This document shows, in pieces, positions 1 through 64,000 of a stretch of 64,000 bases of DNA. The notes under the pieces are model-generated. The model had not been told where the DNA came from and searched no databases. It saw only the letters and a program-made list of their open reading frames with translations. How positions within the stretch are numbered: the stretch's first letter is position 1; each line of letters opens with the position of its first letter. The position numbers were made by a program, and so were the translations under genes. The DNA is taken from assembly GCF_014170375.1 (NCBI RefSeq), contig NZ_LZZW01000011.1, forward strand, positions 1-64,000, read 5' to 3'. Source of the DNA: Variovorax sp. UMC13 (lineage in GTDB: Bacteria > Pseudomonadota > Gammaproteobacteria > Burkholderiales > Burkholderiaceae_C).

Positions 1-5
1 GAAAA

Positions 6-1196
<1,191 letters not shown>

Positions 1197-1220
1197 TCCA
1201 CAGGCACAAGGACACACACC

Positions 1221-1535
1221 ATGGCAACCAAGCAAAAGATCCGCATCCGCCTGAAGGCGTTCGACTACAAGCTCATCGACCAGTCGGCCGCTGAGATCGT
1301 GGACACCGCCAAGCGCACCGGCGCCATCGTCAAGGGCCCGGTGCCCCTGCCGACGCGCATGAAGCGTTTCGACATCCTGCGTTCGCCGCACGTCAACAAG
1401 ACGTCGCGCGACCAGTTCGAGATCCGCACGCACCAGCGCCTGATGGACATCGTCGACCCGACCGACAAGACCGTGGACGCGCTGATGAAGCTCGACCTGC
1501 CGGCTGGCGTCGACGTCGAGATCAAGCTGCAGTAA
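1221..1535 (+). CDS. rpsJ: 30S ribosomal protein S10
   Basis: S10 belongs to the head of the 30S subunit and, as NusE, takes part in transcription antitermination. The 104-residue product matches the family length and carries the conserved PLPTRMKRF and [13 protein letters not shown] segments. The start codon follows an AAGGA-like site in the short tuf-rpsJ gap. In most bacteria rpsJ is immediately followed by rplC. Here 274 bp separate them, holding a hairpin and a strong promoter, so rpsJ may be expressed mainly with tuf. Confidence 0.98.
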
Positions 1536-1555
1536 CTCCGGTTCTGCACTTCACC

Positions 1556-1587
1556 AAGGTCCGCCGGCAGCGATGCCGGCGGACCTT
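1556..1587 (+). terminator. Strong hairpin after rpsJ, possible terminator
   Basis: A perfect 13-bp stem (1556-1568 with 1575-1587) closes a 6-base AGCGAT loop 20 bp after the rpsJ stop. No T-run follows, so it is not a canonical intrinsic terminator. It could act as a Rho-assisted terminator, a pause site or a 3' end stabiliser that separates tuf-rpsJ expression from the rplC operon. Confidence 0.5.
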
Positions 1588-1632
1588 GTCCGTTGATTCG
1601 GACTGCGGCATGCCCCTCGCCGGGCAGGCGGG

Positions 1633-1662
1633 TTGCATGAAAAGGGTAGCGCGGGCTATAAT
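1633..1662 (+). promoter_or_regulatory. Sigma-70-type promoter for rplC-rpsQ
   Basis: TTGCAT (1633-1638) and a perfect TATAAT (1657-1662) are separated by 18 bp. Transcription would start near 1669-1670 and give a leader of about 140 nt before rplC. This is the best promoter match I found in the window. It fits a heavily expressed ribosomal protein operon that starts at rplC rather than at rpsJ. Confidence 0.75.
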
Positions 1663-1669
1663 CGCCGGC

Positions 1670-1809
1670 TCTGCCCGTTTTGCGCCTTCGCCGGTGCTTG
1701 CAGGCCGAGATTTATCAACCTTTTTTCGCAGGTCTTCAACGGGACCAAACGCTGTCGCCAATTGAAGTGGCAGCGGCGGAGAAAGACTTCCATTTTTTGG
1801 AGAAAACAA
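1670..1809 (+). promoter_or_regulatory. Leader RNA of the rplC operon
   Basis: About 140 nt lie between the predicted transcription start and the rplC start codon. Visible structure includes a stem of CGCT/GCCA (1750-1760) with TGGC/AGCG (1768-1775) and a TTTTTT run (1793-1798) just before GGAG and the start codon. In enterobacteria the S10 operon leader is bound by L4 for feedback control. Whether this leader has that role is inference from position only. Confidence 0.4.
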
Positions 1810-2490
1810 ATGAGTCTGAGCAACTCCCTCGGGTTGCTGGGCCGCAAGGTGGGGATGATGCGTCTCTTCACCGATGACGGGGACGCAGTTCCTGTCACGG
1901 TGGTGGATGTGTCCAACAACCGTGTGACCCAGATCAAGTCCCAAGAGACCGACGGCTACGTCGCGCTTCAAGTGACTTTCGGTTCGCGCAAGGCATCGCG
2001 CGTGACCAAGCCGCAAGCCGGACATCTCGCCAAGGCGGGTGTCGAAGCTGGCGAAATCATCCAGGAATTCCGCGTGACCGCCGATACGGCCGGTCAGCAC
2101 AAGGCTGGTGGCGTCATTGCCGCAGGCAGCGTGTTCGCGGTCGGCCAGAAGGTGGACGTGCAGGGCACTTCCATCGGCAAGGGCTACGCTGGCACCATCA
2201 AGCGTCACAACATGAGCTCGCAGCGCGCGTCGCACGGTAACAGCCGTTCGCACAACGTGCCGGGTTCCATCGGTATGGCGCAGGATCCGGGCCGCGTGTT
2301 CCCGGGCAAGCGCATGACGGGTCACCTCGGTGACGTCACCGTCACGACGCAGAACCTCGACGTGTTCCGTATCGACGAAGCGCGTCAGCTGCTGTTGATC
2401 AAGGGCGCGATCCCCGGTTCGAAGGGTGGCTTCGTCACCGTGCGTCCGGCCATCAAGGCCAAGCCCCAAGCTGCTGAAGGAGCGAAGTAA
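1810..2490 (+). CDS. rplC: 50S ribosomal protein L3
   Basis: L3 is a primary 23S rRNA-binding protein that reaches to the peptidyl-transferase centre. I place the start at 1810, giving 226 residues starting [16 protein letters not shown]. It is preceded by TTGGAGAAAACAA, a good ribosome-binding site. The reading frame is open further upstream, but that stretch is the leader and promoter and lacks L3 similarity. The conserved central region around residues 125-165 ([18 protein letters not shown], then [11 protein letters not shown]) is intact. The stop overlaps the rplD start by one base (TAATG). Confidence 0.97.
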
Positions 2491-3110
2491 TGCAACTCGA
2501 ACTCCTGAACGAGCAAGGCCAGGCCGCGTCGAAGTACGACGCCCCCGAGACCGTGTTCGGCCGTGACTACAACGAAGATCTGGTTCACCAGATCGTCGTC
2601 GCATTCCAGGCCAACGCCCGTCAAGGCACGCGCGCCCAGAAGGACCGCGAACAGGTCCATCACTCGACCAAGAAGCCTTTCAAGCAAAAGGGAACGGGCC
2701 GCGCCCGTGCCGGTATGACGTCCTCGCCCCTGTGGCGTGGCGGCGGCCGCATCTTCCCGAACATGCCTGACGAAAACTTCACGCAGAAGATCAACAAGAA
2801 GATGTACCGCGCCGGCATGGCGTCGATCTTCTCGCAGCTCGCGCGTGAAGGCCGTCTGGCCGTGGTGGATTCGCTGACGGTGGATTCGCCCAAGACCAAG
2901 CCGCTCGCCGCCAAGTTCAAGGCCATGAATCTCGAGTCCGTGCTCGTGATCGCCGAAGAAGTCGACGAGAACCTCTACCTCGCCTCGCGCAACCTGGTGA
3001 ACGTGCTCGTCGTCGAGCCGCGTTACGCCGATCCGGTGTCGCTGGTGCACTACAAGAAGGTGCTGGTCACCAAGGGTGCCGTCGACAAGCTCAAGGAGAT
3101 GTTCGCATGA
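2490..3110 (+). CDS. rplD: 50S ribosomal protein L4
   Basis: L4 is an early-assembly 23S rRNA-binding protein whose loop lines the peptide exit tunnel. In gamma-proteobacteria it also represses its own operon. The 206 residues include the loop segment [11 protein letters not shown] at about residues 66-76, where macrolide-resistance changes map in other species; it looks normal here. It starts in the TAATG overlap with rplC and ends overlapping rplW by four bases, which implies tight translational coupling. Confidence 0.97.
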
Positions 3111-3445
3111 GCCGCATGAATCCTACGCCCGCTTTCCGGAATTCGTTCCAGGAAGGCCGTCTGATGGCCGTGCTGGTCGCCCCGATCGTGTCTGAAAAGG
3201 CCACGATGGTCGGCGAAAAGTCGAATACCGTCACTTTCAAGGTGCTGCAGGACGCCACCAAGCCCGAGATCAAGGCCGCTGTTGAACTGATGTTCAAGGT
3301 CGAAGTCCAGGGCGTGTCGGTGCTCAACACCAAGGGCAAGACCAAGCGCTTTGGCAAGTCCATCGGCCGCCGCGACAACGTTCGCAAGGCCTATGTGACG
3401 CTGAAGGCAGGTCAAGAGCTCAACCTCGTCGGGGAAGGCGCTTAA
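3107..3445 (+). CDS. rplW: 50S ribosomal protein L23
   Basis: L23 sits at the tunnel exit and docks trigger factor and SRP. I chose the ATGA-overlap start (AAGGAG 8 bases upstream), giving 112 residues. An in-frame ATG at 3164 ([13 protein letters not shown]) also has a GGAAGG site and would give the more usual length of about 93 residues, so the N-terminal 19 residues are uncertain. The core [10 protein letters not shown] and the basic [14 protein letters not shown] loop are intact. Confidence 0.95.
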
Positions 3446-3447
3446 TC

Positions 3448-4272
3448 ATGGCCGTCATCAAGATGAAACCCACTTCGCCGGGCCAACGCGGCGCGGTGAA
3501 GATCTCGCGGGACCACCTGTTCAAGGGTGCTCCTCACGCGCCGCTGCTGGAACCCCAGTTCCAGAAGGCCGGCCGTAACAACAACGGTCACATCACGACC
3601 CGTCACAAGGGTGGTGGCCACAAGCACCACTACCGCGTGGTGGACTTCGTGCGCAACAAGGACGGCATCCCGGCCAAGGTCGAACGCATCGAGTACGACC
3701 CGAACCGCACCGCCCACATCGCCCTGGTGTGCTACGCCGACGGCGAGCGCCGCTACATCATCGCCCCGCGCGGTCTGGAAGCCGGTGCAACGCTGCTGAG
3801 CGGTTCGGAAGCTCCGATCCGCGCCGGCAACACGCTGCCGATCCGCAACATCCCGGTCGGTTCGACGATCCACTGCATCGAGCTGCAACCCGGCAAGGGC
3901 GCGCAGATCGCGCGTTCGGCCGGTACGTCGGCCACGCTGCTGGCGCGCGAAGGTGTCTACGCTCAAGTGCGCATGCGCTCGGGTGAAGTCCGCCGCGTGC
4001 ACGTCGAGTGCCGCGCCACCATCGGCGAAGTCGCCAACGAAGAGCACAGCCTGCGCCGTCTGGGCAAGGCCGGTGTGAAGCGTCACATGGGTATCCGCCC
4101 GACCGTTCGCGGCGTGGTGATGAACCCGGTGGACCACCCGCACGGTGGTGGTGAAGGCAAGACCGGTGAAGGTCGCCATCCAGTCGATCCATGGGGCAAC
4201 CTCACCAAGGGCTATCGCACCCGTAACAACAAGCGCACGCAGGTCTTCATCGTGTCGCGTCGCAAGAAATAA
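3448..4272 (+). CDS. rplB: 50S ribosomal protein L2
   Basis: L2 is needed for subunit association and peptidyl-transferase activity. Its 274 residues match the family length. The C-terminal signature [13 protein letters not shown], with the histidine long implicated in peptidyl transfer, is near residues 222-234. It starts two bases after the rplW stop and ends with a basic RRKK tail. Confidence 0.98.
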
Positions 4273-4283
4273 GGGGATAGCAA

Positions 4284-4562
4284 ATGACACGCTCTCTCAA
4301 GAAGGGTCCTTTCGTCGACCACCATCTGGTGGCCAAGGCCGACAAGGCTGTGACGACCAAGGACAAGAAGCCGATCAAGACCTGGTCGCGTCGCTCGATG
4401 GTCCTGCCCGAGTTCATCGGCCTGACCATTGCCGTGCACAACGGCAAGCAGCACGTGCCTGTGTACATCACCGATCAGATGGTCGGCCACAAGCTCGGCG
4501 AATTTGCGCTCACCCGCACGTTCAAGGGGCACCCCGCGGACAAAAAAGTCCAGAAGAAGTAA
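4284..4562 (+). CDS. rpsS: 30S ribosomal protein S19
   Basis: S19 is in the 30S head, next to S13, and contacts the A-site tRNA. The 92-residue product begins [15 protein letters not shown] and carries the conserved [16 protein letters not shown] and [12 protein letters not shown] segments. It follows rplB by 11 bp with an AAGGGGAT ribosome-binding site and is the normal length. Confidence 0.98.
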
Positions 4563-4571
4563 GGAACGACC

Positions 4572-4904
4572 ATGTCTGAAACACGTGCAGTCCTCCGCGG
4601 TGTCCGCCTGTCGGTCGACAAGGGCCGTCTGGTCGCGGACCTCATCCGCGGCAAGAAGGTCGATCAAGCGCTCAACGTTCTGCAATTCACGCAGAAGAAG
4701 GCCGCTGTGATCATCAAGAAGGTGCTCGAGTCGGCCATCGCCAACGCCGAGCACAACGACGGTGCCGACATCGACGAACTGAAGGTCAAGACCATCTACG
4801 TCGAACAAGGCGCCACGCTCAAGCGCTTCACCGCGCGCGCCAAGGGCCGCGGCAACCGCATCAGCAAGCCCACGTGCCATGTGTACGTGACGGTTGGCAA
4901 CTAA
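4572..4904 (+). CDS. rplV: 50S ribosomal protein L22
   Basis: L22 binds all six 23S rRNA domains and its hairpin lines the exit tunnel. The 110-residue product has [18 protein letters not shown] at the N-terminus and the tunnel hairpin around residues 83-100 ([14 protein letters not shown]). It starts 9 bp after rpsS behind AAGGAACGACC and is followed 14 bp later by rpsC. Confidence 0.98.
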
Positions 4905-4918
4905 GAGGCCGGAAGACT

Positions 4919-5845
4919 ATGGGACAAAAAATCCACCCTACCGGCTTCCGCCTTGCGGTCAGCCGCAACTGGTCGAGCCGCTGGTACGCCAGCAACAAAG
5001 ACTTCGCCGGCATGCTGGCCGAAGACATCAAGGTGCGCGAGTACCTGAAGAAGAAGCTCAAGAACGCGTCGGTTTCGCGCGTGCTGATCGAGCGTCCCGC
5101 CAAGAACGCACGCATCACGATCTACTCGGCACGTCCGGGCGTCGTGATCGGCAAGAAGGGCGAAGACATCGAGAACCTCAAGCGCGAACTCGGCAAGCAG
5201 CTGGGTGTGCCGGTCGCAGTGAACATCGAAGAAGTGCGCAAGCCTGAAATCGATGCCCAACTGATCGCCGACAGCATCACGCAGCAGCTCGAAAAGCGGA
5301 TCATGTTCCGCCGCGCCATGAAGCGTGCGATGCAGAACGCCATGCGTCTGGGTGCCCTGGGCATCAAGATCATGTCGTCGGGCCGTCTCAACGGTATCGA
5401 AATCGCCCGTTGCGAGTGGTACCGCGAAGGCCGCGTGCCGCTTCACACCCTGCGCGCCGACATCGACTACGGCACCTCGGAAGCCAAGACCACCTACGGC
5501 GTCATCGGCGTCAAGGTCTGGGTCTACAAGGGCGACACGCTGGGTCGTAACGACCTGCCGGCCGTCGAAACGCCGCGTCCGGACGACGAGCGTCGCCCGC
5601 GTGGTCCCCGCCGCGATGGCCGCCCTGGTGGCGACCGTCCGGGTGGCGACCGTCGTGGTCCCGGCCCCCGTGCCGGTGGCCGTGGCCCGATCGGTGGCAA
5701 CACCGCACCGGCCGATGGCAGCGACAAGCCCGCAGAAGCGACCGGTGGTGCGCCCGCAGCACCGGGTGCAGACCCGAAACCCGCCGTTAAGCGCGTCCGC
5801 AAAGCCGCGCCAGCTGCAGCAGCTGACGGTGCCAAGACCGAGTAA
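4919..5845 (+). CDS. rpsC: 30S ribosomal protein S3, long RG-rich C-terminus
   Basis: S3 forms part of the mRNA entry channel and its helicase. The start at 4919 ([18 protein letters not shown]) is universal for the family, although the frame is open upstream. The KH domain carries [12 protein letters not shown]. At 308 residues it is far longer than the 233-residue E. coli protein. From about residue 219 a low-complexity tail rich in Arg, Gly, Pro and Asp ([20 protein letters not shown]) runs into a Pro/Ala/Lys stretch. The extension looks disordered and could bind RNA; that function is not established. Confidence 0.97.
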
Positions 5846-5899
5846 TCGGTCTTTCCCGGGCGCGAAAGCGCTCGGGTCAGTCTCACGGAGTAATAAAAC

Positions 5900-6316
5900 A
5901 TGCTGCAACCTGCACGCAGAAAGTTCCGCAAGGAACAAAAGGGCCGCAACACTGGCATCGCTACCCGGGGCAACTCGGTGGCATTCGGTGATTTCGGTCT
6001 GAAATGCACCGACCGCGGCCGTCTGACCGCGCGCCAACTCGAAGCCGCACGTCGCGCGATCTCGCGTCACGTGAAGCGCGGTGGCCGCATCTGGATCCGC
6101 GTGTTCCCGGACAAGCCAATCTCTACCAAGCCCGCTGAAGTGCGGATGGGTAACGGTAAGGGCAACCCCGAGTACTACGTCGCGGAAATCCAACCCGGCA
6201 AGATCGTGTTCGAGATCGTCGGCGTGCCCGAAGAACTCGCCCGCGAAGCGTTCCGCCTGGCTGCTGCCAAGCTGCCGCTGCGTACCACCTTCGTCGCGCG
6301 CCAGCTCGGCACCTGA
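5900..6316 (+). CDS. rplP: 50S ribosomal protein L16
   Basis: L16 contacts the A-site tRNA elbow and is required for late 50S assembly. Its 138 residues start [17 protein letters not shown] and hold the conserved [19 protein letters not shown] segment near residues 72-90. This neighbourhood includes the arginine hydroxylated in some bacteria. The 54-bp gap after rpsC contains CACGGAG as ribosome-binding site. Confidence 0.98.
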
Positions 6317-6333
6317 TCGAGGAGAGAACACTC

Positions 6334-6585
6334 ATGGCAACACGTAAGAAGAAGGACGCCGCGGCCAAGCCGGCCAAGGTGTCGAAGGCTGCAGCACTGC
6401 GCGACAAGGACGTCGCCGGCCTGCAAACCGAAATCAAGGATCTGCAGAAGGCCCATTTCGGTCTGCGCATGCAGAAGGCCACGCAACAGCTGTCGAACAC
6501 CTCGACGCTGCGCGTGACACGTCGCGACATCGCTCGCGCCAAGACCATTCTTGCTCAGAAGCAAGAAGCACCCGCCGCCAAGTAA
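6334..6585 (+). CDS. rpmC: 50S ribosomal protein L29, N-terminally extended
   Basis: L29 is a two-helix protein near the tunnel exit that contacts L23. The core ([16 protein letters not shown] onward, with [11 protein letters not shown]) is typical. The product has 83 residues against about 63 in E. coli, because a Lys/Ala-rich segment of about 22 residues ([19 protein letters not shown]) is added at the N-terminus. The start is supported by GAGGAGAG 9 bases upstream. Confidence 0.95.
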
Positions 6586-6594
6586 GGAGCAAAC

Positions 6595-6864
6595 ATGACG
6601 GAAGCTAAAAAATCCCTCAAGCGCACCTTGATCGGCAAGGTCGTGAGCGACAAGCGTGAGAAGACCGTGACCGTGCTGGTCGAGCGTCGTGTGAAGCACG
6701 AGCTCTACGGCAAGATCGTGGCCAAGACGAGCAAGTACCACGCCCATGACGAAAAGGGCGAGTACCACCTGGGCGACACCATCGAGATCACGGAAAGCCG
6801 TCCGATCTCGAAGACCAAGAACTGGGTCGTGACCCGTCTGGTCGAGAAGGCCGTCCTGGTCTGA
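6595..6864 (+). CDS. rpsQ: 30S ribosomal protein S17
   Basis: S17 is an OB-fold 16S rRNA-binding protein needed for early 30S assembly. The 89 residues include [20 protein letters not shown] and the basic [16 protein letters not shown] loop. It starts 9 bp after rpmC behind AAGGAG and is the last gene of this ribosomal cluster. A terminator follows, and rplN-rplX-rplE, which often continue the string, are not here. Confidence 0.98.
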
Positions 6865-6887
6865 CCCTGGGCACACAGCCCCTCCCG

Positions 6888-6919
6888 AAACGGCCCACAA
6901 TGTGGGCCGTTTCTTTTTT
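6888..6919 (+). terminator. Intrinsic terminator after rpsQ
   Basis: AAACGGCCCACA (6888-6899) pairs with TGTGGGCCGTTT (6901-6912). The terminal bases form the loop, and CTTTTTT follows. It is a classic Rho-independent terminator for the rplC-rpsQ transcript, only 18 bp upstream of the next start codon. Confidence 0.9.
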
Positions 6920-6937
6920 GTCTGGAGCATTCACATC

Positions 6938-7444
6938 ATGATCAAAGTCGGCGACACCCTTCCCCCCGTCACCCTGCAGGAATACTCGGAAGTCGAGGGC
7001 GAAGGCTGCAGCATCGGCCCGAACGCCGTGGACGTCGCCAAGGCTTCGGCCGGCAAGACGATCGCGGTCTTCGCGCTGCCCGGTGCCTTCACGCCCACCT
7101 GCTCGGCCAAGCACGTGCCGGGCTATGTGCAGCACTTCGACGAGTTCAAGGCCGCGGGTGTCGACGAGATCTGGTGCCTGAGCGTCAACGACGCCTTCGT
7201 GATGGGCGCCTGGGCGCGCGACCAGAAGACCGGCACCAAGGTGCGCATGCTGGCCGACGGCAGCGCCGACTTCGCCAAGGCCACCGGCCTCACGCTCGAC
7301 CTGACCGGCCGCGGCATGGGCCTGCGCAGCAACCGCTACTCGATGCTGGTGAAGGACGGCAAGGTCGCGACGCTCAACGTCGAGGCCCCGGGCAAGTTCG
7401 AGGTCAGCAACGCCGAGACGCTGCTGGCGCAAGCCAAGGGCTGA
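6938..7444 (+). CDS. Peroxiredoxin (Prx5/type II family)
   Basis: This is a thiol peroxidase that reduces H2O2 and alkyl hydroperoxides. The peroxidatic cysteine is C55 in PGAFTPTCSAKHVPGY, the Prx5 signature. Other cysteines are C24 and one near residue 80, so it may be 1-Cys, possibly reduced by glutathione/glutaredoxin. I chose the ATG at 6938 (MIKVGDTLPP, 168 residues) behind TGGAG. An upstream in-frame ATG at 6902 lies inside the rpsQ terminator. There is almost no room for a promoter of its own after that terminator. Confidence 0.93.
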   Translation: MIKVGDTLPPVTLQEYSEVEGEGCSIGPNAVDVAKASAGKTIAVFALPGAFTPTCSAKHVPGYVQHFDEFKAAGVDEIWCLSVNDAFVMGAWARDQKTGTKVRMLADGSADFAKATGLTLDLTGRGMGLRSNRYSMLVKDGKVATLNVEAPGKFEVSNAETLLAQAKG

Positions 7445-7466
7445 GCGCCCCTGTGCTGACCCCACG

Positions 7467-7490
7467 AAGGCGCCACGAGGCGCCTTTTTT
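7467..7490 (+). terminator. Intrinsic terminator after the peroxiredoxin gene
   Basis: AAGGCGCC (7467-7474), loop ACGA, GGCGCCTT (7479-7486) and a T-run to 7490. It lies 22 bp after the peroxiredoxin stop and before repeat array A. Confidence 0.88.
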
Positions 7491-7497
7491 CATGCCA

Positions 7498-7661
7498 GAG
7501 ACACCGCGGAACCGGCTTTGCCGGGCCGCTGGTGTCGCCCCCTCGAGGGGGAAGGCGAAGCGACACGCAGTGCGCGAGCATTCGGGGGTGGGCCAGGGAC
7601 TGCCCCCCTTGAGGGGGAGGGCGAAGCGACACGCAGTGCGCGAGCCTTCGGGGGTGGGTCA
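7498..7661 (-). repeat. Dispersed repeat array A (one full, one partial unit)
   Basis: Read on the minus strand, the array begins exactly with the TGA stop of the acetyltransferase and continues CCCACCCCCGAAGG. The first unit (about 7602-7661) lacks the distal part. The second (about 7498-7594) is complete, with a CCCCCTCGAGGGGG palindrome and the CGGCCCGGCAAAGCCGG hairpin. The same unit appears in opposite orientation at 9571-9767. I do not recognise a named family, and no transposase gene is present. Confidence 0.85.
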
Positions 7662-8249
7662 GAGCTCGACTTTCAGGTAGTGCGAGCCCGGGATCGGGTT
7701 GTGATAGTAGGGTGGCACCTCGACGAAGCCCAGGTCCTCGTAGAGCGTGCGCGCCGACTCCATGTCGTCGAGCGTGTCCAGCAGCACGCAGGCGTAGCCC
7801 GCGGTGCGTGCCGCATCGAGGATGGCTTCGGCCAGCCGCCGGCCCAGTCCCAGGCCGCGAAAGCCGGGGCGCACGTAGAGCCGCTTCATCTCGGCCGCGT
7901 TGGGGTCGTCGGCGCTGTCGAGCGGCCGCAGCGCGCAGCAGCCGGCCACCACCGCCTGCCGGCCATCGGCCAGGCGCAGCATCGTTGGACGGTGCTCGGG
8001 GGCCGCGGGAATGTCGGTGGCCGCTACCAGCGCCAGCAGCAGCGCGCCGCGCGGCTCGGCGTAGTCGCCGGGCAGAGCCGCGAGTTCCTCGGCGAAATTC
8101 TGGAAGCTCAGGTCGATGCCCAGGCCGCCGGCGTACTCGGTGAACACGGCGCGCAGGGCGTCGAGTTCGTCCGCTGCGTGCGGCGTGATCAGCACGATGT
8201 CGGGCGTGCCGATCAGCGGCAGCGTGCGCGAGGCGGGGAAGGTGCTCAT
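7659..8249 (-). CDS. GNAT-family N-acetyltransferase
   Basis: This is a predicted acetyl-CoA-dependent acetyltransferase of unknown substrate. Its 196 residues contain the GNAT motif A region EMKRLYVRPGFRGLGLGRRL (acetyl-CoA pyrophosphate loop, R-G-x-G-x-G-R type) near residues 122-141, then a motif B region ending LYEDLGFVEVPPYYHNP. I start at MSTFPASRT, whose ATG overlaps the stop of the upstream cytochrome b561 gene (ATGA), implying cotranslation. The frame is open much further upstream, but that is the shadow of the cytochrome genes. The stop codon is the first triplet of a dispersed repeat. Confidence 0.9.
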   Translation of the reverse strand: MSTFPASRTLPLIGTPDIVLITPHAADELDALRAVFTEYAGGLGIDLSFQNFAEELAALPGDYAEPRGALLLALVAATDIPAAPEHRPTMLRLADGRQAVVAGCCALRPLDSADDPNAAEMKRLYVRPGFRGLGLGRRLAEAILDAARTAGYACVLLDTLDDMESARTLYEDLGFVEVPPYYHNPIPGSHYLKVEL

Positions 8250-8953
8250 GAGCGCAAGGTTCCGATCCAGAGCGCGAAGCCGACGCAGGCCGCGAACAGC
8301 ACCAGGGCCAACAGACGCGATGCGGCATCGTCCCGGCTGGGTTGCGCGGCGGTGGACGCGGGCGCCACGAGGGTCTTGTCGCCCGAGATCATCGGGCCGA
8401 CCAGGCGGTGCCGCCGCACCAGCGCGTAATAGAGCACCGCCAGCAGGTGCAGCACCAGCAGCGCGATCACCAGCCATTTGCCGCGCTCCGCGTGCCAGCC
8501 GGTGGCCAGGCTGGCGGTGGCGCCCGACACCAGGTGCGACAGCGGGCCCACGTTGGAAATCTCGTCGTCGGCCAGCAGGCCGGTGCCGACCTGCAGCGCC
8601 AGCAGCCCCAGCATCGCGAAGACCGACAGCGCGCCCAGCGGGTTGTGGCCGATCAGGTGGTCCGGATGGGCGTCGCCGCGCAGGTAGGCGACGACCGAGC
8701 GCGGCCGGTAGAGGAAGGCCGCGAAGCGCGACCAGCGCCCGCCGACGAAGCCCCAGAGCAGCCGGAACAGCAGCAGCGCCAGCACCAGGTAGCCGAGCCT
8801 GAAGTGCCATTCCATGGCGCCGAGGAAGCCGGTAGCGAGCAGGCCGCCGACGCCCAGCGCCAGCAGCCAGTGGAAGGCCCGCGTCGGCAGGTCCCAGATG
8901 CGTGTGCGCGTCGGGCGTACCTCGTCGATGGTCTGGGACGGAGAAGGAGTCAT
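8246..8953 (-). CDS. Cytochrome b561-type membrane protein
   Basis: This is a small membrane di-haem cytochrome b that probably moves electrons between the quinone pool and a periplasmic carrier. The 235-residue protein starts MTPSPSQTIDEVRPTRTRIWDLPTR and has the TRAFHWLLALGV haem-ligand helix, further helices with histidines (GHNPLGALSVFAML; LHLLAVLYYALVRRHRLV) and a final C-terminal helix. It diverges from the cytochrome c' gene at 9115, a natural redox partner, and overlaps the acetyltransferase by four bases. An earlier in-frame start at 9001 is possible but lacks signal features. Confidence 0.88.
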   Translation of the reverse strand: MTPSPSQTIDEVRPTRTRIWDLPTRAFHWLLALGVGGLLATGFLGAMEWHFRLGYLVLALLLFRLLWGFVGGRWSRFAAFLYRPRSVVAYLRGDAHPDHLIGHNPLGALSVFAMLGLLALQVGTGLLADDEISNVGPLSHLVSGATASLATGWHAERGKWLVIALLVLHLLAVLYYALVRRHRLVGPMISGDKTLVAPASTAAQPSRDDAASRLLALVLFAACVGFALWIGTLRS

Positions 8954-9114
8954 CGGGCGGACAAAGAGGGCCGAAAAGGGGCGGGAGGCGCAGATTAGCA
9001 AATCTCGGCGGCCGCGGCCGGAAGCCCCATGTCGCGCCTGCGCCTTCGCGGCCCTCTAAACTGTTCGCCGGTGCCGCAGGCGCGGCGCCGATCCCCCACG
9101 AAATAAGGAAGCCC

Positions 9115-9573
9115 ATGATTCGTCTTGCCAGCCTTGCGCTGGCTGCGGCAGTTGTTGTCGCAGCCGTGCTGCCCGTCCATGCCCAGCCCCAGAAGTTCGA
9201 CAAGCCCGAGGACGCCATCAAGTTCCGCCAGGCCACGCTCAAGGAGATGCAGCAGAACTTCAAGCGGGTCGCCGACATGGCCTCGGGCCGCGACGACTTC
9301 AATGCCAAGGTGGCCGACGAGAGCGCGCAGCGCGTGGCCGAGCTGATCAAGCAGCCCTGGGTGGCCTTCGGTCCCGGGACCGAAGGCGGCAAGGCCAAGC
9401 CGGAGGTCTGGACCGAGCAGGCGAAGTTCAAGGACCTGGCCGGCAAGGCCGAGGGCGAGATGGTCAAGCTGGCGGCCGCGGCCAAGACCGGCAACCTCGA
9501 TGCCATCAAGGCCTCGATCGGCGCGGCGGGCGCGACCTGCAAGGCGTGCCACGACAGCTTCAGAGCACGCTGA
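9115..9573 (+). CDS. Cytochrome c' (periplasmic)
   Basis: A class II cytochrome c, 152 residues, whose haem site CKACH lies at the C-terminus as usual for cytochrome c'. These four-helix-bundle proteins bind NO or CO and give nitrosative stress resistance in other bacteria. The N-terminus is a clear Sec signal (MIRLASLALAAAVVVAAVLPVHA). AAGGAAG precedes the ATG. It diverges from the b561 gene, a common pairing. The stop TGA is the first triplet of repeat array B. Confidence 0.92.
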   Translation: MIRLASLALAAAVVVAAVLPVHAQPQKFDKPEDAIKFRQATLKEMQQNFKRVADMASGRDDFNAKVADESAQRVAELIKQPWVAFGPGTEGGKAKPEVWTEQAKFKDLAGKAEGEMVKLAAAAKTGNLDAIKASIGAAGATCKACHDSFRAR

Positions 9574-9767
9574 CCCACCCCCGAAGGCTTCGCGGCACTT
9601 CGTGTCCGCTTGCCCTCCCCCTCAAGGGGGCGACACCGACGGCCCGGCAAAGCCGGTTCCGTGGTGTCTCTGGCCCACCCCCGAATGCTCGCGCACTGCG
9701 TGTCGCTTCGCCTTCCCCCTCAAGGGGGCGATACCAGCGGCCCGGCAGAGCCGGTTCCGCGGTATCC
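9571..9767 (+). repeat. Dispersed repeat array B (two full tandem units)
   Basis: Two units of about 97-99 bp (9571-9669 and 9671-9767), each running from CCCACCCCCGAA through a CCCCCTCAAGGGGG palindrome to the CGGCCCGGCA-x-AGCCGG hairpin. The first unit starts at the TGA of the cytochrome c' gene. The array is in inverted orientation to array A at 7498-7661, so the two flank the acetyltransferase-b561-cytochrome c' block. Confidence 0.88.
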
Positions 9768-9781
9768 CAGGAACAGAAAAG

Positions 9782-9810
9782 AAAAAGGCACCTTGCGGTG
9801 CCTTTTTCTT
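9782..9810. terminator. Bidirectional intrinsic terminator
   Basis: AAAAAGGCACC (9782-9792), loop TTGC, GGTGCCTTTTT (9797-9807). It has an A-run on one side and a T-run on the other, so it can stop transcripts from both the cytochrome c' side and the TlpA-like gene on the minus strand. Confidence 0.88.
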
Positions 9811-9828
9811 TGTGCGGTGTCGGGCCGC

Positions 9829-10326
9829 TCAGGCCTCGGCCAGCAGCTTCTCGATCAGCTTGTGCAGTTCGGCGAAGTCGGGCTCGCCCACGTAGCGCTT
9901 CACGATCTCGCCGCGCTTGTTGACGATGTAGGTGGTGGGGGTGAGCGCCACGTCGCCCCAGGCCTTGGCCACGGCGCCGGTGTTGTCGATCGCGACCTTG
10001 AAGGGAAGCTTGCGGGTTTCCGTGAAGTTCACCACGTAGCTGGGCGGGTCGTAGCTCATGGCGACGGCCAAGGTGTCGTAGCCTTGCGCCTTGTACTTGT
10101 CGTAGGTGGCGATCACCTTGGGCATCTCGGCCACGCAAGTCACGCAGCTGGTGGCCCAGAAGTTGACCAGCGTCACCTTGCCCTTCAAGTCTTCCGTGGT
10201 CTTCTGGCTGCCGTCGAGCAGCACGAAGGTCGATGCCGGGGCGGTCGAGACGCCGGTCTTCAGGTAGACGCCGGCGCCGGCGGCGAGGGCGATCACGAGC
10301 GCAGCGACAGGGAGTAGTTTTTTCAT
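9829..10326 (-). CDS. TlpA/ResA-like thioredoxin, membrane-anchored
   Basis: A thiol-disulfide oxidoreductase facing the periplasm, 165 residues. It has a short cytoplasmic start (MKKLLPV), one membrane helix (residues 5-22) and a thioredoxin fold with the active-site motif CVTC after NFWATS. The unusual VT between the cysteines is seen in other TlpA/ResA-type proteins. Such proteins reduce apocytochrome c or protect exported thiols; cytochromes are encoded nearby. There is no ribosome-binding site upstream of 10326, and the start codon lies 13 bp from that of the divergent DUF4197 gene. Confidence 0.88.
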   Translation of the reverse strand: MKKLLPVAALVIALAAGAGVYLKTGVSTAPASTFVLLDGSQKTTEDLKGKVTLVNFWATSCVTCVAEMPKVIATYDKYKAQGYDTLAVAMSYDPPSYVVNFTETRKLPFKVAIDNTGAVAKAWGDVALTPTTYIVNKRGEIVKRYVGEPDFAELHKLIEKLLAEA

Positions 10327-10339
10327 GGAGACCGATGGA

Positions 10340-11044
10340 ATGGACCGCCGCAATTTTAGTTCCGCCTGTCTGGCCTTGCCTGCCTCATTGGCATTGCTGG
10401 CCATGCAACAGGCGCATGCACTGTCCTTGAGCGATCTCAGCAGCGCCGACGCCTCCAGCGGCGTCAAGGCTGCGCTCGAGAAAGGCGCCACCGTGGCCGT
10501 GAGCCTGCTGGGCCGGCCCGACGGCTTCCTGGGCAATCCCAAGGTGCGCATTCCGCTGCCCGGCTATCTCGAGGACGGCTCGAAGGTGCTGCGCATGATG
10601 GGGCAGGGCGGCCGCATCGACGAACTGGTCACGGCCATGAACCGCGCGGCCGAGCAGGCGGTGCCGGCGGCCAAGGACCTGCTGGTCAACGCGGTGCGCA
10701 CCATGAGCGTGACCGACGCCAAGGGCATCCTCACGGGCGGCGACAACTCGGTCACGCAGTTCTTCGCCGGCCGCACGCGCGCGCCGCTGACCGAGCGTTT
10801 CCTGCCGATCGTGAGCGCGGCCACGGTCAAGGTGAAGCTGGCCGACAAGTACAACCAGCTCGCGGGCAAGGCCGCCGGCTTCGGGCTGGTGAAGAAGGAG
10901 GACGCCAACCTCCAGGGCTACGTCACCGGCAAGTCGCTCGACGGCCTCTACCTGATGATCGGCGAGGAAGAGCGCAAGATCCGCCAGGATCCCGTGGGCA
11001 GCGGCAGCGCGATCCTGCAGAAGGTGTTCGGCGCCATCCGCTGA
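10340..11044 (+). CDS. DUF4197-family exported protein
   Basis: The 234-residue product resembles the DUF4197 family of unknown function. It opens MDRRNFSSACLALPASLALL, a signal-like segment ending near AHA at residue 27. The mature part has VKAALEKGATVAVSLLGRPDGF, the segment PLPGYLEDGSKVLRMMG and the C-terminal DGLYLMIGEEERKIRQDP. I chose the ATG at 10340 because GGAG lies 9 bases upstream. An in-frame ATG at 10325 is possible but has no such site. The 5' ends of this gene and the TlpA-like gene are almost back to back. Confidence 0.82.
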   Translation: MDRRNFSSACLALPASLALLAMQQAHALSLSDLSSADASSGVKAALEKGATVAVSLLGRPDGFLGNPKVRIPLPGYLEDGSKVLRMMGQGGRIDELVTAMNRAAEQAVPAAKDLLVNAVRTMSVTDAKGILTGGDNSVTQFFAGRTRAPLTERFLPIVSAATVKVKLADKYNQLAGKAAGFGLVKKEDANLQGYVTGKSLDGLYLMIGEEERKIRQDPVGSGSAILQKVFGAIR

Positions 11045-11069
11045 GCCGCTTCGGAGCGGGTCGCACGCC

Positions 11070-11075
11070 CATAAT
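11070..11075 (+). promoter_or_regulatory. Putative -10 box close to the lipoprotein start
   Basis: CATAAT (11070-11075), followed by CGCGACCC, ends only 9 bases before the ATG at 11085. No ribosome-binding site and no clear -35 box are seen. If real, the transcript would be leaderless or nearly so. Confidence 0.3.
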
Positions 11076-11084
11076 CGCGACCCG

Positions 11085-11624
11085 ATGCCTTCTTCGTCCC
11101 GCGCCGGTCCGGCCGCCTTCCTTCTCCTTGCCGCGGCCGCGTTGGCCGCCTGCAGCCTCACCTTCAACTGGCGCGAGGTGCCGATCGGCGACGGCGGCCT
11201 GATCGCGCTGCTGCCCTGCAAGCCCGACCGCGCGAGCCGCGCGCTGCCCCTGGGCGCCGAGTCCGTGAACGTCGAGATGGCGGGCTGCGAGGCCGGCGGC
11301 GCCACCTTCGCGGTGGCCCATGCGCGCGCCGCCGATGCGGCCCAGGCCGAGGCCTGGCTGGGCGCCTGGCGTGCGGCCACGCGCACCCAGCTGGCGGGCG
11401 TCACGGCAAAGGAGTCCGCGGGCGTGGTGCCGCGCGCCGCGCTGCAGCCGGCGCCGGTCCGGCTCGATGCGGGCGATCGCAACGGGCCCGGCCCGGCCGC
11501 GCGGGTGCTGTGGTTCGCGCAATGGCGCGCGGGCGGCGTCTCGATCTACCAGGCCACGGTGTTGGGCACACCGGCCGATGCCGAAGCCGTGACCACCTTC
11601 TTCGAAGGCCTGAGGCTGCCATGA
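11085..11624 (+). CDS. Predicted lipoprotein of unknown function
   Basis: I do not recognise a family. The 179-residue product has a lipoprotein signal with lipobox LAAC (Cys 23) after a long Ala/Leu stretch, so it is probably anchored to a membrane on the periplasmic side. The mature part is about 155 residues with two further cysteines (near residues 45 and 68). The start at 11085 has no ribosome-binding site but a CATAAT box 9 bases upstream. The next gene, an MFS transporter, begins 19 bp after its stop. Confidence 0.75.
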   Translation: MPSSSRAGPAAFLLLAAAALAACSLTFNWREVPIGDGGLIALLPCKPDRASRALPLGAESVNVEMAGCEAGGATFAVAHARAADAAQAEAWLGAWRAATRTQLAGVTAKESAGVVPRAALQPAPVRLDAGDRNGPGPAARVLWFAQWRAGGVSIYQATVLGTPADAEAVTTFFEGLRLP

Positions 11625-11643
11625 GCCGGCGGCGGCCCGCACC

Positions 11644-12915
11644 ATGAGCGCCCTTCCCCTGGCGCCCGCCCGCAGCGACCTGCTGCGCAGCACGGCCCGC
11701 GCGATCGCGGTCTTTGTCGCCTTCGCCTTCGCCTATTTCCTGTCGACGCTGGTGCGCGCCATCACCGCCACGCTGTCGCCGGTGCTGACCGAGGAGTTCG
11801 ACCTGCAGTCGCGCGACCTGGGCCTGCTGGCCGGCGGCTATTTCTTCGGCTTTGCGCTCACGCAGCTGCCCATGGGCGCCTGGCTCGACCGCCATGGACC
11901 CAAGCGCGTGGTGCTGTGCTTCCTGACGGCGGCCGTCGCCGGCTGCCTGCTGTTCTCGCAGGTCACCGAGTTTCCGATGCTGCTGGCCGCGCGCGTGCTC
12001 ACCGGCGTGGGCGTGAGCGCCTGCCTGATGGCGCCGCTGACCGGCTACCGGCGCTGGTTCGATCCCTCGCTGCAGCTGCGCGGCAACGCCTGGATGCTGA
12101 TGGTCGGCTCGCTGGGGCTGGTGGCCGCGACCCTGCCGGTGCACTGGCTGGTGCCGCTGTTCGGCTGGCGCCCGCTGTTCTGGCTGCTGGCCGCGGGCGT
12201 GCTGCTCTCGATGGTGCTGATCGCCTGCGTCGCGCCCGCATGGCGACCGCTGGCGCCGGCGCCGGGCGGCAGCGACGTGGCGCCGGGCTACGGCGCCGTG
12301 TTCCGCGACCCCTTCTTCCGCAAGCTCACGCCGATCGGCTTCTTCAACTACGGCGGCTTCGTCGCGCTGCAGACGCTGTGGGTCGTGCCCTGGCTCACGC
12401 GCGTGGCGGGCCACTCGCCCTTCGAGGCCGCGAGCGCGCTGTTCCGCATCAGCCTCGCGCTGCTGGCCGCCTATTGGCTCTGGGGCGCGATCAATCCCTG
12501 GCTGGTGCGGCGAAGCCTCGGCGCTGCGCGCCTGCTCACCTGGGGCCTGCCGCTCAACATGGGCCTGCTGGCGCTGATGATCGTGGCCGGGCCGGCGGCC
12601 GGCAGCGCCGCCTGGATGCTGCTGCTGTGCGTCTCCACCGTCGTCACGCTGGCACAGCCGGCGGTGGCGATGGCGCTGCCCGCGGCGCTGGCCGGCCGCG
12701 CGCTGTCGGCGTACAACCTGGTGGTGTTCCTCGGCATCTTCACCGTGCAGTGGGGCCTCGGCCTGCTGATCGACCTGTTCCTCGGCCTGGGCCTGGACAC
12801 GGTGGACGCCTTCCGCGCGGCCTTCGCGGTGTTTCTGGGCTGCTGCGTGCTGTCGTACCTCTACTTCCTCTGGGCGCCCCCGCATAATCGACATCCGTCC
12901 CCTCGCGTCGCATGA
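11644..12915 (+). CDS. MFS transporter
   Basis: A 423-residue major facilitator with about 12 hydrophobic segments. The loop 2-3 signature is GAWLDRHGPKRV, near residues 79-90, and the central loop lies around residues 200-225. The substrate cannot be read from sequence. In style it resembles the nitrate/sugar-phosphate-like and cyanate-like MFS groups common in Burkholderiales. Its stop codon overlaps the start of the PTS EIIA gene (ATGA), so the two are probably cotranslated, although no metabolic link is obvious. Confidence 0.88.
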   Translation: MSALPLAPARSDLLRSTARAIAVFVAFAFAYFLSTLVRAITATLSPVLTEEFDLQSRDLGLLAGGYFFGFALTQLPMGAWLDRHGPKRVVLCFLTAAVAGCLLFSQVTEFPMLLAARVLTGVGVSACLMAPLTGYRRWFDPSLQLRGNAWMLMVGSLGLVAATLPVHWLVPLFGWRPLFWLLAAGVLLSMVLIACVAPAWRPLAPAPGGSDVAPGYGAVFRDPFFRKLTPIGFFNYGGFVALQTLWVVPWLTRVAGHSPFEAASALFRISLALLAAYWLWGAINPWLVRRSLGAARLLTWGLPLNMGLLALMIVAGPAAGSAAWMLLLCVSTVVTLAQPAVAMALPAALAGRALSAYNLVVFLGIFTVQWGLGLLIDLFLGLGLDTVDAFRAAFAVFLGCCVLSYLYFLWAPPHNRHPSPRVA

Positions 12916-13367
12916 ACAGCATCCTCCTCATCGCCCACGCTCCGCTCGCACAGGCGCTGCGGCAGTGCGCGCTGCACGTGTTTCCCGACTGCGAGCAGAA
13001 CATCGCGGCGCTCGACGTGCTGCCCAACGTGTCGCCCGAGGAAACCCTGGCCGCCGCGCGCATCACGCTCGAGCTGCAGCTGCGCGCGCCGCGCTCCCAG
13101 GTGCTGGTGCTGGCCGACGTGTTCGGCGCCACGCCCTGCAACGTGGCGCAGAAGCTGGTCGACGGCGCGCGCTCGCGGCTCGTGGCCGGCGTCAACCTGC
13201 CGATGCTGCTGCGCGCCGTGAGCTACCGCAACGAACCGCTCGATGCGCTGGTGCAGCGTGCGATCGCGGGCGGCACGGCGGGCGTGATGCAGGTGGCGGT
13301 GGCCGCTCCCCAGAACCAGGCGAGAAGAAAACACAGTGATCAAGACATCCGTGACCATCAGCAATAA
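12912..13367 (+). CDS. PTS EIIA component, mannose family
   Basis: An EIIA-Man-type phosphocarrier of 151 residues. The phosphorylated histidine is H9 in LLIAHAPLA, and the VLVLADVFGATPCNVAQ segment is typical of the ManX fold. It starts in an ATGA overlap with the MFS gene and overlaps the HPr gene by 32 bases. No EIIB, EIIC or EIID is in the window. In beta-proteobacteria such EIIA-HPr-EI sets are thought to be regulatory rather than for sugar uptake; the target here is unknown. Confidence 0.9.
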   Translation: MNSILLIAHAPLAQALRQCALHVFPDCEQNIAALDVLPNVSPEETLAAARITLELQLRAPRSQVLVLADVFGATPCNVAQKLVDGARSRLVAGVNLPMLLRAVSYRNEPLDALVQRAIAGGTAGVMQVAVAAPQNQARRKHSDQDIRDHQQ

Positions 13368-13605
13368 GCTGGGCCTGCACGCCCGCGCCTCGGCCAAGCT
13401 CACCAAGCTGGCCGGCAGCTTTCCGTGCGAAGTCTGGCTCTCGCGCGGCGAGCGCCGCGTCAACGCCAAGAGCATCATGGGCGTGATGATGCTGGCCGCC
13501 GGGCTCGGCTCGACGGTGGTGCTGGAAACCATCGGCGAGCAGGAGCAGCAGGCCAGCGACGCGCTCATCGCGCTCATGAACGACAAGTTCGGCGAAGGGG
13601 AGTGA
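13336..13605 (+). CDS. ptsH: Phosphocarrier protein HPr
   Basis: HPr transfers phosphate from enzyme I to EIIA proteins. The 89-residue product has the active histidine H15 in GLHARASAKL and the regulatory serine S46 in NAKSIMGVMMLAA, the site used by HPr kinase where that enzyme exists. The start is GTG at 13336, inside the 3' end of the EIIA gene, giving a 32-bp overlap. The length and start fit the family. Confidence 0.95.
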   Translation: MIKTSVTISNKLGLHARASAKLTKLAGSFPCEVWLSRGERRVNAKSIMGVMMLAAGLGSTVVLETIGEQEQQASDALIALMNDKFGEGE

Positions 13606-13663
13606 CCGTGGCGCGCTTCCAGGCCTTCCCGCCGCGCTCGCGCTGCACGCCTCGGATGGCGCC

Positions 13664-15469
13664 ATGACCTTCGCCGTCCACGGCCTCCCCGTCGCCCGCG
13701 GCATCGCCATCGGGCGTGCGGTGCTGGTGGTGTCGAGCCGCATCGACGTCGCGCACTACTTCGTCAAGCCCGAGCAGATCGAGAGCGAGATCGACCGCGT
13801 GCGCAGCGCGCGCAACGCGGTCGCCGACGAGCTGACCAAGCTGCAGGCCAGCGTCGCGCTGATGGGGCCCAGCGAGGCGCCGCACGAACTCGCGGCACTG
13901 CTCGAGGTGCACCAGATGCTGCTGCAGGACGAGGCACTGAGCGGCGGCGTCAAGCACTGGATCACCGAGCGCCTCTACAACGCCGAATGGGCGTTGACCA
14001 CGCAGCTCGAAGTGATCGCGCGCCAGTTCGACGAGATGGAGGACGCCTACCTGCGCGAGCGCAAGGCCGACCTCGAGCAGGTGGTCGAACGCATGCTGCA
14101 CCGCATGAAGGGCACGGCCGCGGTGCTCGCGCCCACGCCGCCGCGGCGCAAGCGCGCGGCCCACAGCGACGACGACGACGGGCACGACCCGACCTCGGGC
14201 GAGGGCGCCGATGCGCCGCTGGTGCTGATCGCGCACGACCTGTCGCCGGCCGACATGCTGCAGTTCAAGAAGAGCGTGTTCGCCGGCTTCGTCACCGACG
14301 TGGGCGGCCGCACCTCGCACACCGCCATCGTCGCGCGCAGCATGGACATCCCGGCGGTGGTCGGCGCGCGCACCATGAGCCAGTTGGTGCGCCAGGACGA
14401 CTGGGTCATCATCGACGGCGATGCCGGTGTGGTGATCGTCGACCCTTCCCCGATCATCCTGGCCGAGTACGGCTTCAAGCAGCGCCAGGGCGAGCTCGAG
14501 CGCGGTCGCCTCACGCGGCTGCGCCACAAGCCGGCCGTGACGCTCGACGGCGAGCGCGTCGAACTGCTGGCCAACATCGAGATGCCCGAGGACACGCTGG
14601 GCGCGGTCAAGGCCGGCGCGGTGGGCGTGGGCCTGTTCCGCAGCGAGTTCCTGTTCATGGGCCGCGAGGCGCAGCGCCTCACGCGCCTGCCCGACGAAGA
14701 AGAGCAGTACCTCGCCTACCGCCGCGCGGTCGAGGGCATGCAGGGCATGCCGGTCACCATCCGCACCATCGACGTCGGCGCCGACAAGCCGCTCGACGGC
14801 AAGGCGGTGCGCGACGACTACCTGAACCCGGCGCTGGGCCTGCGCGCGATCCGCTGGAGCCTGGCCGACCCGGCGATGTTCCTCACGCAGCTGCGCGCCA
14901 TCCTGCGCGCCGCCTCGCACGGCGAGATCCACCTGCTGATCCCCATGCTCGCGCACGCCAGCGAGATCCGCCAGACGCTGGCGCTGATCGAGGAGGCGCG
15001 CGCGCAGCTCGACCGGCGCGGCGCGGTGCACGGCCGGGTCAAGCTGGGCGCGATGATCGAGATCCCGGCCGCGGCGCTCACGCTCAAGACCTTCCTCAAG
15101 CACTTCGACTTCCTCTCGATCGGCACCAACGACCTGATCCAGTACACGCTGGCCATCGACCGTGCCGACGAGGCCGTGGCCCACCTCTACGACCCCGCCC
15201 ATCCGGCCGTGCTGCGCCTGGTGGCCGAGACCATCGCCGAGTGCCGGCGCCAGGGCAAGGGCGTGAGCGTGTGCGGCGAGATGGCCGGCGACGTGAACTT
15301 CACGCGCCTGCTGCTGGGCCTGGGGCTGCGCAGCTTCTCGATGCACCCGTCGCAGATCCTGGCGGTCAAGCAGGAAGTGCTGCGCGCCGACACGAGCAAG
15401 CTGGAAGCCTGGGCGCAGGACGTGCTCGCGGCCGAAGAGCCCGCGGCCCTGCTCGCCGCGCCGCGCTGA
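13664..15469 (+). CDS. ptsI: PTS enzyme I (phosphoenolpyruvate-protein phosphotransferase)
   Basis: Enzyme I takes phosphate from PEP and passes it to HPr. The 601-residue protein has the phospho-histidine H219 in GGRTSHTAIVARS, the PEP-binding region GVGLFRSEFLF and a catalytic cysteine in VSVCGEMAGD. Between the HPr-binding helices and the phosphohistidine domain, residues about 160-183 form a charged insertion (PPRRKRAAHSDDDDGHDP), making it longer than the 575-residue E. coli enzyme. The start follows the ptsH stop by 58 bp. Confidence 0.95.
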   Translation: MTFAVHGLPVARGIAIGRAVLVVSSRIDVAHYFVKPEQIESEIDRVRSARNAVADELTKLQASVALMGPSEAPHELAALLEVHQMLLQDEALSGGVKHWITERLYNAEWALTTQLEVIARQFDEMEDAYLRERKADLEQVVERMLHRMKGTAAVLAPTPPRRKRAAHSDDDDGHDPTSGEGADAPLVLIAHDLSPADMLQFKKSVFAGFVTDVGGRTSHTAIVARSMDIPAVVGARTMSQLVRQDDWVIIDGDAGVVIVDPSPIILAEYGFKQRQGELERGRLTRLRHKPAVTLDGERVELLANIEMPEDTLGAVKAGAVGVGLFRSEFLFMGREAQRLTRLPDEEEQYLAYRRAVEGMQGMPVTIRTIDVGADKPLDGKAVRDDYLNPALGLRAIRWSLADPAMFLTQLRAILRAASHGEIHLLIPMLAHASEIRQTLALIEEARAQLDRRGAVHGRVKLGAMIEIPAAALTLKTFLKHFDFLSIGTNDLIQYTLAIDRADEAVAHLYDPAHPAVLRLVAETIAECRRQGKGVSVCGEMAGDVNFTRLLLGLGLRSFSMHPSQILAVKQEVLRADTSKLEAWAQDVLAAEEPAALLAAPR

Positions 15470-15612
15470 GGCCAGGCCGCCGCCGCTGCGGCCGAGGCAG
15501 GCCGGTGCCGCCGCAATAAAACGAAACACGCCGATACGGCGGCGAGAAGACTTCGGCGCGCGCGGATCGCACCATCGAGGCTCCTTCATTCCTTCACCGA
15601 AAGGACCTCGCC

Positions 15613-15990
15613 ATGAACATCCGCCGCACCTTCCTCGCCGTTTCCGCCATCGCCCTGCTGGGCACCGTCGCCGCGGCCCAGGCCGAGGACTATCTCGGCG
15701 TCCAGACCTCGCCCGGCGCCGCCGTGAAGCGTGCCGACGTGATGGCCGACGCCGTCCGTGCCGCCAACGCACCCGACCAGAACGTGGCGCGCGGTTCGCG
15801 CGGCGCCGAACAGGTCATCGTGTCGCAGGACCGCGCGATCGCGCGCGCGGAGGCCGTGCGCGCGGCCGCCGCGCCCGACCAGAACGTGAGCGCGGGCTCG
15901 CGTGTCAACAGCCGCCTGGTCTCGACGCAGCCGCAGCCGCTCGATGCGGCCCGCGCCAGCGCGCCCAAGCCGGCCGCCAGCCGCCTTTGA
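15613..15990 (+). CDS. Small secreted repeat protein, unknown function
   Basis: A 125-residue protein with a clear signal peptide (MNIRRTFLAVSAIALLGTVAAAQA) and AAAGGA as ribosome-binding site. The mature part carries two imperfect repeats of about 40 residues, each with VRAA-x-APDQNV-xx-GSR (near residues 51-67 and 85-101). The rest is Ala/Pro-rich. Short exported proteins of this style are frequent in Comamonadaceae. I cannot assign a function. Confidence 0.75.
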   Translation: MNIRRTFLAVSAIALLGTVAAAQAEDYLGVQTSPGAAVKRADVMADAVRAANAPDQNVARGSRGAEQVIVSQDRAIARAEAVRAAAAPDQNVSAGSRVNSRLVSTQPQPLDAARASAPKPAASRL

Positions 15991-16028
15991 GCGCTCGCAG
16001 CCCCTTAATCTCATCGGAAAGCATCGTC

Positions 16029-16481
16029 ATGAAACCCTGGTTCCAACGCAGCCTGGTCGGCCTCTTCGGCGGCGCGCTCGTGCTCGGCAGCCTCGTGGGC
16101 TGCGCCGGCCACCGCCACGGCGGCGACAGCGACTCGGCCGAATTCCGCGCCCGCATGGTCGAGCGCGTCGGCAGCAAGCTCGACCTCGATGCCGCGCAGC
16201 AGCAGAAGCTGACCGCGCTGGCCAATGCCCTGCAGGCGCAGCGCGAAGCCCTGCGCGGCGGCGGCGACCCGCGCGCCCAGTTCAAGGCCCTGTTCGCCGG
16301 CGACAAGCTGGACCAGGCGGGCGCGGCCCGGCTGGTCGAAGAGAAGACCGCGGCCCTGCGCGCCGGCAGCCCGGAGATCATCGCGGCCACGGCCGACTTC
16401 TTCGATCACCTGCGCCCCGCCCAGCAGCAGAAGGTGCGCGAGTTCATGGACCGCGGCCGCCGCTGGGGCCGGCATGGTTGA
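16029..16481 (+). CDS. Spy/CpxP-like periplasmic lipoprotein
   Basis: A 150-residue exported protein with lipobox LVGC (Cys about 22). Its helical, charged body includes a DLDAAQQQKL segment resembling the LTxxQ motif of CpxP and Spy, and a second copy, LRPAQQQKV, near the C-terminus. CpxP/Spy proteins are stress-induced periplasmic chaperones and, for CpxP, inhibitors of the sensor kinase. The downstream response regulator and kinase fit that role. The upstream in-frame ATG at 15987 lacks signal features, so I use 16029. Confidence 0.82.
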   Translation: MKPWFQRSLVGLFGGALVLGSLVGCAGHRHGGDSDSAEFRARMVERVGSKLDLDAAQQQKLTALANALQAQREALRGGGDPRAQFKALFAGDKLDQAGAARLVEEKTAALRAGSPEIIAATADFFDHLRPAQQQKVREFMDRGRRWGRHG

Positions 16482-16628
16482 GCCCCGCCACCGCGCCGCC
16501 ACCTTCACCGCACCGGCGGCTGCGACGCGACCGCCAACGGAGTGCCTGCGATGCGCCGCATCTTCCCGATGCCTTCGAGCCTGATCGTGAGTCTTCTGTG
16601 GGGCGCCGCCAGTAGGCACAATCCGACC

Positions 16629-17309
16629 ATGTCACGCATCCTGCTGATCGATGACGACGAGCACCTCGCGGCGCCGCTGGCCACCTACTTCGCGCGCTTC
16701 GACTGCGTGCTCGACAGTGCCACGCGGCCCAGCGAGGGCCTGGCCAAGCTGCGTGCGGAACACTACGACGCGGCCATCCTCGACGTGATGCTGCCCGAGA
16801 TGGACGGCTTCGCGCTGTGCCGCGCGATCCGCACCGAAAGCGACATCCCGATCGTGATGCTCACCGCGCGTGGCGAGGTGATGGACCGCGTGGTCGGGCT
16901 CGAACTGGGCGCCGACGACTACGTGCCCAAGCCCTTCGAGCCGCGCGAGCTGGTGGCGCGCGTGCAGACCATCCTGCGGCGCCAGCGCCAGTCGGTGCCG
17001 CAGGTGGTCACGACGCAGCGCCAGGATTTCGACGGCCTGTCGATCGACCTCGACCGGCGCGAGGTGCTGCGCCATGGCGAGCGCGTCGAGCTCACGGGCA
17101 CCGAGTTCGAACTGCTGGCGCTGCTGGCGCGGCAGCCGGGCAAGGTCTGGAGCCGCGACGACATCCTCAACCAGCTGCGCGGCCAGGAGGCCGACTTCTA
17201 CACACGCGCGGTCGACATCGTGGTGAGCCGGCTGCGCAAGAAGCTCGAGCCGCTCGACTGCATCAAGACGCTGCGCAACGCGGGCTACGCACTGGCCGTG
17301 GGCAAATGA
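16629..17309 (+). CDS. OmpR-family response regulator (CpxR-like)
   Basis: A 226-residue two-component regulator. The receiver domain (residues 1-115) has the acidic pocket DDD (8-10), the phosphoacceptor D52 in AILDVMLPEMDG and the lysine of the PKPFEPREL segment. The C-terminal winged helix (about 130-226) ends KTLRNAGYALA. The start at 16629 has no Shine-Dalgarno but CACAAT 6 bases upstream. It overlaps the kinase gene by four bases. The Spy/CpxP-like gene just upstream suggests an envelope-stress system. Confidence 0.92.
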   Translation: MSRILLIDDDEHLAAPLATYFARFDCVLDSATRPSEGLAKLRAEHYDAAILDVMLPEMDGFALCRAIRTESDIPIVMLTARGEVMDRVVGLELGADDYVPKPFEPRELVARVQTILRRQRQSVPQVVTTQRQDFDGLSIDLDRREVLRHGERVELTGTEFELLALLARQPGKVWSRDDILNQLRGQEADFYTRAVDIVVSRLRKKLEPLDCIKTLRNAGYALAVGK

Positions 17310-18628
17310 GGCGGCCGCGCGCGAACGACGAGCGGCGCTGGCGGCACCGCTGGAAGCATTCGCTGCGGCTGCGGCTCATCACGGTGTTCGTGCTGCTGGC
17401 GCTGGCCATGACCACCGTCTTCCTGGGCGGCATGCAGCACGCCTTCAAGACCGGCTGGCGCGAGGCGGCCCAGCCGCTGCTGATCGACTACATCGACCGG
17501 CTGGTGCAGGAGATCGGCAGCCCGCCGGACGTGGAGCGTGCCCGGGCGCTGGTGGCGCGCCTGCCGATCTCGATCCGCATCGACGGGCCGCAGGTGCAGT
17601 GGGACTCGCATCCCGCCAAGGACCGGCGCGGCTGGTGGGACGATCACCGCGAGGGGGGCGACGCGCGCGACGAGTGGTTCCGGCGCAGCACCGCCGACGG
17701 CCATGTGCTGACCTTCGGCCTGGGCGATTCGCCGGTGCGCGACCGGCCGCACGGCATCGGCTGGGTCATCCTCGCGCTGCTGCTGGGCCTGATCATGGCC
17801 GCCTACGCCTACGTGCGGAAGCTGCTGCGCCCGCTCGACGACATCCGCGTCGGGGCCGAGCGCTTCGGCCGCGGCGCCTTCGACCAGTCGATCCCGCTGC
17901 GGCGCCACGACGAACTGGGCGAGCTGGCCCAGCGCATCAACACCATGGCGCAGGACATCCGCGGCATGCTCGACGCCAAGCGCTCGCTGCTGCTGGCGCT
18001 GAGCCACGAGCTGCGCTCGCCGCTCACACGCGCGCGGCTCAATGCCGAACTGCTGCCGGCCACGCCCGAGGGCGAGGTCGAGCGCGAGGCGCTGCTGCGC
18101 GACCTCAACGAGATGCGCGACCTGATCAGCGACCTGCTCGAGAGCGAGCGCCTGGCCAGTCCGCACACCGGCCTGCAGCGCGAGCCCGTCGACCTGGCGG
18201 CGCTGATCCGCGAGACCGTGGCCGAGATGCCGGGCGCGCAGAACGTGCACCTGGACCTGGTGCAGGGCCTGCCGCCGCATGCCGTCGACCGCATGCGCAT
18301 CCGGCTGCTGGTGCGCAACCTGCTGGACAACGCCCTGCGCTACAGCACGGGTGCGCCCCGGCCGCCCTGCGTATCCTTGCGCGCGGTGCTGGACGGCCCG
18401 AAGCAGGGCGTGGAGATCGAGGTGCGCGACCATGGGCCCGGCGTCGACGAGGCGCAGCTCGACCGGCTGACCGAGCCCTTCTACCGCACCGACGGCGCGC
18501 GTGCACGGGCCACCGGCGGCGTCGGGCTGGGCATGCACCTGTGCCGGCTGATCGCCGAGGCGCATGGCGGCGAGGTGGTGGTGCGCAATGCGCATCCGGG
18601 GCTGCAGATCACGATCCGGCTGCCTTAG
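17306..18628 (+). CDS. Sensor histidine kinase (CpxA-like)
   Basis: A 440-residue membrane kinase with TM1 at about residues 25-45, a periplasmic sensor of about 105 residues and TM2 near 152-171. A HAMP region follows, then a dimerisation domain with the phospho-histidine H234 in LALSHELRSPLTRARL, and a catalytic domain with N-box LVRNLLDNALRYS, G1 DHGPGVDE and G2 GGVGLGMHL. It pairs with the upstream regulator through an ATGA overlap. The periplasmic domain is rich in Trp, Asp and Arg (RRGWWDDHREGG). Confidence 0.92.
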   Translation: MRRPRANDERRWRHRWKHSLRLRLITVFVLLALAMTTVFLGGMQHAFKTGWREAAQPLLIDYIDRLVQEIGSPPDVERARALVARLPISIRIDGPQVQWDSHPAKDRRGWWDDHREGGDARDEWFRRSTADGHVLTFGLGDSPVRDRPHGIGWVILALLLGLIMAAYAYVRKLLRPLDDIRVGAERFGRGAFDQSIPLRRHDELGELAQRINTMAQDIRGMLDAKRSLLLALSHELRSPLTRARLNAELLPATPEGEVEREALLRDLNEMRDLISDLLESERLASPHTGLQREPVDLAALIRETVAEMPGAQNVHLDLVQGLPPHAVDRMRIRLLVRNLLDNALRYSTGAPRPPCVSLRAVLDGPKQGVEIEVRDHGPGVDEAQLDRLTEPFYRTDGARARATGGVGLGMHLCRLIAEAHGGEVVVRNAHPGLQITIRLP

Positions 18629-18640
18629 TCCGAGGTCGCG

Positions 18641-18658
18641 CAGGCCGCCCACGGCCTG
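18641..18658. other. Hairpin after the sensor kinase gene
   Basis: CAGGCCG (18641-18647), loop CCCA, CGGCCTG (18652-18658). No T-run follows, so termination is uncertain. It lies in the 108-bp gap before the reductase gene, which also holds the AGGGAG ribosome-binding site of that gene. Confidence 0.3.
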
Positions 18659-18736
18659 TCGCCTGCGCTACCAGCGCGGCCGAAACCCAGGGCTACGATG
18701 CGCCTCCTCATCCACACCAGACAGGGAGAACGCACC

Positions 18737-19777
18737 ATGACCAGCCCACGCATCAACCACCAGGTCCGCCTCGCCAAACGCCCCGAGGGCAAGGCCACGC
18801 GCGAGCATTGGCACTTCACCACTGAGGCCGTCGCCGAGCCCGAGGAGGGCGGCGTGCTGGTCCAGGTGCTGTCGCTGTCGCTCGACCCGGCCATGCGCGG
18901 CTGGCTCAACGATGCCAGGAGCTACATCCCGCCCGTGGCCATCGACGAGGTGATGCGCGCCGGCGGCGTCGGCCGCGTGATCGCGTCGAAGAACCCCGCT
19001 TTCGCGGTCGGCGACACGGTCTACGGCACGCTGGGCGTGCAGGAATACATCCTCATCGCGCAGGACCAGGTCAAGCGCAACGGGCTGGTCAAGATCGACC
19101 TCGGCGTCGGCACCATCGGCCAGTGGCTCAACGTGCTCGGCATGCCAGGCATGACCGGCTATTTCGGCCTGATGGACGTGGGCCAGCCCCAGCCCGGCGA
19201 AACGGTGGTGGTGTCGGGCGCGGCCGGCGCGGTCGGCCAGACCGTGGGCCAGCTCGCCAAGCTCAAGGGCTGCCGCGTGGTCGGCATCGCGGGCGGCGCG
19301 GCCAAGTGCGAATGGGTGGTGAAGGAGCTGGGCTTCGACGCCTGCATCGACTACAAGGCCGGTGAAGGCGCGGTGCGCGCGGGCCTCAAGGAGCACTGCC
19401 CCAAGGGCGTGGACATCTATTTCGACAACGTCGGCGGCGAGATCCTCGACCACGTGCTCGCCAAGCTGGCGCGCAAGGCGCGGATCATCATCTGCGGCGC
19501 CATCAGCCAGTACAACAACGCCAACAGCGTGCCGGCCGCCGGGCCGCGCAACTACCTGAGCCTGCTGGTCAACCGGGCGCGCATGGAAGGCATCGTGGTC
19601 TTCGACTACGCCGACCGCTATCCCGTGGCCATCGCCGAACTCGCGGGCTACCTGAAGGACGGCCGCATGAAAAGCAAGGAAGACACAGTGGTGGGGCTCG
19701 ACACCTTCCCGGAAGCGCTCAACCGGCTGTTCAGCGGCGAGAACTTCGGCAAGCTGGTGCTGCAGATCGCAAACTAG
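18737..19777 (+). CDS. NADP-dependent zinc-free MDR oxidoreductase
   Basis: A medium-chain reductase of the leukotriene B4 dehydrogenase/CurA group, which reduces the C=C bond of alpha,beta-unsaturated carbonyls with NADPH. The 346-residue protein has the N-terminal SLSLDPAMRGWLND motif, the nucleotide-binding AAGAVGQTVGQLAK in the Rossmann fold and YFDNVGGEILDHVL. No structural zinc cysteines are seen. I use the ATG at 18737 behind AGGGAGAA rather than one 39 bp upstream. It stands alone between the kinase and the fimbrial locus. Confidence 0.9.
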   Translation: MTSPRINHQVRLAKRPEGKATREHWHFTTEAVAEPEEGGVLVQVLSLSLDPAMRGWLNDARSYIPPVAIDEVMRAGGVGRVIASKNPAFAVGDTVYGTLGVQEYILIAQDQVKRNGLVKIDLGVGTIGQWLNVLGMPGMTGYFGLMDVGQPQPGETVVVSGAAGAVGQTVGQLAKLKGCRVVGIAGGAAKCEWVVKELGFDACIDYKAGEGAVRAGLKEHCPKGVDIYFDNVGGEILDHVLAKLARKARIIICGAISQYNNANSVPAAGPRNYLSLLVNRARMEGIVVFDYADRYPVAIAELAGYLKDGRMKSKEDTVVGLDTFPEALNRLFSGENFGKLVLQIAN

Positions 19778-19816
19778 CGCTCGAACGCACGTCGCATTGG
19801 CAATTTGATCGATCAG

Positions 19817-19882
19817 ATTGCTAACTATGGTTAACTGGTAGTCAACAGGCTTCTTTCGCCGATTGACGGTCGCTAAACTCCG
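19817..19882 (+). promoter_or_regulatory. Fimbrial promoter block, copy 1
   Basis: A 66-bp block that recurs at 20807-20872 ahead of the second subunit gene. It holds an inverted repeat TAAC-N4-GTTA (19822-19833) and a promoter-like pair TTCTTT (19851-19856) and TAAACT (19874-19879) with 17-bp spacing. The inverted repeat would lie near -60, a usual place for an activator. The regulator is unknown. Confidence 0.55.
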
Positions 19883-19937
19883 CTGGCCTTTCGGGGCCAG
19901 CCGTTGGTTCGGCGACTGAATTCAGGGAATCCAAGAA

Positions 19938-20492
19938 ATGCGGAAGAAGATCCTCGTACCGTTCGCCATGGCCGGCATCCTCTCCCAGGGCGCAGGGGCC
20001 GCGGACGGCGGCACCCTCCACTTCACCGGCGAGATCGTCGATGCGCCCTGCGCGATCGCGCCCGGCAGCCAGCACCTGAATGTGCCGCTGGGCCCGGTGA
20101 CGCGCAGGGCCTTCGACGAGGCGACCCCCGGTTTCGCGGCGGCGGGTAAGAAGGCGACTTCCATCGCCAGGTTCCGCATCGAACTGCTGGGCTGCGGCGC
20201 CTCCGCCAAGGGCGCGACCGTGCGCTTCGTCGGCCGGGCCGATGCCGACGACACCACCAGCCTTCGTCTGTCCGAGCCCGGCCAGCAGGGGGTGGCGGCG
20301 GCTTCGGGCGTGGCGGTCGAACTGGGCGCTGCGGACGGCACCAAGATCGCACTGGGCGCGTCCTCGGGGCCTTACACGCTGGGCCTGGGCGACAACTCGC
20401 TCAGCTTCCAGGCTGCCTATGTCGCGACCCGGACGACCGTGACCCCCGGGCCGGCCAACGCGGTGGCGCAGTTCACGGTCGCCTACAAGTAG
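19938..20492 (+). CDS. Fimbrial major subunit, copy 1 (FimA-like)
   Basis: A chaperone-usher pilin of 184 residues. It has a signal peptide (MRKKILVPFAMAGILSQGAGA), an N-terminal donor strand beginning GGTLHFTGEIVDAPCAI, two cysteines (DAPC and LLGC) for the pilin disulfide and the C-terminal beta-strand ending AQFTVAYK. TTCAGGGAAT upstream is shared with copy 2. It is a paralogue of the next gene with the same motif order. Expression of two different shaft subunits from near-identical promoters is unusual. Confidence 0.9.
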   Translation: MRKKILVPFAMAGILSQGAGAADGGTLHFTGEIVDAPCAIAPGSQHLNVPLGPVTRRAFDEATPGFAAAGKKATSIARFRIELLGCGASAKGATVRFVGRADADDTTSLRLSEPGQQGVAAASGVAVELGAADGTKIALGASSGPYTLGLGDNSLSFQAAYVATRTTVTPGPANAVAQFTVAYK

Positions 20493-20806
20493 CCAAGCTG
20501 CCGATCGCGTGGCATCTGTCGCGCCGGCGTTGCTCGGCTGGCCGCGTTCTTCCTGCGTTACGGCCATGTCCCCCCTCGAAGCAACGCCGTGAATGGGCGA
20601 ATTGCCGCGCGCTCGTTGGATGAGTGCCACCGCCTTGCCCGGCCTAGGCCGGCGGCAGGAGGCAATGGCACAACCTCGGGAGGAGGGCATCGGTGGCGCC
20701 GAAAGCGTCGCACCGGGGCGAATTCCGTTGCATCAAAGCCACTGATTGAAAACTAAAGTTTCCTGTGATCGACTTAAACGGGGAAATCACACAGATGAAG
20801 CGAAAC
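20493..20806. other. Spacer between the two pilin genes
   Basis: No convincing gene is visible in these 314 bp. The stretch ends with an AT-richer segment (from about 20735) leading into the second promoter block. Short open stretches here lack a ribosome-binding site and family features. Confidence 0.5.
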
Positions 20807-20872
20807 ATTGCTAACTACTGTTAACTCTCGATTAATGTACTTCTTCTCTCGTACTTGAGTCGCTAAACTCCG
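20807..20872 (+). promoter_or_regulatory. Fimbrial promoter block, copy 2
   Basis: The same 66-bp length and layout as copy 1: TAAC-N4-GTTA at 20812-20823, TTCTTC (20841-20846), 17 bp, TAAACT (20864-20869), ending in the shared TCGCTAAACTCCG. The conserved parts are the operator-like repeat and the promoter elements; the rest has drifted. Confidence 0.55.
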
Positions 20873-20934
20873 ATCGCCTCGCGTCAGCGGGCAGTCAGTT
20901 ATCGGAATTAGCACATCAAATTCAGGGAATGAAA

Positions 20935-21495
20935 ATGCAAAAGAATCGTTTGATCCAAATCGCCGCGCTGGTCGCGGTCGCCGCCCTCTCGCAGGGCGCG
21001 CTTGCCCAAAGCAGCGGCACCATCAACTTCACGGGCGACATCGTCGACGCGCCGTGCTCGATCGCCGCCGGCAGCCAGAACAAGTCCGTGCCGCTGGGCA
21101 AGGTGGCGCGCACGGCCTTCGACGGCGCAACCGCCGGCACCGCGACGGTGGGCAAGCATGCGCCCGCCGCCGATTTCACCATCGACCTGCTGGGCTGCGG
21201 CGCGACGGCCAAGGGCGCGACCGTGACCTTCTCGGGCACGGCCGATGCCGACGACGCCACCGTGCTGCGCATTGCCAATGCCGGTCAGGTCGGTGTGACG
21301 GCCGCTTCGGGCGTGGGGATCGAGATCGGCGACTCGGCCGGCACCAAGATCGCGCTGGGCTCGGCCTCGGGTCAGTACGCGCTGGGCCAGGGCGACAACT
21401 CACTCAAGTTCAAGGCCTCCTATGTCGCGACCAAGACGGCCGTGACCACCGGACCGGCCAACTCGACCGCGCAGTTCACGGTCGCCTACAAGTAA
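20935..21495 (+). CDS. Fimbrial major subunit, copy 2 (FimA-like)
   Basis: A 186-residue pilin with signal MQKNRLIQIAALVAVAALSQGALA, donor strand SSGTINFTGDIVDAPCSI, the disulfide pair DAPC/LLGC and C-terminal strand AQFTVAYK. I choose the ATG at 20935 because AGGGA ends 6 bases upstream. The ATG at 20929 directly abuts that site. It shares the subunit plan of the first copy, and its longer, better-spaced leader suggests it could be the main shaft protein; that is inference. Confidence 0.9.
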   Translation: MQKNRLIQIAALVAVAALSQGALAQSSGTINFTGDIVDAPCSIAAGSQNKSVPLGKVARTAFDGATAGTATVGKHAPAADFTIDLLGCGATAKGATVTFSGTADADDATVLRIANAGQVGVTAASGVGIEIGDSAGTKIALGSASGQYALGQGDNSLKFKASYVATKTAVTTGPANSTAQFTVAYK

Positions 21496-21602
21496 CGGCG
21501 TCCAGGGTGGCGGCCGCTCCGGCCTGAGGCTGAAGCGACCACTGCTTCGGCGCTGGCCGGGCGCGCCATGCATGCCGGGCATCGATGCCGGACCCCAGGT
21601 CC

Positions 21603-21624
21603 GGCCGGTGCCGGCCTTTCTCTT
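21603..21624 (+). terminator. Possible attenuating terminator after the pilin genes
   Basis: GGCCG (21603-21607), loop GTGC, CGGCC (21612-21616), then TTTCTCTT. It is preceded by a GGACC-CCA-GGTCC hairpin (21590-21602). Partial termination here would keep subunit transcripts above those of chaperone and usher, as in other fimbrial operons. Confidence 0.45.
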
Positions 21625-21714
21625 CTCGCTCTTCATCTGTTTGTTCGGCCGCCGCCGCGCGTGCTGCCGAGCGGGCTGGCGCATGCGCCTGGCCCGGACC
21701 CAGGACTCTTTTCC

Positions 21715-22491
21715 ATGTGCCGCACTCATCGCTTTCGCTGGACCCTCGCTTTCCTGCTGATGCTGGGCCTGCATTGGCCCGCCGTTGCGGGCGTGACGCT
21801 GGGCGGCACGCGCGTGATCCTCGGCGAGAAGGACCGCGAAGCCTCCATCCCGGTGAAGAACACCGGCACCTCGCCCTATGTGGTGCAGGCCTGGATCGAC
21901 GCCGGCGAAGGCAAGAACAAGACCCCCCTGCTGGTCACACCGCCGCTGTCGCGGCTGGACCCCGGCATGGAGAACATCCTGCGCATCCTGCGCGTGGGGG
22001 GCGAGCTGCCGGCCGACCGGGAGTCGGTGTTCTGGCTCAACGTCAAGGAGATCCCCGAGAAGTCGGCCGAGGAGAACGTGCTGCAGATCGCGGTGCGCAG
22101 CCGCATCAAGCTGTTCTACCGACCGGCGAAGCTCACGGGCAAGCAGGAGGAGGCGCGCACCCGGCTCACCTGGGCCGTCGGTCCCGGCGCGTCAGGCCAG
22201 GATGCCGTGCTCAAGGTCGGCAATCCCACGCCCTATCACGTGACCTTCACCGCCTTGAACGTCAACGACGGCCAGCAGCAGATCAACGCCGACATGGTGC
22301 CGCCCTTCGGCGAGATGGCGTACCCACTCACCGCCGTCAAGGCGCCGCAGCCGGTCCAGGTGCGCTTCACCACGCTCAACGACTACGGCGCCGAGACGCC
22401 CGAGGAGCGTGTGCAGGTGCCGGTGGGCGACACGCCGGTGGCGGTGAAGGCCGAGCTGGTGCCTGTGGCCGCGGACGCGGCGAAGCGCTGA
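21715..22491 (+). CDS. Fimbrial periplasmic chaperone (PapD/FimC family)
   Basis: The chaperone folds pilins in the periplasm by donor-strand complementation and hands them to the usher. It has 258 residues with a signal peptide at about 1-27. The mature protein starts GVTLGGTRVILGEKDREASI, with the conserved VILGEKD and an FWLNVKEIPEKS motif. The RIKLFYRP segment is the classic edge-strand/cleft signature. I place the start at 21715 (MCRTHRFRW); the upstream frame lacks signal features and runs through the terminator region. Confidence 0.92.
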   Translation: MCRTHRFRWTLAFLLMLGLHWPAVAGVTLGGTRVILGEKDREASIPVKNTGTSPYVVQAWIDAGEGKNKTPLLVTPPLSRLDPGMENILRILRVGGELPADRESVFWLNVKEIPEKSAEENVLQIAVRSRIKLFYRPAKLTGKQEEARTRLTWAVGPGASGQDAVLKVGNPTPYHVTFTALNVNDGQQQINADMVPPFGEMAYPLTAVKAPQPVQVRFTTLNDYGAETPEERVQVPVGDTPVAVKAELVPVAADAAKR

Positions 22492-22510
22492 GGCGCCGGG
22501 ATCGCTCGCC

Positions 22511-25150
22511 ATGCGTGCTCTCCATGCCCCGTTCCGCTTGGCGCTGTGTGCCACGCTGCTCGGCACGCTGGGCGTGCCGAGCCATGCCCGAGCGCAAGCG
22601 GTCGCCTCGAATTTCAACGAAGAATTCTTGAGCATCGGCGGTGACCAGCCGCATGCCGACCTGTCGCTGTTCTCCTTCGGCAACCGCGTGCTCGCGGGCC
22701 AGTACCGGGTCGACGTCTCGCTCAACGAGCGCGGCGCCGGGCAGGCCGACATCCGCTTCGTGGAACAGGAAGGCAAGGCCGATGCCGTGCCCTGCCTCAC
22801 GCGCCGCATGCTCGACGACTGGGGTGTCAACGTGGCGGTGTTCCCGACGCTGGTGGCCTTGGCCGACGATGCTTGCGTCGACCTGGGCACGGCGATCCCC
22901 GATGCCAGCTTCAGCTACGACGGTGGCAAGCAGCGCCTGTTCGTGAGCATCCCGCAGGCGGCGCTCAAGCGCTCGGCGCGCGGCGCGGTCGGCCCGGAGA
23001 AGTGGAACCCGGGCATCACCGCCGGCATGCTCGACTACCAGTTCAACTTCGCGCGCTACAGCGGCGACAACTACCGCAACGACCCCAAGCCTTCGAGCAC
23101 CCCGCAGAGCGTGTTCGACGGCAACCCCTTCGACGACCGCACCAAGGCGCTGCAGCGCAACACGCTGTTCGCGGGCCTGCGCGCGGGCTTCAATCACAGC
23201 GGCTGGCGCTTCCGGCACTTCTCCACCTACAACCGCGGCATCGACGGCCAGGGTCGCTGGCAGGCCGTCAACAGCTATGCGCAGCGCGACCTGGCCTCGA
23301 TCCAGGGCCAGCTGCTGATCGGCGACGGCAGCACGCCGGGCAACTTCTTCGACAGCCTGCCCTTCCGCGGCGTGCAGGTCTCCTCCGACGATGCGATGCT
23401 GCCCGACAGCCAGCAGGGCTACGCGCCCACCATCCGCGGCGTGGCGCAGACCAACGCGCGCGTGACGGTGCGCCAGAACGGCTACGTGGTCTACAGCACC
23501 TTCGTGGCGCCGGGCGCCTTCGTGATCGACGACCTCTATCCCACGGCCTCCAGCGGCGACCTCGAGGTGACCATCACCGAGGCCGACGGCCGCCAGACGA
23601 AATACATCCAGGCCTTCTCGGCCGTGCCCACCTTGCTGCGCGAAGGCACCTGGCGCTATTCGGCCACGGCGGGGCGCTACCGCAACAACTACGACGGCAG
23701 CGTGATCGGCGGGCGGCCCTCGCTGACGCAGCCGACCTTCCTGCAGGCCACGCTGGCGCGCGGCCTGGGCCGCGAGTTCTCGCTCTACGGCGGCGTGCTG
23801 GCGGCGAACATGTACCGATCGCTGCTCCTGGGCGTGGGCAAGAACCTGCGCGACTTCGGCGCCGTGTCGGTGGACCTCTCGAGCGCGCGCACCACCGACC
23901 GCACGCCCTTCAATGGCCAGAAGCGTTTCGACGGGCAGTCGCTGCGCTTCCTCTATTCGAAGTCCTTCCTCGACTCGGGCACCAACTTCCGCGTGGCGGG
24001 CTACCGCTACTCGACCAGCGGCTTCCGCACCTTCCAGGAAGCGGTGCAGATGCAGGACCTGCAGCCCTTCGAGGCCTTCAACAGCCGGCGCAACGAACTG
24101 CGCTTCGAGCTCTCGCAGCAGATCGGCGACAAGGGCTCGGTGTTCGCCTCCGCGCGCCAGCAGAGCTACTGGGGCACCGACGCCAAGGACCGCCTGGTGC
24201 AGGTCGGCTACTCGGGCAACTACAAGCAGTTCGGCTACAGCGTGTTCTACAACCAGAGCACCAGCCTGAACCGCGCGCCGCTGCGCCAGCTGATGTTCAC
24301 CTTGAGCATCCCGCTGGGCGACACGCGGGCCAGCGCGCAGTACACGGCCACACGTGACAACAGCGGCCGCGTGAACCAGCAGGCCAGCCTCTATGGCAGC
24401 GCCTTCGACGACAGCCGCCTGACGTACAACGTGACGGCCGGCAGCACCAACCAGGGCGGTGGCAGCACCGGCAGCGGCAGCGCGAGCTACCTGTCGCCGG
24501 TGGGCCGTTTCGACCTCGGCCATTCGCAGGGCCGGGGCTACGGCCAGAGCACCTTCGGCATGGCCGGCGGCATGCTGATCCACGGCGGCGGGCTCACGCT
24601 GTCGCAGCCACTGGGCGAGACCATCGGCCTGGTGCGGGCACCCAAGGCGCAGGGCGTGGGCGTCGAGTCCCAGCCCGGCGTGGCGACCGACGGTGCGGGC
24701 CAGGCGGTGATCCCCAACCTGACGCCGTACCGATTGAACCGCCTGGCGCTGCGCACGGCCGACCTGGGCGACACGGTGGAGGTGAAGAACGCGGTGACCG
24801 AAGTGGTGCCCACGCGCGGCGCGGTGGTGGTGGCGAGCTTCGAGACCTCGGTGGGCTACCGGCTGCTGATGACGCTGAGCGACGCGAAGGGCCGCGCGCT
24901 GCCGCTGGGTTCGAAGATCGAGAGCGAGGCGGGCCAGGAAGTCGGCATCGTCGGGCCCGATGGCCAAGCCTTCGTCACGGGCGCGGGCCAGCGCGGGCGG
25001 CTGACGGTGCGCTGGGGGCAGGGTGCGGGCGACCAGTGTGTGGTGCCCTACAGCCTGCCCGAGGAGAAGAGTCCGCCGCCGATCCGGGAATTGACGGGGC
25101 AGTGTGCGGCACCCGTGCCGGGCGAGGCGCCGGCCAAGGGAATCCAATGA
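22511..25150 (+). CDS. Fimbrial outer-membrane usher (FimD/PapC family)
   Basis: The usher is the 24-stranded outer-membrane pore that assembles and secretes pili. Its 879 residues begin with a signal (to about AQA, residue 30). The N-terminal chaperone-binding domain follows (FNEEFLSIGGD and FSFGNRVLAGQYRVDVSLN). The barrel with its plug domain (RGVAQTNARVTVRQNGYVVY, APGAFVIDDL) comes next, then C-terminal domains with a cysteine pair (QCVVPYSL and GQCAAP). It overlaps the first adhesin gene by four bases. Confidence 0.95.
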   Translation: MRALHAPFRLALCATLLGTLGVPSHARAQAVASNFNEEFLSIGGDQPHADLSLFSFGNRVLAGQYRVDVSLNERGAGQADIRFVEQEGKADAVPCLTRRMLDDWGVNVAVFPTLVALADDACVDLGTAIPDASFSYDGGKQRLFVSIPQAALKRSARGAVGPEKWNPGITAGMLDYQFNFARYSGDNYRNDPKPSSTPQSVFDGNPFDDRTKALQRNTLFAGLRAGFNHSGWRFRHFSTYNRGIDGQGRWQAVNSYAQRDLASIQGQLLIGDGSTPGNFFDSLPFRGVQVSSDDAMLPDSQQGYAPTIRGVAQTNARVTVRQNGYVVYSTFVAPGAFVIDDLYPTASSGDLEVTITEADGRQTKYIQAFSAVPTLLREGTWRYSATAGRYRNNYDGSVIGGRPSLTQPTFLQATLARGLGREFSLYGGVLAANMYRSLLLGVGKNLRDFGAVSVDLSSARTTDRTPFNGQKRFDGQSLRFLYSKSFLDSGTNFRVAGYRYSTSGFRTFQEAVQMQDLQPFEAFNSRRNELRFELSQQIGDKGSVFASARQQSYWGTDAKDRLVQVGYSGNYKQFGYSVFYNQSTSLNRAPLRQLMFTLSIPLGDTRASAQYTATRDNSGRVNQQASLYGSAFDDSRLTYNVTAGSTNQGGGSTGSGSASYLSPVGRFDLGHSQGRGYGQSTFGMAGGMLIHGGGLTLSQPLGETIGLVRAPKAQGVGVESQPGVATDGAGQAVIPNLTPYRLNRLALRTADLGDTVEVKNAVTEVVPTRGAVVVASFETSVGYRLLMTLSDAKGRALPLGSKIESEAGQEVGIVGPDGQAFVTGAGQRGRLTVRWGQGAGDQCVVPYSLPEEKSPPPIRELTGQCAAPVPGEAPAKGIQ

Positions 25151-26184
25151 ACCTCATCCGCCACTTGATCTTCATCGCCAGGACGAAGCGCTGTCGTCGC
25201 ATGGGCCTTGCGCTGGCGACGCTGGCATTGCTGTGCGGCGCGCCCGGGGCCTGGGCGACCTGCGTGCGCTATCCAAGGACCCTGGCGAAGTCCGTCACCA
25301 TGGACATGGGCCGGGTGTTCATTCCCAACGACCTTGCGGTGGGCGGCAGCATCGCCAGCAGAGAGTTCGCGATTCCGACTCGAGGCATCTCGGAGTTCGT
25401 GTTCGACTGCACCCGCGGCGGCGGGACGCTCATCGGTGTGATGTTGCAAGGAAGCCCGGTCGAGAGTGGCTCCGCGATCTACTCGACCGCGGTGACGGGG
25501 GTCGGCATCCGCTTGTCGCGAGTGATCACTGCGGATTTGATCGTGACCTATCCGCACCGGCTCGCGCGCCCCGCCACCAACATCTATTTTCCGGAAGGCA
25601 CCAAGTTCAAGGTGGAATTGATCAAGACGGCCGCCGTGACCGGCAATGGCCCGCTGGCTGCAGGCACCTACACCCAGTACTACGGCGACGGTGACAGCGT
25701 GTCGATGCTGACCACCACGCTGTCCGGCAACGGCATCACCATCATCACGCCCTCCTGCACCGTCGACGCCGGCTCGCGCAACATCCCTGTGAACTTCGGC
25801 AAGGTGGCGACCTCCAGTTTCAGCGGCCGAAGCAGCACGGCGGGCGACCGCAACTTCAACATCCAGCTCAACTGCAGCGCCGGCCAGAACGCACAGAACA
25901 CGGTGCAGATCAAGATGGATGCGACGGCCGACCCCGCGAACGTGGACGGGGTGTTGCGCCTCACGCAAGCAGCTGCCGGCACGAACACCGCGGGTGGCAT
26001 CGGCATCCAAGTCGTCAACGCCAACACCCAGGCCGCGGTCAAGTTCGGCGACACCGTGGACGTGGGCCCATCGAAGGACGGCAGCTACGTGCTGCCCTAC
26101 ACCGCGCGTTACTACCAGACCGGCGACAGGGTGGCGCCGGGCCAGGCCAACGGCACGGCGACCTTCACGCTCGACTACAGATAG
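25147..26184 (+). CDS. Fimbrial tip adhesin-like protein 1
   Basis: A 345-residue two-domain fimbrial protein. After a long N-terminus with a signal (GLALATLALLCGAPGAWA), the N-terminal half (residues about 40-200) is a putative receptor-binding domain. The C-terminal half (about 205-345) is a pilin domain with CTVDAGSRNIPVNFG, a cysteine in LNCSAGQ and a final strand TATFTLDYR. The start overlaps the usher stop (ATGA). The next gene encodes a paralogue. Receptor specificity is unknown. Confidence 0.88.
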   Translation: MNLIRHLIFIARTKRCRRMGLALATLALLCGAPGAWATCVRYPRTLAKSVTMDMGRVFIPNDLAVGGSIASREFAIPTRGISEFVFDCTRGGGTLIGVMLQGSPVESGSAIYSTAVTGVGIRLSRVITADLIVTYPHRLARPATNIYFPEGTKFKVELIKTAAVTGNGPLAAGTYTQYYGDGDSVSMLTTTLSGNGITIITPSCTVDAGSRNIPVNFGKVATSSFSGRSSTAGDRNFNIQLNCSAGQNAQNTVQIKMDATADPANVDGVLRLTQAAAGTNTAGGIGIQVVNANTQAAVKFGDTVDVGPSKDGSYVLPYTARYYQTGDRVAPGQANGTATFTLDYR

Positions 26185-26313
26185 CCGATGTCCGTCACCG
26201 CAGGTTTCAAAGGGTGGGGGAAAGTGGCGTGCGGGCCGGGCGCCGAACAACAGCCAAACCAGGGGAGTGAAATTGACCGGAGTGTTTTTCTGTTCTCGAG
26301 AAAGACCTCGCGC

Positions 26314-27300
26314 ATGCGTGGCGCAGTGTGCGTGGCCGTGTCGACCTTGGCGCTGCTGGGCACGCAGGGCGCCTGGGCTGCGTGCTACCGCCAAGCAGGG
26401 GTGACCGCGAAGACCGTGACCCTGAACATGGGCAAGGTGTTGATTCCCAACGATCTCGCTGTCAATGCGGTCATCGTGACAAGGGACTTTCCCATCACGG
26501 TTCGAGGCGCAAGGGAGCAGCTGTTCGGTTGTCCCGGTGGTGGCACGCTCAGCGGCGTGATGCTGCAGGGAGCGCCCATCGAAAGTGGCTCCAGGATCTA
26601 CACGACGGGTGTGGCAGGCGTGGGCATTCGCCTGTCGACGGTATTGACGGGCACGACCACCTACCCTTTTCGATCTGTGTTTCGCCAGAGTTCGGGCGTC
26701 TATCTCAGGGCCGGGGACAAGTACACGGTGGAATTGATCAAGACCGCTGCTGTCACCGGCAATGGCCCGCTGGCGACGGGAACCTATACCCAGATCTACG
26801 GTGACGGTGACAGCGTGTCGATGCTGACGGCGGTGCTCACCGGCACCGGCACGACCGTCATCACGCCTTCGTGCACCGTCGACGCCGGCTCGCGCAACAT
26901 CCCGGTGAACTTCGGCCAGGTGGCGACCACCCGCTTCAGCGGCCGCAGCAGCACGGCGGGTGCCCGCGACTTCAACATTCGGCTCAACTGCAGCGCCGGC
27001 CAGAACGCGCAGAACACGGTGCAGATCAAGATGGATGCGACGGCCGACCCCGCGAACGTGGACGGGGTGTTGCGCCTCACCCAGGCCGCCGCCGGCACGA
27101 ACACGGCGGTCGGCGTCGGCATCCAGATCGTCGATGCCAGCACGAAAGTGGCCGTCAAGTTCGGCGACACCGTGGACGTGGGTCCGTCGAAGGACGGCAG
27201 CTATGTGCTGCCCTACACCGCGCGCTACTACCAGACCGGCGACACGGTGACGCCGGGCCAGGCCAACGGCACGGCGACGTTCACGCTCGACTACCGCTGA
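26314..27300 (+). CDS. Fimbrial tip adhesin-like protein 2
   Basis: A paralogue of the preceding gene, 328 residues from the ATG at 26314, where the signal MRGAVCVAVSTLALLGTQGAWA begins. No strong ribosome-binding site is seen. An in-frame ATG at 26188, directly after the previous stop, would add 42 unconserved residues. The pilin domain is nearly identical to that of adhesin 1, while the N-terminal binding domain differs clearly (for example TTYPFRSVFRQSSGVYL). It ends 7 bp from the convergent acyl-CoA ligase gene. Confidence 0.85.
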   Translation: MRGAVCVAVSTLALLGTQGAWAACYRQAGVTAKTVTLNMGKVLIPNDLAVNAVIVTRDFPITVRGAREQLFGCPGGGTLSGVMLQGAPIESGSRIYTTGVAGVGIRLSTVLTGTTTYPFRSVFRQSSGVYLRAGDKYTVELIKTAAVTGNGPLATGTYTQIYGDGDSVSMLTAVLTGTGTTVITPSCTVDAGSRNIPVNFGQVATTRFSGRSSTAGARDFNIRLNCSAGQNAQNTVQIKMDATADPANVDGVLRLTQAAAGTNTAVGVGIQIVDASTKVAVKFGDTVDVGPSKDGSYVLPYTARYYQTGDTVTPGQANGTATFTLDYR

Positions 27301-27307
27301 GCCTGCC

Positions 27308-28876
27308 TCAGCGGCCCACGCGCTCGCGCAGCTCGCGCTTGAGCACCTTGCCGATCGCGCTGCGCGGCAGCTCGTCGATGAAGTGCAGCTGCGCCAGCCG
27401 CTGGGTCTTGCCGAGCTGGGCGTTGGCCCACGACAGCAGCGCGTCTTCGGCGGTGGCGTCGCCTGCGCGGCGCACCACGAAGGCCACCGGCGTCTCTCCC
27501 CACTGTTCGGAGGGCACGCCGATCACCGCGACGTCGGCCACGGCCGCATGGCCGCGCAGCACGGCCTCGAGGTCGCTCGGGTAGATGTTGAAGCCGCCGC
27601 TGATGATCATGTCCTTCTTGCGGTCGAACAGCGTGAGGAAACCGTCGGCGTCGAAGCGGCCCACGTCGCCGGTGCGGATGAAGCGCTTGCCGGTGGCGTC
27701 GAACCACTCGGCCTCGCGCGTCTTCTCGGGCTGGCGGTGGTAGCCGGTCATCATGCCGCCCGAGTGGCCCACCACCTCGCCGGCGGCTTCGGTGTCGTGG
27801 CGCGGGAGTTCATTGCCTTCCTCGTCGATCAGCCGGATGTCGCTGCCTTCGGCGGGCTGGCCCACGGTGTGCAGCTTGGTGGGATGCAGGTGCGCTTCGA
27901 GCACGCAGGTGCCGCCGCCCTCGGTCATGCCGTAGAACTCGATCAGGCCGCCGGGCCAGCGCTTCAGCACATCGGCCTTGAGCGCGGCATGGAAGGGCGC
28001 GCTGGTGCTGAACTTGAAGCGGTACGACGAGAGGTCGTGCGCGTCGAAGGCCGGGTGCGCCATCAGGCGCTGGTACTGCACCGGCACGAGCATGGTGTGG
28101 GTCACGCGCTGCCGCTCGGCCAGTTGCAGGTAGCCCAGCGCATCGAACTTGGGCATCAGCAGCACGCAGCCGCCCAGCGCGAGCGTGGGGAAGAACACCA
28201 CCAGCGTGGTGTTGGAGTACAGCGGCGTCGACAGCAAGGTGACGGTGTCGGGGCTGTACTCGTATTTCGCGCCGCGCTGCACGTGCGCCCAGCGCATGCC
28301 GTGGCCCTGCACGATGCCCTTGGGCTCGCCCGTGGTGCCGGAGGAATAGATGATGTTGAAGGGCCACGCGGGCTGCACCTCGACGGGCGCGGGCTGCGCG
28401 CCGGCCGGCGCGAGCCAGGCGTCCAGGCCGAGGCCCACGGCAGAGCCGTCGAGTGCCACACACACGATGCCGCCGGCCTGCGCAGGACCGATCACTTCGG
28501 CCGCCGAAGCGTCGCTGAACAGGATGCGTGCATCGGCGTCCGCGATCATGCGGGCCAGACTCGCGGGCGTGGAGCCAGGGGCCAGCGGTGCCACGGCGAC
28601 GCCGGCGCGCAGCGCGCCCAGGAACACCGCCGCGTAGTGCACCGACGAGGCGGCGCAGATCGCGATCGCGTCGCCGGCCCGCAGGCCGTCGCGCTGCAGG
28701 CTGGCCGCCACGCGGTCCATCAGCGCGTCGAGCGCGCGGTAGTCGAGCGCGTGCGTGGCGTCGGCGAGCGCGGGGCGCTCGGGCGTGTGCTGCGCGTGGA
28801 GGCGGACCAAGTCGGCGATGGCGACGAAGGGGCGCGCCATGGCCGCCTGAAGGGTGGGGTGCAGTTGCAAAATCAA
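27308..28876 (-). CDS. Acyl-CoA synthetase (ANL superfamily)
   Basis: An AMP-forming acid-CoA ligase of 522 residues. The P-loop-like motif YSSGTTGEPKG is near residue 180, the A5 motif is EFYGMTEGGG, the A8 hinge is DRKKDMIISGGFNIYPSDLE and the catalytic lysine is in SAIGKVLKREL near the C-terminus. The substrate cannot be fixed; the length and motifs fit fatty or aryl acid ligases. It stands alone, convergent with the fimbrial operon. Confidence 0.9.
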   Translation of the reverse strand: MILQLHPTLQAAMARPFVAIADLVRLHAQHTPERPALADATHALDYRALDALMDRVAASLQRDGLRAGDAIAICAASSVHYAAVFLGALRAGVAVAPLAPGSTPASLARMIADADARILFSDASAAEVIGPAQAGGIVCVALDGSAVGLGLDAWLAPAGAQPAPVEVQPAWPFNIIYSSGTTGEPKGIVQGHGMRWAHVQRGAKYEYSPDTVTLLSTPLYSNTTLVVFFPTLALGGCVLLMPKFDALGYLQLAERQRVTHTMLVPVQYQRLMAHPAFDAHDLSSYRFKFSTSAPFHAALKADVLKRWPGGLIEFYGMTEGGGTCVLEAHLHPTKLHTVGQPAEGSDIRLIDEEGNELPRHDTEAAGEVVGHSGGMMTGYHRQPEKTREAEWFDATGKRFIRTGDVGRFDADGFLTLFDRKKDMIISGGFNIYPSDLEAVLRGHAAVADVAVIGVPSEQWGETPVAFVVRRAGDATAEDALLSWANAQLGKTQRLAQLHFIDELPRSAIGKVLKRELRERVGR

Positions 28877-29204
28877 TCCTTGCTCGAGGGCGATGCAGCA
28901 GGATAGCGAAGCGCCCGCCGGACGCCATCACGTTGGCGACCCTGGAGGCGCCCGGCGCGCGTCGTCAGTTGGCGCTCAGGGTGTCGGGTCCACGATCGCG
29001 CGGTGCCGAACATCCCGTCGGCGCGGATCCTTGACCCCAGGGGTTCTCGTGCACATCATCTGTACGGCATGGAGGCAGCGGCGCGGGCTTCATCGCCTCC
29101 GTGCCGAGTGCGATCGTGCGGCTCGGGGTCTGGCACCTGCGCGCGACATCACCTGGACCGGGCCGGGCCACAGGCCACTTCGTCCCTCACGCAAGGAGCT
29201 TCTC
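28877..29204. other. Intergenic region upstream of two divergent genes
   Basis: These 328 bp separate the starts of the acyl-CoA ligase (minus) and the gene at 29205 (plus), so they must hold both promoters. TTGACCCC occurs near 29030, but no well-spaced -10 partner is evident. GCAAGGAG before 29205 is a good ribosome-binding site. I see no gene, RNA or repeat here. Confidence 0.45.
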
Positions 29205-29696
29205 ATGGGTCTACTCGACATCCTCCAGCAGGCCATCGGCGGCAACAACGCCGATGCCCACATCGACCAGGTCACGCAGCACGCCTCGACCGACGAGATC
29301 GGCGCCGGGCTGGCCGCGGCCATGCGCTCCGACCAGACGCCGCCCTTCGGCGACATGGTGGGCCAGCTGTTCGGCAACTCGTCACCGCAGCAGCAGGCGG
29401 GCCTGCTCAACCAGATCCTGGCCACGCTGGGGCCGGCGGCCGCATCGGCGCTGGCGGGCGGTGCGCTGGGGCGGGTGCTGCAGCCGGGCCAGACGCAGCT
29501 CACGCCCGACCAGGCCTCGCAGCTGTCACCCGACCAGGTGACGCAGATCGCCGAGCATGCGCAGCAGCAGCATGCGGGCGTGATCGACGAGGTGAGTCAG
29601 TTCTACGCGCAGCACGCGGGGCTGATCAAGACGTTGGGTGGCGCGGCGCTGGCCATCGCGCTGGCGAAGATGAAGCAGAACGCCACCCGCGGATAG
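29205..29696 (+). CDS. Conserved hypothetical protein, YidB/DUF937-like in style
   Basis: A 163-residue protein starting MGLLDILQQAIGGNNADAH behind AAGGAG. It is helical and rich in Gln and Ala, with FGDMVGQLFGNSSPQQQAG, a Gly/Ala-rich hydrophobic stretch (LGPAAASALAGGALGRVL), then LTPDQASQLSPDQVTQIAEHA and IDEVSQFYAQHAGLIKTLGG. The general plan resembles YidB/DUF937 proteins, but I am not certain of the family. No signal peptide is evident. Function unknown. Confidence 0.75.
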   Translation: MGLLDILQQAIGGNNADAHIDQVTQHASTDEIGAGLAAAMRSDQTPPFGDMVGQLFGNSSPQQQAGLLNQILATLGPAAASALAGGALGRVLQPGQTQLTPDQASQLSPDQVTQIAEHAQQQHAGVIDEVSQFYAQHAGLIKTLGGAALAIALAKMKQNATRG

Positions 29697-29763
29697 CTCG
29701 GGCAAGGCTCCGGCGCGGACCCGGTTTGCACGGAGCACGCCGGGCGTGGCGGGGCGGTGCTGC

Positions 29764-30708
29764 TCAGCCTTCGAGATCCTTCGCTTGCTGCACCAGCAAG
29801 TCCATGACCTTGCGCGTTGCCGCCGGAAGCTGCCTGTCGGCCATCCAGACCAGACCGACATTCATCGACACGGAGGGGAGCTCCAGGGAGAGGATCGAAA
29901 GCTCTCCGCGGCGCACGAAGTACCGCGCCAGATGCGCCTGCATGAAGCCGACCGAATCCGTCAGCTGCAGCACACCCAGGTTCGCCAGCGTGGACACCGA
30001 CTCCAGGTGCCGACGGGCGACATGGACCTGGTGCTCGGCCATGAAGTTGTCGATGGCCGAGCGAACCAATGAGCCCTTGCTGGGCAGGATCATCGGATGG
30101 TCCGAAAGGTGCTTCCAGGCCGGCTTGCGCACCTTGGTCAATGGATGCCCGGGCCGTACCACCACGACGGTGGGATCTTCGTAGAGCTTCTCCGTGCGGT
30201 ACTCGGAGCCGATGCGCTTGGCCGGCAGGAAGCCGATCACGAGATCGATCTGAGCGCTGCGCAGCAGGGGCAGCAGGGATTCCATCGTGCCTTCCCGAAC
30301 CGCGATCGTGACGCCGGTCACATCCGTTTCCTCCTCGAGGGTCGCGACCAGGCGAGGGACGAGAAAGACGGCGGTGGAGGGCAGGGCGCCCAAGGCCACG
30401 CGTGTGAGACGTCCGCCACCGATGTCCTCGAACTCGGCATGCGCATTGCCCAGGCTTTCCATGATCTCGCGTGCATGGCGTACCAGCACCGTGCCGTACT
30501 CCGTGGGTTCCAACCCGCGGGCCGTTCGTTCGAAGAGCGGCGCTTCCACGCCTTTCTCGATGGCCGCCAGCATCTTGGAGATCGCCGGCTGGGTGACGTG
30601 CAGGTGCGCGGCCACCCGTGCGGCACTCCGGTAGTCGTCCAGCGCGACGAGCAATTGCAGGTGCCGCAGTTTCAGTTGCGCGCGGATGTACCAGTCGAGG
30701 TGAGGCAT
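29764..30708 (-). CDS. LysR-family transcriptional regulator
   Basis: A 314-residue LysR-type regulator. The N-terminal winged helix-turn-helix (residues about 14-70) includes SAARVAAHLHVTQPAISKMLAAIE. The effector-binding domain follows, with TRVALGALPSTAVFLVP near residue 105. It is divergent from the RidA-FAH-cupin-ABC operon and probably controls it. The 138-bp gap contains a direct repeat TTACCTCATG. The effector would plausibly be the compound imported or degraded by that operon. Confidence 0.92.
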   Translation of the reverse strand: MPHLDWYIRAQLKLRHLQLLVALDDYRSAARVAAHLHVTQPAISKMLAAIEKGVEAPLFERTARGLEPTEYGTVLVRHAREIMESLGNAHAEFEDIGGGRLTRVALGALPSTAVFLVPRLVATLEEETDVTGVTIAVREGTMESLLPLLRSAQIDLVIGFLPAKRIGSEYRTEKLYEDPTVVVVRPGHPLTKVRKPAWKHLSDHPMILPSKGSLVRSAIDNFMAEHQVHVARRHLESVSTLANLGVLQLTDSVGFMQAHLARYFVRRGELSILSLELPSVSMNVGLVWMADRQLPAATRKVMDLLVQQAKDLEG

Positions 30709-30729
30709 GGCTTGACGCGTTTGGGAGTC

Positions 30730-30777
30730 ATTACCTCATGGTAATGGCAGAGGCCAAACAACTCAATTTACCTCATG
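30730..30777 (+). promoter_or_regulatory. Putative LysR operator
   Basis: An inverted repeat ATTACC-TCAT-GGTAAT (30730-30745) contains TTACCTCATG. The same 10-mer recurs at 30768-30777, 37 bp downstream. Paired sites in the gap between a LysR gene and its divergent target are typical of LysR recognition and activation sites. Confidence 0.5.
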
Positions 30778-30846
30778 TCTTCGTTCGCCCAAACTGCGGC
30801 CAGTCCTTCGAAAACACCGCCTCTTCTTCCTCACCTTCTCCTCGCC

Positions 30847-31257
30847 ATGAGCACCAGCAAGCAACGCATCATTTCTCCGCACGTGGCCGAATATCCGCCC
30901 GGGTATTGGTCGAATTGCATTCGTGCGGGCAACACCCTCTGGCTGTCCGGGTTCACCGCGCGGGCAGACGACAGGACGACGATCCTGGGCGTCGGCGACG
31001 CCTATGAACAAAGCCGCGTGATCTTCGAGAAGGTCAGGAACTGCGTCGAAGCCGCCGGCGCCGGCATGGCCGATGTCGTGAACATGACCATCTACGTGAC
31101 CGACATGGCCGACAACAAGCAGGTCTGGAAGGCCCGTCAGGAGTTCTTCGAAGGGGACTTCCCCGCTTCGACGCTGGTGCAGGTGGTCGCGCTCGGCACG
31201 CCCGAGATCCTGGTGGAGATCGCCTGCCAGGCCATCGCCCCGCCGCAGGCGGACTAG
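30847..31257 (+). CDS. RidA/YjgF family protein
   Basis: RidA proteins hydrolyse reactive enamine/imine intermediates. Members linked to catabolic operons process pathway-specific imines or act as deaminases. This one has 136 residues from MSTSKQRIISPH, with LSGFTARADD, VVNMTIYVTDMAD and a C-terminal EILVEIACQAI. The last segment holds the conserved glutamate, but the catalytic arginine of housekeeping RidA is not obvious. I use the ATG at 30847. It opens the operon divergent from the LysR gene. Confidence 0.88.
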   Translation: MSTSKQRIISPHVAEYPPGYWSNCIRAGNTLWLSGFTARADDRTTILGVGDAYEQSRVIFEKVRNCVEAAGAGMADVVNMTIYVTDMADNKQVWKARQEFFEGDFPASTLVQVVALGTPEILVEIACQAIAPPQAD

Positions 31258-31288
31258 GGCCGCTGCGGTCGAGACGGAAGCGGCAGCC

Positions 31289-32155
31289 ATGAAACTCGTG
31301 TCCTACCTTTCTCCCCAGGGCGCCGGCTTCGGCGTCGTGCGCGCCGATCGCTCCGTGGTCGATGTCTCGCGTCGTCTGGGGCCGGCGTGTTCCACGCTCA
31401 AGGATGCCCTCGCGCAAGCGCGTCTTCCGGAGATCGCGCAATGGGCCGACACGGCGATGCCCGACTACGCGCTGTCGCAACTCACGCCGATGCCCGTCAT
31501 CGGGCGGCCCGGCAAGATCGTCTGCGTCGGTCTGAACTATCTCGCGCATCGCCTCGAGGGACCGCATTCGCCGGAAGCGAAGGCTCCGGCCATCTTCCTG
31601 CGGCTGCCCGAGTCGCAGGTGGGGCATGACGGCAACATGGTCTGCCCACTGGAATCCGACGCCTTCGATTTCGAAGCCGAGGTGGCCGTGGTCATCGGCC
31701 GGCGCGGACGTCGCATCGCCGTGGAGGATGCCGCTGCGCACGTGGCCGGTCTCTCGGCCTACAACGACGGATCGGTGCGCGATTGGCAGAGCGCTGCCGG
31801 TCAATGGGCGCCCGGCAAGAACTTCCCGTCCACCGGCGCCTTCGGGCCATGGCTGGTGACCACGGACGAGTTGCCGCTGGAGCGGCCGCTGTCCCTGGTG
31901 TGCCGCGTCAACGGGCGGGAGATGCAACGCAGCAGCACCGACCTGATGATTTTTCCGATCGGGCAACTCATCGCGCACATCTCCACCTTTTGCACCCTGG
32001 AGCCGGGCGACGTGATCGTGACCGGCACGCCCGGTGGTGTCGGCATGCGCCGTTCGCCGCCGGTATGGCTGCGCGACGGCGACAGCGTGGAAGTGGAGGT
32101 CGAGGGCGTCGGCGTGTTGCGCAACACCGTGCGAAAGGAGCGCCTTCCGAATTGA
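31289..32155 (+). CDS. Fumarylacetoacetate hydrolase family protein
   Basis: FAH-fold enzymes hydrolyse, hydrate or decarboxylate beta-diketo or oxo-acids with a bound Mg2+. The 288 residues include VCVGLNYLAHRLE (residues about 78-90) and DFEAEVAVVIGRRGR, which provides two acidic metal ligands. NDGSVRDWQ and VTGTPGGVGMRR follow. The N-terminal 70 residues are the usual small extra domain. Partners in the operon (RidA, cupin) suggest a ring- or side-chain-cleavage pathway; the substrate is unknown. Confidence 0.9.
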   Translation: MKLVSYLSPQGAGFGVVRADRSVVDVSRRLGPACSTLKDALAQARLPEIAQWADTAMPDYALSQLTPMPVIGRPGKIVCVGLNYLAHRLEGPHSPEAKAPAIFLRLPESQVGHDGNMVCPLESDAFDFEAEVAVVIGRRGRRIAVEDAAAHVAGLSAYNDGSVRDWQSAAGQWAPGKNFPSTGAFGPWLVTTDELPLERPLSLVCRVNGREMQRSSTDLMIFPIGQLIAHISTFCTLEPGDVIVTGTPGGVGMRRSPPVWLRDGDSVEVEVEGVGVLRNTVRKERLPN

Positions 32156-32190
32156 AGCGTCTGGCGTCTTTCTCCCCCAGTGAACTCCAT

Positions 32191-32616
32191 ATGACCGACA
32201 ACAACCCACCCGACCTGAAAACGCTGGAAGTCCTGGTCCGCACCACGGCACTCGATGCCGCGGACTGGATCGACTTCCCCGCCTATGGCTTTCGCCAGTA
32301 CTTCCTGTGGAAGAACACGCTGACCGGCGCCAGCATTGCCTTGCTCGAATACCGCAAGGGCGGGTGCATTCCGACGAAACACACCCACGCGTCCAACCAG
32401 TTCATGTACTGCCTGGAGGGCGACTACGAATACACGGACACGGGCCTGCGCCTGACCGCCGGCTCGTTCTACATGAACCCGAAGGGCCACCCGCACGGCC
32501 CCACCCTCGCGCACGAGCGCAGCCTGCTCCTCGAGATCTATGACGGTCCGCACTACCACGAGAAGCCCGTGTTCCACACCGACGAGACCATCGGCGGCTT
32601 CCTGAGCAAGGGTTGA
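32191..32616 (+). CDS. Cupin-fold protein, possible C-C cleaving dioxygenase
   Basis: A single-cupin protein of 141 residues. Metal-binding histidines are visible in KHTHASNQFMYCLEGDYEY (HxH) and in the second cupin motif around NPKGHPHGP. The shape resembles small cupin dioxygenases such as the 2,4'-dihydroxyacetophenone dioxygenase or acetylacetone-cleaving groups, but it could equally be a non-catalytic sensor or an isomerase. It follows the FAH gene by 35 bp and precedes the ABC ATPase by 4 bp. Confidence 0.8.
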   Translation: MTDNNPPDLKTLEVLVRTTALDAADWIDFPAYGFRQYFLWKNTLTGASIALLEYRKGGCIPTKHTHASNQFMYCLEGDYEYTDTGLRLTAGSFYMNPKGHPHGPTLAHERSLLLEIYDGPHYHEKPVFHTDETIGGFLSKG

Positions 32617-32620
32617 GCCC

Positions 32621-33712
32621 ATGCCACAAGATTTCGTTGCTTCGGCATCGACGGCAGCGCACACCGATGCCGCCGTCAAGGTGTCCGTGCGTGGTGTGAC
32701 CAAGCGCTTCGGCGCCACGCTCGCCGCCGACCATATCCATCTCGACATCCGCGATGGCGAGTTCCTGACACTGCTGGGCGCCAGCGGCTGCGGCAAGACG
32801 ACGCTCATGCGCATGATCGCCGGCTTCGAGCGGCCCGACGGCGGCCGCATCCATATCGACGGGCGCGACGTGACCGACCTGCCGCCGCGCGCAAGGCACC
32901 TGGGCATGGTGTTCCAGCAGTACTCGCTCTTTCCGCATATGACGGTCGCCGAGAACATCGCGTACGGCCTGAAGGCGCAGCGCATCGATGCGCATCGGAT
33001 GGCGCAGCGGGTCCAGGAGATGCTCGAACTGGTGCAGCTGCCCCAGGTGAGCGAGCGCCGACCCGGGCAGCTCTCCGGCGGCCAGCAGCAACGCGTGGCA
33101 CTTGCGCGGGCGCTGGCCACGCGTCCGTCGGTGCTGATGCTCGACGAGCCGCTGGGGGCGCTGGACCTCAAGCTGCGCCGGCAGCTGCAGACGGAGCTCA
33201 AGCGCATCCACCGCGAAACCCGCACCACCTTCCTGTTCGTCACGCACGACCAGGAGGAAGCGCTTCATCTCTCGGACCGCATCGCCGTCATGCGCGGTGG
33301 GCAGATCGAGCAGCTGGCGGATCCCGCCACCCTCTACACGCATCCGGTCAGCGAATTCGTGGCCGATTTCATCGGTGACATCAGCTTTCTGGCGGGGCGC
33401 CACGAGCCATCGACGCGGACCTTCCATCTCGGCGATTCGCTGAGCGTGCCGGTGCACCTCGCGCGGCCCGCGGGGCCGGCGCGTCTCGCGGTGCGCCCGG
33501 AGCAGGTGCGACTGAGCGAACGCGCCGGTGCGCTGCGGGCGACGGTCCGCGAAGTGGTCCCCGAAACCGGCAGCACGCTGCTGCATCTGGAACTCGGCGA
33601 CCGGCAGCCGTTGCTGGCGCGGGTGCTCGGCCTGCCGCAGGGGCGGTCGCTTCTCGGGCAGCAGGTGCGCGTGACGCTCGACGATTGCAGCCTGGCCTTC
33701 GACGCGCCATGA
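32621..33712 (+). CDS. ABC importer ATPase, PotA-like
   Basis: The ATPase of a spermidine/putrescine-type importer, 363 residues. The Walker A motif is GASGCGKTT near residue 51 and the Q-loop is in MVFQQYSLFPHM. The signature LSGGQQQRVALARAL, Walker B LMLDEPLGALD and H-loop FVTHDQ follow. A C-terminal TOBE region starts around residue 285. The N-terminus carries about 18 extra residues before the domain. Its stop overlaps the first permease gene. Confidence 0.93.
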   Translation: MPQDFVASASTAAHTDAAVKVSVRGVTKRFGATLAADHIHLDIRDGEFLTLLGASGCGKTTLMRMIAGFERPDGGRIHIDGRDVTDLPPRARHLGMVFQQYSLFPHMTVAENIAYGLKAQRIDAHRMAQRVQEMLELVQLPQVSERRPGQLSGGQQQRVALARALATRPSVLMLDEPLGALDLKLRRQLQTELKRIHRETRTTFLFVTHDQEEALHLSDRIAVMRGGQIEQLADPATLYTHPVSEFVADFIGDISFLAGRHEPSTRTFHLGDSLSVPVHLARPAGPARLAVRPEQVRLSERAGALRATVREVVPETGSTLLHLELGDRQPLLARVLGLPQGRSLLGQQVRVTLDDCSLAFDAP

Positions 33713-34572
33713 AGCGAGCCGCAATCCCTCGCCAATGGCGCGTGGTGGCGGCCCTGGCGCCCGCGCTGCTCATGCTGGTGCTGCTGCTCGTCCTGCCGCT
33801 GGTGGACATGACCGCCATCAGTTTCCGCCTCGAGAGTTTCGGCCAGCTCCTGCCGGGCTTCACCGCGCAGAACTATCGGTCCTTGCTGGGCGATCCGGAC
33901 AATCTGGCGCTGCTGGCCAAGACCCTCGGCATCGCCGCAGGGGTGACGCTGCTATGCGCGATCCTGGCCTTTCCGCTCGCGGCCGCGGTCGCCTCGGCCC
34001 CCGAACGCTGGCGTGGGTTGCTGTACTTCGTGGTGGCCGCGCCGCTGCTGGTCAACACCGTCGTGCGCAGCTATGGCTGGCTGCTGATCCTGGGACGGCA
34101 GGGCCTGGCCAACTCGCTGCTCATGTGGACCGGCCTGATCCGGGAGCCGCTCTCGCTCAGCGGAAACATGTGGGGCGTGGTCATCGGCGGCACGCAGGTG
34201 TTCCTGCCCTTCATGGTCCTGTCGCTGACCACGTCGCTGCAGGCCATCGACCGGCGGTTGCGCGAATCCGCAGACATCCTCGGGGCCGGCCCCGCCCGCT
34301 CCTTCGCCACCGTGACCCTGCCGCTGTCGACGCCCGGTCTCATCGCCGGATCGGTGCTGGTGTTCAGCATGATGCTGGGCGCCTTCGTGACGCCCCTCAT
34401 GCTCGGCGGCAGCGCCGTCAAGTACGTGTCGGTACAGGTCTACACCGATGCGCTGGTGCTGTTCAACCTGCCGCGCGCCACGGCGCTCTCGCTGATCCTC
34501 ACCGTCGTCGTGCTGGCGGCCTACGCCGTGCACAAGCGCGCCATCCGCCGGGTCGAGGAGGCCCTTTCCTGA
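33709..34572 (+). CDS. ABC importer permease 1, PotB-like
   Basis: A 287-residue inner-membrane permease with about six helices. The coupling EAA loop near residue 190 reads RESADILGAGPARSFATVTLPLS. It has a GGTQVFLPFMVLSLTTSLQ helix and starts in an ATGA overlap with the ATPase gene. It pairs with the next permease to form the translocation pore. Confidence 0.92.
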   Translation: MKRAAIPRQWRVVAALAPALLMLVLLLVLPLVDMTAISFRLESFGQLLPGFTAQNYRSLLGDPDNLALLAKTLGIAAGVTLLCAILAFPLAAAVASAPERWRGLLYFVVAAPLLVNTVVRSYGWLLILGRQGLANSLLMWTGLIREPLSLSGNMWGVVIGGTQVFLPFMVLSLTTSLQAIDRRLRESADILGAGPARSFATVTLPLSTPGLIAGSVLVFSMMLGAFVTPLMLGGSAVKYVSVQVYTDALVLFNLPRATALSLILTVVVLAAYAVHKRAIRRVEEALS

Positions 34573-35387
34573 TGACGAAGGTCTCGACCGAAGCCCTGTG
34601 GCGCCTGGCCGCCCGGCTCTGTGCCGGCGTGGTGGCCCTGTTCCTGATGCTGCCGCTCCTCGTCGTGGTGCTGTTCAGCTTCAGCGAGCGCTCTTACTTC
34701 AGCTTTCCGCCCACGGGCTTCTCGCTCAAGTGGTACGGCGCGGCCTGGCAGTCGGGCCTGTTCCTCGCACCGGCGGCGCGCAGCCTGGCGCTGGCCGTGC
34801 TGGCCACGGCGCTCGCCGCCGCGTTCGCCCTGCCCGCCGCGCTGGGCGTGCGGCGCATGCGTCCGGGCGTGCTGCGCGGCGTGATCGAATTCGCCTGCCT
34901 GTCGCCCCTGATCGTGCCCGCGCTGATCATCGGCATCGCGTTGCTGTATTCGCTCACGCGCCTGCGCCTGATCGACACCTTCACCGGCCTGCTGGCCTCG
35001 CACCTGCTGCTGGTCTTCCCCTTCATGTTCCGGGCCCTGCTCACCAGCGCCGTCGCATTGCGGCCGTCGCTGCTGGAGGCCTCCGAGGTCCTCGGTGCCA
35101 GCCCCGCCACCACGCTGCGCCGGGTCGTGCTGCCCGCGCTCGTGCCCGGGCTGGTGGCCGGCGGCATCTTCTCGGTGATCGTCTCGCTCGACCAGTTCAC
35201 GGTCAGCCTGTTCGTGACCCAGTCCGAGCAGGTCGTGCTGCCGGTGGCGCTCTACAAGTATCTGTTCGACGTCAACGATCCCGTGGCGGCCGCCGTGTCC
35301 ACCGTGCTGGTGGTCTTCGGCCTGCTGGCGGCGGTCGTCATCGACCGCCTGGGCTGGTTGCGACACCTGGCCGGTAGCGGCGCCTGA
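34572..35387 (+). CDS. ABC importer permease 2, PotC-like
   Basis: A 271-residue permease with about six membrane helices and the EAA loop LEASEVLGASPATTLRRVVLP. The region FSFSERSYFSFPPTGFSLKWY is characteristic of PotC-like subunits. It starts in a TGATG overlap with the first permease, so all importer genes are translationally linked. Confidence 0.92.
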   Translation: MTKVSTEALWRLAARLCAGVVALFLMLPLLVVVLFSFSERSYFSFPPTGFSLKWYGAAWQSGLFLAPAARSLALAVLATALAAAFALPAALGVRRMRPGVLRGVIEFACLSPLIVPALIIGIALLYSLTRLRLIDTFTGLLASHLLLVFPFMFRALLTSAVALRPSLLEASEVLGASPATTLRRVVLPALVPGLVAGGIFSVIVSLDQFTVSLFVTQSEQVVLPVALYKYLFDVNDPVAAAVSTVLVVFGLLAAVVIDRLGWLRHLAGSGA

Positions 35388-35425
35388 CATCCCTCGACCA
35401 CCCCCTTGCCAACCCCGGAGCCACC

Positions 35426-36475
35426 ATGCCTCAATCGCTCGACCGACGCCGATTCCTCGGCGCTGCCATGTCCCTGCCCGCCGCGGGCCTCCTCTCGACG
35501 CTGCCCGACCTGGCCCTCGCACAGACGGCGGCGTTGAGCATCGGCTGGTACCCGGGCCTGCTGGGCGGCAACTTCCGCCGCAGCTTCCTCGACACCTTTG
35601 CCGGCGGGAAGGAGGCACGGGTCATCGAGTCCTTCGACAATGCCCGCTTCACGCAGATGCAGGCCAACCGCGCACAGCCGAGCTTGCACGTGGGCGTGTT
35701 CACCGACGTGCTGCTGCCGCTGATCGCCAAGTCCGGCCTGGTGTCGGAGATGGACCCGCGCCGGATCCCCAACATGGCACAGATGGACGAGCGGGTCCGC
35801 CTGCCCGTGGGTCACTTCGCCATGCCGGTGACCTATGGCACCTGGGGCATCGCCTACAACGCGAAGAAGCTCGGCAAGCCCATCATGGGGTGGGCCGACC
35901 TGCTGCGCGACGATCTCAAGGGCCGGGTCTCGGCCCCCAACATCACCTACAACTCGTCCGTCTACACGCTCGATGCGCTCGCGGCGCTCAAAGGCGGCAG
36001 CATCCGCTCGCCGGAGGCCGGCCTGGAGGGCATGTACCAGGTCCGCACGCGCGGCCCCGGCCTCTGGGACCAGGAAAGCATCGCGGTGGGATGGCTCAAA
36101 AGCGGCGAGATCTGGGCCACGCCCTACTTCAGCGGCAACGTGCTAGCCATGATGCGCGACCCGGACCTGGCGGACCTGCGCTTCTGCGTGCCCAGCGAAG
36201 GCGGCTATGCGTTGCCCATGAGCGTGGTGCGGGTCGTCAATCCGAGCGCGGGGGAGCAGCCGGAGCGGTTCATCGACCACATGCTGGGCGTCGAGGCGCA
36301 GGAGGCCTGGGCTCGGATCGGCAACGCCAGGCCGGTCAACAAGAATGCCAAGGTCCCGGCCGAGGTCGCCGCCTCCGTGCCGACCGCGGACAAGCTGCGC
36401 AACGTGGACTGGGGCTTTTTCGCCGAGCGTCGTTCGGCGATCGTCGACCAGTGGAACAAGGTGGTGAATCGATGA
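35426..36475 (+). CDS. ABC importer solute-binding protein, PotD-like (Tat signal)
   Basis: The periplasmic binding protein of the importer, 349 residues, with a twin-arginine signal (LDRRRFLGAAMSLPAAG). The mature protein has the type II lobe segments LSIGWYPGLLGGNFRRSF, FTDVLLPLIAKSGL and TYGTWGIAYNAKKLG. The ligand is unlikely to be a polyamine given the catabolic neighbours. Its stop overlaps the next gene, which encodes a second, unrelated binding protein. Confidence 0.9.
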   Translation: MPQSLDRRRFLGAAMSLPAAGLLSTLPDLALAQTAALSIGWYPGLLGGNFRRSFLDTFAGGKEARVIESFDNARFTQMQANRAQPSLHVGVFTDVLLPLIAKSGLVSEMDPRRIPNMAQMDERVRLPVGHFAMPVTYGTWGIAYNAKKLGKPIMGWADLLRDDLKGRVSAPNITYNSSVYTLDALAALKGGSIRSPEAGLEGMYQVRTRGPGLWDQESIAVGWLKSGEIWATPYFSGNVLAMMRDPDLADLRFCVPSEGGYALPMSVVRVVNPSAGEQPERFIDHMLGVEAQEAWARIGNARPVNKNAKVPAEVAASVPTADKLRNVDWGFFAERRSAIVDQWNKVVNR

Positions 36476-37440
36476 GCACCGCCAGGCGGCAACTGCTGGC
36501 GCTGGGCGCCCTCCTTCCGCTGGCCGCCACCCTGCGGGCACAGGCCAGGCCCGAACAGCTTCGGATGCTGGTGCCCTACGCGCCCGGCGGCGCGGCCGAC
36601 ACATTGGCGCGCGCCCTGGCCGAGCGGCTCGGTGCCGCCGACGGCGGCGTGCCGGTCCTGGTGGACAACCGTCCCGGCGGCGGTACCGTCATCGCCAGCC
36701 AGGCCGCGGTCACGGCGCCGGCGGATGGAAGGACCCTGTTGCTGGTGGGCGCCAGCTTCCTGGTCCAGCCGCACCTGCTGATCAAGCCGCCCTACGATGC
36801 ACGCAGGGATTTCGAGCCGGTGCTGCTCTGCGCGTCCAATCCGCATCTGCTGGCGGTGCATCCCAGTGTGCCGGCCGCCAACCTGCGCGAATTCATCGCC
36901 TGGGCCAAGGCCCATGCCGACAAGGCCGCCTATGCGTCCTTCGGCCGTGGCTCCTCGGGGCATCTGGGTTTCGAGCTGCTGAAGAAGCAGGCCGGCTTCG
37001 ACATGCTCCACGTGCCCTACAAAGGGGGCGCGCCGGCGCTGCAGGCGCTGCTGAGCGGTGACGTGTCCGCCATGCTCACCGATCTGCCGCAAGCCTTGCC
37101 CTTCGTCCGCAGCGGCAAGCTCAAGGCCATCGCGGTGGGCTCCGCGCAACGCGACGCATCGTTGCCGGAGGTACGGACCGTGTCCGAGTCGGGCGTGGCC
37201 GGCTTCGTCTCGGAGTCGTGGTTCGGATTCGTCGTGCGCAAGGGGACGCCGAAAGGACGTCTTGACCCGCTCCACGCGGCGCTGGCCGCTGCCTTGGACG
37301 CGCCGGCGGTGAAGGCGGGCATGGACGCCATCGGGCTTCGCCGGATGGGCGGGACGGCCGAGCGGTTCGCAGCGTACCTGGAGCGCGAGGCGTCTCGCCT
37401 CGTCGAGGCGCTGCGCTTTGCCCGGGTCGAGCCCGAGTAG
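36472..37440 (+). CDS. Bug/TctC-family solute-binding protein
   Basis: A Bug-type periplasmic receptor, 322 residues, with signal segment RRQLLALGALLPLAATLRAQA and motifs LVPYAPGGAADTLARALAE, VDNRPGGGTVIAS and HVPYKGGAPALQALLSG. Bug proteins bind carboxylates and aromatic acids and serve tripartite (TctAB) transporters or signalling. No TctA/TctB partner is encoded here. It is translationally coupled (ATGA) to the ABC binding protein gene. Confidence 0.9.
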   Translation: MSTARRQLLALGALLPLAATLRAQARPEQLRMLVPYAPGGAADTLARALAERLGAADGGVPVLVDNRPGGGTVIASQAAVTAPADGRTLLLVGASFLVQPHLLIKPPYDARRDFEPVLLCASNPHLLAVHPSVPAANLREFIAWAKAHADKAAYASFGRGSSGHLGFELLKKQAGFDMLHVPYKGGAPALQALLSGDVSAMLTDLPQALPFVRSGKLKAIAVGSAQRDASLPEVRTVSESGVAGFVSESWFGFVVRKGTPKGRLDPLHAALAAALDAPAVKAGMDAIGLRRMGGTAERFAAYLEREASRLVEALRFARVEPE

Positions 37441-37441
37441 G

Positions 37442-37458
37442 GGCCGCGTTCAGCGGCC
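37442..37458. terminator. Hairpin between convergent operons
   Basis: GGCCGC (37442-37447), loop GTTCA, GCGGCC (37453-37458), in the 30-bp gap between the convergent Bug and lipA genes. No T-run, so the terminator role is tentative. Confidence 0.35.
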
Positions 37459-37470
37459 TGTGCCCACGGC

Positions 37471-38451
37471 TCAGACGCCGGCCGCGTGCGCCTGCTCGTC
37501 CGCGTGGTAGCTCGAGCGCACCATCGCGCCCACGGCGGCGTGGCTGAAGCCCATCTTGTAGGCCTCTTCCTCGAACATCTTGAAGGTGTCGGGGTGCACG
37601 TAGCGGCGCACCGGCAGGTGCGAGTTCGAGGGCGACAGGTACTGGCCGATGGTCAGCATGTCGATGTCGTGCGCGCGCATGTCGCGCATGACCTGCAGAA
37701 TCTCTTCGTCGGTCTCGCCCAGGCCGACCATGATGCCGCTCTTGGTCGGCACGTTGGGGTGCAGCGCCTTGAACTTCTTCAGCAGGTTCAGGCTGAACTG
37801 GTAGTCGCTGCCGGGGCGCGCTTCCTTGTAGAGGCGCGGCGCGGTTTCGAGGTTGTGGTTCATCACGTCCGGCGGCGCGGCCTTGAGGATCTCGAGCGCG
37901 CGGTCGTCGCGGCCGCGGAAGTCGGGCACGAGAATTTCGATCTGCGTCATCGGCGAGAGCTCGCGGATGTTCCGGATGCACTCGACGAAGTGGCCGCTGC
38001 CGCCGTCGCGCAGGTCGTCGCGGTCCACGCTGGTGATCACCACGTACTTGAGGCGCAGCTTGGCGATGGTACGTGCCAGGTTCAGCGGCTCGTCCTTGTC
38101 GAGCGGGTCGGGGCGGCCGTGGCCCACGTCGCAGAAGGGGCAGCGCCGCGTGCACTTGTCGCCCATGATCATGAAGGTCGCCGTGCCCTTGCCGAAGCAT
38201 TCGCCGATGTTCGGGCAGGAGGCTTCCTCGCACACCGTGTGCAGGTTGTTCTCGCGCAGGATCTGCTTGATCTCGTAGAAGCGCGTGGTCGGCGAGCCGG
38301 CCTTGACGCGGATCCATTCGGGCTTCTTGAGCACCTCGCCCTGGATCACCTTGACCGGGATGCGCGACAGCTTGGCCGCGGCCTTCTGCTTGGCCAGGGG
38401 GTTGTAGGTTTCGGCGCTCTGGGCGTCGCGAACGACTTCGGTGGTGCTCAT
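37471..38451 (-). CDS. lipA: Lipoyl synthase
   Basis: A radical-SAM enzyme that inserts two sulfurs into protein-bound octanoate. The 326-residue protein has the auxiliary-cluster cysteines of [12 protein letters not shown] and the radical-SAM cluster CTRRCPFC about 30 residues later. RSSYHAD at the C-terminus carries the conserved serine ligand. It lies 7 bp downstream of lipB, its pathway partner. Confidence 0.97.
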
Positions 38452-38458
38452 GGCGAGA

Positions 38459-39157
38459 TCAGGGAGCCAGGCCGGTGGCGAGCTTCTGGCTCAGCACGTG
38501 CGCGGCTTCTTCCCAGGTGGTGTGGACACCGATTGTAGAAAGATCGACGGTGCGCAGTCCGGCATAGCCGCAAGGGTTGATGCGCGAGAAGGGTTCCAGG
38601 TCCATCGCCACGTTGAAGGACACGCCGTGGTAGGTGCCGTGGCGCGCGACCTTGATGCCGAGCGCGGCGATCTTGCCCAGGCCGCGGAAGGGGTCGCTGG
38701 CGGGGAAGGGGCCGGTCAATGCGGCATGCGAGAACGGGTCGTCGAGCCGCACGTAGATCCCGGGCGAGCCGGGCACGCGGTGGCCGGTCACGCCGAAGTG
38801 GGCCAGCGTGCGCAGCACCGATTCCTCGATGCGGTAGACGTACTCCTTGACGAAGTAGCCGGCGCGCCGCAGGTCGATCAGCGGATAGGCCACCACCTGG
38901 CCCGGGCCGTGGTAGGTGACCTGGCCGCCGCGGTCGGTCTGCACCACCGGGATGTCGCCGGGGTTCAGCAGATGGTCGGCCTTGCCGGCCAGGCCCTGGG
39001 TGTAGACGCCCGGGTGCTCGCAGACCCACAGCGCGTCGGGCGTGTCGGCGTCGCGCTCGGCGGCGAAGGCGCGCATCGCCTCGTAGCTCCGGAGGTAGTC
39101 GACGGGGCCCAGCAGCGTGACCGCCAGCGGCGGGCGCGCGAGCGCCTCGAGGCTCAC
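38459..39157 (-). CDS. lipB: Octanoyl-[ACP]:protein N-octanoyltransferase
   Basis: LipB transfers octanoate from ACP to lipoyl domains before LipA acts. From the GTG start at 39157 it has 232 residues, with the conserved [20 protein letters not shown] and [18 protein letters not shown] (catalytic lysine) segments. The cysteine of the catalytic pair is in NPCGYAGL. The GTG overlaps the stop of the DUF493 gene (GTGA). The frame is open further upstream without lipB similarity. Confidence 0.95.
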
Positions 39158-39468
39158 AGCACCACCTTGACCATCGGGTGCGTGGACAGGGTGCGGTAGA
39201 TCTCGTCGAGCTGCTCGCGGCTGGTCGCCGTCACGTTGAGCGTCACGCCCAGGTAGTTGCCGGCCTTGCTGGTGCGCAGCTCGATGGTGCTGGCGTCGAA
39301 GCTGGGATCGAAGCGCTCGGCCACCTGCGTGAGCGCGTGCACGAAGCCGTCCACCTTGGGGCCCATCACCTTGATGGGGAAGATCGAGGGGTACTCGATC
39401 AGCGACTCCGTCGGGGCGGCGGAAGGGGTGGTCGTCGGGGCGGCGGCAGAGGGCGGCGGGGTCGTCAT
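39154..39468 (-). CDS. DUF493 protein (YbeD family)
   Basis: YbeD-like proteins are small ACT-like folds of unknown role, commonly encoded next to lipB. The 104-residue product has a Pro/Thr/Ala-rich N-terminal 22 residues, then the conserved [19 protein letters not shown] and [21 protein letters not shown]. It overlaps lipB by four bases. Confidence 0.9.
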
Positions 39469-39548
39469 GGAGGGAAGGCGAGTATGTCAAGCACGTGAAG
39501 TTCCCCGCTGACCTGCTTGGTCATGGCGGAACGGGAGGGGTTTTTACT

Positions 39549-39554
39549 TATAAT
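39549..39554 (+). promoter_or_regulatory. -10 box of the ATP synthase operon promoter
   Basis: A perfect TATAAT in an AT-rich stretch 52 bp before the atpI start. The best -35-like sequence, TTGGTC (39517-39522), is 26 bp away, too far for a normal spacer, so the -35 box is weak or absent. Confidence 0.5.
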
Positions 39555-39606
39555 CAATGGCTTTGTAAAATTCAGCAGCCTTCGGTGACTGGCGGTGCAC
39601 ATTCCA

Positions 39607-40113
39607 ATGACGACAAGCACTCCTGAATCCGAGATGGATGCCGAAGACTCCGATTTCAAGCCGCTCACCGCCGAACAGGCGCAGCAGCTGCGAGAAGCCA
39701 ATCCCGAACCTTCGCCCTGGTGGGTGATCGTGGCCCAGGTGGTCGCAGGATTGGTCGTGGCGGGCATCGGCTGGGGTTGGACGGGTCGGCCGGAGGTCGG
39801 CATGTCCGCACTTTACGGGGCATTGGCAGTGGCCATCCCGGCGGCGTTGTTTGTCCGGGGTGTCTTCGCGGGTACGAGGAGGGGTGCATCACAGGATGCG
39901 CCGGCATCGGCCGCGATGCTGAGATTTTTTGTCTGGGAGCTGATCAAGCTGGCGCTGACCATTGCCTTTCTGGCGGCGGCGCCCTGGGTGATCGGCAACC
40001 TGAGCTGGCTGGCGATGCTCCTGGGCGTCGTGGCGGCATTGAAGATGTACTGGGTGGCCCTTGTGGTGCGGCCCAGATTGTTGAACCGGATTGATTCTTT
40101 AAAGAGACGCTGA
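39607..40113 (+). CDS. atpI: ATP synthase subunit I
   Basis: AtpI helps assemble the c-ring. The 168-residue product has a 45-residue acidic N-terminus, then four hydrophobic segments (VIVAQVVAGLVVAGIGWGW; ALYGALAVAIPAALFV; FFVWELIKLALTIAFLAAAP; MLLGVVAALKMYWVALV), the typical AtpI plan. I use the ATG at 39607; a GTG at 39595 is possible. It is 3 bp from atpB. Confidence 0.9.
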   Translation: MTTSTPESEMDAEDSDFKPLTAEQAQQLREANPEPSPWWVIVAQVVAGLVVAGIGWGWTGRPEVGMSALYGALAVAIPAALFVRGVFAGTRRGASQDAPASAAMLRFFVWELIKLALTIAFLAAAPWVIGNLSWLAMLLGVVAALKMYWVALVVRPRLLNRIDSLKRR

Positions 40114-40995
<882 letters not shown>

Positions 40996-41050
40996 GCCTG
41001 GTTACCGCTTCGCTTTCCGTTTTTCTTTTCGCTTTCAATCTGTAATCTAA

Positions 41051-41329
<279 letters not shown>

Positions 41330-41363
41330 GTCCCGTTCAACGCCACTCTAGAAAGGTGTTGCC

Positions 41364-41834
41364 GTGAGTATCAACGCGACCCTGTTCGTTCAGGCCATCG
41401 TCTTCCTGCTGCTGGTGCTGTTCACGATGAAGTTCGTGTGGCCGCCCATCGCGAAGGCGCTGGATGACCGTGCACAAAAGATCGCCGCGGGCCTGGCGGC
41501 CGCCGAGAAGGCCAAGGCGGAACTCGCTTCGGCCAACCAGCGCGTCGAGCAGGAACTGGTGAAGTCTCGTCACGAGACGACCAACCTGCTGGCCGACGCT
41601 GAGCGCCGCGCCCAGCAAATCGTCGAAGAGGCCAAGGGCCGTGCCACCGTGGAGGCCAACAAGATCGTGGCCGCCGCGCAGGCCGAAGCCGAACAGCAAT
41701 CGGTGCGTGCCCGTGAGGCCTTGCGCGAGCAAGTCGCCGCGCTGGCCGTCAAGGGTGCCGAGCAGATTCTCCGCAAGGAAGTCAATGCCGGCGTCCACGC
41801 CGACCTGCTCGACCGCCTGAAGACCGAGCTCTGA
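41364..41834 (+). CDS. atpF: ATP synthase subunit b
   Basis: The peripheral stalk subunit, 156 residues. One N-terminal membrane helix (residues about 5-25) is followed by a long charged coiled coil with regular Ala/Glu/Lys heptads ([21 protein letters not shown]). The start is GTG at 41364 behind GAAAGG, and it is 7 bp from atpH. Confidence 0.96.
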
Positions 41835-41841
41835 GGACGCC

Positions 41842-42372
41842 ATGGCCGAACTCGCCACCATCGCCCGTCCGTATGCCGAAGCGCTGTTCAAGGCCTCGGC
41901 AGGTGACCTCGCAGGCACGGCCGGCTGGATCGACCAGCTCGCCGCCGTCGCCGGCAATCCGCAACTGCTGCAGTTCGCCGCCGACCCGAAGGTCGCGCCC
42001 GAACAGGTGTTCGACCTGGTGTCCGGCTTCGTGTCGCAAGGCTTGCCGGAGAACGGCAAGAACTTCCTGCGCACGGTGATCGACAACGGTCGACTCGCCG
42101 CATTGCCCGAGGTCGCTGTCCAGTTCCGTCTGCTGAAGAACGCCCAGAGCGGCGCTTCGGACGCCGTGATCTACAGCGCCTTCCCCATCGACGAAGCCGG
42201 TCTGCGCACCGTGGCGGAGTCGCTGGAGCGCCGCTTCGGCCGCAAGCTGAACACGCGCGTCGAACTGGATCCGTCGCTGATCGGCGGCATCCGCGCCGTG
42301 GTGGGCGATGAAGTCCTCGACACGTCCGTCAAGGCGCGTCTCGAGCAAATGAAAGCAGCGCTCACCGCTTGA
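41842..42372 (+). CDS. atpH: ATP synthase subunit delta
   Basis: Delta links the stator stalk to the top of F1. The 176-residue product begins [19 protein letters not shown] and has the C-terminal conserved segment [25 protein letters not shown]. It is the normal length for the family. Confidence 0.97.
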
Positions 42373-42417
42373 TGCGGCGAGGCGGTTGGCCCCATTTATT
42401 GAAAGAAGGAAAGAGTC

Positions 42418-43971
<1,554 letters not shown>

Positions 43972-44003
43972 TGGCGCTCGACACCAAGGCTTAAGGAGCA
44001 TCT

Positions 44004-44879
44004 ATGGCAGCCGGTAAGGAAATCCGCGGCAAGATCAAATCGGTGGAGAACACCAAGAAGATCACCAAGGCCATGGAAATGGTCTCGGTGTCCAAGATGC
44101 GCAAGGCGCAGGAGCGCATGCGCGCCGCGCGCCCGTACAGCGAGAAGATCCGCACCATCGCGGCGAACCTGGGTCAGGCGAACCCCGAGTACGTGCACCC
44201 GTTCATGAAGACGAACGACGCGAAGGCGATCGGCTTCATCGTGGTGACCAGCGACAAGGGCCTGTGCGGCGGGTTGAACACCAACCTGCTGCGCGCGGTC
44301 ACGGCGCGCCTGCGCGAAGCGCAGTCCGCCGGCCAGGCCATCGAGACGGTGGCGATCGGCGGACGCGGTCTGGGTTTTCTCAACCGCATCGGCGCCCGCG
44401 TGGTCGCGCATGTCACCCACCTGGGCGACACGCCGCACCTCGACAAGCTGATCGGCCCGGTCAAGACCCTGCTCGACGCCTACGCGGAAGGCAAGCTCTC
44501 GGCGGTGTATCTCTGCTACACGAAGTTCATCAACACGATCAAGCAGGAACCGGTGGTGGAGCAGCTGCTCCCGCTGGCCGCTGAATCGCTGAAGGTCGAG
44601 CCGGGTCAGCATTCGTGGGACTACATCTACGAGCCGAACGCGGAAAGCGTGATCGACGAACTTCTGGTGCGCTATGTGGAGTCGCTGGCCTACCAGGCCG
44701 TGGCCGAGAACATGGCGTCCGAGCACTCGGCGCGCATGGTGGCCATGAAGGCCGCGACCGACAACGCAGGCAACGTGATCGCCGAACTCAAGCTGGTCTA
44801 CAACAAGACCCGCCAGGCCGGCATCACCAAAGAGCTGTCGGAAATCGTGTCGGGCGCTGCGGCGGCCGCCGGCGTCTGA
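44004..44879 (+). CDS. atpG: ATP synthase subunit gamma
   Basis: The central rotor shaft, 291 residues. The N-terminal coiled coil is [25 protein letters not shown] and the C-terminal helix includes [31 protein letters not shown]. Both are nearly invariant in the family. It lies 32 bp after atpA. Confidence 0.97.
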
Positions 44880-44913
44880 GGCTTCCTCGACGTCACCCAG
44901 ATTCAAAAATTAA

Positions 44914-46341
<1,428 letters not shown>

Positions 46342-46370
46342 GGCTTCGCAGCCGACCGCCGGGCTTCGTG

Positions 46371-46407
46371 GCCGCGCTCACCGTACTCCGGTACGGTTTC
46401 GCGCGGC
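46371..46407 (+). other. Strong hairpin between atpD and atpC
   Basis: GCCGCGC (46371-46377) pairs with GCGCGGC (46401-46407). Inside it, ACCGTAC (46380-46386), loop TCCG, pairs with GTACGGT (46391-46397). No T-run follows. In the 124-bp atpD-atpC gap it may slow or process the transcript and set the level of epsilon. Its style also fits the dispersed palindromes elsewhere in the window. Confidence 0.6.
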
Positions 46408-46465
46408 GCCACTCCCGACGGCCGACTGCCTGCTTTGCTCCACTTCTTCAACCTAAGGAAATCAG

Positions 46466-46885
46466 ATGGCCAACACCATTCACGTCGACGTGGTCAGCGC
46501 GGAAGAGTCGATCTTCTCGGGCGAAGCACGCTTCGTCGCGCTGCCCGGTGAAGCCGGCGAACTCGGCATCTACCCGCGCCACACGCCCCTGATCACGCGC
46601 ATCCGCCCGGGCGCCGTGCGCATCGAGACGGCCGATGGCAACGAGGAATTCGTCTTCGTGGCCGGCGGCATCCTGGAAGTGCAACCGAACAGCGTCACCG
46701 TGCTGTCCGACACCGCGATCCGCGGCAAGGACCTCGACGACGAGAAGGCCAACGCCGCCAAGGCCGCCGCCGAGGAAGCGCTGAAGAATGCCAAGAGCGA
46801 CATCGACATCGCGATGGCGCAGTCGGAACTGGCCGTGATGGCCGCGCAGATCGCTGCGCTGCGCAAGTACCGCCAGAAGAAGTAA
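46466..46885 (+). CDS. atpC: ATP synthase subunit epsilon
   Basis: Epsilon couples the rotor to the c-ring and inhibits ATP hydrolysis. The 139 residues have the N-terminal beta sandwich ([31 protein letters not shown]) and a C-terminal helical hairpin rich in Ala and Lys, ending LRKYRQKK. It closes the operon and is followed by an intrinsic terminator. Confidence 0.96.
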
Positions 46886-46910
46886 GGCGCCCTCCGGGTC
46901 GCACGACGCC

Positions 46911-46936
46911 AAAGCCGCCTTCGGGCGGCTTTTTCT
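46911..46936 (+). terminator. Intrinsic terminator of the ATP synthase operon
   Basis: AAAGCCGCC (46911-46919), tetraloop TTCG, GGCGGCTTT (46924-46932) and further T residues. A textbook stable UUCG-loop terminator 25 bp after atpC. Confidence 0.93.
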
Positions 46937-47044
46937 TTGCCTGCTCATCTTCGACCTGAATATGTCCTAAGTTGGACCTTGTCCGGCTGAAGCCACCCCA
47001 CTAGTATTCGCCATCTTCTGGCCACCGATGCCGGAAGCGACAAG

Positions 47045-48262
47045 ATGGAGACAAAAGACTTGGAACGCTGGAGCGGGCTCACGGCCGATGAGATGCAGGT
47101 GCTGGAGACGACCTTCTGGTCGTCCGGCGGCTCGCGCCATGGCGTGGCCGAACGGCTGGGTTTTTCCAAGAGCAAGGCCAACGGCCTGATCGCCGGGCTG
47201 GTCGAGCAGGGCCTCCTGGCCGAGGCCGGCCTGCAGCGCTCCTCGGGCGGCCGCCGCGCCGAAAACCTCCAGCTCAACGGCGCGCTCGGCGTGCTGATCG
47301 GCATCGACATCGGCGCGACGAGCCTCGACATCGCGGTGCTGGGCCCCGACCTGCAGCCGCTGGCGCAGCACACCGAGGCGACCGACGTGCGCCAGGGCCC
47401 GGGCGTGGTGCTGGCGCGTGTGCGCGTGCTGATGCGCGAGCTGCTGGCGCGCAGCGGCCACACCGCGAAGCAGGTGTTGGGCATCGGCATCGGCGTGCCC
47501 GGGCCGGTCAACTTCCAGATCGGTCAGCTGGTGAACCCGCCGCTGATGCCGGCCTGGGACGGCTTCTCGATCCGCGATGCGCTGCGCGAGGACTACGCGG
47601 CGCCGGTCTTCGTCGACAACGACGTCAACCTGATGGCGCTGGGCGAGCTCTGGCGCCTCAAGCGCTCGCTGCAGAACTTCCTGGTGATCAAGGTCGGCAC
47701 TGGCATCGGCTGCGGCATCGTGGTGCACGGCGAGGTCTACCGCGGCGCGGCCGGCTCGGCCGGCGACGTGGGCCACATCTGCGTCGACCAGGAAGGCCCG
47801 CGCTGCCATTGCGGCAACGTGGGCTGCGTCGAGGTGATGGCCGCGGGCCCGGCGATCACGCGCATGGCGGTTCAGGCCGCCGAGGCCGGCGAGAGCGAGC
47901 TGCTGGCCGAGCGCCTGCGCGCCCAGGGCCGGCTCGACGCCGTCGACGTGGGCCTGGCCGGCCGGGCCGGCGACGCCGCGGCCAACGGCATCATCCAGCG
48001 CGCGGGCAACCTGCTGGGCCAGATGCTCGCGTCGGTGGTCAATTTCTTCAACCCGTCGCACGTGTTCATCGGCGGCGGCATCACGCACATCGGCCCGCTG
48101 TTCCTCGCGGCCGTGCGCCAGAGCGTCTACCAGCGCTCGCTGGCGCTGTCGACGCGGCATCTGGAGATCCAGTACACGCCGCTGGGCCCGCAGGCCGGGT
48201 TGATCGGCGCGGGCGCGCTCGCGATGCAGGAAACACTGAAGGTCAGGGGGATCGCACCATGA
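47045..48262 (+). CDS. ROK-family transcriptional regulator
   Basis: A 405-residue NagC/XylR-type regulator. The N-terminal winged helix (residues about 15-75) includes GVAERLGFSKSKANGLIAGL. The sugar-kinase-like ROK domain follows, with IGIDIGATSLDIAVL, DNDVNLMALGE and GTGIGCGIVV. The zinc signature is CHCGNVGCVE, near residues 257-266. It overlaps the ABC ATPase gene by four bases and probably senses the sugar transported by that system. Confidence 0.92.
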   Translation: METKDLERWSGLTADEMQVLETTFWSSGGSRHGVAERLGFSKSKANGLIAGLVEQGLLAEAGLQRSSGGRRAENLQLNGALGVLIGIDIGATSLDIAVLGPDLQPLAQHTEATDVRQGPGVVLARVRVLMRELLARSGHTAKQVLGIGIGVPGPVNFQIGQLVNPPLMPAWDGFSIRDALREDYAAPVFVDNDVNLMALGELWRLKRSLQNFLVIKVGTGIGCGIVVHGEVYRGAAGSAGDVGHICVDQEGPRCHCGNVGCVEVMAAGPAITRMAVQAAEAGESELLAERLRAQGRLDAVDVGLAGRAGDAAANGIIQRAGNLLGQMLASVVNFFNPSHVFIGGGITHIGPLFLAAVRQSVYQRSLALSTRHLEIQYTPLGPQAGLIGAGALAMQETLKVRGIAP

Positions 48263-49872
48263 GCGTTGAAAGCACGGGCAAGGCCGGCGTGGCCGTCGCC
48301 TTCGACCAGATCGTCAAGGCCTTCGGCCCGGTGCAGGTGCTGCACGGCGTGAGCTTCGCGCTCGAGCCCGGCCGCGTCTACGGCCTGCTGGGCGAGAACG
48401 GGGCGGGCAAGTCGACGCTGATGAAGATCCTCGCGGGCTACGAGCAGCCCACGGGCGGTGTGCTGCACATCAACGGCCAGCCGCAGCAGTTCGCGAGTTC
48501 GCGCGATGCCGAGGCGCTGGGCATCGTGCTGATCCACCAGGAGTTCAATCTCGCCGAAGACCTGAGCGTCGCGCAAAACATCTTCCTGGGCCATGAAAAA
48601 AAAATGTCGCCCCTTGGCCGCCTTTTCAAGGCGGCCGTCCCCCGAGGGGAGCAAGGAAGCTTGGGGCGGCCCGGCGCTTCCTTGAAAGGCTGGCTGCTCG
48701 ACGACGCGTCGATGGAGCGCGACGCCGCCGCCGCGCTCGCCGCTGTCGGCCTGCAGGTCGATCCGCGCACCAAGGTGCGCCGCCTGATCGTGGCCGAGAA
48801 GCAGCTGGTCGAGATCGCCAAGGCCATCGCGCGCCGCGCGCGGCTGCTGATCATGGACGAGCCCACCGCCACGCTCACGCCCGGCGAGACCGAGCGCCTG
48901 TTCAAGCTGATCGCGCAGCTGCGCGCCGATGGCGTGACCATCGTCTACATCTCACACAAGCTCGACGAGGTGGAGCAGGTGACCGACGACGTGATCGTGA
49001 TGCGTGACGGCCGCTTCGTCACGCGCTCGCTCACGGCCGAGGTCACGCGCCACCAGATGGCCAACCTGATGGTGGGCCGCGAGCTGGCCGACCTCTACCC
49101 GCCGCGCGATCCGGTGGTGCGCGACGTCGCGCCCGCCATGCAGGTGCGCCACTTCAACGTACCGGGCTGGGCGCAGGACGCGAGCTTCGAGGTGCGCCCC
49201 GGCGAGATCCTCGGCTTCGCCGGCCTGGTCGGCGCGGGCCGCACCGAACTGTTCGAAGGCCTGATGGGCCTGCGCCCGGGCAGCGGCACGGTCGAGATGC
49301 TGGGCCGGCCGGTGGTGTTGCGCAACCCGCGCGACGCGGCGCGGCACGGTTTCACCTACCTGAGCGAAGACCGCAAGGGCAAGGGCCTGCACGTGCACTT
49401 CGGCCTGCGCCAGAACCTCACGCTGATGGCGCTGGAACGCTATGCGCAGCCCTGGCTCAAGCCCGATGCCGAGCGCGCCGCGCTGGCCGAGGCGGTGAAG
49501 GACTACGGCATCCGCACCGGCGACCTCGATGCGCGCGCCTCCTCGCTGTCGGGCGGCAACCAGCAGAAGCTGGCGCTGGCCAAGGTGCTGCAGCCGCGGC
49601 CCAAGGTGGTGGTGCTCGACGAGCCCACGCGCGGCGTCGACGTGGGCGCCAAGCGCGACATCTATTTCCTGATCCAGCGACTGGCCCGCGAGGGGCTGGC
49701 CGTGATCGTCGTCTCGTCCGAGCTCATGGAGCTGATCGGCTTGTGCCACCGCGTCGCGGTGATGCGCGCGGGCCGGCTCGTGACCACGCTCGATGCCGAA
49801 CATCTCACCGAAGAAGAGCTCATCGCCCATGCCACCGGAACAGCCGCCAATGAACAACACGCCCACGCCTGA
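48259..49872 (+). CDS. Sugar ABC importer ATPase (RbsA/MglA type) with in-frame insertion
   Basis: A 537-residue double-ATPase of a ribose/galactose-type importer. The first half has Walker [10 protein letters not shown] and Walker [10 protein letters not shown]. The second half has [29 protein letters not shown] and [14 protein letters not shown]. Relatives are about 500 residues. The excess lies at residues about 113-146, where a G/C-rich palindromic segment is inserted in frame. The region before the segment (QNIFLG) and after it ([12 protein letters not shown]) is normal. The LSGG motif of the first half is replaced by [18 protein letters not shown], which is usual in this family. Confidence 0.92.
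48596..48697 (+). repeat. Palindromic repeat element inside the ABC ATPase gene
   Basis: An A9 run (48596-48604) is followed by a segment with three stem-loops. These are GGCCGCCTT/AAGGCGGCC (about 48616-48636), CCCC/GGGG (about 48641-48649) and AAGGAAGC/GCTTCCTT (about 48653-48684). It shares TGTCGCCCC, CCCCGAGGGG and CGGCCCGGC with the dispersed repeats at 7498-7661 and 9571-9767. It is translated in frame without a stop. Boundaries are estimates. Confidence 0.65.
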
Positions 49873-50860
49873 GGCCGCCGCCCACCGCGCCGAATCCAAA
49901 CCCGGCTGGGCCGCGCGCCTGCACGGGATGGGCCCGATCATCGGCCTGGTGCTGCTGTGCATCGCGGGCACCTTGCTCAACGGCGACTTCGCCACCGTCG
50001 ACAACGCGATGAACGTGCTCACGCGCACCGCCTTCATCGGCATCATCGCGGTCGGCATGTGCTTCGTGATCATCTCGGGCGGCATCGACCTGTCGGTGGG
50101 CTCGATGGCCGCATTGATCGCGGGCAGCGTGATCATGTTCATCAACTGGGCCGGCCCGGCCACGGGCTCGCCGTTGATGGCGGTGATGCTGGGCGCCACG
50201 CTGGCGGTGCTGCTGGGCGCGATGTTCGGGCTGGCGCACGGCCTGCTGATCACCAAGGGCCGCATCGAGCCCTTCATCGTCACGCTGGGCACGCTGGGCA
50301 TCTTCCGCGCCTACCTGACCTACTTCGCCGACGGCGGCGCGCTCACGCTCGACAACGAGCTGTCGGACCTCTATGCGCCGGTCTACTACGCGAGCCTGGC
50401 GGGCATCCCGGTGCCGGTCTGGGTCTTCTTCATCGTCGCGGTGATCGGCGGCGTGATCCTCAACCGCACCGCCTACGGCCGCTACGTGCAGGCCATCGGC
50501 TCGAACGAGCAGGTGGCGCGCTATGCGGCCGTCGACGTCGACCGCGTGAAGATCCTGACCTACGTGCTGCTGGGCGTGTGCGTGGGCATCGCCACGCTGC
50601 TCTACGTGCCGCGCCTGGGCTCGGCCTCGCCGACCACCGGCCTGCTGTGGGAGCTGGAAGCCATCGCCGCGGTGATCGTCGGCGGCACCGCGCTCAAGGG
50701 CGGCGCGGGCAGCATCACCGGCACCGTGATCGGCGCGATCCTGCTCTCGGTCATCAGCAACATCCTGAACCTCACCAGCATCATCAGCGTGTACCTCAAC
50801 GCCGCGGTGCAGGGCTTCGTGATCATCATCGTCGCCTTCCTGCAGCGCGGCCGGCGTTGA
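49829..50860 (+). CDS. Sugar ABC importer permease (RbsC type)
   Basis: A 343-residue permease with about 8-10 membrane helices and the family motif [20 protein letters not shown] near residue 83. The conserved cytoplasmic loop is [26 protein letters not shown]. The start is ambiguous: ATG at 49829 lies inside the ATPase gene (44-bp overlap), and another in-frame ATG at 49850 is possible. Confidence 0.92.
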
Positions 50861-50912
50861 CCGACTCCATTTCCCGTCCGTTCCATCCGTTTTCATCACA
50901 GGAGACAAAAGC

Positions 50913-51881
50913 ATGAGCTTCCAACACACGAAACGCATCGCCCTCGGCGCCGTCGCGGCCGCCGCCGCATTGGCGCTGATGCCCGCCATGGCCGCGGAGA
51001 AGGTCAACCTCGGCGTGTCGATCCCGGCCGCCACGCACAGCTTCATGGGCGGCATCAACTACTGGGCCAACCAGGCGAAGAAGGACCTGGAGAAGCAACA
51101 CAAGGACCTGAAGATCACGATCAAGACCGCCAGCGGCGCGCCCGAACAGGCCAACCAGCTGCAGGACTTCACGACCGTGACCAAGATCAACGCGCTGGTG
51201 ATCTTCCCCTTCGAATCGGCCGCGCTGACCAAGCCGGTGGCTCAGGTGAAGGCCAAGGGCGCCTACGTGACCGTGGTCGACCGCGGCCTGACCGACACCA
51301 GCGCGCAGGACGCCTACGTGGCCGGCGACAACACCGCCTTCGGCCGCATCCCGGCCGAGTACATCGTCAAGCAGCTGGGCGGCAAGGGCAATGTGGTGGC
51401 GCTGCGCGGCATCGCGACCACGCTGGACAACGAACGCATGGACGCCTTCAACGCGGTGCTCAAGGCCAACCCCGACGTCAAGCTGCTCGACGCCAAGTAC
51501 GCCAACTGGAACCGCGACGATGCCTTCAAGGTCACGCAGGACTACCTGACGCGCTTCAAGAACATCGACGCCATCTGGGCCGCCGACGACGACATGGCCG
51601 TGGGCGTGCTGAAAGCCATCGAGCAGGCCAAGCGCGAGGACATCAAGATTGTGTTCGGCGGCGCGGGCGCCAAGGCCATGGTCAAGACCATCCTCGACGG
51701 CAAGGACAAGCGCATCGGCGCCGACGTGAGCTACTCGCCCAAGTTCATCTACGACGCGATCAAGCTCACGGCCGAAGCACGCCTGAAGGGCGAGAAGCTG
51801 CCGGCCACGACGATCATTCCTTCGGTGCTGATCACCAAGGACAACGCCAAAGACTTCTACCACCCCGACTCGCCGTTCTGA
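50913..51881 (+). CDS. Sugar ABC importer binding protein (RbsB type)
   Basis: A 322-residue periplasmic protein of the ribose-binding fold. The signal peptide is [27 protein letters not shown] in outline, ending near residue 28. The mature lobes contain [37 protein letters not shown] and [17 protein letters not shown]. The ligand is probably a pentose, hexose or polyol. Strong CAGGAGA precedes the start, fitting a highly expressed binding protein. Confidence 0.92.
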
Positions 51882-51893
51882 CGGCGGCTTTCT

Positions 51894-52002
51894 CCCTCTC
51901 CCCTTGGGGAGAGGGTTGGGGTGAGGGCAGCGGCGATGGCAAAGATGCTGTGTGCGCAAAGGCCGATGCCCTCACCCTAGCCCTCTCCCGGAGGGAGAGG
52001 GG
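51894..52002. repeat. Inverted-repeat element between binding protein and dehydrogenase
   Basis: Two 35-bp arms, 51894-51928 and 51968-52002, are near-perfect inverted copies, each with its own small palindrome (CTCCCCTTGGGGAG and CCTCTCCCGGAGGGAGAGG). The 39-bp centre is unrelated. Such CCCTCTCCC/GGGTGAGGG elements are scattered between genes in many proteobacteria. It may shield the binding-protein mRNA or end part of the transcript. Confidence 0.8.
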
Positions 52003-52025
52003 ACAGACCTCCAACTTCTAGATTG

Positions 52026-53189
52026 ATGACCGATATGCCTCTTCGCAAGCTGCGCTACGCCATGGTCGGCGGCGGCCGCGATGCCTTCATCGGCGCGGTG
52101 CACCGCCACGCCATCGCGCTCGACGGCCAGTGCGAGCTGGTGGCGGGCGCGCTGTCGTCCAACGCCGAGAAGGCGCGCGCCTCGGGCCGCGACCTGTTCC
52201 TTGCCGAGGCGCGCAACCATGGCGACTGGCAGGCGCTGCTGGCCGACGAGCTGCAGCGGCCGGCGCACGAGCGCATCGATTTCGTGGTCATCGTGACGCC
52301 CAACCATGTGCACTTCCCGGTGGCGCAGGCCTTCGTGGAAGCCGGCTTCCATGTCGTGTGCGACAAGCCTTTGGTGCACACCCAGGCCGAGGCCGATGCA
52401 TTGGTGCGCGCGGTGGCGCGGCAGGGCACGGTGTTCGGCGTGACCTACAACTACAGCGGCTATCCGATGGTGCGCCAGGCGCGCGCCATGGTGCGCGCCG
52501 GCGAGATCGGCGAGATCCGCAAGGTGATCGTCGAGTACAGCCAGGGCTGGCTCGCGACGGCGCTCGAGGCCGGCGGCAACAAGCAGGCCGGCTGGCGCAC
52601 CGACCCCGCGAAGAGCGGGGCGGCCGGCGCCATCGGCGACATCGGCTCGCATGCCGAGAACCTGGTCGCCACCGTCACCGGCCTGGAGATCGACCAGCTG
52701 TGCGCCGACCTGGGCGCGCTGGTGCCGGGCCGCGCGCTCGACGACGATGCCAACCTGCTGCTGCGCTTCTCGAACGGCGCGCGCGGCGTGCTGGTGGCCT
52801 CGCAGATCAACACCGGGCTGGAGAACGACCTGCGACTGCGCGTGTCGGGCACGCTGGGCACGCTCGATTGGCGGCAGGAGCAGCCCAGTGAACTGGTGCA
52901 CCACCCGGTCGACGGCCCCAAGCGCATCCTCACGCGCGGCTCGCCCTGGCTGCATGCGGCGGCGCAGCGCGCGAGCCGGCTGCCCAGCGGCCATCCCGAA
53001 GGCTTCATCGAGGCCTTCGCGAATGTCTATGCGGGCGTGGTGGCGGACATCCGCGCGCGCCTCGAGGGCGTGGCGGCCGATCCGCTCGCGGCCGACTATC
53101 CGCGCGTGGAAGACGGCGCGCGCGGCGTGCGTTTCATCGAGCGCACGGTGGCCTCGGCGGCCAGCGCGGCGAAGTGGACGGCCTGGTGA
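52026..53189 (+). CDS. Gfo/Idh/MocA-family oxidoreductase
   Basis: An NAD(P)-dependent sugar or polyol dehydrogenase, 387 residues. The Rossmann domain has [30 protein letters not shown] and the family signature CDKPLVHT with the catalytic lysine. The second domain has [10 protein letters not shown], with the conserved histidine region. It probably oxidises the sugar brought in by the upstream importer. Alternative starts: TTG 52023, ATG 52035. It ends one base from the convergent cyclase gene. Confidence 0.9.
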
Positions 53190-53196
53190 ATCAGGC
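53181..53196. other. Hairpin spanning two convergent stop codons
   Basis: GCCTG (53181-53185) pairs with CAGGC (53192-53196). The stop codons of both convergent genes fall in or next to the 6-base loop. It is short, without a T-run, and may be fortuitous. Confidence 0.25.
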
Positions 53197-55209
53197 GATC
53201 TCGCCGGGCGCCGAGCGCACGGTGTCGCGGCCCGCGGCCTTGGCCGCGTAGCAGGCCGCATCGGCGGCCTCGATCCACGCATCGACCGAGGCCGTGTCCT
53301 CCTGCAGGCTGGCCACGCCGGCACTCGCACCGACGCGCAGCATGCCCTGCTCCCAAGGCAGGGCGACCGCGTTGATGGCGCGGCGCACGTCGTCGGCGAT
53401 GCGCATCGCCGTCGCATGCGGGCAGCGCTCCAGCAGCAGCGCGAACTCGTCGCCGCCCATGCGCACCGCGAGGTCGCCCGCGCGCACGCAGGAGGCGATG
53501 GCGGTGGCCACCGTCAGCAGCATCAGGTCGCCCGCCAGATGGCCCGCGGTGTCGTTGACGGGCTTGAAGCGGTCGAGGTCGACGAACACCAGCGCGGCCG
53601 GCAGCGAGCGCGGCAGGGCGTCGACCAGGCGCTGCGCCTGCAGCGCAAAGGCCTTGCGATTGGCCAGGCCGGTCAGCGGGTCGTGCGTGGCCGACCACTC
53701 GAGCTGCTCGCGCGCGGCCTTCTGGGCCTCGATGTCGTTGAGCGTCCAGATGGTGCCCTGCGCGCGGTCCACGTCGTCGACGGGCTTGCTGCGCAGCGCG
53801 GCCCAGAAGCGCGTGCCGTCGCAGCGCAGCAGCTGCCATTCGCCGGCGTACGAGAGTCCGGCGCGGAAGGCGGCCTGCTCGTGCGCGGTGAAGGCCGCGA
53901 AGTCTTCGTCGGAGCCGAACAGCGCCCGCACCGTGCGCGTCAGGTGCGCCTCCTGGGTGCCGGCCATCAGTCGGCAGAACTCGGCATTCACGAGTTCGAA
54001 TTTCGCGCCTTGCACGAAGGCGATGCCCATCGGCGCGGCGCCCATCACCGACGCCAGCCGGCCCAGCACTTCGGCGTTCTGCGCTTCCAGCGTGGCGCGC
54101 TCCATGCCCACGCGGCGCAGCACCCGGCTCAGGCTGCCGATCTCGCCCGAGGCCACGGGCCAGCCGGCCTGCGGCTGCAGCAGGCCGTCGAACAGGTGCT
54201 GGGCGCGGTGCTCCAGCAGCGTCAATGGCCGCAGCAGGTGCCAGAGGAACAGCAGCATGGCGGCCGACAGCAGCGCGATCAGGGCGGCGGCGCCGATCAG
54301 CGCGTCCTTGCGCGCGTCGCGCAAGGGCGCCAGCAGCTCGGCTTCGGCGCGGGTGCGCCAGATCATCCAGTCGGGCCCGGGCACGCCGGCGGCGCTGACC
54401 ACCTCGCCCGGCTGCGGCAGCACCAGCCCCTGGGGTTCGACGGGGGAGCCGTGGGCCACCCAGGCGGCGAAGGCCTGGTTCAGCCGTGCGTCCTCCGACA
54501 GCAGCGTCATAATCCGGCGGCGGTCGGGGTGGGCCAGCACACGGCCCTGTCCGTCGGTCACCACCACGATCGCCGAGGCCTCGTTGCCCTGCGCATCGAC
54601 CAGGCCGTCGAGCAGGTCGCGCCCGCTCAGGCGCAGGGAGCCGCCGAGCACCGCGTAGATCCCGTCGGCGTTGCGCGCCGGTTGCGTCAGCACGACCACC
54701 GGCTCGCCGCTGACCTTGCTGGGCAGCGGCTCCGACACCAGGGAGCGGCCCTCGTGCAGCGTGCGGCGGAAGTAGTCGCGGTCGTTCAGGTCGATGCGCG
54801 GGCGGCTGCTGCCGGTCTCGTCCACGAAGATCCGGACCTCGCCCGCGGCCGTGGCGACGAAGAGGTTGCTGTAGAGGTTGCGCAGCACCGGCTGGCCTTC
54901 GAAGAAGCGGGCGATTCCCGCATCGTCGGCCAGCGTGGCGGCATCGAGCCGGAAGGCCACCGCCTGCAGCGCGCGCTGCAATCCGACCACGCGGCGCGAC
55001 AGCAGGGCGGCGGTGCGCGCGGCCTCGCTGACTTCGCGCTGGTGCTCGGCCCGCAGCGTGTCCTGCTCGGCACGGCTGATCAGCAGCACCGCGGTCAACC
55101 CGATGCCCAGCACCAGGGCCGCGATGCCGCCGACGGTGATGCGCGCCTTGAGCGAACCCATCGCCCGGCGCAGGCCTCTCAGTCGGGTGTTCGTCGCAGT
55201 GTGTTGCAT
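53191..55209 (-). CDS. Membrane diguanylate cyclase (Cache-HAMP-PAS-GGDEF)
   Basis: Makes the second messenger c-di-GMP. From the ATG at 55209 it has 672 residues. TM1 lies near 25-47, followed by a periplasmic Cache-like sensor of about 240 residues (DRDYFRRTLHEGRSLV is typical) and TM2 near 295-317. A HAMP region, a PAS domain (SVMGAAPMGIAFVQGAKFELVNAEF in two parts) and the GGDEF domain follow. GGDEF is intact at 585-589, and the inhibitory I-site RAGD sits five residues before it. No EAL domain. It stands alone. Confidence 0.93.
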   Translation of the reverse strand: MQHTATNTRLRGLRRAMGSLKARITVGGIAALVLGIGLTAVLLISRAEQDTLRAEHQREVSEAARTAALLSRRVVGLQRALQAVAFRLDAATLADDAGIARFFEGQPVLRNLYSNLFVATAAGEVRIFVDETGSSRPRIDLNDRDYFRRTLHEGRSLVSEPLPSKVSGEPVVVLTQPARNADGIYAVLGGSLRLSGRDLLDGLVDAQGNEASAIVVVTDGQGRVLAHPDRRRIMTLLSEDARLNQAFAAWVAHGSPVEPQGLVLPQPGEVVSAAGVPGPDWMIWRTRAEAELLAPLRDARKDALIGAAALIALLSAAMLLFLWHLLRPLTLLEHRAQHLFDGLLQPQAGWPVASGEIGSLSRVLRRVGMERATLEAQNAEVLGRLASVMGAAPMGIAFVQGAKFELVNAEFCRLMAGTQEAHLTRTVRALFGSDEDFAAFTAHEQAAFRAGLSYAGEWQLLRCDGTRFWAALRSKPVDDVDRAQGTIWTLNDIEAQKAAREQLEWSATHDPLTGLANRKAFALQAQRLVDALPRSLPAALVFVDLDRFKPVNDTAGHLAGDLMLLTVATAIASCVRAGDLAVRMGGDEFALLLERCPHATAMRIADDVRRAINAVALPWEQGMLRVGASAGVASLQEDTASVDAWIEAADAACYAAKAAGRDTVRSAPGEIA

Positions 55210-55395
55210 GGCAAGGACGAGGGTTGTTGGAGGGAGGCGCGCCCGGCTTCGGCAGGCGACGTCGGCCATTGTGGCCGCTCATCGGGCGATTGGGTGATCC
55301 CCATGCGGGGCGGGCGGCGCGTAGGCACCTGCCCACAGCACTTCGCGGCACAGCGTGCGCCGCGCCGGAGCGGGGGCCGCCTAGGATCGCAGCCC

Positions 55396-56520
55396 ATGAG
55401 CTCGCCGTCTTCCGCCGCCGCCGCACCGCGCACAGACGACCTGGTGGTCGCGCGACCCGAAGGCCTCTATTGCCCGCCCGGCGATTTCTACATCGATCCC
55501 TGGCGGCCGGTGGACCGCGCCGTGATCACGCATGCGCATTCGGACCACGCGCGCGTCGGCCATGGCCACTACCTCGCGCACACCGACAGTGAGGGCACGC
55601 TGCGCACCCGGCTGGGCGCCGACATCGCGCTGCAGACCCTGGACTACGGCCAGGCCATCGAACACCACGGCGTGCGCATCTCGCTGCATCCGGCCGGCCA
55701 TGTGCTGGGCTCGGCCCAGGTGCGGCTCGAACACGGCGGCCGCGTGTGGGTGGCCTCGGGCGACTACAAGACCGAGCCCGACGGCACCTGCACGCCCTTC
55801 GAGCCCGTGCCCTGCGACACCTTCATCACCGAGTCCACCTTCGGCCTGCCGATCTACCGCTGGCCCACGCAGGCGGTGCTGTTTGCGGAAATCAACGAAT
55901 GGTGGCGCCGCAATGCCGACGAGGGCCGCGCCTCGGTGCTGTTCTGCTATGCCTTCGGGAAGGCGCAGCGCATCCTGCACGGTGTGGATGCGGGCATCGG
56001 GCCGATCGTGGTGCATGGCGCGGTCGAACCGCTGAATGCGGTGTACCGCGCGGCCGGCGTGGCCTTGCCGCCCACGCTGCGCGTGAGCGACCCCGGTGTC
56101 GACGCGCAGCTGCTCAAGCGCGCGCTGGTGCTGGCCCCGCCCTCCGCCCAGGGCACGCCCTGGATGCGGCGCTTCGGCAACTACGTCGATGCCTTCGCCA
56201 GCGGCTGGATGCAGCTGCGTGGCACGCGCCGCCGGCGCGGGGTGGACCGCGGCTTCGTGATGAGCGACCACGCCGATTGGCCGGGGCTGCAGCGTGCGAT
56301 CGCCGGCACCGGCGCCGAGCGGGTGTTCGTCACCCATGGCAGCGTGGCGGTGCTGGTGCGCTGGCTCACGGAGAACGGGCTGGAGGCGCAGGGCTTCCAG
56401 ACGGCGTATGGGGACGAGGATGGCGAGGAAGGGCCGGCTGCCGCGGCGCCAGTGCGCGACGGGGAGGCCGTGAGCCCCCATCCCGCCCTTCCCCCGGAGG
56501 GGGAAGGAGACATGCCGTGA
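55396..56520 (+). CDS. Ligase-associated DNA exonuclease (MBL/beta-CASP fold)
   Basis: A metallo-beta-lactamase-fold nuclease of the family encoded next to bacterial ATP-dependent DNA ligases. Its 374 residues contain the metal motif THAHSDHARVG (HxHxDH), HPAGHVLGSAQVRLE, SGDYKTEPD and the beta-CASP region with MSDHADW and VFVTHGSVAVL. The last 20 residues or so (PHPALPPEGEGDMP) are encoded by a repeat-like palindrome. The frame is open far upstream, antisense to the cyclase gene, but similarity begins here. It overlaps the ligase by four bases. Confidence 0.9.
   Translation: MSSPSSAAAAPRTDDLVVARPEGLYCPPGDFYIDPWRPVDRAVITHAHSDHARVGHGHYLAHTDSEGTLRTRLGADIALQTLDYGQAIEHHGVRISLHPAGHVLGSAQVRLEHGGRVWVASGDYKTEPDGTCTPFEPVPCDTFITESTFGLPIYRWPTQAVLFAEINEWWRRNADEGRASVLFCYAFGKAQRILHGVDAGIGPIVVHGAVEPLNAVYRAAGVALPPTLRVSDPGVDAQLLKRALVLAPPSAQGTPWMRRFGNYVDAFASGWMQLRGTRRRRGVDRGFVMSDHADWPGLQRAIAGTGAERVFVTHGSVAVLVRWLTENGLEAQGFQTAYGDEDGEEGPAAAAPVRDGEAVSPHPALPPEGEGDMP
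56487..56507 (+). promoter_or_regulatory. Hairpin covering the ligase ribosome-binding site
   Basis: CCTTCCCCC (56487-56495), loop GGA, GGGGGAAGG (56499-56507): a perfect 9-bp stem. The Shine-Dalgarno AAGGAG (56504-56509) for the GTG at 56517 is largely in the 3' arm. Ribosomes finishing the exonuclease would open it, so ligase translation should depend on exonuclease translation. Confidence 0.6.
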
Positions 56521-58193
56521 AGGCCTTTGCCGCGCTGTACCGCGAACTCGACGCCACCACCTCGAGCCTGGCCAAGCAGGCTGCGCTGCAGCGCTACCTG
56601 CAGGCGGCCGCGCCCGAGGACAGCGCCTGGGCCGTCTATTTCCTGGCCGGCGGCAAGCCGCGCCAGCTGGTGCCGACCAAGCTGCTGCGGCTGCTCGCGC
56701 AGGAAGCCGCGGGCCTGCCCGAGTGGCTGTTTGACGAAAGCTACGAAGCGGTGGGCGACCTGGCCGAGACCATCGCGCTGCTGCTGCCGCCGCCCACCGA
56801 GACGCACGAACTCGGCCTCGCGGCCTGGATCACGCAGCGCCTGCTGCCGCTGCGCAAGCTGCCGCCCGAGGAGCTCGTGGCCGCGCTGCGCGCGCAGTGG
56901 CCGCAGCTCGCGGCCGAGGAGCGGCTGGTGTACTTCAAGCTCATCACCGGCAGCTTCCGCGTGGGCGTGTCGCGGCTGCAGGTCACGCAGGCGCTGGCCG
57001 CGGTCGGCGCGCTCGACCCCAAGCGCGTCGCGCAGCGCCTCATGGGCTACACCCACATCGGCGGTCAGCCGAGCGCGGCCGACTATGCGGGCCTGATCGC
57101 GCCCGAGAACGGCAGCGAGCTCAACCAGAAGACCAGCGGCCAGCCCTATCCCTTCTTCCTCGCGCACCCCTTCAACCTGCCGCTGGAACAGTTCGATGCG
57201 GTGCTGGGCCCACCCTCGGACTGGATCGTCGAGTGGAAGTGGGACGGCATCCGCGCGCAGCTGGTCAGGCGCGCGGGCGTGGTGTCGCTGTGGTCGCGTG
57301 GCGAGGAACTGGTGACCGACCGCTTTCCCGAGCTGGCGCTGATGGGCGAGGCGCTGCCCGACGGCACGGTGCTCGATGGCGAGATCGTGGTGTGGCGCAA
57401 GGACGAGACTTCGCCGGAGGGCGAAGGCCGCGTGCAGCCCTTCGCCGAGTTGCAGCGCCGCATCGGCCGCAAGACGCTGGGCCCCAAGCTGCTGCGCGAG
57501 ATCCCGGTGGTGCTGCTGGGCTACGACCTGCTCGAATGGGAAGGCCAGGACCTGCGTGCGCAGCCGCAGCAGGCACGCCGCGCACTGCTCGATGCACTGA
57601 TCGCGCAGGTGCGCCATCCGCAACTCATCGCGAGCCCGTTGCTCGAAGGTGCGGATTGGGCCGACCTGGCGCGCCAGCGCGAGGCCGCGCGTGCGATGGG
57701 CGTCGAAGGGATGATGCTCAAGCAGCGTCATGCGCACTACGGCGTGGGCCGCACCAAGGACGTGGGCACCTGGTGGAAGTGGAAGATCGATCCGCTGAGC
57801 GTCGATGCGGTGCTGATCTACGCGCAGCGCGGCCACGGCCGCCGCGCCAGCCTCTACAGCGACTACACCTTCGCGGTCTGGGACGGTCCGCCCGATGCGC
57901 CCGAGCGCAAGCTGGTGCCCTTCGCCAAGGCCTACTCGGGCCTCACGGACGTCGAGATGGGCCGCGTCGATGCGGTGATCCGCAAGACCACCATCGAAAG
58001 CTTCGGCCCGGTGCGCAGCGTCAAACCCACGCTGGTGTTCGAACTGGGCTTCGAGGGCATCGCGCGCAGCCCGCGCCACAAGAGCGGCATCGCGGTGCGC
58101 TTTCCGCGCATGCTGCGCTGGCGCGAGGACAAGCCGGTGGAGGAGGCCGACACGCTGGAGACGCTCGAAGCGCTGCTGCCCGCGCAGCGCTGA
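56517..58193 (+). CDS. ATP-dependent DNA ligase
   Basis: Seals DNA nicks with ATP, in addition to the essential NAD-dependent LigA expected elsewhere in the genome. It has 558 residues from the GTG at 56517. An N-terminal DNA-binding domain (residues about 1-205) precedes the adenylation domain with motif I EWKWDGIRAQL (nucleophile K241). Motif III is in DGTVLDGEIV, motif IV in VEGMMLK, and the OB domain carries motif V, WWKWKIDPLSVDAVL. It is coupled to the exonuclease gene through GTGA. Confidence 0.93.
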   Translation: MKAFAALYRELDATTSSLAKQAALQRYLQAAAPEDSAWAVYFLAGGKPRQLVPTKLLRLLAQEAAGLPEWLFDESYEAVGDLAETIALLLPPPTETHELGLAAWITQRLLPLRKLPPEELVAALRAQWPQLAAEERLVYFKLITGSFRVGVSRLQVTQALAAVGALDPKRVAQRLMGYTHIGGQPSAADYAGLIAPENGSELNQKTSGQPYPFFLAHPFNLPLEQFDAVLGPPSDWIVEWKWDGIRAQLVRRAGVVSLWSRGEELVTDRFPELALMGEALPDGTVLDGEIVVWRKDETSPEGEGRVQPFAELQRRIGRKTLGPKLLREIPVVLLGYDLLEWEGQDLRAQPQQARRALLDALIAQVRHPQLIASPLLEGADWADLARQREAARAMGVEGMMLKQRHAHYGVGRTKDVGTWWKWKIDPLSVDAVLIYAQRGHGRRASLYSDYTFAVWDGPPDAPERKLVPFAKAYSGLTDVEMGRVDAVIRKTTIESFGPVRSVKPTLVFELGFEGIARSPRHKSGIAVRFPRMLRWREDKPVEEADTLETLEALLPAQR

Positions 58194-58199
58194 AGACTG

Positions 58200-59096
58200 C
58201 TAACCACCCCCGAACAGCTGCGCCACCGTGCGCCGCAGCCAGCCATTGCCCGCGTCCGCATGGAAGCGCTCGTGCCAGTGCTGCTTGACGGCGTAGGCGG
58301 GCAGGGCGAAGGGCAGCTCCATCAATCGCACCGGCTCCTGCGTGGCCAGCACCTCGCCCAGCACGCGCGGCACGATCACCACCAGTTCGGTGTGGGCCAC
58401 GATGCGCGCCACGCTCAGGAAGCTCGACAGCCGCGCCACCACGTTGCGCTGCACGCCCAGGCGCGCCAGCGTGGTGTCGACGATCGCATGGCCGGTGCCG
58501 GAGGACGAGATCACCGCATGGGCCTCGGCCTCGAAGCGCTTCTTCGTGAGCCGCGCGCCGACGCGCGGGTGGTTCCGCGCCACCAGCGCCACGAAGTTCT
58601 GCATGAACAGCGTCTGCTGGTAGAAGCCCGCATCGAGCTGCGGCATGAAGCCCACCGCCAGGTCGACCTCGCCGTCCTCGAGCCGGCGGCCGCTGGCGGT
58701 GGAGATGATCTCGGTCTCCAGGTGCACGCCGGGCGCCACGCGCCGCAGGTGGTCGAGCAGGCCGGGCAGCAGCACCACCTCGCTGATGTCGGTCATGCAG
58801 ATGCGGAAGTTGCGCCGGGCCTGGGCCGGATCGAAGGCGCTGCGGCTGCCGCGTGCGGTCTCCAGCTGCGCCAGCGCCTCGCGCAGGTGCGGATGGATGC
58901 GCTGGGCGTGCGGCGTCGGCTGCATGCCGCGCGCGGTGCGGGTGAACAGCCGGTCGTCGAAGTGCTCGCGCAGCTTGTTGAGCATGGTGCTGGCCGCCGC
59001 CTGTGCCAGCCCCAGCTGCTCGGCTGCCTTCGACACGCTGCCGGTCTTGTAGACCGCGTCGAACACGGCGAGCCAGTCGAGATCGAGTTTGGACAT
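58200..59096 (-). CDS. LysR-family regulator of the gentisate operon
   Basis: A 298-residue LysR regulator starting MSKLDLDWLAVFDAVYKTG, with the helix-turn-helix SVSKAAEQLGLAQAAASTMLN and DRLFTRTARGMQPT. The C-terminal domain contains ICMTDISEVVLLPGLL. It resembles the NahR/LinR/NagR type that responds to aromatic acids. It diverges from the gentisate dioxygenase gene, so salicylate, hydroxybenzoate or gentisate are plausible effectors (inference). Confidence 0.92.
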   Translation of the reverse strand: MSKLDLDWLAVFDAVYKTGSVSKAAEQLGLAQAAASTMLNKLREHFDDRLFTRTARGMQPTPHAQRIHPHLREALAQLETARGSRSAFDPAQARRNFRICMTDISEVVLLPGLLDHLRRVAPGVHLETEIISTASGRRLEDGEVDLAVGFMPQLDAGFYQQTLFMQNFVALVARNHPRVGARLTKKRFEAEAHAVISSSGTGHAIVDTTLARLGVQRNVVARLSSFLSVARIVAHTELVVIVPRVLGEVLATQEPVRLMELPFALPAYAVKQHWHERFHADAGNGWLRRTVAQLFGGG

Positions 59097-59140
59097 GCGG
59101 GCGGCTCCTGAAGGCGAAGCCTGCATTATCGAAAAACGAA

Positions 59141-59151
59141 ATACCGGGTAT
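59141..59151. promoter_or_regulatory. Putative LysR box upstream of the gentisate operon
   Basis: ATACCGGGTAT, an ATAC-N3-GTAT inverted repeat in the 141-bp gap between the LysR gene and the dioxygenase gene. An A-rich stretch (GAAAAACGAAA, 59131-59141) lies beside it. The half-sites match those of NahR-type boxes, but the usual spacing is wider. Confidence 0.35.
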
Positions 59152-59237
59152 CTGCTGCAGGGCTTGAAGCCATAGTGGGGGCGGCGAACAATGGCGCTCC
59201 AGGCACGGACGACGTGCCGATGACGGAGACCTGTCCC

Positions 59238-60290
59238 ATGACCACTGCCCCGCGAACCGACGAACGCCGCGCCTACTACGAGCGCATCCAGCCCCTGCAC
59301 CTCACGCCGCTGTGGGAGTCGCTGCATGCGCTGGTGCCGCGCGAGCCGCAGACGCCTTGCGTGCCCGCGCTGTGGCGCTACGACGCGATCCGGCCGCTGC
59401 TGATGGCATCGGCCGAACTCATCACCGCCGAAGAAGCCGTGCGCCGCGTGCTGGTGCTGGAGAACCCGGCCATTCCCGGGCGCTCGTCGATCACCCAGTC
59501 GCTCTACGCGGGCCTGCAGCTGATCATGCCGGGCGAGGTGGCGCCCTCGCACCGCCATGTGCAGTCGGCGCTGCGCTTCATCGTCGACGGCAAGGGGGCC
59601 TACACCACGGTGGGCGGCGAACGCACCACCATGCACCCGGGCGACTTCATCATCACGCCCTCGTGGGCCTGGCACGACCATGGCAACGAGGGCATCGAGG
59701 GTGTGAGCGAACCGGTGGTGTGGCTCGACGGCCTCGACATCCCGATGGTGCGTTTCTTCGACGCCGGCTTCGCCGAGAACGACGACGCCAAGGTGCAGCA
59801 TGTGGCGCGGCCCGAGGGCCACAGCCTGGCGCGCTTCGGCCACAACATGGTGCCGGTGCGGCACGACCACAGCTCGGCCACCTCGCCGATCTTCAACTAC
59901 CCCTACGCCCGCAGCCGCGAAGCCCTGGCACAGCTGCAGAAGCAGGAGGCGCCCGATGCCTGGCTGGGCCACAAGCTGCGCTACATCAACCCGCTGACCG
60001 GCGGCGCGCCGATGCCGACCATCGCGACGAACCTGCAGCTGCTGCCGCGCGGCTTCGCGGGCAAGGCGCACCGCGCCACCGATGGGGCGGTCTACAGCGT
60101 GGTCGAAGGCCGCGGCACGGCAGAGATCGCGGGCCAGCGTTTCGACTTCGGCCCGCGCGACACCTTCGTCGTGCCCTCGTGGGCGCCGCTGAAGCTCGCG
60201 GCCATCGACGAGGTGGTGCTGTTCAGTTTTTCCGACCGACCGGTCCAGCAGGCCATGGGCGTGCTGCGGGAAGCCTTCCTCGAAGACTGA
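59238..60290 (+). CDS. Gentisate 1,2-dioxygenase
   Basis: Cleaves gentisate to maleylpyruvate with Fe(II). The 350-residue bicupin starts MTTAPRTDERRAYYERIQ behind GGAG (9 bases); an ATG at 59220 is possible. The first cupin carries the iron histidines in PSHRHVQSALRFIVDG and AWHDHGNEG. The second has VVEGRGTAEI and FVVPSWAPL but no histidine cluster, as in known enzymes. LWRYDAIRPLLMASAELI is the family N-terminal signature. Confidence 0.93.
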   Translation: MTTAPRTDERRAYYERIQPLHLTPLWESLHALVPREPQTPCVPALWRYDAIRPLLMASAELITAEEAVRRVLVLENPAIPGRSSITQSLYAGLQLIMPGEVAPSHRHVQSALRFIVDGKGAYTTVGGERTTMHPGDFIITPSWAWHDHGNEGIEGVSEPVVWLDGLDIPMVRFFDAGFAENDDAKVQHVARPEGHSLARFGHNMVPVRHDHSSATSPIFNYPYARSREALAQLQKQEAPDAWLGHKLRYINPLTGGAPMPTIATNLQLLPRGFAGKAHRATDGAVYSVVEGRGTAEIAGQRFDFGPRDTFVVPSWAPLKLAAIDEVVLFSFSDRPVQQAMGVLREAFLED

Positions 60291-60349
60291 GCGCTTCAGG
60301 TCTCGATCCTTTTCATTTTCATGCGCCGCCGCGTGCGGCAGGAGCCCCC

Positions 60350-61054
60350 ATGTCCTTTGCCTTCACCCCCCCCTCGATCGTCGGCCTGCCCATCGCCGGC
60401 AGCGACGACCGTTTCCCGGTGCGCCGCGTCTACTGCGTGGGCCGCAACTACGCCGCCCATGCGCGCGAGATGGGCTTCGACCCCGAGCGCGAGCTGCCCT
60501 TCTTCTTCTGCAAGCCCAACGACGACGCCTCGGTGGTGCCGGTGGCCGAGGGTTCGACCGCCACGCTGCCGTACCCGCCGCTGACCAGCAACTACCACTA
60601 CGAGGCCGAGCTGGTGGTGGCCATCGGCAAGGGCGGGCGCGACATCGCGCCGGCCGATGCGGCCTCGCATGTGTTCGGCTATGCGGTGGGCCTGGACATG
60701 ACGCGGCGCGACCTGCAGATCGCCGCGCGCGAAAAGGGCCGGCCCTGGGAAGTGGGCAAGGCCTTCGACTTCTCCGCGCCCATCGCGCCGATCGTGCGCC
60801 GCGACCAGGCCCCCGACGTGCAGTGCGCGGGCATCGTGCTCGAGGTCGATGGCACGGTGCGCCAGCAGGCCACCATCGCGCACCTGATCTGGTCGATCGA
60901 CGAGGTCATCGCCAACCTGTCCTCGCTGTTCACCCTGCAGCCCGGCGACCTGATCTTCACCGGCACGCCCGAGGGTGTGGGTGCGGTGCAGCGTGGCCAG
61001 ACCATGGCCGTGCGCATCGACGGTTTGCCTTCCCTGTCGGTGCGCATCGACTGA
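60350..61054 (+). CDS. Fumarylpyruvate hydrolase-type FAH protein
   Basis: Hydrolyses fumarylpyruvate to fumarate and pyruvate at the end of the gentisate pathway. The 234-residue protein has VYCVGRNYAAHAREMGF, PFFFCKPNDDASVV, the metal-binding YEAELVVAIGKGGRD and FTGTPEGVGAV. The short length, without an N-terminal extra domain, fits NagK-type hydrolases. It lies 59 bp after the dioxygenase gene and 14 bp before the monooxygenase gene. Confidence 0.9.
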   Translation: MSFAFTPPSIVGLPIAGSDDRFPVRRVYCVGRNYAAHAREMGFDPERELPFFFCKPNDDASVVPVAEGSTATLPYPPLTSNYHYEAELVVAIGKGGRDIAPADAASHVFGYAVGLDMTRRDLQIAAREKGRPWEVGKAFDFSAPIAPIVRRDQAPDVQCAGIVLEVDGTVRQQATIAHLIWSIDEVIANLSSLFTLQPGDLIFTGTPEGVGAVQRGQTMAVRIDGLPSLSVRID

Positions 61055-61068
61055 GCCGGAGCCTTGCG

Positions 61069-62334
61069 ATGAACCCCACAACCCAAGCCGCACCCCGCGT
61101 GCTGCTGATCGGCGGCGGCATCGGCGGCATGGCGGCCGCCCTGGCGTTGGCGCGGCAGGGCCTCGCGGTCGAGCTGCTGGAGCAGAGCCACACCATCGGC
61201 GAGATCGGCGCCGGCCTGCAGCTGGGGCCCAATGCCTTTGCCGCGCTCGACGCGCTGGGGGTGGGCGAGGCGGTGCGCGCGGGCTCGGTTTTCACCGACC
61301 GGCTGGTGATGATGGACGCGGTCGATTGCCGCGAGGTCGCATCGGTGCCGGTGGGCGAGGCCTTCCGCGCACGCTTCGGCAATCCCTATGCGGTGAGCCA
61401 CCGCGCCGACCTGCACGGCGCGCTGCATGCGGCGGTGCAGCGGCAGCCGCTGGTGCGCGTGCACACGGGCGCGCAGGTCGAGGTGCTGGAACTCGGCGGC
61501 GCGCCGGTGCGGGCCGTCACGCGCAACGGCCGGGTCTTCACGGCCGATGCGGTGGTCGGCTGCGACGGCGTGAAGTCGGTGGTGCGCGAACAACTGGTCG
61601 GCGATGCGCCGCGCGTGTCGGGCCATGTGGTGTACCGCGCGGTGGTGCCGGCCGAGGACATGCCGGCCGACCTGCGCTGGAACGCGCCGGTGGTCTGGGC
61701 CGGTCCCGACTGCCACCTGGTGCATTACCCGCTGCGCCATGGCGAGCAGTACAACCTGGTCGTGACCTTCCACAGCCGCGAGCCGGAAGTCTGGGGTGTG
61801 AGCGACGGCAGCAAGGCCGAGGTGCTGTCGTACTTCGACGGCGTGCATGCGCGGCCGCGGCAACTGCTCGACCGTCCCACCTCCTGGCGCCGCTGGAGCA
61901 CGGCCGACCGCGAGCCGGTCGCGAACTGGAGCGCGGGCCATGCCACGCTGCTGGGCGACGCGGCGCATCCCATGATGCAGTACCTGGCACAGGGCGCCTG
62001 CATGGCACTGGAGGACGCGGTGACGCTGGGCGCCGCGGTGCAGGCCTGCCGTGCGGCCGACGGCGTGGACGACCTGCCCGCGGCCTTCCGCCTCTATGCC
62101 TCGGCCCGGGTGGCGCGCACTGCGCGCGTGGTGCTGTCGGTGCGCGAGATGGGCCGGCTCTACCATGCCAAGGGGGTCGAACGCCTGGTGCGCAACGGCC
62201 TCTGGGTGGGCCGCACGCCCGAACGCTTCTACGATGCCGTCGAGTGGCTCTACGACTGGCGGCCCGAGCGGTGCCTGGACGAGGCCGATGCGGCACTGCG
62301 GCCCGAACGCCAGCGACATCCGGCCGACGCCTGA
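61069..62334 (+). CDS. FAD monooxygenase, 3-hydroxybenzoate 6-hydroxylase type
   Basis: A class A flavoprotein hydroxylase of 421 residues: GxGxxG in LLIGGGIGGMAAALALA at residues 12-28, the DG motif VVGCDGVKSVVRE, and the GD motif ATLLGDAAHPMMQYLAQGA. Enzymes of this plan turn 3-hydroxybenzoate (or salicylate) into gentisate, which fits the two preceding genes. Exact substrate preference is inferred from context. Confidence 0.88.
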   Translation: MNPTTQAAPRVLLIGGGIGGMAAALALARQGLAVELLEQSHTIGEIGAGLQLGPNAFAALDALGVGEAVRAGSVFTDRLVMMDAVDCREVASVPVGEAFRARFGNPYAVSHRADLHGALHAAVQRQPLVRVHTGAQVEVLELGGAPVRAVTRNGRVFTADAVVGCDGVKSVVREQLVGDAPRVSGHVVYRAVVPAEDMPADLRWNAPVVWAGPDCHLVHYPLRHGEQYNLVVTFHSREPEVWGVSDGSKAEVLSYFDGVHARPRQLLDRPTSWRRWSTADREPVANWSAGHATLLGDAAHPMMQYLAQGACMALEDAVTLGAAVQACRAADGVDDLPAAFRLYASARVARTARVVLSVREMGRLYHAKGVERLVRNGLWVGRTPERFYDAVEWLYDWRPERCLDEADAALRPERQRHPADA

Positions 62335-62407
62335 AGGCGCGATGATCGGTGTCGCGCCAAGAGAAGAAAACCTTCCACCGCAGATCCATCCACCAGGAGA
62401 CTTTCCC

Positions 62408-63400
62408 ATGCCTTCGATGCCCCCTCTGTTCGCCTCGGCCGCTGTCGCACTGCTGCTGACGCTGAACACCGGCGCCCATGCGCAGACCGCCGCCGCCGAC
62501 TTCCCGAACAAGCCCGTCACGCTGGTCACGCCCTTCGCGGCGGGCAGCGGCCCCGACGCGGTGCTGCGCCTGGTGTCCGAGAAGCTCTCGCGGCTCTGGG
62601 GCCAGCGCGTGGTGGTGGACAACAAGCCCGGCGGCGGCGGCTTCATCGCGATCGACCAGGCGAAGCGCGCCGCACCCGACGGCTACACGCTGCTGCAGCT
62701 CGACAGCGAGCACATCGCCGCGCTGCCGCACCTCTACAAGTCGCGCAACTTCGTCACGCTGCAGCATTTCGACCCGGTCGCCTCGCTGTTCCGCACCCCC
62801 TTCTTCGTGGCCGTGGGCACCGATTCCAAGTGGAAGAACATGAGCGACCTGATCGCCGACGCCAAGGCGCATCCGGGCCAGGTCAGCTACGGCTCCTGGG
62901 GCGTGGGCAGCCCGGGCCACCTGGGCGGCCAGCAGCTCGACGCCCTGGCCGGCACGCGCATGCAGCACGTGCCCTACCGCGAGGTCTCGCAGCTGTTCGC
63001 CAACGTGGGGGCGGGCGACGTGCCGTGGAGCTTCGCGAGCATCCCGTCGAGCCAGGGCATCTACAAGGCCGGCAAGCTGCGCTACCTGGCGATCGCCGCG
63101 CCCAAGCGCATTCCGCAGATGCCCGACGTGCCGACCATGGCCGAGGCGGGCGGCCCGCCCTCGCTGGAGGTCAATTCCTTCGTCTCGCTGCTCGCACCCA
63201 AGGGCGTGCCGGCCGCGGTCAAGGCGAAAATCAACGCCGATGTCGCCAAGGTCATCGCCGACCCCGAGATCCGCGCCCGCTTCGACACCTTCGCCTTCGA
63301 GCCCCTGGCCTGGTCGCCGGAGGAAATCCAGCGCAATGCCGAAGCCAAGTCCAAGGTCTACGGCGAGCTGGTCCGCCTCGGCAACATCAGCCTCGAGTAA
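62408..63400 (+). CDS. Bug/TctC-family solute-binding protein
   Basis: A 330-residue periplasmic receptor with signal (MPSMPPLFASAAVALLLTLN, cleavage near AHA-QT). Mature motifs include PVTLVTPFAAGSGPDAVLRLV, VDNKPGGGGFIAIDQA and HVPYREVSQLF. It probably binds an aromatic or related carboxylate given its place after the gentisate genes. No TctA/TctB membrane partner is seen. CAGGAGA upstream supports the start. Confidence 0.9.
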   Translation: MPSMPPLFASAAVALLLTLNTGAHAQTAAADFPNKPVTLVTPFAAGSGPDAVLRLVSEKLSRLWGQRVVVDNKPGGGGFIAIDQAKRAAPDGYTLLQLDSEHIAALPHLYKSRNFVTLQHFDPVASLFRTPFFVAVGTDSKWKNMSDLIADAKAHPGQVSYGSWGVGSPGHLGGQQLDALAGTRMQHVPYREVSQLFANVGAGDVPWSFASIPSSQGIYKAGKLRYLAIAAPKRIPQMPDVPTMAEAGGPPSLEVNSFVSLLAPKGVPAAVKAKINADVAKVIADPEIRARFDTFAFEPLAWSPEEIQRNAEAKSKVYGELVRLGNISLE

Positions 63401-63431
63401 CGTCTTCCTCCCTGCTTCCGAAAGAGAAAAC

Positions 63432-64000
63432 ATGCGTCGTTCCCTCCTCGTCCTCGCGCTGGCCGCCGCCTCGGCCGCCGCCCTGCCTTTCGCCGCCGCC
63501 GCGGAGGGGGCCTGGCCCAACCGGCCGATCCGGCTGATCGTCGGCTTCCCCGGCGGCTCGACGCCGGACATCGCGGCGCGCACCATCGCCGAGCCGCTGT
63601 CGCGCGCGCTGGGCCAGCCGGTGGTGGTCGACAACAAGCCCGGCGCCTCGGGCAACATCGCGGCCGACCAGGTGGCCAAGGCCACCGACGACCACACGCT
63701 GGGCATCGTCATCAACGGCAACCTCACCTCGTCGAAGATGCTGTACCCCAAGCTGCCCTACGACCCGGGCAAGGACTTCACCTACCTGTCGCTGATCGCC
63801 ACCGCGCCGCTGGTGGTGGTCGCGCCCAACAACCTGCCCGCGGGCGCCGCCTTCTTCGAGGCCGCGCGCAAGGCCGGCGACAGCTGGAACTACGGCTCGG
63901 TCGGCACCGGCTCGGTGGCGCACCTGGGCATGGAGCTGCTCAAGAGCCGCGTGCCGGGCTTCAACCCGGTGCACGTGCCCTACCAGGGCAACCCTCAGGT
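63432..64000 (+). CDS. Bug/TctC-family solute-binding protein (partial)
   Basis: The first 189 codons of a second Bug receptor; the 3' end is beyond the window. The signal is MRRSLLVLALAAASAAALPF with a cleavage site near AAA-EG. The body has IRLIVGFPGGSTPDIAARTI, VDNKPGASGNIAADQV and HVPYQGNPQ. It lies 31 bp after the previous Bug gene, with which it shares only the family plan, so this is not a recent duplication. Confidence 0.9.
   Translation, partial: MRRSLLVLALAAASAAALPFAAAAEGAWPNRPIRLIVGFPGGSTPDIAARTIAEPLSRALGQPVVVDNKPGASGNIAADQVAKATDDHTLGIVINGNLTSSKMLYPKLPYDPGKDFTYLSLIATAPLVVVAPNNLPAGAAFFEAARKAGDSWNYGSVGTGSVAHLGMELLKSRVPGFNPVHVPYQGNPQ

Follow-up and report, generated by a model that had tools for sequence, protein, structure and literature searches.

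In the window analysed here, a 64,000-nt stretch of the genome of the soil bacterium Variovorax sp. UMC13, two arrays of a repeat begin at the stop codons of two genes, and the question that this locus raises is what ties such a repeat to the ends of genes. The arrays are inverted, with arms that are 90% complementary, each lies 3′ of its gene, and together they flank three genes, as the preliminary description of this DNA had it; by Pfam these are a GNAT acetyltransferase gene (7659..8249, minus strand, PF00583), a cytochrome b561-type gene between the arrays (8246..8953, minus strand, PF01292) and a cytochrome c′ gene (9115..9573, plus strand, PF01322). The two arrays do consist of the same repeat, as claimed, but they are not both built of complete units of about 97 bp. 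Array A has one full copy with three hairpins (7494..7593, minus strand; covariance model R1, 115.5 bits, and nhmmer) and, directly 3′ of the acetyltransferase stop, a truncated first copy with hairpins 1 and 2 only (about 7604..7658, minus strand; direct repeat D2, tandem period 66), which gives 33.6 bits with nhmmer across 7604–7649 and no separate match to the covariance model. Array B has a first copy at 9573..9674 (plus strand; R1, 105 bits) and a second at 9673..9772 (plus strand; R1, 115.7 bits). An intrinsic-terminator-like hairpin with a T-run, recognised by eye, stands 3′ of it (9782..9811, plus strand) and is conserved in locus L190 and in the repeat-free locus L191, so that array B lies between the stop and the terminator; past the far end of array A there is a similar hairpin and T-run of a peroxiredoxin-like gene (7468..7491, plus strand, by eye). 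The motif CCCACCCCCGAA has four exact matches in the window and six with no more than one mismatch, the mean in shuffled sequence being 0.34.

The preliminary description also took TGA to be the first triplet of the unit. Both adjoining genes do stop with TGA (acetyltransferase 7659..7661, minus strand, by sequence and gene call; cytochrome c′ 9571..9573, plus strand, by sequence), but the triplet is each gene's own stop: TGG takes its place in the second copies of the window, other loci have TAG or TAA, and the cytochrome c′ stop is the same in three relatives without the repeat (L191–L193). TAG and TAA also precede repeats and repeat-free relatives keep the protein end, so TGA does not belong to the unit.

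The unit has three hairpins; by the covariance model most copies are 84–104 nt long, those of a short-hairpin class 84–86 nt. Its left edge is C-rich (CCCACCCCC, GGCTCTCCCCC or CCACCCCC, then GA or AG) and is followed by a variable first hairpin, then by a CCCCC-loop-GGGGG element and a third hairpin with GACACC/GGTGTC or one of its variants as closing stem; the right end is CCTGG or CCACG, in many copies with AA after it. The hairpins keep their pairing while their sequence changes: compensatory changes were seen at 12 of 23 pairs in an alignment made without reference to the structure and at 13 and 11 of 23 in two alignments fitted to the model, in which 99% of the cells are paired and whose covariation score was reached by none of 500 shuffles. 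Taken one by one, the copies fold better than their shuffles to a moderate degree only (z from −1.6 to −3.0). Among the stems of the UMC13 copies, G-U intermediates are as rare as A-C ones (10 each), which fits a constraint on a DNA palindrome better than one on RNA, and in the other species the counts are 22 and 9; as these counts differ by sample, RNA folding and DNA folding are not clearly told apart. Rfam returned sub-threshold matches only, the best at 22.7 bits where the gathering score is 60, and a known RNA family was rejected on this ground.

Across the 7.14-Mb genome the DNA search that came first gave at least 55 matches, and the covariance model, built from 62 copies and applied at E ≤ 0.01, finds 144 copies, a few of the weakest being doubtful; they form 122 arrays, of which 102 are single, 18 double and 2 triple. 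The preference for stop codons that the preliminary description had proposed to check genome-wide is borne out: with genes called by a home-made codon model, the first copy starts no more than 8 nt from the stop of a co-directional gene in 104 of the 122 arrays, at offsets from about −6 to +8 nt and with all three stops in use. After single matches below 70 bits are dropped, 94 of 106 arrays are anchored in this way; two of the 12 strong arrays that are not follow another copy or a truncated one, and array A of the window is scored as a miss, since the model does not pick up its truncated first copy. Eleven of the 18 unanchored arrays have upstream of them only a gene of opposite orientation, four are on the same strand but farther away or with more overlap, two lie partly within a called gene and one has no upstream gene. 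For the 107 arrays with both neighbours, uniform placement within the intergenic spaces they occupy predicts 24.7 within 8 nt or overlapping and 104 are seen, the maximum across 20,000 simulations being 42, and chance placement was thus rejected. The gap has a median of 0 nt upstream and 48 nt downstream. The rule extends beyond the genome, as a similar test anchors 55 of 65 arrays drawn from congeners, from another genus of the same family, from a second family and from 15 additional genera (an array lying at the edge of a locus was left out, and two loci of genome G138 overlap), against 31 of 4338 random positions and none of 756 control positions 40–160 nt beyond the match. The repeat thus stands in sense directly 3′ of the stops of its host genes, whether in a 3′ untranslated region or inside an operon, between two genes. 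A 1512-bp gene (C25:39380-41099, L171) has an antisense copy 16 nt 5′ of its start and a sense copy at its stop.

The stops that precede the repeat are unlike those of other genes. TGA, TAG and TAA stand before 52, 31 and 21 of the 104 anchored arrays and end 359, 52 and 59 of the genes without a repeat, so that TAG is enriched at repeats (31/104 vs 52/470, odds ratio 3.4, p = 5 × 10−6). Eighteen gene ends were also compared in six congeners, which yielded 94 of 108 possible sites; as stop type had guided the choice of the 18 genes, the genome's own alleles were not counted in the comparison of stops, and nine loci of four further genera, all of them lacking the repeat, were also set aside. 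The repeat was present at 11 of these sites and missing from 83, which means that it is not needed there. The filled alleles end in TAA (7), TAG (3) and TGA (1) and the empty ones in TGA (63), TAA (17) and TAG (3), a difference with p = 2.9 × 10−5. In 17 of the 18 genes the protein stops at one and the same position whether or not the repeat is there, and in gene number 6 the last residues vary; where a congener has the repeat, it lies between the stop and the start region of the next gene or the terminator. Orthologous ends without the repeat, in which the preliminary description had seen a possible refutation, thus have their stop at the same place, and the adjacency is neither chance nor gene truncation, the latter being rejected on account of the conserved protein ends. 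The presence of the repeat goes with altered stop codons, and the ends of the proteins are conserved.

Single genes show how far this holds, some of the repeat detections at the first three loci named here being weak (12–22 bits). The TlpA-like gene ends in TAG in four of five alleles with the repeat, and among 59 alleles without a detected one in TGA in 57, in TAG in two and never in TAA; both of these TAG-ending "empty" alleles have, by eye, decayed copies. The acetyltransferase gene has TAG in all five alleles with the repeat and TGA, TAG and TAA in 40, 17 and 4 without it. The HPr gene keeps TGA in 13 of 15 alleles with the repeat, and the shift of the stop is therefore not universal. Related filled alleles of the IMP dehydrogenase gene alternate between TAA and TGA.

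The two arrays of the window also vary between strains. V. boronicumulans Xaverov 112, whose cytochrome c′ is 98% identical to that of the window, has a single full copy 3′ of a TAG as array A and a truncated plus a full copy as array B, so that the copy structure differs at both arrays; in Variovorax sp. N23 array B is missing, and a short spacer leads from the TGA to the same terminator. The first 20 nt of the two arrays of the window (7494–7662 and 9571–9772) are identical, and the first copies of the window's array A and of array B in Xaverov 112 both lack the third hairpin and have a similar junction, GGGGGCAGT..CTGG; the arrays compared with those of the window for a shared junction are L190:2446-2547 and 4454-4622. 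Judged by these identical starts and similar junctions, this looks like an exchange between arrays A and B. At five other loci the same convergent space holds the repeat in sense 3′ of the opposite gene, which is TlpA-like, and not of the cytochrome c′ gene. In Xenophilus-like genomes another C-run-plus-hairpin sequence lies directly 3′ of the cytochrome c′ stop, TGA or TAG (L201, L202, L203, L214 and L225, around 4375–4417).

Structures of more than one kind are found at ptsH, the gene for HPr. Several Variovorax have the present repeat 3′ of it, and several species have it between ptsH and ptsI; six Variovorax loci have a different C-run-plus-hairpins sequence at the HPr stop and four Pseudacidovorax loci a third structured one, and thus several Comamonadaceae place a structured sequence from one of several repeat families 3′ of this gene. 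The different repeat, GTGGCCCCCACGCTCCGCACTGCGTGTCGTCGCTGCCCCCC..., begins 4 nt 3′ of the HPr stop (L224:6410-6480, L228, L230, L235, L244, L245) and was not found in the examined loci of the UMC13 genome. The IMP dehydrogenase gene, a PAPS-reductase-like gene and others are followed by the present repeat in more than one genus.

The repeat was found in all 41 genomes of a genus sample, in 82 of 120 of a family sample and in three of 120 of an order sample, two of these three belonging to the family. Its exact left-edge 16-mer has six matches in the UMC13 genome and none in 30 congeners; as the model finds the repeat in 41 of 41, this may be read as lineage-specific sequence turnover. Nine plasmid records contain a match; of the five examined, two have no gene table, and the tables of the other three give its position: in CP099606.1 the repeat lies about 5 nt 3′ of a TRAP permease CDS, within an operon, in a Diaphorobacter plasmid a partial match lies 13 nt 3′ of a CDS, and in a Methylibium plasmid half a unit lies inside a transposase CDS, contrary to the stop rule. 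A search of a phage collection returned no match to the repeat, and a phage origin was rejected for this reason.

Judged by its description, the repeat is probably the BRE of Hot et al. 2011. The section on BREs in PMC3110155 gives them about 90 bp (75–91 bp at full length), high GC, a mostly intergenic location, a tandem arrangement with variable copy number and an occurrence in Bordetella and Comamonadaceae, with some copies reaching a few bases into the end of an ORF and others lying within coding sequences. The present repeat agrees in size, its 84–104 nt being somewhat longer than the Bordetella range, in its tandem arrangement (20 of 122 arrays with two or three copies, the number differing between strains), in its high GC and mostly intergenic location and in its occurrence in Comamonadaceae, seen here in named records; stop anchoring, hairpins and a change of stop codon do not figure in that section. 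According to the parts of Di Nocera et al. 2013 (PMC3733652) that deal with them, the GTAG- and CGTC-tagged REPs are palindromic and stand on the 3′ sense side, many of them less than 20 bp from the 3′ end of an ORF in P. entomophila and S. wittichii, and the ends of GTAG REPs often supply the TAG stop. The present repeat shares the palindromes, the sense orientation and the closeness to gene 3′ ends, but REPs are shorter, at 20–40 bp there and at 20–50 nt in the wider definition applied here, and are tagged, whereas this unit has about 85–104 nt, three hairpins and no tag, and it uses all three stops. In E. coli, the RepRanger paper (PMC12306157) counts 446 of 4072 REPs with a structure no more than 15 nt from a stop and proposes that such REPs lower the translation of the upstream gene; when the present repeat is folded in silico, its first paired base lies within the same 15 nt in 90 of 104 cases, and the share lying so close is far larger than in E. 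coli (104 of 122 arrays start within 8 nt). Parts of PMC2817692 and PMC8266576 are cited as further literature. A titles-level survey with partial journal coverage brought up no recognised account of stop anchoring for this repeat.

The preliminary description had thought of an element that targets stop codons, one that is tolerated there, or one with a function in the 3′ part of the message; the link to stops stands, and the choice among the three is not settled. We give a probability of about 0.5 to the reading that the repeat is a non-autonomous, palindromic, family-wide element kept as the first RNA structure 3′ of the stop. Its mobility, its retention by position and its role on the message are what we infer. 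Copies would arrive by some process that works on the palindrome in its folded form and would be retained 3′ of stops, where they may harm neither the coding sequence nor the start of the next gene. There the repeat would be the first RNA structure met once translation ends, and it might make the upstream message more stable or influence termination, the way stop-proximal REPs act in E. coli. The ribosome study that the RepRanger paper cites as its ref. 17 is reportedly that of Liang et al. 2015. The tight anchoring, the conserved protein ends, the paired changes and the structures at ptsH count in favour of an element kept for its position, as does the convergent space in which the repeat is in sense to the cytochrome c′ gene in one case and to the TlpA-like gene in another; the equal numbers of G-U and A-C in UMC13, the mostly empty congener sites and the unanchored copies count against it.

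It is possible, though we hold it only tentatively, that the copying machinery itself recognises stops, or the point where translated sequence gives way to untranslated, and changes the stop codon in the course of insertion. Anchoring to a few nucleotides is tighter than tolerance would yield, and the excess of TAG at repeats, the difference between filled and empty congener stops and the TlpA-like alleles would all follow from such targeting. Three stops and a range of offsets, however, rule out a fixed target sequence, common descent of filled alleles can make the events fewer than the alleles, the swapping of TAA and TGA at the filled IMP dehydrogenase alleles means that stops also drift, and the right-hand junctions hold no constant remnant of a stop; survival of the old stop at the right end of the repeat was rejected for want of a constant stop there. 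A little more doubtful is a mobile palindromic element that would be guided to the translated end, or coupled with it, would swap the stop and would close the frame at the same residue. That the repeat is neutral and intergenic, and adjoins stops because insertion is tolerated there, would agree with the antisense or unanchored copies and with the mostly empty congener sites, but it is unlikely, since tolerance alone would not yield the asymmetry between the upstream and downstream gaps and since the uniform-placement null speaks against it.

We consider it equally improbable that the repeat is a REP and owes its mobility to the one REP-type tyrosine transposase that these genomes encode. Such a gene, which the preliminary description had suggested seeking elsewhere, does exist in the UMC13 genome as a single Y1 gene (C14:33224-33919; L189:3225-3920), directly upstream of a gene whose start, by eye, resembles gltB; one match apiece occurs in 38 of 41 congeners, and the protein reaches 68.3 bits against NCBIfam REP_Tyr_transpos, which is below the cut-off of 80. 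The repeat was not found in the 7 kb around this gene, nor in the flanks of any of the 30 family Y1 loci compared, a set that includes other genes of the IS200 type. Among 120 family genomes 61 have both repeat and Y1 match, 21 the repeat only, 27 Y1 only and 11 neither (p = 0.82), and three genomes with at least 34 copies of the repeat have no Y1 match; mobilisation of the REP/RAYT kind was rejected on this lack of association. A tag is likewise missing, with GTAG at the left junction of 7 of 104 arrays, and 2 GTAG and 4 CGTC in the next 14 nt. Least probable of all, and very much so, is a role as a transcription terminator: the hairpins 3′ of genes are strong, but the consensus past the last of them is CCTGGAA..G with no T-run, 82 of 107 arrays are followed by a co-directional gene, which is the same share as for other genes, and array B has a separate terminator-like hairpin 3′ of it.

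REP-like repeats near stops were already known; here nearly the whole of a repeat family follows the rule, and it does so in many genera. The filled and empty natural alleles with differing stops make it testable whether the copies are placed at gene ends or selected there, and the same alleles would allow the effect of a structure directly 3′ of a stop on termination and on the life of the message to be tested. The repeat is therefore a good test case for how such elements may choose their sites at gene ends or act on them.
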